A model generated the notes under the pieces. The model saw only the letters and a program-made list of their open reading frames with translations, searched no databases and was not told the origin of the DNA. From Desulfurobacterium pacificum (lineage in GTDB: Bacteria > Aquificota > Aquificia > Desulfurobacteriales > Desulfurobacteriaceae): a stretch of DNA of 34,763 nt. Both the position numbers and the translations under genes were made by a program. Positions 1 to 34,763 of this stretch are shown piece after piece (the stretch's first letter is position 1; the number at the start of each line of letters is the position of its first letter). Location: positions 66,906-101,668 of the forward strand of contig NZ_FXUB01000005.1 in NCBI RefSeq assembly GCF_900182835.1. The letters are read 5' to 3'.

Positions 1-426
1 GTAACTCCAACTCCAAACACAGATAAAACCGCACTGGAGAAGGTTAAAAACCTCTGGAAAAATTTAGGTTCTGAAGTAATAGAGATGGACCCTTTCTTTC
101 ACGACATAGTTTTCGCCTCAGTCAGTCACCTTCCCCACGTGGTAGCTTACGCCATCGTTGATGCAATAGATAAACTTTCCAACGAAATAGGAGAAGACCT
201 GTTCCAGCTAACAGGAGGAGGTTTCAGAGATTTCACAAGAATAGCCATGAGTGACCCCATTATGTGGAGAGACATCTGCATAGAAAACAGAGACAACCTC
301 CTCAAAGCTATCAAAACGTTCAAAAAATCAATAGAAAAAGTGGAAACTCTAATAGAACAAGTAAAATCGGAAGAACTAAAAGATTTTTTTGAAAAGGCAA
401 AAAAGAAAAGAAGCGAGGTAAGGTGA
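1..426 (+). CDS. tyrA: Prephenate dehydrogenase, C-terminal part (5' end outside window)
   Basis: The reading frame is open from base 1, so the gene starts upstream of the window. The 141 visible residues match the C-terminal helical dimerisation domain of TyrA. They include the SHLPH motif (about residues 41-45 of the visible part) and the GGGFRDFTRIA motif (about 74-84), both typical of bacterial prephenate/arogenate dehydrogenases. The enzyme oxidatively decarboxylates prephenate with NAD(P)+ to 4-hydroxyphenylpyruvate in tyrosine synthesis, in the cytosol. The NAD-binding Rossmann domain lies outside the window. The charged Lys/Glu tail ends in a TGA that overlaps the GTG start of the next gene by four bases, so the two genes are probably translationally coupled. 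The family call is firm; prephenate versus arogenate preference cannot be judged from this half. Confidence 0.9.
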   Translation, partial: VTPTPNTDKTALEKVKNLWKNLGSEVIEMDPFFHDIVFASVSHLPHVVAYAIVDAIDKLSNEIGEDLFQLTGGGFRDFTRIAMSDPIMWRDICIENRDNLLKAIKTFKKSIEKVETLIEQVKSEELKDFFEKAKKKRSEVR

Positions 427-2927
427 TTGAACTACCGCACCGATTAGAAAATAGCTTCTTCGCAGTAAGACAATTTACGACTTACTTTGATATAAAACTG
501 ACTGAGTATCAACCAATAGTAACAGGAAAGTATTCAGGTACCTATAAAGAGCTTATAAATCTAATTTTAGAGGAGAACCTAACCCCTATACCGCGTTTCC
601 TCTCCAACCAAGAAATATTCCTTATCACCGAAAAAGCAATAGAGGAAATAACTGGAAAAATCGCTGAAGAATTTGAATATGTAGAATCCACTGTAGAAAG
701 AATAAGAGATTTGAATCAACATAATGTGGAAAACGAAACTGCGTGGGAATCCTTGTCAAAACTACCCGAAGAAACCCGCTGGAAGTTCAAAAAGCTTTTA
801 AAGATTAAAGAGATAGTAGAAAGCAGTACTAACAATATTCCCAACGCAACAGATACTTTTCAACTCTTTAAAAGAGACTTCAGAAAAGACATAAAAGTAA
901 ACGTTATTCTATTTCCTTTTATATTCCCTATAGAAAAGCAGCTGTTAAAAAACTGGAACTCAACAGTAACCTTTTTTTCTATCCCTGAGCTAAACATTAG
1001 TAACAACCTATTTACATCTTTAAGAAATTCCATTAAAGAAAGTGAAATTAAAGTAGAAGAAATCCCTGCAAATACCTTAGTCCACACCCTAAATCTTGAA
1101 AGAAAAGAAATCAGTACCCCTACAAAGTTAACAATTAAAGAGTGCAAAACCAGAGGCGAAAGTGTTAAGTATATAGTAGACACCATCATCCATCTTTTAG
1201 AAAAGGGACTTATGCCTCATGAAATCGTCGTAACAGGAAGTTCCTTAGATGAGATTTCTCAACTTCTTTATTACCTCCTAAAGGAAAAAAACGTTCCCTT
1301 CCGTTTTCAAATAAGAAGTATCCCTTTAATCAGCTCTCCGTTCATAAAACATTTACTAAACCACATAAAATCCACCCCCTCTCCCCCAAAAAACCTTTCC
1401 GAATGGCTTGAATATTCCGTTGACCTTTACTATAAAACCTCTTTCAACGAAGAAACTACAATAAAACACTTAGAGAAATTCGCCGAAGAAGCCACAACGC
1501 TAAAAAAACTGAACCTCCTTCCATCTCACAAACTATCCCCAGAAGAAGCATTCAATCGCCTAAAACTTTTCTTCAGAGAAAGGTACATGCCCGTTGAAGA
1601 TAACGACCCTTACGGAGTCCACATCTGTTCACCAGAAGCCGCAATTTCCCTATTCCCAAAAGCTGTTATATTTGAAAATCTCTCCGAAGGTGTATACCCA
1701 AGAACATATCCCTTTGACCCTGAATTCTCCTATGAAGAAAGAAAGCTGATAAACAAAGCCATCAACCGCGAAAACATAGCTGAAGAACCTTTTCCAACCA
1801 GAGAAAGATTAATTGGTTACGACATACTAACATTCTCCTACCTCCTTTCCCTACCTTTAGAAGAGCTTCATATAACATACCTATCAGGTAAAGGCAAATC
1901 ACTATTTGCCGAACTCTTAGAAGAAAAGGTCTCCAAAGAAAGAGAAAGGGCAGAAATAACTACTTCCATAAGCGTTTCTTGCTACAAAGTTTTCAAAGGA
2001 CTAAAAAAACCAGATAATCTACCGTGGGAAAAGGGTATTGAAAGCTGGAAAAACAGAGAACAGGATTTAAGTTACAACTTCTACATAAAAGACAAGCAAT
2101 TAAAAAAAGAACTTACGCACAAAATCCCCACCACAACTATCTCCACCTACCTTGAATGCCCTCCAAAAGCGCTGCTATCTTTAGCGTTTCCACAGGAAAC
2201 AGAACAAACTATAGAACAGTTGGAAGGAACCATTTACCACGAAGGAATAAGGAAACTTTTTTCAAAACAACACACGAAAGAAGAGGTAAAGGCTTTAGTT
2301 GAAAGCTTCCTCAACGAAGAAAATCCCCACCACCTCCTCCTCTCCTCCCACATAACAGAAAACCTCCATCGCTTTCTATCTTTCTTCAAAAACCATCCAA
2401 TGACTCAACAAGGAAAAATCCTCCAGGAGTACCCCGTTGAACTCACCATATCAAACGTTAAAATAACTGGCAGGATAGACATGCTCATAGAAAACAACGG
2501 CAAATTCACCGTCATAGATTTTAAATCACGAAATGTAAACAAAAGCTCATACAACCCGCCCAATCCCCAATCCATTCAAACAATATGCTATGCCCTCGCC
2601 ATCAACGCTCCTTTAGAAAACACAGAATTCCACTTTATATCGGTCTCAAGAAGTGGAAAAAAAGTAAAAGAGGAAAACTGGAGAAAAACGTTCAACGGAA
2701 ACGATAGAAAAGTAAAAGAAGCTATTTTAAAACTAAAAATAGCCATAACAGCTATGAAAAACGGTATTTTCACCCCCTATACCTTTAAAATAAACTGGAG
2801 AGAAAAAAGAATAGAACTAAACGAAAATCCCTGCTTAGAGAATTACTACATCTCTGAAAGTACAAAACGCACTTTAGAGAAAGCCTTCACTAAAATACTA
2901 AAACACTACCTAACCGAAGAACCATGA
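423..2927 (+). CDS. AddB/RecB-like PD-(D/E)XK nuclease-family protein (834 aa)
   Basis: The GTG start overlaps the tyrA stop. The C-terminal 250 residues carry a RecB-type PD-(D/E)XK nuclease fold: a Cys-Pro motif at C579, a G-x-x-x-H motif with H606, GRID with D686, DFKS with D699 and K701, then a Gln/Tyr helix near 720. These are the usual metal-binding and catalytic residues, so nuclease activity is plausible. The N-terminal two thirds resemble the degenerate helicase half of AddB, but I see no Walker A motif. AddB normally holds an iron-sulfur cluster with one Cys before and three after the nuclease; here I can point only to C579 and C804, so the cluster is probably absent. By family it would act in double-strand break end processing with an AddA-type helicase, which is not in this window. 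The nuclease domain is confident; the name AddB is tentative. Confidence 0.75.
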   Translation: MIELPHRLENSFFAVRQFTTYFDIKLTEYQPIVTGKYSGTYKELINLILEENLTPIPRFLSNQEIFLITEKAIEEITGKIAEEFEYVESTVERIRDLNQHNVENETAWESLSKLPEETRWKFKKLLKIKEIVESSTNNIPNATDTFQLFKRDFRKDIKVNVILFPFIFPIEKQLLKNWNSTVTFFSIPELNISNNLFTSLRNSIKESEIKVEEIPANTLVHTLNLERKEISTPTKLTIKECKTRGESVKYIVDTIIHLLEKGLMPHEIVVTGSSLDEISQLLYYLLKEKNVPFRFQIRSIPLISSPFIKHLLNHIKSTPSPPKNLSEWLEYSVDLYYKTSFNEETTIKHLEKFAEEATTLKKLNLLPSHKLSPEEAFNRLKLFFRERYMPVEDNDPYGVHICSPEAAISLFPKAVIFENLSEGVYPRTYPFDPEFSYEERKLINKAINRENIAEEPFPTRERLIGYDILTFSYLLSLPLEELHITYLSGKGKSLFAELLEEKVSKERERAEITTSISVSCYKVFKGLKKPDNLPWEKGIESWKNREQDLSYNFYIKDKQLKKELTHKIPTTTISTYLECPPKALLSLAFPQETEQTIEQLEGTIYHEGIRKLFSKQHTKEEVKALVESFLNEENPHHLLLSSHITENLHRFLSFFKNHPMTQQGKILQEYPVELTISNVKITGRIDMLIENNGKFTVIDFKSRNVNKSSYNPPNPQSIQTICYALAINAPLENTEFHFISVSRSGKKVKEENWRKTFNGNDRKVKEAILKLKIAITAMKNGIFTPYTFKINWREKRIELNENPCLENYYISESTKRTLEKAFTKILKHYLTEEP

Positions 2928-3730
2928 GAAAGAAACTCATAATCGCCTTCATAATATCAACGTTAATACACTTAACCGTTCTCTACAACTTAAAACTGAA
3001 ATTAGCTACTTTTGAAAAAAACAACAAAGAGAACGTAGTAGAAATATCCCTTTCTGCTCCATTAGCAACACCTCCGAAAAAAGAAAAGAAAATCTCAACT
3101 ACAAAACCAAAGATAAAGAAAGTAAAACAGAAAACAAAACTTCAACCAAAACCTAAACCAAAATCAAAACCTCCCCAAAAGAAAAAAACGAAAACCCACC
3201 TTAAATCCCAAAAACAGAAAAGCTTTAAACCCAAAAAAATCCACCCCCCAATCTCCACAAAACCCCAAAATAAAAAACAGATAGTGGAAACCCCGAAAGA
3301 AAAAATATCAACAGCTCAAAAAACTATCTCCTCTCCTCCGTCTCCTATCCAGTCTCCCCTAAAGACAGCTCCAAGCAAAATACAACCCACCTCTCAACTC
3401 CCAAAACCAAACGTAACATCTACATCCATAAAAGAAAACAAAAGAGAAAAAGAAGAATACCTAAAACTGATAATCGCCGAACTTGAAAAACACAAAAAGT
3501 ACCCGCTAATTGCCAGAAGGTTAGGAATAGAAGGAACCGTAACGGTGGAATTCATCGTTAAAAAAGACGGTTCTCTTAAATACGTTAAAATCGTATCATC
3601 AAGCGGTAATTCCATTCTTGATTCAGCCGCAGAAAAGTTAGTAAAAGCCTGTCACTTTCCTCCCTTACCTGCTGACTTCAAAGAAGATAGTTTTAAGGTT
3701 AAAATTCCCATACATTACAAACTCCAGTAA
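2924..3730 (+). CDS. TonB-family energy transducer (268 aa)
   Basis: The ATG overlaps the previous stop by four bases (ATGA). The order of parts is classic TonB. A short cytoplasmic N-terminus precedes one hydrophobic anchor (about residues 4-23). A long, strongly Lys/Pro/Gln-rich spacer (about 45-170) would cross the periplasm. The C-terminal TonB domain (about 185-268) contains YPLIARRLGIEGTVTVEF and ends in a beta-strand-rich segment. TonB couples the inner-membrane proton gradient, through ExbB/ExbD, to outer-membrane receptors; neither partner gene is in the window. The spacer is very basic and low in complexity, so its sequence is poorly constrained. Its place between a nuclease and lysA gives no functional hint. 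It could instead be a TonB-like protein of another envelope machine. Confidence 0.85.
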   Translation: MRKKLIIAFIISTLIHLTVLYNLKLKLATFEKNNKENVVEISLSAPLATPPKKEKKISTTKPKIKKVKQKTKLQPKPKPKSKPPQKKKTKTHLKSQKQKSFKPKKIHPPISTKPQNKKQIVETPKEKISTAQKTISSPPSPIQSPLKTAPSKIQPTSQLPKPNVTSTSIKENKREKEEYLKLIIAELEKHKKYPLIARRLGIEGTVTVEFIVKKDGSLKYVKIVSSSGNSILDSAAEKLVKACHFPPLPADFKEDSFKVKIPIHYKLQ

Positions 3731-3744
3731 TCTAAGGAGAAGCT

Positions 3745-5013
3745 ATGTCCGAAATCTACCCATACCTTAAATACGTTGAAAAAAACCTACACTTTGAAAA
3801 CGTTAATCTAAAAGATTTGGCGCTCAAAGAAGGAACCCCTCTCTACGTTTACAGCAAAAACGCCCTCCTCTACTGGTTTAACGAGTTTGACAGCGCTTTC
3901 AGAGAAATAAATCACATAACTTGCTTTGCCGTAAAATCCTGCTCTAACGTAAACATACTCTCCATTCTTAGAGAAGCAGGCGCAGGCGCAGACACCGTAT
4001 CGGCAGGCGAAATATTCAGGAGCCTAACGGCAGGCATAGACCCTAAAAAAATCGTTTTTGCAGGAGTAGGAAAAAGAGAGGATGAAATAGAATACGCCAT
4101 AGAAAAAGATATCCTTTTAATCAACGTAGAATCGGAAAGTGAACTTAAAACAGTAGAAAAAGTGGCAGGGAAACTACAGAAAAACGTTTCTATTGCGTTC
4201 AGAGTAAATCCAGAAGTTGACGCAGGAACGCACCCTTACATATCAACAGGTCTCAAAACGAGTAAATTCGGCATAAATTACGAAGAAGCTATAGACCTCT
4301 ATAAGTTAGCAGCTAATTCCAAATGGCTTAACCCCAAAGGTATTCACTTTCATATAGGCTCTCAGATAACAGACATCTCAGCATTTGAAGAAGCCGCTAA
4401 AAAAATCGCCAATTTAGTTAAAGAACTTCATTCCATAGGAATAGAAATAGAATATTTTGATGCAGGCGGCGGGCTTGGAATCAACTATAACCCATCAATT
4501 CCACCCATTCCATCAAAAGCCTTAGCCGAGAAACTAATTCCGATAGTAAAAGAAATAGGCTGTACCCTTATATTAGAACCTGGAAGGAGAATTTCCGGAA
4601 ACGCAGGAATTCTCTTAACCAAAGTTATATACGTAAAAGAAAGAGATGAAAAACTTTTCTACATCGTTGATGCAGGAATGAACGACTTATCAAGACCTTC
4701 CCTATACAAAGCCTACCACCATATAGTTCCCGTTGAAGAAAAAAACGGAATAGTCAAAAAAGCAGACGTAGTGGGACCAATCTGCGAAACAGGAGACATT
4801 TTGGCAGAAGGTAGAGAACTTCCAGAACTAAAGGAAGGAGACGTCATTGCCGTTTTAAGTGCAGGCGCTTACGGATTTTCAATGTCTTCCAACTATAACT
4901 CTCGTCCAAGAGCCGCAGAAATCTTAGTTGATAGTAATACCTACAGAATAATAAGGCAGAGAGAAACCTTAGGAGATTTAATAGCAAGGGAAACTTTACC
5001 ACCTGTAAAATAG
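3745..5013 (+). CDS. lysA: Diaminopimelate decarboxylase (422 aa)
   Basis: This is a fold-type III PLP enzyme converting meso-diaminopimelate to lysine plus CO2, the last step of lysine synthesis. The PLP lysine is K64 in FAVKS. The phosphate- and substrate-binding motifs HIGSQ (203-207), GGGLG (241-245), EPGR (278-281) and CETGD (347-351) are all present and properly ordered. The length matches bacterial LysA. The start is set by a good ribosome site (TAAGGAG) and by a 14-base gap after the TonB gene, so it probably belongs to the same transcript as the genes upstream. A strong hairpin follows directly. No unusual residue was seen. Confidence 0.96.
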   Translation: MSEIYPYLKYVEKNLHFENVNLKDLALKEGTPLYVYSKNALLYWFNEFDSAFREINHITCFAVKSCSNVNILSILREAGAGADTVSAGEIFRSLTAGIDPKKIVFAGVGKREDEIEYAIEKDILLINVESESELKTVEKVAGKLQKNVSIAFRVNPEVDAGTHPYISTGLKTSKFGINYEEAIDLYKLAANSKWLNPKGIHFHIGSQITDISAFEEAAKKIANLVKELHSIGIEIEYFDAGGGLGINYNPSIPPIPSKALAEKLIPIVKEIGCTLILEPGRRISGNAGILLTKVIYVKERDEKLFYIVDAGMNDLSRPSLYKAYHHIVPVEEKNGIVKKADVVGPICETGDILAEGRELPELKEGDVIAVLSAGAYGFSMSSNYNSRPRAAEILVDSNTYRIIRQRETLGDLIARETLPPVK

Positions 5014-5016
5014 AAA

Positions 5017-5038
5017 GGGGGGAGTAAAGACTCCCCCC
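5017..5038. terminator. Shared hairpin terminator between convergent lysA and glnA
   Basis: An 8-bp perfect G/C stem (GGGGGGAG with CTCCCCCC) closes a 6-base loop between two convergent genes. Read on the minus strand, the stem is followed by TTTCTATTTT, a good U-tract, so it should terminate glnA transcripts efficiently. On the plus strand the tract is poor (CCTTCAACC), so it may only slow or partly stop lysA transcripts. Confidence 0.8.
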
Positions 5039-5062
5039 CCTTCAACCTTAAAACTATCAGGA

Positions 5063-6481
5063 TTAAACGTCGTAGTAAAGCATAAACTCCATTGGAGTTG
5101 GTCTTAGTCTAACTGGGTCAATCTCTTCCTTACGCTTGTACTCAATGTAGTCCTCAAGGAACTGCTCAGTCATTACGCCGCCTTTTGTAAGGAACTCGTA
5201 GTCTTTCTCAAGAGCGTTAATCGCTTCTTCAAGAGAACCTGGAACAGTAGGAATATCCTTAAGCTCTTCTGGTGGAAGGTCGTAAAGGTTCTTATCAACA
5301 GGCTCTCCTGGATGAATCTTGTTCTCAATTCCATCAAGACCAGCCATGAGAAGCGCAGTAAAGGCAAGGTACGGTGCACCTGAAGAGTCAGGGAATCTAA
5401 CCTCAATTCTCTTAGCTTTAGGAGATGTAACAACTGGAACTCTAATAGAAGCAGACCTGTTTCTTGCAGAGTAGCAGAGGTTAACAGGTGCTTCGTATCC
5501 AGGAACAAGTCTCTTGTAAGAGTTAACTGTTGGGTTCGTAAACGCACAAACAGCCTTTGCGTGCTTAATAATTCCACCGATGAAGTAAAGGGCAGTTTCA
5601 GAAAGTCCAGCATACTGGTCGCCGTTAAAGAGGTTCTCACCGTTCTTCCAGATAGACATATGAGTATGCATACCTGTTCCGTTATCACCGAAGAGTGGCT
5701 TAGGCATAAACGTAGCAGTCTTTCCAAACATCTTAGCTACGTTCTTAACCAAGTACTTAAGCCACTGAACGTTGTCAGCAGCCTCAATAAGAGTACCGAA
5801 TCTGAAGTCTATTTCACACTGTCCACCAGTAGCAACTTCGTGGTGGAGACATTCAATAACAAGTCCTGCTTCTTCAGCTTTTAAAGAGATAACCTTTCTA
5901 ATGTGGTCAAGCTGGTCAAGTGGTGGAACAGGGAAGTAACCACCTTTAACTTTTATCTTATGACCAAGGTTAGGATTCTCATCTGCACCGCTTCTCCAGA
6001 TACCCTCAACGCTGTCAACTTCGTAGAAACCGTAGTTCATACCAACATCAAACTTAACGTCATCAAAAATGAAGAATTCAGGTTCTGGACCGCAGTAAAC
6101 AGTATCTCCAATACCTGTAGACCTGAGGTATTCAATAGCTTTCTTAGCAATGTTCCTTGGGTCTTTGTGGTAAGGTTCCTTTGTAACAGGGTCAACAATA
6201 TCAGCAATTACAACAAGGGTTGGAATTTCGGAAAGTGGGTCCACAGTTGCAGTTGTTGGGTCAAGTTTAAACATCATGTCACTTGCGTTGATAGGCTGCC
6301 ACTGTCTGATAGAAGAACCATCAAAGAAAAGACCCTGCTCAAAGCTCTCTTCGGAAATCTCATGAGCTGGGAAAGTAATATGATGCCATGTTCCGAACAT
6401 GTCGGTAAATCTGAGGTCTACGAACTTAATACCTTCTCTTTGAATAAGTTCTACAACCTCTTTAGCGTTCGTTGGTCTCAT
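5063..6481 (-). CDS. glnA: Glutamine synthetase type I (472 aa)
   Basis: The enzyme makes glutamine from glutamate, ammonia and ATP as a cytosolic dodecamer. Visible motifs are DGSSIRQW (54-61), the metal/glutamate site [10 protein letters not shown] (131-140), the ATP-site [12 protein letters not shown] (261-272) and [17 protein letters not shown] (316-332). K388-I-x5-V-D-K-N-L-Y400 fits the adenylylation signature of GSI-beta enzymes exactly, so control by adenylylation of Y400 is likely if GlnE exists elsewhere. The start is set by AGGAGGG a few bases upstream. It lies 17 bases after glnB and has no promoter of its own that I can see, so it should be transcribed from the sigma-54 type promoter before glnB. 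Confidence 0.98.
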
Positions 6482-6498
6482 GGAACCCTCCTTTTATT

Positions 6499-6864
<366 letters not shown>

Positions 6865-6871
6865 TTATTTT

Positions 6872-6887
6872 AACAAAATTGATGCCA
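6872..6887 (-). promoter_or_regulatory. Sigma-54 (-24/-12) type promoter of glnB-glnA
   Basis: On the minus strand the element is TGGCATC-N4-TTGTT, with the -24 GG spaced ten bases from a GT where GC is usual. Aligned with the amtB promoter in this window it is identical through TTGGCAT and matches at the -12 thymines, which supports the call despite the imperfect -12 base. It would start transcription near 6861, giving a leader of about 24 bases before glnB. Sigma-54 promoters need an enhancer-binding activator, and two candidate sites lie just upstream. Confidence 0.7.
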
Positions 6888-6926
6888 ATAAAATTGAAGA
6901 ATATTCTTAAAGAAAAAAACACTTTA

Positions 6927-6943
6927 TGCACCATATAAGTGCA
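6927..6943. promoter_or_regulatory. NtrC-like enhancer site (promoter-proximal)
   Basis: This is a perfect TGCAC-N7-GTGCA dyad, the NtrC consensus of enteric bacteria, centred at 6935. It lies between the perR stop codon and the glnB promoter, about 49 bases upstream of the -24 GG. Its twin is centred 32 bp further upstream. Assignment to NtrC is inference; the dyad itself is read directly. Confidence 0.75.
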
Positions 6944-6944
6944 A

Positions 6945-7358
6945 TCAGCCGATTTCCCTGCACATTTTCTGTGCACATTTATCACAATAGCCGTAAAACT
7001 TATACTCTATTTCTTCTACGATATAACCCTTCTGTTCCACCTTTCTACACGTATATCTACAAACCGGTGTTTCTATATCCTCTATTTTTCCGCAACCTTT
7101 ACATATAAAGTGGTGGTGAAAGTCTGTTTTCCTGTCAAACCTTGACTGCTTATCAATTATTATTTCTTTTATCTTCCCCTCCTCAGCTAACTCTTTCAAA
7201 ACTCTATAGACAGTTCCAAGGCTTATTGTCGGAATCTCCTTCTTTGCCCTCTCGTACACCATTTCAGCTGTAGGGTGGTCACAGGAATCTTTCACTACCT
7301 GATACACAACCGCTTTTTGCCTGGTATTTCTCTTCCTCTTTTTAGCAGATTTTTCCAA
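6945..7358 (-). CDS. Fur-family regulator of the PerR type (137 aa)
   Basis: A basic N-terminus leads into a winged helix (about 12-70) and a Fur-family metal/dimer domain. The structural zinc pairs are C86/C89 and C125/C128. Putative regulatory metal ligands H28, D75, H81, H83 and D94 fall at spacings that match Bacillus PerR (H37, D85, H91, H93, D104). The Asp in RFD marks PerR rather than Fur, suggesting peroxide sensing by iron-catalysed histidine oxidation. The start is TTG at 7358, set by GGAGG seven bases away. The gene has a promoter with a Fur/PerR-like palindrome near the expected start of transcription, suggesting self-repression. Its last codons also hold an NtrC-like dyad. The Fur family is certain, the PerR subtype likely. 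Confidence 0.9.
   Translation of the reverse strand: MEKSAKKRKRNTRQKAVVYQVVKDSCDHPTAEMVYERAKKEIPTISLGTVYRVLKELAEEGKIKEIIIDKQSRFDRKTDFHHHFICKGCGKIEDIETPVCRYTCRKVEQKGYIVEEIEYKFYGYCDKCAQKMCREIG
6959..6975. promoter_or_regulatory. NtrC-like enhancer site (distal, inside perR 3' end)
   Basis: A second perfect TGCAC-N7-GTGCA dyad is centred at 6967, exactly 32 bp from the first, which places both on the same face of the helix. That spacing equals the one between the two strong NtrC sites at the enteric glnA promoter. This copy lies inside the last codons of the PerR gene, where it encodes part of its C-terminal Cys-rich end. Confidence 0.7.
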
Positions 7359-7371
7359 AAGGAAACCTCCA

Positions 7372-7384
7372 AATGATAATCATT
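7372..7384. promoter_or_regulatory. Fur/PerR-like operator of the perR-type gene
   Basis: A 13-bp perfect palindrome, AATGATAATCATT, matches the core of Fur and PerR boxes. It sits between the -10 element and the ribosome site of the PerR-type gene, near the expected transcription start, where a bound repressor would block the promoter. Autoregulation is inferred. Confidence 0.65.
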
Positions 7385-7388
7385 CACA

Positions 7389-7417
7389 ATTATAGAAAGA
7401 AAAACAAGAATTTACAA
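7389..7417 (-). promoter_or_regulatory. Sigma-70 type promoter of the perR-type gene
   Basis: On the minus strand TTGTAA (7412-7417) is separated by 17 bases from a perfect TATAAT (7389-7394). Transcription would begin just inside the adjacent operator palindrome. Confidence 0.65.
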
Positions 7418-7420
7418 CGC

Positions 7421-7453
7421 TTTAAATAAAAAATCCCCCGCAGGTGCGGGGGA
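7421..7453 (-). terminator. Rho-independent terminator of amtB
   Basis: On the minus strand an ATCCCCCG/CGGGGGAT stem, extendable to 10 bp, closes a short loop and is followed directly by a run of six T and then ATTT. Stem strength and tract make this a textbook intrinsic terminator, 24 bases after the amtB stop. It insulates perR from amtB transcription. Confidence 0.9.
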
Positions 7454-7476
7454 TAAAAAGAACTGGAGGAAGAGAA

Positions 7477-8697
7477 TCAAACCTTAAACTTCTCCTCGGG
7501 ATAGGCAGTAATATGATGAATAGAGAGGTCAGAACCATTAAACTCTTCTTCTTCTGTAAGCCTGAGACCCATAACCTTATCCAAAATGCCGTAAAGAACG
7601 TAACCTGCTACAAGTGCATAAATAATGGTCAATACAGCTCCAAAAATTTGAGAGAGTATAGAAACTCCTCCCAAACCACCTAAAACCTTCTGTCCAAAAA
7701 TCCCCGCAGCAATTCCACCCCATATACCGTTAATTCCATGAAGAGGCCAAACACCCAAAACATCATCTATCTTTAACTTCTCCTGCTCCCAAACGAAAGC
7801 CTTAACGAATATCCAAGCGGCAACAAAACCGATAACAAACGCAGCAATAGGATTAACAATATCGGAACCAGCACATATAGCCACAAGCCCTGCCAAAGCG
7901 CCGTTATGAACGAATCCAGGGTCGTTTTTACCGAACAAAGTTCCGCCGATAATACCACCAGCAGTTGCCATTAAAGAGTTCACAGCAACAAGACCGGAAA
8001 TCGTTTCTATACTCTGAGAGCTCATAACGTTAAAGCCGAACCAACCCAAAATCAAAATCCAGCTACCTAAAGCAAGATAAGGAATATTACTGATAGGAAT
8101 AGGCTTAGACTTTCCATTTACGTATCTACCCATTCTCGGTCCTAAAATGAGTATAGCTGGCAGTGCAATCCAGCCACCGAGAGCGTGAACAACCATAGAA
8201 CCAGCAAAGTCGTGAATTGGCGCTCCGAAAAGATGCTCCACAAAGCCTTGAAATGCAGGAGACCACCTTTCTCCCCAGATAAGAGCTTCAAAAATCGGAT
8301 ATACAACACCTGCCAAGAAGAAACCTGCCGTAATGTAAGGTTTAAACTTCATTCTCTCAGCAACACCACCAGAGACAATAGCTGAAATACATGCAGCAAA
8401 CATCAAGAGGAAGAAGAACCTTACAAGCTCAAATCCCTGGTCTGCCATTAAAGAAGTTGCTGAACGAACGAAGCAAACCTTATGGGCAAGAGGGTAACCT
8501 ATAAAGTAGTAAGCCAACGTCGCTACAGAAACGTCAACTATTATCTTTACGAGGGCGTTAACCTGGTTCTTAACTCTCACAGTTCCAGCTTCCAAAAAGG
8601 CAAAACCGGCGTGCATAGCTAAAATCATTACAGCACCGGCTAAAAGGTAGAGAACGTTCAGAGACTGTACCAGCTGTTTAATTCCGTCTTCAATCAT
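7477..8697 (-). CDS. amtB: Ammonium transporter (406 aa)
   Basis: This is an Amt/Rh-family inner-membrane channel of about eleven membrane spans that conducts ammonium as a trimer. The twin pore histidines are H171 (in DFAGSMVVHALGG) and H320 (in WPLHGINGIWGG); the conserved Asp of the first motif is D163. The C-terminal cytoplasmic tail (about 375-406) keeps the family's short acidic PII-contact region, fitting with glnB nearby. Unlike usual bacterial amtB, the mature-like N-terminus begins with the first span and lacks an obvious cleavable signal. GGAGGAGAG precedes the ATG. A consensus sigma-54 promoter lies upstream and a strong terminator downstream, so it is a single-gene unit responding to nitrogen limitation. 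Confidence 0.97.
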   Translation of the reverse strand: MIEDGIKQLVQSLNVLYLLAGAVMILAMHAGFAFLEAGTVRVKNQVNALVKIIVDVSVATLAYYFIGYPLAHKVCFVRSATSLMADQGFELVRFFFLLMFAACISAIVSGGVAERMKFKPYITAGFFLAGVVYPIFEALIWGERWSPAFQGFVEHLFGAPIHDFAGSMVVHALGGWIALPAILILGPRMGRYVNGKSKPIPISNIPYLALGSWILILGWFGFNVMSSQSIETISGLVAVNSLMATAGGIIGGTLFGKNDPGFVHNGALAGLVAICAGSDIVNPIAAFVIGFVAAWIFVKAFVWEQEKLKIDDVLGVWPLHGINGIWGGIAAGIFGQKVLGGLGGVSILSQIFGAVLTIIYALVAGYVLYGILDKVMGLRLTEEEEFNGSDLSIHHITAYPEEKFKV

Positions 8698-8736
8698 CTC
8701 TCTCCTCCAGTTCCTTTATTTTGTCCGCTAAGTTTA

Positions 8737-8752
8737 AGCAATAAACATGCCA
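8737..8752 (-). promoter_or_regulatory. Sigma-54 (-24/-12) promoter of amtB
   Basis: On the minus strand TGGCATG-TTTA-TTGCT fits the sigma-54 consensus TGGCAYR-N4-TTGCW at every fixed position, with GG-N10-GC spacing. The start should lie near 8725, leaving a short leader to the amtB ribosome site. No TGCAC-N7-GTGCA dyad was found within about 250 bases upstream, so the activator site is unassigned. Confidence 0.85.
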
Positions 8753-8760
8753 ATTTTGTA

Positions 8761-8769
8761 TGCTAATAT
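8761..8769 (+). promoter_or_regulatory. Possible extended -10 promoter for the lipoprotein gene
   Basis: TGCTAATAT is an extended -10 element about 38 bases before the start codon; the -35 region (TAAACA, 8742-8747) is poor. It would fire divergently from the amtB promoter within the same 108-base gap. Confidence 0.35.
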
Positions 8770-8806
8770 TTTCCCACACGAAGAAACCTTAAACATGAGG
8801 TGATAA

Positions 8807-10495
8807 ATGAGAAGACTTATACCCCTTGCTACAATAATTGTATTGGCTTCCTCTTGCGGTCTATCGTCTCTAAACCCTTTCTCCAAAAAAGAAGAGCCCG
8901 TTTACACACCTTATATTCCTGTAGAAAGCCAAACACCAGAAAAGACCAACCTTAAAGGAGTAGAAAACGTTCTTTTCTATATGAAAAAGGAATTCTCTCC
9001 CAAAGAAGGAGAAATAGTACTCAACAGCTATGACGGCTACATAATAGACTTAGGGAAGAAAGACGGAGTTAGTCCAGGAGATACGTTCGTTGCAGAAAAA
9101 AGTGGAGCTATCCTAAAGGTCAAAGAGGTCAAAAACGATTACGCGATAGCTTTACCTACGATAGGCAAACCCATTGTAGGAGAAAAAGTCCAAAAGTATT
9201 CCTTCAACAAAATCCTCTACCTTGACTTTACAAAAGAAAAGGGGAAGAAACTCTACAAAGAACTTAAAGAAAAACTGCCATACCTTCACCTATCAGACTA
9301 CACAGAAGGTGAAAAGTTCAAAAAAGTTTTCCACCTTAAATATCCTGCAGACTTTAAAAGAAAAGTCCCTGCTGACAAGCTAACAGGATACGATGGATAC
9401 TTTGTCGTTTCCTCCGAAGGAGTAGAGGTTTTTGACGGCACAAAGCGACTGCTAAAAGTGTTCCCCTGGAACGGCACACCAGCAGCCTCATTTACAATAG
9501 GAATAAATGCAGGTTACTCAGTAGTAGCAAACCTAAAGACCCACGCCACAAGCCTGTTTACAGCTAACATTGACAAATCCCCTCAGGAAGAGATAGTGGT
9601 ATCTGAAGAAGATAAAATAGAAGTTTTCCACCCCACTCCTACAGGACTCAGCAAGGTTTACACCTTTAAAAACCCATTCCCAGGAACCTACCTATTCCAC
9701 GTATCCCCCCTCAACATCAACGATTCAGAAACAAACCTAATCATAGTAGACGGCTTTGACCAAGAGTCTAAAACTGTCTTTTCCGGAATCTTCAAAGTAA
9801 AAAATGGAAAGTTGGTCAGAGTAGCAGAATCTAAACTCATACTCTCCGGCTTTGACACCAATGGCGACGGCGTTAACGACGCCGTATTCGGTCAGGAAGT
9901 AAGCGATGTACCTGACCAAATATTCGGTAAAAAGGTGTGGAAGTTAAAACTAAGCAACGGAAAACTCAAAAAAATAGAAGAAGTACGTGTTCCACCTGAA
10001 TTTCAGGTTACAAGCGCTCAGCTCTTTAAGAATAACGGTCATATGTACTTCGCGTATTATGACTTAGATTACTTCTTTGACGTGGCAGCAGGCAAAACGG
10101 TTATCTGGAGGTCTCCGATACAGATAGGCGCATCGCCCAACTGCTTATACTGGTACAACGAGGATAGCTTGGTAAGTTACTACATAACTCCTAAACCTGT
10201 TCCTATTGACATAGACGGTGATGGAAACGAAGAAGTATTGTTTTCTCAAAATAAAAACGTTGTTCCAGGAATCTTGAGAAACATCTACACCTTTGATGGA
10301 GGAAGAATACTTCTTCTCTACAGGAATGGCGATAACTTTGACTGGGAAGAAGCTACAAATCCAATCTACAACTTAGGAGGAATAGAAGGCTTTGATTACC
10401 TTCCAGATTACGATGTATTCATATCTATATTCACAAAGGCAAGTATATTGAAAAATCCCACCTCCAAACTCCTCTTTATCAAACCTAAAATTTAA
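8807..10495 (+). CDS. Lipoprotein with FlgT-C-like and calcium-loop-like segments (562 aa)
   Basis: I do not recognise a named family for the whole protein. Residues 1-16 form a lipoprotein signal ending in LASS before C17, so it should be lipid-anchored in the envelope. Residues about 62-110 (YIIDLGKKDGVSPGDTF) resemble the C-terminal domain of FlgT-type proteins and similar small beta domains. The remaining 400 residues are beta-rich and aromatic, as in a propeller. They contain two Asp-rich loops, DTNGDGVND near 350-358 and DIDGDGNEE near 468-476, which are typical of FG-GAP/VCBS-type calcium sites. GAGGTGAT is a good ribosome site. The next gene follows after 8 bases. A surface or periplasmic role is likely; the actual function is unknown. 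Confidence 0.75.
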   Translation: MRRLIPLATIIVLASSCGLSSLNPFSKKEEPVYTPYIPVESQTPEKTNLKGVENVLFYMKKEFSPKEGEIVLNSYDGYIIDLGKKDGVSPGDTFVAEKSGAILKVKEVKNDYAIALPTIGKPIVGEKVQKYSFNKILYLDFTKEKGKKLYKELKEKLPYLHLSDYTEGEKFKKVFHLKYPADFKRKVPADKLTGYDGYFVVSSEGVEVFDGTKRLLKVFPWNGTPAASFTIGINAGYSVVANLKTHATSLFTANIDKSPQEEIVVSEEDKIEVFHPTPTGLSKVYTFKNPFPGTYLFHVSPLNINDSETNLIIVDGFDQESKTVFSGIFKVKNGKLVRVAESKLILSGFDTNGDGVNDAVFGQEVSDVPDQIFGKKVWKLKLSNGKLKKIEEVRVPPEFQVTSAQLFKNNGHMYFAYYDLDYFFDVAAGKTVIWRSPIQIGASPNCLYWYNEDSLVSYYITPKPVPIDIDGDGNEEVLFSQNKNVVPGILRNIYTFDGGRILLLYRNGDNFDWEEATNPIYNLGGIEGFDYLPDYDVFISIFTKASILKNPTSKLLFIKPKI

Positions 10496-10503
10496 GGAAA
10501 CTT

Positions 10504-11283
10504 ATGAAAGCAGCGGACTTTATAAGAGAACAAACAGGAATAGAAACGTTTGATGTAGCGATAGTAGGCGGTTCGGGCATATCGTTAGGAAACTCAGCTA
10601 CCGAAATTCCATACAGTCTGATTCCCGGAATGCCCGAACCTTACGTTCCCGGTCACAGTGGCGTGTTAAAAGTTCTTACAATCGGCACTAAACCAGTCCT
10701 ATTCTTTGAAGGCAGATTCCACTACTACGAAGGTAGAACCGACGCAGAAATCCTTTTCATACCTTATCTCTGCAAAAAATTGGGAGTCAAAATATTCATT
10801 CCAACATGTTCTTCAGGTGCTGTATCAAGAAAAGCGGCAAACTGCGACGTTGGAATAATCACAGACCATATCAACTTAATGGGAAGAAACCCTCTAACGG
10901 GACTTATCAAGAATTACGGCGCAAAAGTATTTGTAAATGGAAAGGAGTTCTACAGTGAGAGACTTGCAAAAGCTTTCTTGGAAACGTCGCTGAAGTTAGG
11001 AATAAAAGCCGAAAAAGTAACGTTAGCAGCCGTATTAGGACCAAACTACGAAACCTTTGCAGAGATAAGAATGCTTGAAGTTTTAGGCGCAGATTGTGTC
11101 AGCATGTCTACCGTCCCTGAGGTAATAGCTGCAAACTTTTTAGGTATAGAAACAATTGCGCTTACCGTTCCGGTTAACGATACTCTCAAGCTAAAAACAA
11201 ACCACGAAGAAGTAGTTAAAGTTGCAGAACGTAAATCCTCCCTACTTTCGGAACTCATAGTAGAAGCTCTGTCAAACTTTTGA
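10504..11283 (+). CDS. Purine nucleoside / methylthioadenosine phosphorylase family enzyme (259 aa)
   Basis: This is a trimeric class I nucleoside phosphorylase of the PNP/MTAP family, which splits purine nucleosides or methylthioadenosine with phosphate. Visible are the phosphate loop GGSGISLGN (22-30), VPGHSG (48-53), GRFHYYEG (70-77, H73), GPNYET with base-binding E183 (179-184) and MSTVPEV (201-207). Two positions are unusual. Where PNPs have TNAAGG, this protein reads TCSSGA, so C102 replaces the usual Asn. The segment around V221-T227 is shorter than in mammalian-type PNP, so the residue that separates 6-oxo from 6-amino purine specificity is unclear. It follows the lipoprotein gene by 8 bases. 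Substrate is undetermined; salvage of purines or of methylthioadenosine is the likely role. Confidence 0.85.
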
Positions 11284-11307
11284 CAACTACGCTTTCTTGA
11301 CTATAAT
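11280..11307 (+). promoter_or_regulatory. Near-consensus sigma-70 promoter of rpmH cluster
   Basis: Consensus TTGACA (11280-11285) and consensus TATAAT (11302-11307) are separated by 16 bases. The -35 element overlaps the stop codon of the upstream phosphorylase gene. It is the strongest-looking housekeeping promoter in the window, fitting a ribosomal-protein operon. Confidence 0.85.
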
Positions 11308-11344
11308 TCCACCTATCAAATTAGCTCGCCTCAGGAGGTGTAAA

Positions 11345-11506
11345 TTGTCCACAAAGAGAACATACCAGCCAAGCAGGCTTCACGGTAAGAGAGTTCACGG
11401 CTTCAGAGCAAGAATGAAGAGCAAATCTGGTAGAAAAATCCTAAAGAGAAGAAGGCAAAAAGGACGTTGGAAGTTAACGATAAGCGACGAGTGGAAAAGA
11501 AGATAA
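11345..11506 (+). CDS. rpmH: Ribosomal protein L34 (53 aa)
   Basis: The sequence beginning [10 protein letters not shown] and continuing with [15 protein letters not shown] and [10 protein letters not shown] is the invariant L34 signature. The start is TTG at 11345, chosen because AGGAGGTG ends five bases before it and because the protein then begins as all L34 do; an upstream ATA/ATG extension would add non-family residues. The protein is a little longer than most L34: an extra C-terminal ISDEWKRR follows the usual KL(T) end. This tail is encoded where the gene overlaps rnpA in another frame. First gene of the rpmH-rnpA-yidD-yidC cluster. Confidence 0.97.
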
Positions 11507-11853
11507 GATATACGTTTAAGAAACATGAAAGGCTCAGAAAGCAAAAAGAGTTTGAGAGAGTTTTCAAAGAAGGAAGAAGCTACGGTGGTAACGCCGTAGC
11601 TTTTTATTTTGCAGAATCAGAAGCAGGATTCCCGAGGGCAGGTTTCATAGCTTCAAAGAAAATTTCCAAGAAAGCTGTTATCAGGAATAGGGCTAAAAGG
11701 TTGATGAGGGAAGTGTTTCGTCTGAACAAACATAAGCTAAAACCAGTTGATATTATTTTTATTGCAAGAAAGGGAATAGTAGGTAGGAAGTTGCAGGAGG
11801 TGGAGGAGGATTTTTTGAAACTTGCCCAAAAAGCAGGAATACTAAAGGAATAG
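11467..11853 (+). CDS. rnpA: Ribonuclease P protein component (up to 128 aa)
   Basis: This is the protein subunit of RNase P, which binds the RNA subunit and helps mature tRNA 5' ends. The RNR motif ([13 protein letters not shown], residues 73-85) and the N-terminal [15 protein letters not shown] are clear. The start is uncertain. TTG at 11467 (40 bases of overlap with rpmH) has AAGGA only two bases before it; GTG at 11491 (16 bases of overlap) gives 120 residues and a more typical N-terminus but a weak ribosome site. Either way the 5' end lies inside rpmH in a different frame, as in Thermus. A gene for RNase P RNA is not in the window, but the presence of rnpA implies RNA-type RNase P, unlike Aquifex. 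Confidence 0.93.
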
Positions 11854-11855
11854 CC

Positions 11856-12062
11856 ATGAAAAAACTTCTTGTTTTAATCATAAAAGCTTACCAGAAACTT
11901 ATATCTCCAGTTCTTCCCCACAGTTGCAGGTACTACCCATCATGCTCCTCCTACGCGATATTGGCGATTGAAAAATATGGAACAACCAAAGGACTAATTA
12001 AGACGATATGGAGAATCTTACGCTGTAACCCATTTTCAAAGGGTGGAATAGACTACCCGTAA
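11856..12062 (+). CDS. yidD: Membrane protein insertion efficiency factor YidD (68 aa)
   Basis: The small protein contains the family signature: an amphipathic N-terminal helix, [20 protein letters not shown] (about 12-31) with conserved Cys residues, then [19 protein letters not shown]. It associates with the inner membrane and assists YidC-dependent insertion. It starts two bases after the rnpA stop with AAAGGA upstream and ends 16 bases before yidC, the usual order for this cluster. Confidence 0.96.
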
Positions 12063-12078
12063 AGGAGGAAATTACACT

Positions 12079-13551
12079 ATGGAAAAAAATAAACTCTCAA
12101 GTATCATACAAGCCTTAGTTATCGCTGCAATAGTATTCTTCGGATTCCAGTTCTTCATGCACCCAAAAAAAACAGAAAACAACGCTAAAGCTGTAGAAAA
12201 CACAAAAGTAATCAAAATGGACATACCCTCAGTTAAAACAGTAGGAAGAACGGTTAAAGTAGAAACTCCTCTCTACACTGCTGCAATATCCACCGTTAAC
12301 GGAAGACTTGTAAACCTGTACGTTAAAAAGTACAAAGCTCAATTGGTATCCCCTTTAGCAGAAAAATTAGGCATCTACCCCTTAACAACCATAAGTGACA
12401 ACAAAGACCTCACAGAGGAACTTCTAAAAACTCAGCTAACGCCAGATAAAACAGAAGTTAAAGTAACCAACGCCCCTGTGACACTCACCCTTACAGGAAC
12501 TTTTAAAGATGGAACTACTTTCACAAAAACCCTCACATTCTATCCTAACTCGTACAAGATAGACGTAAAAACCAAACTTCAAAATAAACCTCTAATAACC
12601 GTTGTAGGACCTGACATAAAAGTGAACGAAGCGCACACTTCAAGGATGGGACATATAGGACCAGTCCTTGAAACGGCAGACGGAAAAGTTATAAGACTTG
12701 AACCAAAAGACATAAAAGGAAGCATCAACTACAGCCACACTATATGGGCAGGAGAAGAAGACAAGTACTTCATAATGGCACTCAGAGGTAAAGGATTCCC
12801 GGTAACGATAGAAAACCTTAACGGACACACTTTGGTTAAAGGGTTTATCGGTAACTTCATATTTTATGGAGGTCCAAAAGAACTCAAACAGCTTGAAGCT
12901 TTAGGAATGGACAAAGCGATAGACTTTGGAATTTTTGGTTTCTTAGCAAAACCGTTACTCAAATTCTTTCTTTTCCTCCATCAGTATATTCACAACTGGG
13001 GATTGGTAATAATCGTTTTAACTCTCATAATAAAAATCCTCCTCCACCCACTCACCCACAAAGGCTTTGAATCAATGAAAAAGATGCAGGAGTTAGCCCC
13101 TAAACTTGAAGAACTGAAAAAGCGCTACAAAAACGACCCTCAAAAACTCAACGAAGAGATGATGAAACTCTACAAAGAAGCAGGTGTCAACCCGATGGGT
13201 GGATGTCTCCCTATGCTCCTTCAAATTCCCATATTCTTTGCACTCTACGAGATATTCTTAAACGCTGTTGAACTTAAAGGAGCCTCTTTCTTATGGGTTC
13301 CAGACCTCTCAATGCACGACCCCACCTACATAATGCCAGTTCTCATGGGTGCTTCAATGATTCTCCAGCAAAAACTCACACCTACAGCAAACCCCGAACA
13401 GCAAAAAATCTTTTACATAATGGCAGTAGTTTTTACGTTTATGTTTGCAACTTTCCCTGCAGGACTTGTCCTGTACTGGCTTACGAACAACCTTATCACA
13501 GCAATCCAGAACCTAATAATTCACGAAATGATTAAAAGGAAAAGCGCGTAA
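12079..13551 (+). CDS. yidC: Membrane protein insertase YidC (490 aa)
   Basis: This is long, Gram-negative-type YidC. An N-terminal signal-anchor (about 8-26) is followed by a large periplasmic beta domain (about 55-275) and the conserved five-span insertase core (about 285-485). The core includes MGGCLPMLLQIPIFFALYEIF-type sequence (about 373-393) and the last helix GLVLYWLTNNLI (462-473). The positive residue of the hydrophilic groove, Arg in Escherichia coli, appears to be K319 here. A coiled, charged cytoplasmic loop lies at about 330-365. AAAGGAGG precedes the ATG. The stop overlaps the next start by one base (TAATG). It inserts membrane proteins alone or with SecYEG. Confidence 0.97.
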   Translation: MEKNKLSSIIQALVIAAIVFFGFQFFMHPKKTENNAKAVENTKVIKMDIPSVKTVGRTVKVETPLYTAAISTVNGRLVNLYVKKYKAQLVSPLAEKLGIYPLTTISDNKDLTEELLKTQLTPDKTEVKVTNAPVTLTLTGTFKDGTTFTKTLTFYPNSYKIDVKTKLQNKPLITVVGPDIKVNEAHTSRMGHIGPVLETADGKVIRLEPKDIKGSINYSHTIWAGEEDKYFIMALRGKGFPVTIENLNGHTLVKGFIGNFIFYGGPKELKQLEALGMDKAIDFGIFGFLAKPLLKFFLFLHQYIHNWGLVIIVLTLIIKILLHPLTHKGFESMKKMQELAPKLEELKKRYKNDPQKLNEEMMKLYKEAGVNPMGGCLPMLLQIPIFFALYEIFLNAVELKGASFLWVPDLSMHDPTYIMPVLMGASMILQQKLTPTANPEQQKIFYIMAVVFTFMFATFPAGLVLYWLTNNLITAIQNLIIHEMIKRKSA

Positions 13552-14807
13552 TGGAAAGTTCAAGTAGCTATTACTTGATACTGCCCATTTTAATAATACT
13601 TTCCGGGCTGTTCTCCGCTTCGGAAACAGCCTTCTTCTCCCTCAATACGTTAAGGCTTGAAAGGTTAGCAAAAGAAGGAAACAAAAAAGCTAAAGAAATC
13701 CTAAAACTCTTGCAAAACCCCGCAGAACTAATAGCTACAATCCTTATAGGAAACGAAATTGTCAATATAGCGATAGCCTCTACTTCAACAGTAATGTTTA
13801 CAAAGCTCTTCGGCGAAGAAAAAGGCACAACGTTAGCCATTCCAATAACCGTGATAACCCTTCTCATCTTTGGCGAAGTTACTCCCAAAACCTTAGCTAT
13901 TAAGTACGGAGAAAAGTACGCTTTCTTCATACTTAAATTCATAAAGTTCGTTAAATATGTAATATTTCCGATAAGAATAATCTTAGTAACTTTTGCCTCA
14001 CTAATTCTCAAACCTTTTGGCGTTCAACTCTTCAACAAACCATCTGCCATTACCGATGAAGAATTCCTTATCTTAGTTTCTGAAGGAGCAAAAGAAGGAA
14101 CAATAGCAGAAGAAGAAAAAGAACTTATAGATAGAACTCTTGACTTAGGAGAAACAGACGTCAAAGAGATAATGACTCCAAAACACAAAATATTCGCCAT
14201 ATCGGAAGATACACCAGTAAAAGAAGCTATAGAAAAGATAAGAAAAACGAAATTCTCCAGAATTCCCATTTTTAAAGATTCCATTGACCAGATTACAGGA
14301 ATCCTTTACACCAGAAAAATCCTCCCCCTCACCCTTTCCCCCCAAGACCTAACAAAACCCGTTAAACACTTCGCAGATAAACCCTTCTTCGTTCCAGAAT
14401 TCCAAACCATTGACAGACTTTTAGAAGAGATGCAGAGAAGAAAAAAACACATGGCAATCGTCATAGATGAATACGGCAACACCGCCGGAATAGTTACGTT
14501 AGACGACATACTAAACGAAATAGTAGGAACAATCCCAGACGATAAAAGAGAAGAAGAAGTTAAAAGAATTGCATCAGATAAATTCATATTCAACGGCGAA
14601 ACCCCTATAGAAGAAGTAATAGAAACCTTATCCCTAAAAGAAGATGAAATCCTTGATGAAGTTGATACATTAGCCGGGCTGATAATGGCTCTAACAAAGG
14701 AAATTCCCAAAGAAGGCTCAACCATAACCTATCAAGGTTATACGTTTAAGGTCATTGAAACAGAAGGAAACAGGATTAAAAAAATCTTGGTGGAGAAAGC
14801 TAAGTAA
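13551..14807 (+). CDS. CNNM/CorC (HlyC-CorC) family membrane protein, first copy (418 aa)
   Basis: Domain order is a DUF21/CNNM membrane domain with about four spans (1-150), a CBS pair (about 205-325) and a CorC_HlyC small domain (about 335-415). The signature IDEYGNTAGIVTLDDIL near the end of the second CBS is intact. The family exports or balances magnesium and other divalent cations, with CBS domains binding ATP-Mg or AMP. It starts on the stop codon of yidC (TAATG) and ends the same way on its paralogue, so translation is coupled. Specific ion is unknown. Confidence 0.88.
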   Translation: MESSSSYYLILPILIILSGLFSASETAFFSLNTLRLERLAKEGNKKAKEILKLLQNPAELIATILIGNEIVNIAIASTSTVMFTKLFGEEKGTTLAIPITVITLLIFGEVTPKTLAIKYGEKYAFFILKFIKFVKYVIFPIRIILVTFASLILKPFGVQLFNKPSAITDEEFLILVSEGAKEGTIAEEEKELIDRTLDLGETDVKEIMTPKHKIFAISEDTPVKEAIEKIRKTKFSRIPIFKDSIDQITGILYTRKILPLTLSPQDLTKPVKHFADKPFFVPEFQTIDRLLEEMQRRKKHMAIVIDEYGNTAGIVTLDDILNEIVGTIPDDKREEEVKRIASDKFIFNGETPIEEVIETLSLKEDEILDEVDTLAGLIMALTKEIPKEGSTITYQGYTFKVIETEGNRIKKILVEKAK

Positions 14808-16048
14808 TGGAAACAGCCATAGCCATACTCCTGTGCGTAATAATGGAAGGCTTCTTCTCAGGTAGCGAAATAGCCATAGTCTCCCTTCCGAAAATAGAGC
14901 TCCAGAAAAGGCTTCAGGAAGGAGACAAAGCCGCAAAACTCCTTGAAAAACTCCTTAAGGAACCAGAGAAACTATTAACAACAACCCTTATCGGAACTAA
15001 TATATCAACCGTAACAGGTTCAGCGCTGTTTACATCTGCCTTCTTAGAACAGATACAGCACGCCATTCCGATAGTAAAGAGCCATCCCGAGTTAGCAACT
15101 GTTCTCTGTTTCACTCCAATAACGCTCACTTTCGGAGAACTAATACCCAAAAGCCTTTTTCAGAAATATTCAGGCAAAATAGCCTTCAAGATCGTCTATC
15201 CAATCTACTTTTTCTACATTCTCTTTAAACCGATTTCCATATTCGTTATGGGAATATCCCGATTAGTAGCAAAACTATTAAAAGCCGAAAGCACACAAAA
15301 CCCGTTCGTAACGAAAGAAGAACTTAAAATGTTAGTTGAAAGTGCATCAAAGCTTAAAGTGGAGAGAGCGGAAAGAAACATCCTCAAAAATATTCTGAAA
15401 CTCCACGAAAAAAGCGTTGGAAACATCTACGTCCCTCTACTTAACGTTGTAGCAGTAGAAAAAGATAGCCCCGCATACCAGGCACTAAAACTCTTTGAAA
15501 AATCAGGATTTTCCAAACTACCGGTTTACGAAAACCGATTTGACAATATCGTAGGTTATATAACCATTTCAGATTTCTTAAACGTTACAGATACAAAAAC
15601 TCCCGTAGGAAAAATAGCAAAACCCATACTGGTTCTGCCGGAATACATGAACATCTTTGATGCACTCAAAACCTTCAGAAAAAACAAAGGAGAAATGGCA
15701 ATAGTAGTTGACGAATACGGCTCAACTTTAGGAATTGTAACCCTTGAAGACATTTTAGAAGAAATAGTTGGCAAAATAGAAGATGAATTTGACCGCCCAG
15801 AAATCAAAATTACGAAGCAAGGAAACGTACTAATCGCTGAAGGAACAACAGAAATTGAAGAAGTCAACAAATTACTTAAAACACCTCTCCCCACTTCACG
15901 TGACTACATAACAATAGCAGGACTCATTCTCTCAAAATTGGGAAGGTTTCCTAAACCTAACGAAAAAGTGAAACTGAAAAACCACACACTAACAGTAACG
16001 AAAACGACCAACAGAAAGATTGAAGAAGTTCAAATAGAAGAAAATTAA
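14807..16048 (+). CDS. CNNM/CorC family membrane protein, second copy (413 aa)
   Basis: It has the same architecture as its neighbour: DUF21 membrane domain (about 1-170), CBS pair (about 200-320) with VDEYGSTLGIVTLEDILEE, and CorC_HlyC domain (about 330-410). The two are clearly paralogous but well diverged, more alike in the CBS/CorC half than in the membrane half. A heteromeric pair is possible. Its stop overlaps by four bases with the stop of the convergent thioredoxin-fold gene (shared TTAA), leaving no room for a separate terminator. Confidence 0.88.
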   Translation: METAIAILLCVIMEGFFSGSEIAIVSLPKIELQKRLQEGDKAAKLLEKLLKEPEKLLTTTLIGTNISTVTGSALFTSAFLEQIQHAIPIVKSHPELATVLCFTPITLTFGELIPKSLFQKYSGKIAFKIVYPIYFFYILFKPISIFVMGISRLVAKLLKAESTQNPFVTKEELKMLVESASKLKVERAERNILKNILKLHEKSVGNIYVPLLNVVAVEKDSPAYQALKLFEKSGFSKLPVYENRFDNIVGYITISDFLNVTDTKTPVGKIAKPILVLPEYMNIFDALKTFRKNKGEMAIVVDEYGSTLGIVTLEDILEEIVGKIEDEFDRPEIKITKQGNVLIAEGTTEIEEVNKLLKTPLPTSRDYITIAGLILSKLGRFPKPNEKVKLKNHTLTVTKTTNRKIEEVQIEEN

Positions 16049-16314
16049 TAGATAAAACCTATTATCCTCTCTAAAAACGTCTCAATTTCATTAACAGAGA
16101 AAACCCCACTCCACCTTCCAGACTCTTTACCATCAACCTCTACAACTACAGTAGGCACAGAGAATACCATGTATTTCGCAGCCTTATCCCTTTTTTCCTC
16201 AAGATTTATCTCTTCTATCTCAATTCCGTAATCTTCCACAACCCGTTTCAGCCTTTCCTTTAAAGACAAACAAACTGCGCATTTAGAGGAAGAAAAAAAT
16301 ATAACCTTTATCAT
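16045..16314 (-). CDS. Small thioredoxin/glutaredoxin-fold protein (89 aa)
   Basis: A minimal thioredoxin fold has an N-terminal strand, the CxxC site C12-A-V-C15, and a cis-proline loop SVPT with P54, without signal peptide. These are the marks of a cytosolic thiol-disulfide or glutaredoxin-like protein. It is the last gene of a panE-permease-thioredoxin run and starts within the stop of the permease gene (four-base overlap), so they are probably co-translated. Partner and substrate are unknown. Confidence 0.8.
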   Translation of the reverse strand: MIKVIFFSSSKCAVCLSLKERLKRVVEDYGIEIEEINLEEKRDKAAKYMVFSVPTVVVEVDGKESGRWSGVFSVNEIETFLERIIGFIY

Positions 16315-17843
16315 CTCCCTTCCTTCTTTATAAACCTAACAGAATGGTAATCCTTAATTCCCAACTTTTCTTTAGCTTCCCTTTCTTTTTCTTTAAACTC
16401 CTCTTCACTTATATCGGCAGATACTTCAATCTCAAAGTTGGCAAGCTTCCTCCTCCACGTTATATCCATAGCTCTAAAGTGACGCTTTAGCTCATCCGAA
16501 AGAGAGGGCATCAGTTTTTCAAGCTTCTTTATTAACTTTTCACTCTCTTCAAGACGCCAATCTATAAACGGTTTCATTCTAACTTTAGAGACACTCCTAT
16601 AGACAACCTCAAAAATGAAAGTAGCAATAAAAACAATTACTGCTGACTTTAAAGCCTCAGGAGAATTCTTAACGTTATAAAAAATTAAAACTGCTCCTGA
16701 AACAAGGCAGAACAGGAAAGCCATCAAAGATATAAAAGGATTAGATTCTGTCTCTCCGGCGAGGCGAAAATTAGCAAGGTTTACTGCAGCAAAAATGGAG
16801 AGAAATCCCAAACTACCTGCAACAGAAATATTCTCAAGATTAAAAGAAAGCGCAAATACAACAGTTAAAACTGCCAATATTATCAATCCTTCAGTTCCTT
16901 CCTTCCATACTTTTTTAGAAAAGGACTTAGGCAAAGCTCCGAATTTTGCAACCAAATAGCTAACCCTTGCACTACCGTAAAGTGTAGCGTTAATGGCAGA
17001 AGCAGTTGACAGAAGCGCTGCTATCCCTATAAGAACAAACCCCAACTTCCCTAAAAACGGTTCCGCCGCTACAGCAAGGGCGTAATCGCTATACTTCTGA
17101 ACCTGCTCATAGGTAAGGTTAGCAACAGCAACCGTTGCTACAAGCACGTAAACAAATATAACTGTGGAAACAGCTGCGTAAAAAGCCTTAGGTAACGTTT
17201 TTTCTGGGTCTTCAACGTCTCTTGCAGTGTTCGCTATCAGTTCAAATCCTTCATAAGCTAAAAATATAACGAGACCACCAACCATTATTTTTATAAGCGA
17301 CTCCCAATGTTCAGGCGAGAGGCGAGAAAAATCCCCCGTAAAAAAACCCAAAACCGAAAAAAGCAATAAAATACCCAACTTGCCAAAAACCATAATATCT
17401 TCTGTTTTACCGCTAACATAGGCACCTAAAAAGTTTAAAAAGGCAAAGAAAATAATCACGCCAGCAATAAACAATTTCTTAACTACCTCAATTTCATGAC
17501 CACAAAAAAGGGCTGATGCATAACTTCCAAAAGCGTAAGAATAAAGGGAAAGCATAATTATGTAACTGGCAAGAAGGAGAGTATTCATATATCCCGTAAA
17601 GAGATTATTACCAAAACCCCTCACCAAAAATTCAACAGTTCCACCTTCACTGGGATACCTAACCGATAACTTTGCATAAGAATAGGCAGTAAGCAAAGCA
17701 ATAATCCCCGCAAATATAAAGGCTATCGGCGCTGCTCCCTTTGCCAAAAGAATGGTAAGACCCAAAACGGCAAAAATCCCCCCTCCAATCATCCCACCAA
17801 CACCGATGGAATACGCTTCCCAAAACCCTATCTTCTTAGCCAT
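16311..17843 (-). CDS. APC-family amino acid permease with cytoplasmic tail (510 aa)
   Basis: About twelve hydrophobic spans begin with the APC signature GVGGMIGGGIF (14-24), an unwound-helix substrate site in the amino acid/polyamine/organocation superfamily. The motif GFELIANTARDVEDPEKTLP (about 220-239) is also typical. The final 90 residues (about 420-510) are charged and hydrophilic, without a recognised domain; such tails often regulate transport. It overlaps panE by 8 bases and the thioredoxin-fold gene by 4. Substrate cannot be told from sequence; an amino acid is most likely. Confidence 0.85.
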   Translation of the reverse strand: MAKKIGFWEAYSIGVGGMIGGGIFAVLGLTILLAKGAAPIAFIFAGIIALLTAYSYAKLSVRYPSEGGTVEFLVRGFGNNLFTGYMNTLLLASYIIMLSLYSYAFGSYASALFCGHEIEVVKKLFIAGVIIFFAFLNFLGAYVSGKTEDIMVFGKLGILLLFSVLGFFTGDFSRLSPEHWESLIKIMVGGLVIFLAYEGFELIANTARDVEDPEKTLPKAFYAAVSTVIFVYVLVATVAVANLTYEQVQKYSDYALAVAAEPFLGKLGFVLIGIAALLSTASAINATLYGSARVSYLVAKFGALPKSFSKKVWKEGTEGLIILAVLTVVFALSFNLENISVAGSLGFLSIFAAVNLANFRLAGETESNPFISLMAFLFCLVSGAVLIFYNVKNSPEALKSAVIVFIATFIFEVVYRSVSKVRMKPFIDWRLEESEKLIKKLEKLMPSLSDELKRHFRAMDITWRRKLANFEIEVSADISEEEFKEKEREAKEKLGIKDYHSVRFIKKEGR

Positions 17844-18771
17844 TTTTCCTCTTCCTATCTAAAAGTTTTACAGTAGCGTAAACACACCTATTATACGGCA
17901 CTTCTACCCCTACCTTTTCTGCCTTCCTGATAAGGGCACCTGTTATCCCTTCAATCTCAAGAGGTTTCCCTTTCTCAAAATCAAGAAGCATTGAAGTCTT
18001 ATAGTTCATTAAATCTGGAGAAGACTTTAAATACCTTTCCATTATAGTAGGTTTCAACTCAATCCCATAAGCTTCAGCCACCTTGTAACACTCCAACATC
18101 AGATTTTTCAAAACATTGTAAGTTTCAGGAAGCGCCAACATCTCCCCAACGGTAGCTTTAGTAACTACAGAGTAAGGATTAAAAGCAACGTTCCAAACAA
18201 GCTTCTTCCACAAAGTATATCTAATATCTTTAGAAACTCTTGCCTCTATACCGCAACTTTTAAAAATGGAAACAAGTTTCTCTACTCTTTCCGAAACGTT
18301 TCCATCCATCTCTCCTATTTCTAAAAGCCCTGCCGCCTCATGAACCACAACACCTGGCTCTTTCACGTAAGCTCCAACAAAAGCAGTAGCTCCCAAAACC
18401 CTTTCTTTTCCTAAATACTTCTCTAAAATCTCCTCATTCTCTATACCGTTCTGAACAGATATAGCAACTCCACTATCTTTCAAAATCTCAGTCACAAAAG
18501 GCGCCACCTTTTCAGTATCGTAAGACTTAACACACACCAAAACGACGTCAGCACCTTTAGCAACTTCAGGATTATCGGTAAAAACTACCTTTTCCCCATC
18601 TTCCCTTACCGTCCAGCTTCCATACTTAAAGCTCTCTATTCTCAACCCCCTTTCCTTCATAGCTTTCAGATGTTCTCCACGAGCTATAAAAACGGTCGGA
18701 TAACCAGCTTTGGCTATCATCCCACCGTAAAATCCCCCCACACCACCAGCACCGAAAACCACAAACTTCAT
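17836..18771 (-). CDS. panE: Ketopantoate reductase family protein (311 aa)
   Basis: An N-terminal Rossmann fold with FGAGGVGGFYGG (6-17) binds NADPH. The motif SVQNGIEN follows around residues 100-107 and the C-terminal helical domain contains WKKLVWNVAFNP, with the catalytic Lys of the family in this region. PanE reduces 2-dehydropantoate to pantoate in coenzyme A synthesis. Length fits. The downstream neighbour is an amino acid permease; no other pantothenate gene is present, so assignment rests on family alone, and other 2-hydroxyacid substrates are possible. Confidence 0.87.
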   Translation of the reverse strand: MKFVVFGAGGVGGFYGGMIAKAGYPTVFIARGEHLKAMKERGLRIESFKYGSWTVREDGEKVVFTDNPEVAKGADVVLVCVKSYDTEKVAPFVTEILKDSGVAISVQNGIENEEILEKYLGKERVLGATAFVGAYVKEPGVVVHEAAGLLEIGEMDGNVSERVEKLVSIFKSCGIEARVSKDIRYTLWKKLVWNVAFNPYSVVTKATVGEMLALPETYNVLKNLMLECYKVAEAYGIELKPTIMERYLKSSPDLMNYKTSMLLDFEKGKPLEIEGITGALIRKAEKVGVEVPYNRCVYATVKLLDRKRKNG

Positions 18772-18786
18772 ACCTTCCTCCAGCTA

Positions 18787-21030
18787 CTACTTCAGTTCAA
18801 CTATCGTCACCCCATCTCCACCTTCTTCAATCTTACCAGGTCTAAACGACTTCACGTAAGGAGACTCCTTCAAATACTCCCTAACCAACCTTTTCAATAT
18901 TCCCGCCCCGTGTCCATGAACAACCTTAACGCTTTTAAATCCCAAAACTGCAGCATCGTCCAAGAACTCTTCAAGCGCCCTCAGCGCCTCCTCTCCTCTC
19001 ATTCCCAAAAGCTTTAGCTCAGGGAAGAACCGCTTAGGTCTTTCAACGTTAACGACAGAAACATCTTCCTTCCTACCAACCTCCTCAACAACTTCAAGCT
19101 GGTCAGGTTTCATTTCAACCTTTATAGAACCAAGCTGAACTTTAACAACACCTCTACCTCTATTAACCTCAACAACCTTTCCTTTCCTTCCGGTAGATTT
19201 AACCTTAACCGTCATTCCCGGAGAAAAATCATCAACGCTCTTACTCTCCTTAACCTGCAAAGAATCCAACTTCTTTTTAGCAGTAACAACTATCTGTTTT
19301 ATTTCCCCACTCTTTGCAGATTGCAACGCTTTTTTACTCTTCTCTTCAAGCTCCTCTATAAACGCCCTCAACTCTTCAGAAAGCTCCTTCAGAACTCTCC
19401 TTTCCCTCTCCTCTAACTCTTTTTCCTTTCTCTTTAACTCTTCCCTTTCCTTGACCAACTTCTTATACTCTTCTTCAAGGGCAGAAATGATATCTTCAGC
19501 TATCTTCCCTTCATTCCCCAAAATCCTTTTAGCCATGTCAATAACTTCCTGAGGAACGCCATAACGAGAAGCTATCTCAAGCGCATAACTCTTACCAACA
19601 AGCCCGTAAACTAACTTGTAAAGCGGCTTGAGAGTAATCTCATCAAACAGAACCGAAGCAACCTCGTAGTAATCATCCTTATAGGCGTAAAGCTTAACAG
19701 GAGTAAAGTGAGTGGTAACTACCGTTTTAACCCTTTTTCTTTTTAAAAATTCCAAAATGGCAACAGCTAAAGAAGACCCTTCAACAGGGTCTGTCCCCGC
19801 TCCCAATTCATCTAAAAGCACCAACGTATCACTATCTGCTTCTTTCAGTATCTTAGCAACGTTACTAATGTGAGCGCTAAAAGTAGAAAGAGACTGCTCT
19901 ATTGACTGCTCATCTCCTATATCAACCATCCACTTTTTAAAAAACCTCAGGCTGCTACCTTCTTCAGCAGGAATGAGAAATCCCGACTGCGCCATCATAG
20001 AAAGAAGTCCTAACGTCTTCAAGGTAACTGTTTTTCCACCAGTATTAGAACCTGTTATCACAAGTCCATTTTTCAAGAAAATATCAACAGGAACAACTTC
20101 TCTATCCGAAAGTAACAATAACGGATGCTTAGCCTGTTTTAACTTTACCTCTTCAGAAAACTCAGGCATAACCCCTTTAACTTTCAAAGAAAACTGTGCA
20201 ACTGCTAATCGCCTATCAATCTCAACTAAAGCTTTAAAAGAAGATTGAAGCTGGCTTCTATGCTGAAAAACTAAGAGGGATAATTTCTTCAAAATCCTCT
20301 CTATCTCCTCCCTCTCTCTGCTCCTTAGCTCCTGCAGTTTATTGTTATCTTCAACCACGGATAAAGGCTCAACGTAGTAAGTTTGCCCCGAAGACGACCT
20401 ATCGTGAACTATCGCTTTAAATTTCTTTCTAAAATGCGGTTTGACCAAAACAACGTATCTCCCATCTCTTTCCGTCACAATCCTATCAGGACAAACGTCA
20501 TCATACCTGTTAACTAAATCTTCCAACTTCCTTTTAATACGGTATGAAAGCTCCAATACCTCTCTTCTAACAGCGGCAAGAGACGGAGAAGCTGTATCAA
20601 GAACGTTTCCGTAATCGTCAAACGTTGATTCAAGAACTTCCTTTAATTCAGAAAACCCATAAATCCTGTCAGAATAAGTCTTAAGCCTTTCAAACCTACT
20701 ATCCAGCTCTTCAAAAAAACGCCTTAAAACAGAAGCCACTCTGATTACTTTTAAAATTTCAACAAAAGCAGATTCTCCTAAAACAACACCTTCAGCCGTC
20801 AATTTTTTAAGAATGGAAGAGATATCGGGAAAAGTTTCAAGCGGAACAGGTCTTTCAGATAAAAGTCTGCAAAAAGAAGACGTTAACTCCAATTCCTTCT
20901 GAACTTTTTCTTTCTCAACTATCGGTCTAATAGAAAGAACCGAATCTTTACCGGGAACGCTCTTGGCAAATTCAGAAGCTATTTGAAGAATCTTGTCAAA
21001 TTCAAGTTGGCGCTCCACTCCTTTGAACAT
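18787..21030 (-). CDS. mutS2: Endonuclease MutS2 (747 aa)
   Basis: This is MutS2 without the mismatch-recognition domains of MutS. It has a core/lever (about 1-290), an ABC ATPase with Walker A TGSNTGGKT (about 326-334) and Walker B VLLDELGAGTDP (about 404-415), a Lys/Glu coiled coil (about 510-575), a KOW-like basic strand (about 610-650) and a C-terminal Smr domain (about 672-747) with HGHGAG. Such proteins act on recombination intermediates or collided ribosomes. The Smr LDLxG motif reads LKLLG, so its acidic residue is lost and nuclease activity is doubtful. I chose ATG at 21030, behind GGAGGGGG; TTG at 21051 would add seven residues but has no ribosome site. It has a promoter and an unusual leader hairpin. 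Confidence 0.93.
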   Translation of the reverse strand: MFKGVERQLEFDKILQIASEFAKSVPGKDSVLSIRPIVEKEKVQKELELTSSFCRLLSERPVPLETFPDISSILKKLTAEGVVLGESAFVEILKVIRVASVLRRFFEELDSRFERLKTYSDRIYGFSELKEVLESTFDDYGNVLDTASPSLAAVRREVLELSYRIKRKLEDLVNRYDDVCPDRIVTERDGRYVVLVKPHFRKKFKAIVHDRSSSGQTYYVEPLSVVEDNNKLQELRSREREEIERILKKLSLLVFQHRSQLQSSFKALVEIDRRLAVAQFSLKVKGVMPEFSEEVKLKQAKHPLLLLSDREVVPVDIFLKNGLVITGSNTGGKTVTLKTLGLLSMMAQSGFLIPAEEGSSLRFFKKWMVDIGDEQSIEQSLSTFSAHISNVAKILKEADSDTLVLLDELGAGTDPVEGSSLAVAILEFLKRKRVKTVVTTHFTPVKLYAYKDDYYEVASVLFDEITLKPLYKLVYGLVGKSYALEIASRYGVPQEVIDMAKRILGNEGKIAEDIISALEEEYKKLVKEREELKRKEKELEERERRVLKELSEELRAFIEELEEKSKKALQSAKSGEIKQIVVTAKKKLDSLQVKESKSVDDFSPGMTVKVKSTGRKGKVVEVNRGRGVVKVQLGSIKVEMKPDQLEVVEEVGRKEDVSVVNVERPKRFFPELKLLGMRGEEALRALEEFLDDAAVLGFKSVKVVHGHGAGILKRLVREYLKESPYVKSFRPGKIEEGGDGVTIVELK

Positions 21031-21074
21031 TAGTATAAATACCCCCTCCAATAACCCAAAGGAGTGGAAGCGCC
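21009..21074 (-). promoter_or_regulatory. Leader hairpin enclosing the mutS2 ribosome site and start codon
   Basis: Arms at 21057-21074 and 21009-21025 are reverse complements over 17 bases with a single bulged base. In the transcript the roughly 31-base loop holds the GGAGGGGG ribosome site (21042-21049) and the AUG (21028-21030); the 3' arm is made of mutS2 codons 2-7. The stem is far longer than expected by chance. It may control translation by temperature, a protein or the product itself; this is inference. Confidence 0.6.
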
Positions 21075-21104
21075 CGTATAACTCAAACTTTGCATACTAT
21101 TTTC

Positions 21105-21132
21105 ATTATAACACAACATCCTTAACTTTCAA
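21105..21132 (-). promoter_or_regulatory. Sigma-70 type promoter of mutS2
   Basis: On the minus strand TTGAAA (21127-21132) and a perfect TATAAT (21105-21110) are separated by 16 bases. The -35 element lies within the last codons of yqeY. The transcript would begin near 21098 and carry the leader hairpin. Confidence 0.65.
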
Positions 21133-21568
21133 GCATTTCTCTAACTATACGGTTAACAACAGAACCGTCAGCTTTACCTTTAACTTTTGGCATAACAACC
21201 TTCATTACCTTACCCAAATCTTTAACAGAAGACGCTCCTGTCTCCTCTATCGCCTGCTTAACTATGTCTCTGATTTCCTCTTCTGAAAGTTGCTTCGGCA
21301 GGTAAGATTCAACTATCGCAAGCTCAGCCTTCTCTTTCTCCACCAAGTCCTGCCTTCCACCTTTTTCGTACATCTCTATAGATTCTCTTCTCTGTTTCGC
21401 ATACTTCATCAAAAGCTGAACAATCTCTTCATCTGTAAGCTCACCGCGCTTTTCTATCTCTGCGTTCTTAATCAAAGAATTAATCATACGAATAGTGGAA
21501 AGCTTAACCTTATCTTTAGCTTTCATAGCCTCTTTCATATCTTGCAAAAGCTTCTCTTTAAGCCCCAT
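21122..21568 (-). CDS. yqeY: GatB/YqeY domain-containing protein (148 aa)
   Basis: This is a small helical protein related to the tRNA-binding tail domain of GatB. Conserved segments are KLSTIRMINSLIKNAEIEK (about 21-39), the YLPKQLSEEEI linker (about 89-99) and the C-terminal KVMKVVMPKVKGKADGSVVN. Its exact function is not settled; RNA or tRNA binding is presumed from the GatB relationship. It lies 18 bases after rpsU, a widespread pairing, with GGAG before its ATG. Confidence 0.93.
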   Translation of the reverse strand: MGLKEKLLQDMKEAMKAKDKVKLSTIRMINSLIKNAEIEKRGELTDEEIVQLLMKYAKQRRESIEMYEKGGRQDLVEKEKAELAIVESYLPKQLSEEEIRDIVKQAIEETGASSVKDLGKVMKVVMPKVKGKADGSVVNRIVREMLES

Positions 21569-21586
21569 ACAATCTCCACTAATAGG

Positions 21587-21811
21587 TTACTTTTTCTTTT
21601 TACCCTTTGGTGGAAGAAGTCCACGCTTCTTTAATGCCTTAATCAACCTCTTCCTTGCAGCCATAGCCTTTCTCTTTCTCTTCTCAGAAGGCTTCTCGTA
21701 ATACTCTCTCCTCTTGATTTCTGTAAGAATACCTTCCTTTTCACAGAGCTTCTTAAACCTTTTAAGTGCTTTCTCAAAAGGCTCGCCGTCGCGCACGTAA
21801 ACCGTTGCCAT
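21587..21811 (-). CDS. rpsU: Ribosomal protein S21 (74 aa)
   Basis: The protein begins [20 protein letters not shown], and then shows the S21 hallmark [16 protein letters not shown]. The true start is ATG at 21811, set by AGGAGG nine bases upstream; the longer open frame before it has no family similarity and crosses the promoter. A short basic tail (PPKGKKKK) ends the protein. S21 helps 30S subunits pair with the Shine-Dalgarno sequence. First gene of rpsU-yqeY, with a clear promoter. Confidence 0.96.
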
Positions 21812-21850
21812 TAAGCATCGCCTCCTTTCTTTTAAGTTTTTCGGTGGCAA

Positions 21851-21879
21851 ATTATATGTCTTTAAAAAAACATTAGCAA
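21851..21879 (-). promoter_or_regulatory. Sigma-70 type promoter of rpsU-yqeY
   Basis: On the minus strand TTGCTA (21874-21879), a 17-base spacer and a perfect TATAAT (21851-21856) give a leader of about 35 bases. Confidence 0.75.
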
Positions 21880-21880
21880 G

Positions 21881-21909
21881 TTTAAACTTCGCTCCCCAAG
21901 CGTTAAAAT
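21881..21909 (+). promoter_or_regulatory. Possible promoter of the ABC-2 permease pair
   Basis: TTTAAA (21881-21886), a 17-base spacer and TAAAAT (21904-21909) lie so close to the start codons at 21919/21922 that the transcript would have almost no leader. It back-to-back overlaps the rpsU promoter region. Confidence 0.4.
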
Positions 21910-21918
21910 TTAAAAGAG

Positions 21919-23022
21919 ATGATGAAAAAAACGTACACAATATTTACCAAAGAACTTAAAGAGTTAATCAGAGACCCTCTATCCCTACTAACCGTGTTTA
22001 TCTTGCCCATAACCATGATGTTAGTCTTCGGCTTCGGCATGAAGTTAGACATAAAGCACGTCCCTTTTGAAATTGTAGATATGGACAACTCTCCCCTCTC
22101 AAGAGATATAGCGTCCCGCTTTCTGAACAACAGAGAATACTTTAACTTTAAAGGCAGTAAGATAAACACCGCTAATGCAGAAAAAGACCTACTTAAAGGA
22201 AAAATCCGCTTCTACCTCCTATTCCCCCCAAACTTTGAAAAAAACTACAAGAAAGGAAAAACTGCAGAACTCCAAGCTATCATAGATGGAACGTTCCCCT
22301 ACAGAGCTGAAGTAATAAAAAGCTACATAAACGCAATAATTAGCAACTTCAACCTAAAAAACCACAACCAACTCCTTAAAGTCTCCGTAGAACCGCGATA
22401 CTGGTTCAACGAAAGCCTTAACCAGCAATACTTAACAGTAGTAGGAACTTTAGCCATAGTAATGCTCATTTCACCTGCAGTATTTGCATCACTTCTAATT
22501 ACAAAAGAAAAAGAAAGCGGTTCAATATACAACATCTACTCTTCACCCATTAAAACCACAGAATACCTTACAGGGAAACTCCTCTTTGCTTCCCTCATAT
22601 CCCTACTAAACTTTTCACTACTCCTTTACATGACCGTATCCCTGTTCAAAGTTCCATTTAAAGGAAACTGGATTACTCTCATAACAGGCAGCGTCCTCTA
22701 CGTACTAACTGCTGTTTCGTTCGGACTACTACTGTCCAACTTCTTCAAAAGGCAGGTTTCCGCGTTTATCGGCTCTATAATACTAACTGTAGTTCCTTCC
22801 ATACTCTACTCTGGCTACATGACCCCGGTTTCATCTATGGACAAAACAACCCTGTTAATTTCGCAAAGCACACCAACGTTTCACTACCTCAATCTGCTAA
22901 AAGATGAGTTTTTTAAGGCAGCCCCATTATCGGTAACATCAAAAGAGTTAATCGTTCTGCTTTTCTTTTTTACAGTATTTTTCCTTACAACAACTTTAAC
23001 CTTCAAAAAAAGGGAAACGTAA
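21919..23022 (+). CDS. ABC-2 type transporter permease, first of pair (367 aa)
   Basis: One N-terminal span (about 20-42), a soluble extracytoplasmic domain (about 45-175) starting [21 protein letters not shown], and five or six further spans at the C-terminal end are typical of YhhJ/DrrB-like ABC-2 exporters. [24 protein letters not shown]-type sequence before the second half is the family hallmark. Two adjacent ATG codons (21919 and 21922) are possible starts; neither has a strong ribosome site and the second is better spaced. The next permease starts on its stop codon (TAATG). No ATPase or HlyD-type gene is adjacent. Confidence 0.87.
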
Positions 23023-24125
23023 TGAAATTCTTAATTCTTATCTACAAGGAGATAATTCAGTTTCTAAGGAACAGAGGTCTCCTGCTGTTTCTTATATACT
23101 CCTTTACTCTTGACATCTACTTAGCAGCTACAGGTATAGAGCTTACACTCAAAAACGCTAAATTCTACGTTCAAGACTTTGACTTTTCTCCCCTTTCAAG
23201 AGAGTTAATTTCATCTTTCCCAGAACCTTACTTTAAATTCAAAGGATACATACTAAACAACAAAGATATAGAAACGCTACTGACAGAAGACAAAGCAGTA
23301 GGAGTAATTCGTATCCCTTCCCACTTCGAAGAAAGAATAAAAGAAGGTAAAAGCGAAAAGGTAGGAGTAGTCGTCAACGGCGCTGAAATATCTACCAGCT
23401 ATTTGTTTTCCGCTTACGCTCAAGAAGTTATCTACAACTTTTTAGCTAAACTCGCACCAATGTATCCCTCAATGGAATCTAAAATCATTGAAGCTAAAAC
23501 AAGGATATTCTTTAACCAGAACGCATCCAGCAAAACGTTCATGGCTTACTCAGAACTAATTACCGTAATAACTCTATTCCTCCTTTTACTTCCTGCTTCT
23601 GCAGTTGTCATGGAAAAAGAGAGAGGAAACATAGAGATGCTTATGGTATCTCCCGTAAAAACGCACACAGTCCTCATAGTAAAAGCAATTTCTATGGGAA
23701 TACTCATACTGCTTTCTTCCCTGTTTGCCATTTCTATAACTATTCAACATTTCTGCTACGTCCCGTTCCACGGAAAAACAACAGACTTTGCAGTTCTCAC
23801 TGCATTCTACATATTTGCAACTGTGGGACTATCACTATTTATAGCGTCTCTCTCAAGAAACATGCTTCAGGTCTCCCAGCTCAGCGTCCTAATCCTAATC
23901 CCCATACTCTACTTATCTGGCAACTGGTCACCAATAGAAACGATGCCTAAAACACTACAATGGCTATCTAACCTATCACCGCTGAAGTTTTACATAGATG
24001 GCGTTTACGGAATAGCAGTAAAAGGCTTAACCTTACAATTTCTAACGAAAGACCTATTCTTCCTCTCCCTGCAAGGATTAATTCTATTTGGACTGAGTAA
24101 CTACTTACTTAAAAAGATTTACTGA
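23022..24125 (+). CDS. ABC-2 type transporter permease, second of pair (367 aa)
   Basis: It has the same layout as its neighbour: an N-terminal span (about 18-40), an extracytoplasmic domain with [17 protein letters not shown] (about 49-65), and a C-terminal bundle from about 175. The motif [24 protein letters not shown]-like (starting near 200) is the ABC-2 signature. The pair would form a heterodimeric export channel, needing an ATPase encoded elsewhere. The last 17 bases overlap the end of the convergent deaminase gene. Substrate is unknown; drugs, lipids or envelope polymers are typical for the family. Confidence 0.87.
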
Positions 24126-24570
24126 CAGTAGAAAACTCAATTAGCGGCAGGTTGGCTTCTTTTGCAATCTCTTTAGCAAGCCAATCAGGATAACCTTCTT
24201 TGTATATAACTTTTTCAATTCCAGCGTTTATCAACATCTTAACGCACAAAGAACAGGGACAATGAGTACAGTAGAGAACAGAACCTTTTGTGGAAACGCC
24301 ATGAAGGGCAGCTTGAATTATGGCGTTCTGCTCAGCGTGTAACCCCCTGCATAGCTCGTGCCTCTGACCGCTCGGCACGTTTAACTTCTCTCTTAAACAC
24401 CCCACCTCTTCAGGATGTTTTAAACCTGTAGGAGGACCGTTATAACCTGTAGCGATTATCCTTTTATCTTTAACTAAAACAGCTCCCACCTTCCTGCGCA
24501 AACATGTAGAGCGGGAGGAAACCAATTCCGCAATGGACATGAAATATTCGTCCCAGGAAGGTCTTGACAT
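24109..24570 (-). CDS. dCMP deaminase family protein (153 aa)
   Basis: This is a cytidine/deoxycytidylate deaminase fold with H78-A-E80 (zinc ligand and proton shuttle) and PCSLC (C106, C109), plus [18 protein letters not shown] (28-45). Close to ComEB and dCMP deaminases by length and motifs, including the extra Cys/His loop (C58, H71, C74), which may bind a second zinc. The reaction supplies dUMP for thymidylate synthesis. It is the last gene of the molybdenum operon, 6 bases after a small membrane-protein gene; its ribosome site (GGAGG) lies within that gene's last codons. Confidence 0.9.
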
Positions 24571-24576
24571 TTCAGT

Positions 24577-24705
24577 TTAATGTCCTCCAAGGACGTGATG
24601 GTAAGCTGTAAGAAGCAAGGTAAACAACATAAAAATGTAGAGAACAAGCTCAACAGCTGCAATCCACTTCTTAAAGAAGAAAATCTCTCTCAAAGCTCTT
24701 GCCAT
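24577..24705 (-). CDS. Small single-span membrane protein (42 aa)
   Basis: I do not recognise a family. An ATG at 24705 is preceded by AGGAGGAGCAGG, a strong ribosome site, and the frame ends in TAA after 42 residues. A basic amphipathic start (MARALREIFFFKK) leads to one hydrophobic span (about 15-35) and a short His-rich end (YHHVLGGH). This gives an N-in, single-pass small protein. It lies 35 bases after moeA and 6 bases before the deaminase gene, in the same direction, so it belongs to the operon. The ribosome site, clean span and coupled spacing support a real gene despite the small size. It could be a subunit or regulator of a membrane complex. Confidence 0.7.
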   Translation of the reverse strand: MARALREIFFFKKWIAAVELVLYIFMLFTLLLTAYHHVLGGH

Positions 24706-24740
24706 TCCTGCTCCTCCTGCTTAATACTAAGAGCATTTTA

Positions 24741-25946
24741 TCACAATCCACTTCTATTACAAAACAGTAGAACATTCACCTTTTCACCAGTTTCTACGGT
24801 GCCTCTATCTTCGCCAATTACCGCTAATCCATCACACGTAGCAATAGTATAGAAATTTGCTGTTTGTTGACTTCCTGCATTGTAAACCTTATTTCCCTTT
24901 ACGTTCACTCTTACAAAATCCACCCTTCCTTTCTTCCCTCTAATCCCCTCTCCTGCCTCAAACTCGTAGTAAACGTTCTCGCACTGCCTTTCACCTGCCA
25001 TCTTCCTAACAGCAGGGAGCAGAAATTCAACAGCGTTCACCAGCGTAGCCGAAGGATAACCCGGCAAACCGAAGAAAACCTTTTTCCCTTTAACTGCAAA
25101 AACAAGCGGTCTTCCAGGTCTGATATTGGTAGAAGTAAACTTTACATCAAAACCCAAAAGCTCAACAGCTTTCTTCACAAAATCGTACTTACCCTTAGAA
25201 ACTCCACCCGTCGTAACCAAAACGTCAACGTGGTCAAACGCCTCTTCTAACTTTTTAACTGTTAAATCTAAATCATCCTCCAAGTTTCCTAAGTTAATCG
25301 GAACAGCTCCTGCTTCACTTAAAAGCCCCTGCAACACGTAATAGTTAACGTTTCTCACACAGCCTGTTCTATGAGGCTCATAAGCTTCTAAAACCTCATT
25401 CCCTGTAGTAGCTATCCCAACAACAGGCTTCCTGAAAACTTTTACTTTGTAAACTCCAACACCTGCAAGCAAGCCAACTTTTCTATAATCAAGCCACTCT
25501 CCTAAAGTTAATACAACCTCTCCCTTCTTAATTTCACTACCTACAAAGTTTACAAGTTCCCCCTTCTTAACGGGAAAATCCACCACCACCACCTCATTCC
25601 CTTCCACACTAACATCTTCAACCCTCACAACTGCATCAACACCATCAGGAACAGCCCCACCTGTCATAACAAAAACAGCCTCTCCCTCTTTAACCTCAAA
25701 CTTCCCAATATCTCCAGCCTGAACCTCTCCAACAATCTTCAACTTAGCAGGCAACTCCTTCAACGAAGAAACTTTAAAACCGTAACCGTCAACGGCTGAT
25801 TTATTTACATCGGGAACGTTAACAGGAGAAACAACATCTTCGGCAAGAACTCTACCGTAAGCGTTGTCTAACTTCACGTATTCCCAACCGCAGCTATAAA
25901 CGTTATTCAAAACGATATCTAAAGCCTCCTCCCTCTTTACCTTCAT
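24741..25946 (-). CDS. moeA: Molybdopterin molybdenumtransferase (401 aa)
   Basis: MoeA inserts molybdate into adenylylated molybdopterin to form Mo cofactor. The protein shows the N-terminal PDVNKSAVDGYGF (45-57, D53), domain II with VMTGGAVPDGVDAVVRVED (93-111), the MogA-like domain III with TTGNEV (180-185), TTGGVSKGKYDF (245-256) and GLPGYPSA (293-300), and a C-terminal beta domain (about 325-395). Length matches the family. A related but distinct MoeA-like gene sits 10 bases upstream, so the two may serve different metals (Mo and W) or different steps. It belongs to the operon behind the Moco-type riboswitch. Confidence 0.94.
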   Translation of the reverse strand: MKVKREEALDIVLNNVYSCGWEYVKLDNAYGRVLAEDVVSPVNVPDVNKSAVDGYGFKVSSLKELPAKLKIVGEVQAGDIGKFEVKEGEAVFVMTGGAVPDGVDAVVRVEDVSVEGNEVVVVDFPVKKGELVNFVGSEIKKGEVVLTLGEWLDYRKVGLLAGVGVYKVKVFRKPVVGIATTGNEVLEAYEPHRTGCVRNVNYYVLQGLLSEAGAVPINLGNLEDDLDLTVKKLEEAFDHVDVLVTTGGVSKGKYDFVKKAVELLGFDVKFTSTNIRPGRPLVFAVKGKKVFFGLPGYPSATLVNAVEFLLPAVRKMAGERQCENVYYEFEAGEGIRGKKGRVDFVRVNVKGNKVYNAGSQQTANFYTIATCDGLAVIGEDRGTVETGEKVNVLLFCNRSGL

Positions 25947-25956
25947 CTAACACCTC

Positions 25957-26979
25957 TCAAGCTTTTCCAAACGGGCAGATAGGAAATACACAAACAGAAC
26001 AGTTATGGCACAATCCACCGTGAGATTTCATTGCAACCTCTTCCCTGCTTATCACGTCCCCCACCAAAAGTCTTGGAAGCCATATATCAAAAGAGGTAGC
26101 CCTGTAAAAAAGTGCAGCAGCTGGAACAGCAACAACAGGTTTCCCGTTTATCCATCCCATAGTAAGCATATTCCCCGGCTGGATAGGATTTCCTCTTATA
26201 AAATTCTCCGCCCCAGCACTCCTTATAGCCCTGTAAGTTACGTCGTCCGGGTCAACAGACGTTCCACCAGTCAAAACAACAATATCGTACTTTTCGATAA
26301 ATTCCCTGATAGCGTTCCTTATCTTTTCTTCATCATCAGGAAGGATAACCTTCTCTTCAACGCTACAACGGAAAAACTCCAGTTTCGGCTTTAAACGGTC
26401 AAAAAACCTATCCTCAATCCTACCGTAAAAAACCTCGTTTCCCGTAATTATTATTCCCGCCTTTTTTTCTTCAAACGGTACCACCCTTACAATCCCATCA
26501 CCAGCTATTTTTACTGCTTCTTCCACTTGAGATTTAGGCGCCACCAAAGAAATAATCCTTACTGAAGCCACTTTAGTTCCCGGCTTCACCCACATGTCGC
26601 TATGAATGGTAGGACAAGAAGGCTCTCCAATAAGGTTGAACTTCACAAGTTTTTCCACATCAACCTTAACCACGCCGAAAACCGAAGAGTAGATGTTTAT
26701 CTTCCCTTCAGAAGGAGATTCATCTCTATACGTATTTTCTCCCATAATGGCATCGGCAAGCATAACGGCAGCTTCGTTTTCGTGAATTTCATCTTCAGAA
26801 AGCTCCAAAACGTAAATGTACTCCTTTCCCAATCTTCTAAGCTTTTCTACGTCTTCAGGTCTTATAATGTGTCCCTTTTTAAACGCTCTCCCCTTAAACC
26901 CTCTATCAAGATCAACTTCCGTAATGTCGTGAACCAAAACCATTCCTACAGCATCTTCCACCTTAACTTTCTTTTTCAT
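25957..26979 (-). CDS. MoeA-like molybdopterin-binding protein with C-terminal Cys cluster (340 aa)
   Basis: Residues about 1-165 resemble the MoeA/MoaB-associated N-terminal region without the SAVDGY motif. Residues 172-310 form a MogA/MoeA-type molybdopterin-binding domain, with TGNEV (179-183), [13 protein letters not shown] (236-248) and GNPIQPGNM (263-271). The protein ends with C324-x2-C327-x2-C330-x4-C335 in [16 protein letters not shown], a compact four-Cys motif fit to hold zinc or an iron-sulfur cluster. Its ATG overlaps the end of modC by 17 bases and has TAGGAGG upstream. A role in metal insertion or cofactor handling is likely; the exact step is not known to me. Confidence 0.8.
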
Positions 26980-28030
26980 AACACCTCCTAAAAACAGAAA
27001 TACAGGAAGGAGAAAGATAAAAGTCTGCTTCCCTTCCTTTCTCTATGATGTAGTTCGGAGAGAGAGAAAACGGAAGGTGCAAAACTACGTCACCGCCTAA
27101 ATCTAAAATTACCACGCTCTTATCCTTCTCTCTGAAAATATCCTTAACTACTGCAGAAATCTTTACAGAATCCTCTAAAGGATTGAGCGCGACGGCAAAC
27201 GGTAAAATAGAGACAAACACGTTTTCACCTTCTTTTAAATCTTCAGGAAAGTTTTTGGCTCTCAAAATTTGCTTTCTTCTATCTCCCAATCTGACTTCCA
27301 CGTAACCATCCATTACAAAAACAACTTTTCCAGATAAAAAGCTTTGATGTCCAAGCAGTTTTGCCACCTTTCCATCTATCGGGTTGAAAAACACTTCCAC
27401 TGGAACTCCTGTTTGCTTTACCTCTCCTTTCTCCATAATTACAACGTAATCGGTAAGCTCAAACACTTCATCAAAATCGTGAGTTACTAAAACCATAGGT
27501 ATGGAAAACTCACCTACAACTTCCCTAAGCCTTTTATACAACTCCAACTTCAGACTCTTATGGAGGGCAGAAAAAGGCTCATCCAAAAGCAAAACTTTAG
27601 GCTCAAAAGCTAAAGCCCTCGCAAGGGCGACTCTCTGTTTCTGTCCCCCCGAAATTTCCCTTGGAAAACGATTTCTTATATCCTGTATTTCAAGCATTTT
27701 TAAAACTTCTTCCACCCGTTTTTCATCTCTACAGCCGTAGGAAACGTTTTCCCAAACCGTCATATGCGGAAACAGAGCATAATCCTGGAACAGATAACCT
27801 ACCCTCCTTTTCTGTGGAGGCAGAAAAAACCTTTTACTTGAATCAAAAAACACTCTATCAACAACCTTTATCCTTCCTTCATCAGGTTTCAGCAAACCTG
27901 CTATCGCTTGAAGCGTAAGACTCTTTCCCGAACCAGAAGGAGCGAAAAGAGCAACAGACTTAGCTTCAGAGATGAACTGGACGTCCAAAGAAAACCCTTC
28001 AAGTTCCTTCTTTACAGAAACCTCTAACAC
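26963..28030 (-). CDS. modC: Molybdate ABC transporter ATPase (355 aa)
   Basis: ABC ATPase motifs are complete: Walker A APSGSGKS (30-37), Q-loop FQD (81-83), signature SGGQ (127-130), Walker B VLLLDEP (146-152) and H-loop H184. A C-terminal extension (about 225-355) has the TOBE/mop-like beta folds that bind molybdate and sense oxyanion in ModC. It powers ModB. The gene overlaps modD by 7 bases and the MoeA-like gene by 17 bases. Tungstate or sulfate transport are alternatives, but the neighbouring molybdenum genes and leader favour molybdate. Confidence 0.93.
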
Positions 28031-28869
28031 CTTTCCATCCTCACCTTAACGTCGGCAGGTTTTCCAAAGTAAGCACACGTTAAAACAATTATGTCAACAC
28101 CGGTAGCAGCGTAACTTTTTATGTTGGTTTCGTTTATACCACCAGCAGCGGCAACTTTAGCGTTCGGAAACTTTTGATTCCTAAAATCCACTACCTTAAC
28201 AACGTCCTCAACAGAAAACTTATCCAACTGAACCACTTCAACTCCAGCACTCAAAGCCGAGAAAGCCTCTTCAAAGGAGTTAACCTCAACAACTATCTTC
28301 TTTTCAGGAACGCGCTTCTTCAATTCCGGTATCATCTCCAACAACTTATCTAAACCACCAAGGAACTTCGTATGGTTCTCAAAAACGAGAACGCTTTCAG
28401 AAAGTCCCAGCCTATGGGGTAGAGCACCTCCAGCAAGTATCGCCTTTATGCACAATTTCTTGGCAAAGGGAAACGTCTTCCTCGTAGTAACAACTTCAAC
28501 GTTCTCGTTAACTTCCTTTGCAAGGCTAACCAACTTCTTCGTTCTCGTAGCAATCCCCGAAGCGTACTCAAGAACGTTCTGAGCAACCTTCCAGGTTAGG
28601 TGCAACCCTTCAGCCAAACCTTCAACTTCCAAAAACACTTCACCAGCACTCACTTCACTGCCACTTGGAAGGCATTTTCTAATCTCCAATCCCGCTTTTT
28701 TAAACAACCTACAACACTCTTCCGTCCCGCACACAACGATATCGTGTCTGGCAGAAAACTCCATTCTTCCCCTTTCCTTTCCTATCCCAAGCAGATAGGT
28801 AGTCAGGTCAAAGTAAGGAACGTCTTCCCTCAAAAGGGCATCTATCTCTTCTTCAGAAAACACTACCAT
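28024..28869 (-). CDS. modD: ModD, nicotinate phosphoribosyltransferase-like protein (281 aa)
   Basis: The protein is related to NadC quinolinate phosphoribosyltransferase, with an N-terminal sandwich domain and an alpha/beta barrel. Visible motifs are [16 protein letters not shown] (about 149-164), [15 protein letters not shown] (about 172-186), VEVNSFEEA and [22 protein letters not shown] at the end. In ModD proteins these sit in molybdate operons, and their substrate is not firmly established. Here it lies between modB and modC with 7-base overlaps on both sides, which supports ModD rather than a housekeeping NadC. A NAD-related role remains possible. Confidence 0.88.
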
Positions 28870-29543
28870 CTCTCACCCCTGTTAGTTAATCGGTTTATCA
28901 GGTAAAGAATAGTTAAAGAAATCACTGCTGTAACTGCAGATAAAAGGTTGGCTTTTTCAAAATCCCCGCCCGACACCGCGCTGTAAATCTCTATCGGTAT
29001 CGTATTCGTTTGAAAAGGTATATTGCCTGCAAGCATAAGAGTAGCACCGAATTCACCCATCGCCCTTGCAAAAGAGAGGACAACTGCCGCGATTATTCCC
29101 CTTTTAGCAAGAGGCAAAATAACCCTAAAGAACGTCTTCAGCTCACCTTTACCCAAAGTGTAAGAAACGTATATAAGGTTTTTATCAACCGATTCTATTG
29201 CAGCTCTTGCTCCTTTAACGAAAATCGGGAAAGCAGCAACGGAAGAAGCGACAACAGCAGCATACCAGGTAAACACTATCCCAGTTTTGAAGAGCTTATA
29301 AATCAAAGAGCCGATAACGCCGTTTTTACCCAAAAGCAAAAGCAGAAGGTAACCGGTAACGGTAGGAGGAAAAACTAAAGGTAGAGTTATCAAAGCATCT
29401 AACAGGTTCTTAAATGGAAACTTCTTCAACGCTAAGAAGTAAGCAACGGGGAGTCCAAACAGCATAACTAAAAGCGCAGAAATGGTTGAAACCTTTAAAG
29501 AGAGTTTTATAGAAAAGAGGGCTTCTGGGTCAAGAGAAATCAT
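28863..29543 (-). CDS. modB: Molybdate ABC transporter permease (226 aa)
   Basis: About five hydrophobic spans and the inner-membrane permease EAA-type loop (about 165-185, ending [16 protein letters not shown]) identify a ModB/CysT-family permease. It starts four bases inside the modA stop and ends seven bases inside modD, so the transporter genes are translationally linked. It is the channel for molybdate delivered by ModA. Confidence 0.95.
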
Positions 29544-30280
29544 TTTAGACCCTCTGTTACTTTCTTAAAGCCGAACTTTTTGAAATCTTCCGCATCTGCA
29601 TTAAGAATAAAGTTTTCAAACTTCTCAGCGCCTGAAGCGTTCCTTGCCCCTCTAACAATACCTATCCAAAAAGTAATAGGTCTGTGAAGATTGTCAGGAA
29701 AGACCTTCAGTAGCTTTAACCTATCCTTAAACCTCACGTAGTCAGAGTAATAAATAATTCCAGCATCAGTATTCCCAGTCATAACCCATACACTTATCTG
29801 TCTCACAGTAGGCGCATAGACAAATCTACTTTTTAACTTTTCATAAATCCCTAAATTTTTAAGCGTTTCTATCGCATACTTACCGACAGGTGCCAACCTA
29901 TTGCCTATTGCAATTTTCTTAGCCTCCATAATTGAACCAATGTGCGAGTTTAACGGAACAACCAAAACTAAGTCTGTAGAAGCGAAAGGTTTAGCAGAAT
30001 CAGGAACAATAAATCCCTTCTTTAACAGGTAATCCATCCAGTATTTAGAAGCAGAAATATAAATATCAGCAGGCGCTCCCGCTTCTATCTGCGTAGCCAA
30101 CTTACCCGAAGAAGAAAAGTTACAAACTACCTTATCAGAATTATGAGAAGCGTTAAACTGCTTAACCTCGTAATTAATCAAATCTTTCGTTCCCATAGCA
30201 GCACTAAGTCTGATAACGTCGGCTAAAGAAGAAGGTAAAAAGAAAAATTGAAAAAACAAAAGAAACAGCAAAATCCTCAT
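29540..30280 (-). CDS. modA: Molybdate-binding periplasmic protein (246 aa)
   Basis: A very hydrophobic signal peptide (1-20) ends in SSLA before DV, a normal signal peptidase I site. The mature part has ModA features: a [12 protein letters not shown]-terminal strand, [25 protein letters not shown] (about 63-87) with oxyanion-binding serines, and [17 protein letters not shown] later. It captures molybdate (or tungstate) in the periplasm for ModB/ModC. It is the first gene of the operon, behind a leader with a Moco-type riboswitch; its ribosome site (GAGGAGG) can be sequestered by that leader. Confidence 0.95.
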
Positions 30281-30286
30281 TGCACA

Positions 30287-30354
30287 CCTCCTCTAAAATA
30301 CTTAAGGGGCCAGCCCCGGATTGGAACTGGCCCCTCAAAGTAAAATAGAAGAGG
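30287..30354 (-). promoter_or_regulatory. Expression platform of the Moco-type leader
   Basis: In the transcript, CCUCUUCUA (30346-30354) can pair with the ribosome-site region UAGAGGAGG (30287-30295) over nine pairs, one of them G-U, with the perfect GGGGCCAG/CUGGCCCC stem (30306-30334) inside. The 13-base loop of that stem contains a 12-base perfect complement of aptamer bases 30369-30380. The closed hairpin and the aptamer-loop pairing cannot coexist, giving an on/off switch on modA translation (and perhaps termination). Confidence 0.65.
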
Positions 30355-30360
30355 CTTTCA

Positions 30361-30463
30361 GGGTTCCTTTCCAATCCGGGAGGCATGCCCGTTTCCAGGC
30401 ATACCCTATCGGTCTGACCCCATAGAGCAATCGCCCCTTAGGAAGTCAGACTCGGAACCCCTC
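30361..30463 (-). ncRNA. Molybdenum cofactor (Moco) riboswitch aptamer, modA leader
   Basis: Reading the minus strand, the leader folds as follows. P1 pairs GGGUUCC (30454-30460) with GGAACCC (30361-30367). P2 pairs GUCUGAC with GUCAGAC (30445-30451 with 30412-30418). A further hairpin AUGCC...GGCAU at 30385-30402 is capped by a GAAA GNRA tetraloop. A small stem inside P2 may be P3. Flanking CCGAG and a tetraloop match what I recall of the Moco RNA motif, which regulates molybdate uptake and cofactor genes; the downstream modABDC-moeA operon fits. Assignment is from shape and context, not a covariance search. Presence of P3 would favour molybdenum over tungsten cofactor. Confidence 0.8.
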
Positions 30464-30471
30464 AGTCAGGC

Positions 30472-30993
30472 TTATTTTATCAAACCTTGACTCTTTATCA
30501 AAAGAAAAATCAAAACAGCAGAAGCAATAAGAATCAATAAAACAGAGGAAATTGACTTCTTATAACTACTAATAGCAGTAATTACCTCTTCTTTCATCGC
30601 ACCTTGAGGTGCTCTTTTAGTTATTTCCTTTGCAATCTCAGTAAAACCTGAAACGGAATCGTCAATAATTGCAAACTTATCACCTTCTCCAGTTATAAAT
30701 AAGAAATACTTCCTACCCTGGGAAACTGAAATCTCTCTTATTTCATTCCATTTAAAGAACTTTTTACCAGTAATTCCAACTATTTCCAAACCATCGTCAG
30801 AAACAACAATCTTTTTCCTAAGCAAAAAGAAAAAGTAAGCCAAAATCGGAAGAATTAAAACGACTAAAATAATGGATTTTCCAGAAAATCCCCCCGTCCT
30901 CTCAACCAACAAAAAGAAAAACCACATATAAGCAAACACAAGCAAAGCGTAACTAAAAAGCGTCAGCTTATCCGTCCTATAAACCTTCTTCAT
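30472..30993 (-). CDS. PH-domain-like membrane protein (173 aa)
   Basis: No named family is recognised with certainty. Two N-terminal spans (about 11-31 and 40-58) precede a small beta-rich domain (about 60-120) with VSDDGLEIVGITGKKFFKWNEIREI. This is the pattern of bacterial PH (bPH/YcxB-like) membrane proteins. A basic linker leads to a third span near the C-terminus (about 148-166). The ATG overlaps the aminotransferase stop (TAATG), so it is co-transcribed with that gene. Its last codons hold the promoter of the molybdenum operon. Role unknown. Confidence 0.65.
   Translation of the reverse strand: MKKVYRTDKLTLFSYALLVFAYMWFFFLLVERTGGFSGKSIILVVLILPILAYFFFLLRKKIVVSDDGLEIVGITGKKFFKWNEIREISVSQGRKYFLFITGEGDKFAIIDDSVSGFTEIAKEITKRAPQGAMKEEVITAISSYKKSISSVLLILIASAVLIFLLIKSQGLIK
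30474..30501 (-). promoter_or_regulatory. Promoter of the mod-moe operon
   Basis: On the minus strand TTGATA (30496-30501), a 16-base spacer and TAAAAT (30474-30479) lie within the last codons of the upstream PH-like gene. Transcription would begin near 30466, just before the aptamer, so the riboswitch is at the 5' end of the operon. Confidence 0.6.
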
Positions 30994-32183
30994 TAACCTT
31001 CTCCCAACAACTCTTCTGCAGCTCTTTTAAATCTATTCAACCCTTCAATTATATTATTCATAGACGTAGCGTAAGAAAGCCTTAAATACCCTGGCATACC
31101 AAAAGCGCTACCAGGAACAACCGCAATTTTAGCTTTTTCAAGCAGGTAGTCGGCAAGCGCAAAATCGTCCTTCAAACCACCCTTTTCTATCAACTCCTTC
31201 ACGTTAGGAAAAGCGTAAAACGCCCCTTTAGGCATCAAACACTTAACTCCAGGAATCTCATTAAGCCTCTCAACCATGTAGCGCCTTCTCTCGTCAAAAG
31301 CTTTAAGCCAATCCTTCAAAAAGTCAGTAGGTGACGTAAGCGCAGCAATAGCTGCTTTCTGCGTAACAGAGTTAACGTTAGAAATAGACTGAGAATTAAT
31401 CTTTATCATCGCATCAATTATCTCTCTAGGACCAGCAGCGTAACCTACCCGCCAGCCTGTCATAGAAAACGCCTTAGAAAGCGCATTAATAGTTATCGTA
31501 ACGCTCTTAATCTCCTCAGATATAGAAGCTATACTCGTATGCTCAAAACCATCGTAAGTAAGTTTCTCGTAACACTCATCAGAAGCTATTAAAATTCCTC
31601 TTTTAGCGCAGAACTCCCCTATCCTCTTAAGTTCATTTCTATCAATAACGGCACCTGTAGGATTGTTGGGAGTACAAAGTATCAACAACTTAGTTCTATC
31701 ATTTACAACAGGTTCAATATCTTCAAGTCTCAAAGAAAATCCATTCTCTTCCTTCGTCTCAACAAATACAGGTTTTCCACCTGCAAACTTTACCTGCTCA
31801 GGATAGGTAACCCAGTAAGGTGCAGGAATAATAACCTCATCGCCTTCCTCAATTACAGAAAGCATCAAATTAAACAAAGCCAACTTGGCTCCATCCGTTA
31901 TCACAACTTCCTGCGGTGAATACTCTATCCCGTTCTCCCTTTTTAGCTTTTCAGCAACAGCCTCCCTCAACTCAAGGATACCCGCAGGTGCTGTATATTT
32001 GGTAAAACCGGATTTAATCGCTTCTATAGCAGCTTCTTTAACGTGTTCAGGAGTATCAAAGTCAGGCTCTCCAGCACCGAACCCTATAACGTCAATCCCC
32101 TTAGCTCTCATCTCTTTAGCTTTAGAAGTAATTGCCATAGTAGGAGAAGGAGACATACCCAAAACCCTTTTAGCAAGCCTCAT
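30993..32183 (-). CDS. aspC: Aspartate aminotransferase, class I (396 aa)
   Basis: This is a fold-type I PLP aminotransferase of the Ib subgroup, exchanging amino groups between aspartate and 2-oxoglutarate. Motifs: GAGEPDFDTP (36-45), NNPTG (173-177), SDECYE (201-206, cofactor Asp) and SKAFSMTGWR (236-245), where K237 is the PLP lysine. A C-terminal LRLSYAT segment carries the carboxylate Arg. The frame is open further upstream, but ATG at 32183 is the best start because it gives the family-typical MRLAKRV N-terminus; an earlier in-frame ATG would add 10 residues. Specificity for aspartate or prephenate cannot be fixed. Its start region overlaps a divergent promoter for the DksA-like gene. 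Confidence 0.92.
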   Translation of the reverse strand: MRLAKRVLGMSPSPTMAITSKAKEMRAKGIDVIGFGAGEPDFDTPEHVKEAAIEAIKSGFTKYTAPAGILELREAVAEKLKRENGIEYSPQEVVITDGAKLALFNLMLSVIEEGDEVIIPAPYWVTYPEQVKFAGGKPVFVETKEENGFSLRLEDIEPVVNDRTKLLILCTPNNPTGAVIDRNELKRIGEFCAKRGILIASDECYEKLTYDGFEHTSIASISEEIKSVTITINALSKAFSMTGWRVGYAAGPREIIDAMIKINSQSISNVNSVTQKAAIAALTSPTDFLKDWLKAFDERRRYMVERLNEIPGVKCLMPKGAFYAFPNVKELIEKGGLKDDFALADYLLEKAKIAVVPGSAFGMPGYLRLSYATSMNNIIEGLNRFKRAAEELLGEG

Positions 32184-32206
32184 AGCAGCCCCCGAAAAAG
32201 TTGTCG

Positions 32207-32235
32207 TTGACATTTTACACGTTTGCTGATACTTT
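32207..32235 (+). promoter_or_regulatory. Promoter of the DksA/TraR gene
   Basis: Consensus TTGACA (32207-32212), a 17-base spacer and TACTTT (32230-32235) lie just upstream of AGGAGG and the ATG at 32267. The element overlaps the extended upstream frame of the aspartate aminotransferase gene, supporting the shorter start for that gene. Confidence 0.6.
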
Positions 32236-32266
32236 TCCCACAACAAAAGGTTCAGGAGGTCTCCTC

Positions 32267-32653
32267 ATGAAAGGGAACAAATGCCTCACACCGGAACAGC
32301 TAAAAGAACTCAAAGAAATCTTGGAACAGAAAAAAAGGGAAGTTCTTGAAGATATAAAAAGAGGATTGGAAGACCAGCTTCACTCCGAAAGAGAAGTCGG
32401 CGATATCGTTGACATGTCAACAGACGAAATCCTCAGAACGTTTGAAATGAGAATAAGAGACAGAGAAGCAAAGTACCTCAAAAAAATAGAAAAAGCCCTC
32501 CAAAAAATAGAGGAAGGAACTTATGGAATATGTGAAAACTGCGGTGCTTGCATTCAGTATGAAAGGCTCAAGCTAAGACCTGTAGCTGAATTATGCATTA
32601 AATGTAAGTTGGAACAAGAACAAGTAGAAAGGAAATTTGGAGAGGAAGAATAA
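32267..32653 (+). CDS. DksA/TraR C4-zinc-finger family protein (128 aa)
   Basis: Residues about 15-75 form a charged coiled coil, including LHSEREVGDIVDMSTDEI, and the C-terminus holds a four-Cys zinc finger: CENC and CIKC, 18 residues apart between the pairs. These are the marks of DksA/TraR proteins that reach into the RNA polymerase secondary channel and modulate initiation, often with ppGpp. The Asp residues at the coiled-coil tip region (DIVDMSTDE) resemble those important in DksA. The start is ATG at 32267, set by AGGAGG; a longer open frame upstream contains the promoter. It stands alone, convergent with speD. Confidence 0.88.
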   Translation: MKGNKCLTPEQLKELKEILEQKKREVLEDIKRGLEDQLHSEREVGDIVDMSTDEILRTFEMRIRDREAKYLKKIEKALQKIEEGTYGICENCGACIQYERLKLRPVAELCIKCKLEQEQVERKFGEEE

Positions 32654-32662
32654 CCATTTAAA

Positions 32663-32681
32663 GGGGGAGAAGCTCTCCCCC
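32663..32681. terminator. Hairpin terminator between dksA-like gene and speD
   Basis: A 7-8 bp GGGGGAGA/TCTCCCCC stem with a very short loop lies in the 38-base convergent gap. On the minus strand it is followed by TTTAAAT, a fair tract; on the plus strand there is none. It resembles the lysA/glnA hairpin in design. Confidence 0.7.
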
Positions 32682-32691
32682 ATACACCATG

Positions 32692-33081
32692 TCAGCCAAC
32701 GCTTGCGCAAAACGTAACCTCTTCCTCCTCGTTAACAACGCCTCTAAAGTGAACTTCCTTCTCAACTCTCTCTGGAGAAAGCTTTTCAACGATGTAATCA
32801 AAAGCCTTAAAAGCGTTCTCATGGTCGCCACACGTATAAACGTCAATGGCAACGTAACCGTGCTCAGGCCAGGTATGAAAAGAAAGGTGAGATTCAGATA
32901 TTACAACAACCCCCGTTGCGCCATAAGGCTCAAACTGGTGGTAATAGTGAGAAAGTTTATTTAGACGGGCATATTCAACAGCCCCCTCAAAGATTTCTGC
33001 CATTCTATCGGCAGACTTCAAAATTTCAGGGTCGCAGCCGTAGAGGTCAGCTACGATGTGGACGCCGAGGGTCTTTGCCAT
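32692..33081 (-). CDS. speD: S-adenosylmethionine decarboxylase proenzyme (129 aa)
   Basis: This is class 1b, the small bacterial SpeD that cleaves itself between E63 and S64 to form its pyruvoyl group. The site is ISESHLSFHTWPEHGY (61-76), with H69 and C84 as the expected catalytic residues. It makes decarboxylated S-adenosylmethionine, the aminopropyl donor for spermidine and the long polyamines of thermophiles. GGAGGAAG precedes the ATG. It has a clear promoter, 65 bases upstream, and a terminator at its end. No speE is in the window. Confidence 0.96.
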   Translation of the reverse strand: MAKTLGVHIVADLYGCDPEILKSADRMAEIFEGAVEYARLNKLSHYYHQFEPYGATGVVVISESHLSFHTWPEHGYVAIDVYTCGDHENAFKAFDYIVEKLSPERVEKEVHFRGVVNEEEEVTFCASVG

Positions 33082-33152
33082 TTCTCTTCCTCCTTTATAC
33101 GAAGTTAAATAACACTCAAGGCTAAATACCTCCTCTCAAAAAGCAAGGCTTA

Positions 33153-33180
33153 ATTATATGCATTTTATTTTCCCAATCAA
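33153..33180 (-). promoter_or_regulatory. Sigma-70 type promoter of speD
   Basis: On the minus strand TTGATT (33175-33180), a 16-base spacer and a perfect TATAAT (33153-33158). Transcription near 33146 leaves a leader of about 65 bases. No terminator separates the flavodiiron gene upstream, so readthrough is also possible. Confidence 0.65.
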
Positions 33181-33215
33181 TTCTACTAAATGTCTCGGCA
33201 TCCACAAATTGCAAA

Positions 33216-34409
33216 TTACCCTACCACCCCTCTAACCTTTTCAGCTAAATTAATAGCAAAACGCTTCAGTAAATCAAAATCTTTTTCTTTCGGCATTCCC
33301 TTCACAAGAACAGGTTCTATCCACTCAGCTTTAACGTTCTTCAAAGTATCCTGTATATGTTTCACCATAACCTTACCATTCCAGCCGTAAGAACCTATAA
33401 CAGACAAAAACTTAGTCTTAGGTCTTAAACCGTTCATCAAGTAAGCAAAAGAGATAACCGCAGGATGCGCACCTGCAAGTACTGTAGGCGAAGCCAAAAC
33501 TACCGCTGCAGCATCAACCAAATCCATAGCAACGTTACCGATGTCAGCAGTAATAAGATTGTAAGGTCTAACAATTATTCCTTCCTTAGAAAGCTCTGAA
33601 GTTAAAAATTCCACCATACCCCTCGTACTCTCATGCATAGAAACGAAAGGAATAACAACCATAGGCTTTACCTTATCAGAAACCCATTCTTTATAAGCCC
33701 CCGTCATAAATTCAACGTCCCTTATAACCACTCCATGACTGGGCGCGATAATCTCAGGCTTAAGTTCATCTATAAGAACAAGATGCTTCCTTATAAAATT
33801 CCTGAACGGCATCATTATCTCAGCGTAGTACCTCTTAGTCTCAAGGTAAACTTTAGCTCTATTCTCATCTGTAGTGTCAAACAGTTCACTCGTAGCTATG
33901 TGAGAACCTAAAAAATCACACGTGAAAAGAACCTTATCTTCAACAAGATACGTAAACATCGTCTCAGGCCAATGGACCCACGGCGCCATAAAGAACTTCA
34001 AAGTTTTATTTCCCAAAGGAAGCTCTTCTCTATCTTCAATAACCAAAAACACATCTTCTGAAAGACCAAGAAGGTCAACGAGCATAGTTTTACATTTGGC
34101 ATTAGTCACAACTTTAGCATCAGGAAACTTATCCAAAACGTAAGGTATAGAACCAGAATGGTCCTGCTCAGCGTGATTAGAAATAATGTAATCTATCTTC
34201 TCAACTCCTAACTCTTCTAAGTTCCTAAAGAATTCCTCTCTCTTGTGCGGCTCAACCGTATCTATCAAAGCCACTTTCTCAGAACCAGACACAAGATAAG
34301 AGTTATAACTCGTTCCTTCAGGTAAAGTAACCAACTCATCAAAAATAACTCTATCCCAGTCTATAACTCCCACCCAGTAAACAGATTCCTTTATCTTCTT
34401 AACAGCCAT
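33216..34409 (-). CDS. FprA-type flavodiiron protein (397 aa)
   Basis: An N-terminal metallo-beta-lactamase-like domain (about 1-245) carries the diiron ligands H79-x-E81-x-D83-H84, H146, D165 and H225, all present. A C-terminal flavodoxin domain (about 250-395) starts with the FMN loop SMHESTRGM (257-265). These enzymes reduce O2 to water or NO to N2O in anaerobes. I chose ATG at 34409, which shares its T with the rubredoxin stop (TGATG); GTG three bases upstream is less likely. The adjacent rubredoxin is its probable electron donor. A PerR-like palindrome upstream of rubredoxin suggests oxidative-stress control. Confidence 0.94.
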   Translation of the reverse strand: MAVKKIKESVYWVGVIDWDRVIFDELVTLPEGTSYNSYLVSGSEKVALIDTVEPHKREEFFRNLEELGVEKIDYIISNHAEQDHSGSIPYVLDKFPDAKVVTNAKCKTMLVDLLGLSEDVFLVIEDREELPLGNKTLKFFMAPWVHWPETMFTYLVEDKVLFTCDFLGSHIATSELFDTTDENRAKVYLETKRYYAEIMMPFRNFIRKHLVLIDELKPEIIAPSHGVVIRDVEFMTGAYKEWVSDKVKPMVVIPFVSMHESTRGMVEFLTSELSKEGIIVRPYNLITADIGNVAMDLVDAAAVVLASPTVLAGAHPAVISFAYLMNGLRPKTKFLSVIGSYGWNGKVMVKHIQDTLKNVKAEWIEPVLVKGMPKEKDFDLLKRFAINLAEKVRGVVG

Positions 34410-34573
34410 CACTCCTCCACCGGTTCAAAGTCTTCTTTACCAGCACCGCACCAGGGGCAGGTCCAATCGTTCGGCAAATTTTCAAAAGCCGTTCCCGGTT
34501 GAATCCCATTTTCTGGGTCACCAACAGAAGGGTCATAGATATAACCACACGGAACGCAAACATATTTCTTCAT
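34409..34573 (-). CDS. Rubredoxin (54 aa)
   Basis: Two CxxC pairs hold the single iron: C6-V-P-C9-G-Y and C39-P-W-C42-G-A, with the family's YIYDPSVGD (11-19) and FENLPNDW (30-37) segments. Length is standard for rubredoxin. It starts at ATG 34573 with GGAGGATAAG upstream and ends at a TGA overlapping the flavodiiron start. Small one-electron carrier donating to that protein. The gene is short and easily missed by length cut-offs. Confidence 0.97.
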
Positions 34574-34584
34574 CTTATCCTCCT

Positions 34585-34605
34585 TATTAAGAACAATTCT
34601 TATTA
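34585..34605. promoter_or_regulatory. Possible operator of the rubredoxin-flavodiiron operon
   Basis: A 21-bp AT-rich palindrome, TATTAAGAA-CAA-TTCTTATTA, has nine-base arms with one mismatch. It lies between the -10 element and the ribosome site of rubredoxin, where a repressor would block. It resembles a PerR or Fur-type box loosely; another regulator is possible. Confidence 0.5.
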
Positions 34606-34611
34606 GTTGAA

Positions 34612-34641
34612 CTTATACCCTCCATCCTAACATTGCAACAA
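34612..34641 (-). promoter_or_regulatory. Possible promoter of the rubredoxin-flavodiiron operon
   Basis: On the minus strand TATAAG (34612-34617) is preceded by TTGTTG (34636-34641) at 18 bases, or TTGCAA (34633-34638) at 15 bases. Moderate match only. Confidence 0.5.
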
Positions 34642-34763
34642 AAACTATAATTAAACCCACAAAAATAGAGGAGTCAACTATCAGAAATTAAACACGGAGC
34701 CTGAGCAGGATGCTGAAAGCACTGACCCTTAGAAAGCATAGCGAACAGGACACGAATAAGCTT
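34642..34763. other. Unassigned terminal region, possible gene start or structured RNA
   Basis: After an AT-rich stretch, the last 70 bases are visibly richer in G and C than the intergenic DNA elsewhere. On the plus strand an ATG at 34710 opens a frame (MLKALTLRKHSEQDTNKL) to the window end, with GGAG about ten bases upstream. On the minus strand a frame of about 29 codons is also open. Small hairpins such as UGC-UGAAA-GCA are present. I could not match it to tRNA, tmRNA, SRP RNA, RNase P RNA or a known riboswitch. Confidence 0.25.

Follow-up and report, generated by a model that had tools for sequence, protein, structure and literature searches.

Expression platforms of Moco riboswitches have been little studied. 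According to the portion of the text of Regulski et al. (2008, PMC2408646) that is considered here, Moco RNAs, described in broad outline, have platforms of the terminator type or of the ribosome-site type, with terminators following some members of the family, and in E. coli moaA the ribosome site is masked within P1. The moaA leader is also the only Moco RNA treated in a 2012 landscape study, as a kinetic translational switch (PMC3280964); termination has been reported at the same leader with TaRTLEt (PMC12121620), and a 2025 survey describes it as characterised structurally, not functionally (PMC12121620). For the bacterial family Desulfurobacteriaceae, a Moco riboswitch has already been listed in Thermovibrio ammonificans (Lechner et al. 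2014, PMC4227106), where, in the part of the article considered, the aptamer match alone is reported and the expression platform is left unanalysed. Outside this riboswitch class, a related system is the L5-L13 kissing loop of cobalamin riboswitches, in which the loop of an expression-platform hairpin likewise complements part of the aptamer (PMC10907184).

The window analysed here, a stretch of 34,763 nucleotides from the genome of the thermophile Desulfurobacterium pacificum, contains on the minus strand, at 30348-30469, a Moco riboswitch aptamer (P1-P5) that was identified at full length by the covariance-model scan (RF01055, model positions 1-135 of 135, 76.7 bits versus a gathering score of 36, E = 4.6e-17), in full agreement with the original prediction of a Moco-type riboswitch from the sequence alone. 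Both the P4 element GGAAAC, with its GAAA tetraloop, and the tetraloop receptor in P2 (CCUAAG...UAUGG) align to the RF01055 consensus, so the assignment of this segment to the Moco riboswitches by sequence is well supported, and Moco (or Tuco) is the presumable ligand. The aptamer is flanked by a gene for a small membrane protein (stop at 30472) and by modA (start at 30280), that is, it lies directly 5' of the molybdate-transport genes. The gene for the molybdate-binding protein ModA (29540-30280, minus strand; PF13531, E = 1.4e-44) is followed by modB (28863-29543), a ModD-like gene of the QRPTase family (28024-28869), modC (26963-28030) and a gene for a MoCF-domain protein (25957-26979), all with Pfam matches, which together occupy 25957-29543 of the minus strand. 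In its aptamer and its position before molybdate-transport genes, the leader is the same as the Moco riboswitch of Regulski et al., within the text considered, and it shares both family and aptamer with the T. ammonificans RNA; unlike in E. coli moaA, its ribosome site is not masked within P1. A search of the genome revealed no second Moco RNA. Directly 5' of the aptamer, at 30474-30501 of the minus strand, there is a promoter-like site (TTGATA-16-TAAAAT with a preceding TG) that falls within the last part of the gene before it; chance alone would give sites of this kind at least as often in this region.

Downstream of the aptamer, at 30301-30339 of the minus strand, lies a terminator-like hairpin that reads, in the 5' to 3' direction, UUUGAGGGGCCAG-UUCCAAUCCGGGG-CUGGCCCCUUAAG (30339-30301), and the pairing of its loop with the aptamer core finds no description in the considered text of Regulski et al. 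The inner arms of the hairpin, GGGGCCAG (30334-30327) and CTGGCCCC (30313-30306), form 8 bp and enclose the 13-nt loop TTCCAATCCGGGG (30326-30314), in which the bases TTCCAATCCGGG match the reverse complement of the aptamer segment CCCGGATTGGAA (30380-30369, minus strand) in 12 of 12 positions, this segment being the core strand CCCGGAUUGGAA that comprises P5 and the following junction. The 12-base complementarity that had been predicted between the loop and this segment is therefore real, and so is the predicted hairpin, except that its stem is longer than the 8 bp then proposed, extending to approximately 12-13 bp once the flanks UUUGA and UUAAG are included, and that its 13-base loop may not be fully open, because UUCC and GGGG within it can pair as well, which brings the total to 17 predicted pairs with a 5-nt apical loop.

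The Desulfurobacteriaceae provide a natural series for comparison: 16 Moco leaders were found in 15 of the 22 genomes searched, in six genera. In each of the 16, a hairpin is located 9-28 nt 3' of the aptamer and carries a loop of 12-14 nt that matches its own aptamer, and the set contains eight distinct combinations of aptamer and loop. Given that MAFFT misplaced a one-base aptamer gap in three sequences, the pairing was scored by duplex energies and permutations rather than by alignment columns. The mean energy of cognate loop:aptamer duplexes was -21.9 kcal/mol, compared to -17.0 kcal/mol for non-cognate ones (permutation p = 0.007, with eight distinct combinations), and changes on both sides were detected at three pairs (G-C/A-U with G-U, A-U/G-C, and U-A/C-G); covariation of the 12-base pairing in relatives, chosen beforehand as a test of the prediction, was thus found in these leaders. 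Two aptamer types coexist in each of two genera: in one (g3), the loop is altered to match each type, and in the other (g4), the types differ at a single pair, A-U or G-U. Where the aptamer contains one additional U, this base is bulged, or else the loop has gained a base. The terminator stem covaries strongly across the family (p = 0.0002), and so does P2 of the aptamer in its own right; nevertheless, an exchange of partners between the terminator arms and P2, conceivable in the window where CUGGCCCC fits GGGGUCAG, was rejected because no cognate preference is seen in the family (permutation p = 0.49). The loop:aptamer pairing is very probably the on/off switch of the riboswitch.

Several other features of the family leaders deserve mention. 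The gene that follows the Moco RNA is modA in 14 of the 16 cases; in L010 and L012, both of g3, the riboswitch and modA are separated by a different gene, the start of which resembles a signal peptide, which suggests another protein under Moco control. One genome harbors two near-identical Moco leaders (L002 and L016), each 5' of a modA gene, whereas the genus g7 lacks the Moco RNA in all four of its genomes, in contrast to its presence in the six other genera. Besides RF01055, no Rfam family was detected in the family leaders up to E = 1.

The two folds were compared by enforcing either P1 or the loop duplex in all 16 leaders at 37 C and 70 C, in calculations that leave aside ligand energy, pseudoknots and polymerase effects. 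At the point when the loop has just been transcribed, the loop:aptamer duplex is favoured in 16 of 16 leaders, by 6-13 kcal/mol at 37 C and by 4-9 kcal/mol at 70 C. Once the stem is complete, the aptamer together with the hairpin is favoured by approximately 1-5 kcal/mol in 13 of the 16 leaders at 37 C, a number that rises to 15 at 70 C. The leader in the window is an exception, in that the duplex is still favoured with the stem complete (-4.7 kcal/mol) and leads until the ribosome-site region is transcribed, so that in this case the cofactor would have to tip the balance. A kinetic switch under cofactor control needs a balance of the kind seen in these models, which tips one way and then the other as the leader is transcribed. 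An antiterminator alternative is accordingly present in the leader, in the form of a helix that uses aptamer bases, covaries and is energetically favoured during elongation.

Taken together, these observations lead us to propose, with a probability of about 0.68, that the mod operon is controlled by a cofactor-repressed Moco riboswitch in which an intrinsic terminator serves as the expression platform and its loop supplies the antiterminator strand. What the data show is the parts, with their conservation and covariation, and how the two folds compare in energy; the ligand, termination at the hairpin, the timing of events and repression by the ligand are what we infer. When the cofactor is lacking, the loop would pair with the free aptamer core (30369-30380) on leaving the polymerase, and the resulting 12-bp helix would take apart P5 and P1 and impede closure of the terminator stem, so that the mod genes would be transcribed. 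When the cofactor is bound, the core would be locked in the folded aptamer, the loop would stay free, the G/C-rich stem would close immediately, and transcription would end. The loop helix and the stem have no bases in common and, therefore, their mutual exclusion would rest on geometry and kinetics.

Termination appears to be the likelier output of this switch than control of the ribosome site, given that the hairpin resembles the intrinsic terminators native to this genome and that two relatives (L007 and L004) carry clear U-tracts after it. The comparison with native terminators covered 275 kb of the genome and hairpins with G4-6/C4-6 stems, of which there are 17 on the two strands, nearly all intergenic; most of those placed after genes are no farther than 27 nt from the gene end, and their U tails are equally modest. 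The Moco hairpin is like these local terminators in all but loop size (13 nt compared to 3-9 nt), and it has more pairs than any other terminator-like site that a scan of the region lists. The counterpoint is that the U-rich tail of the window leader, UAUUUUAG (30293-30300, minus strand), is weak, and that masking of the ribosome site fits the window too.

Such masking is the basis of an alternative that we consider unlikely, namely, a translational switch in which the cofactor would favour the hairpin along with a helix between the possible anti-ribosome-site strand CCUCUUCUA (30346-30354, minus strand) and the modA ribosome-site region UAGAGGAGG (30287-30295, minus strand), whereas without the cofactor the loop:aptamer pairing would free the site. 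The nine-pair match that had been predicted between these two strands (30354-30346/30295-30287) is indeed there, with one G-U, and extends to ten pairs in the minimum-energy fold, where it stacks below the hairpin; a match of this quality arises in only 0.6% of shuffled linkers, and the fold that includes this helix becomes more stable than the duplex when the ribosome site has been transcribed. This strand, however, is not conserved and belongs at best to the genus of the window: matches as good are obtained with 14% of the shuffles in the sister species (L005) and with 8-17% in other genera, none was found in the genera g2, g3 and g5 or in L007, and the linkers of most other genera, at 9-12 nt, leave no room for it. 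A conserved anti-ribosome-site strand was, on these grounds, rejected across genera, and control of the ribosome site, to which the original prediction had assigned the output, does not hold up as a conserved mechanism. Moreover, the ribosome-site helix and the loop:aptamer helix do not share a single base, so these two pairings are not exclusive by base competition; of the two mutually exclusive states predicted, what stands is that the folds compete energetically. Within the terminator model, the hairpin in the genus of the window may at most mask the ribosome site as an additional, second layer.

A different arrangement is seen in nine leaders of the genera g4 and g6 (L001-L004, L006, L008, L009, L015 and L016), in which a second hairpin is located between the terminator hairpin and modA. 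Its stem varies by genus (GGAGACCCC/GGGGTCTCC, GGAGCCC/GGGCTCC or GCCCGGG/CCCGGGC) and its loop, GCACCUCCCC, is constant and complementary to the ribosome site GGAGGUG, so this element is likely to be a pseudoknot that masks the ribosome site. In the genomes of these two genera, the pattern was found only beside the Moco RNA; a search of the other genera did not reveal it, and up to E = 1 it matches nothing in Rfam.

It is also conceivable, albeit with a very low probability, that the two hairpins dock while both remain folded, the P5 loop and the apical loop pairing through GGAUU and AAUCC, with the contact itself serving as the signal, as in cobalamin riboswitches. Pairing of UUCC with GGGG can indeed close the apical part and leave AAUCC opposite the P5 loop. 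The cobalamin L5-L13 contact, however, is short and ligand-promoted and joins two folded hairpins (PMC10907184), whereas the 12 pairs here span the core, which they would unfold, and the complement covers P5 as well as the AA that comes after it. Furthermore, U-G wobbles, and not strong stem pairs, persist at the flanks of the loop, which is what their conservation for the aptamer would predict, and the complement in other phyla is directed at UUGGAAAGG, which goes beyond the P5 loop alone.

The evidence from other phyla comes from a GTDB pattern scan supplemented with further Moco leaders, which together yielded at least 75 distinct terminators of Moco RNAs, spread over many phyla. Among the matches listed, loop complementarity to the aptamer core reaches a score of at least 16 in 27 of 75 Moco terminators as opposed to 13 of 127 controls, and a score of at least 20 in 12 as opposed to one, and the terminator arms show no enrichment of core complementarity in the same comparison (75 versus 127). 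Again among the matches listed, the fit of the loops is better to their own aptamer core than to the cores of other loci (z = 5.3, a value that ignores kinship and includes several loci per genome), with z below 1 for the arms and the linker and z = 2.9 for the 30 nt after the hairpin. Individual Moco terminators with loop complements of 13-16 nt to their own aptamer core are found in Thermosyntropha, in a member of the Syntrophomonadaceae and in Acidobacteria (L111, L033 and L077, respectively). The notion that the loop complement is functionless and has been retained through kinship of the family members and the intrinsic conservation of the aptamer core is hardly credible in view of the compensatory changes within the family, including the two aptamer types in each of g3 and g4, and of the independent, cognate-specific signal in other phyla.

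The idea that the loop complement is special to Moco RNAs was rejected, because it is shared, within the same genomes, by TPP leaders and some SAM-I leaders: in 7 of 12 TPP and 3 of 15 SAM-I leaders, the partner of the aptamer 3' segment is a stretch with the terminator loop at its centre. A separate comparison, on 50-nt aptamer ends, proved too noisy to rank the riboswitch classes. The complement of the TPP and SAM-I terminators, however, usually includes stem bases, and that of SAM-I targets the P1 strand, whereas that of the Moco leader described here is confined to the loop and directed at the conserved core. Given this likeness, the design is a general one, present here in clean form. A broader proposition, that Moco riboswitches as a class employ a core-directed antisense loop that would pair with the ligand pocket without sharing a base with the terminator stem, so that topology, in the form of a loop-strand pseudoknot spanning roughly one helical turn, would govern the readout in place of ordinary strand competition, seems to us quite doubtful.

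No description of a loop-borne aptamer complement was found in the literature searched, which excluded most subscription papers, so the leader is apparently a clean, so far undescribed case of a known design. As a candidate it is compact and conserved, its sequence is enough to read off both folds and the exact bases that trade partners between them, and it comes from a group of bacteria with few described riboswitches. If the proposed mechanism is correct, antitermination through the terminator loop would extend to the Moco riboswitch class.
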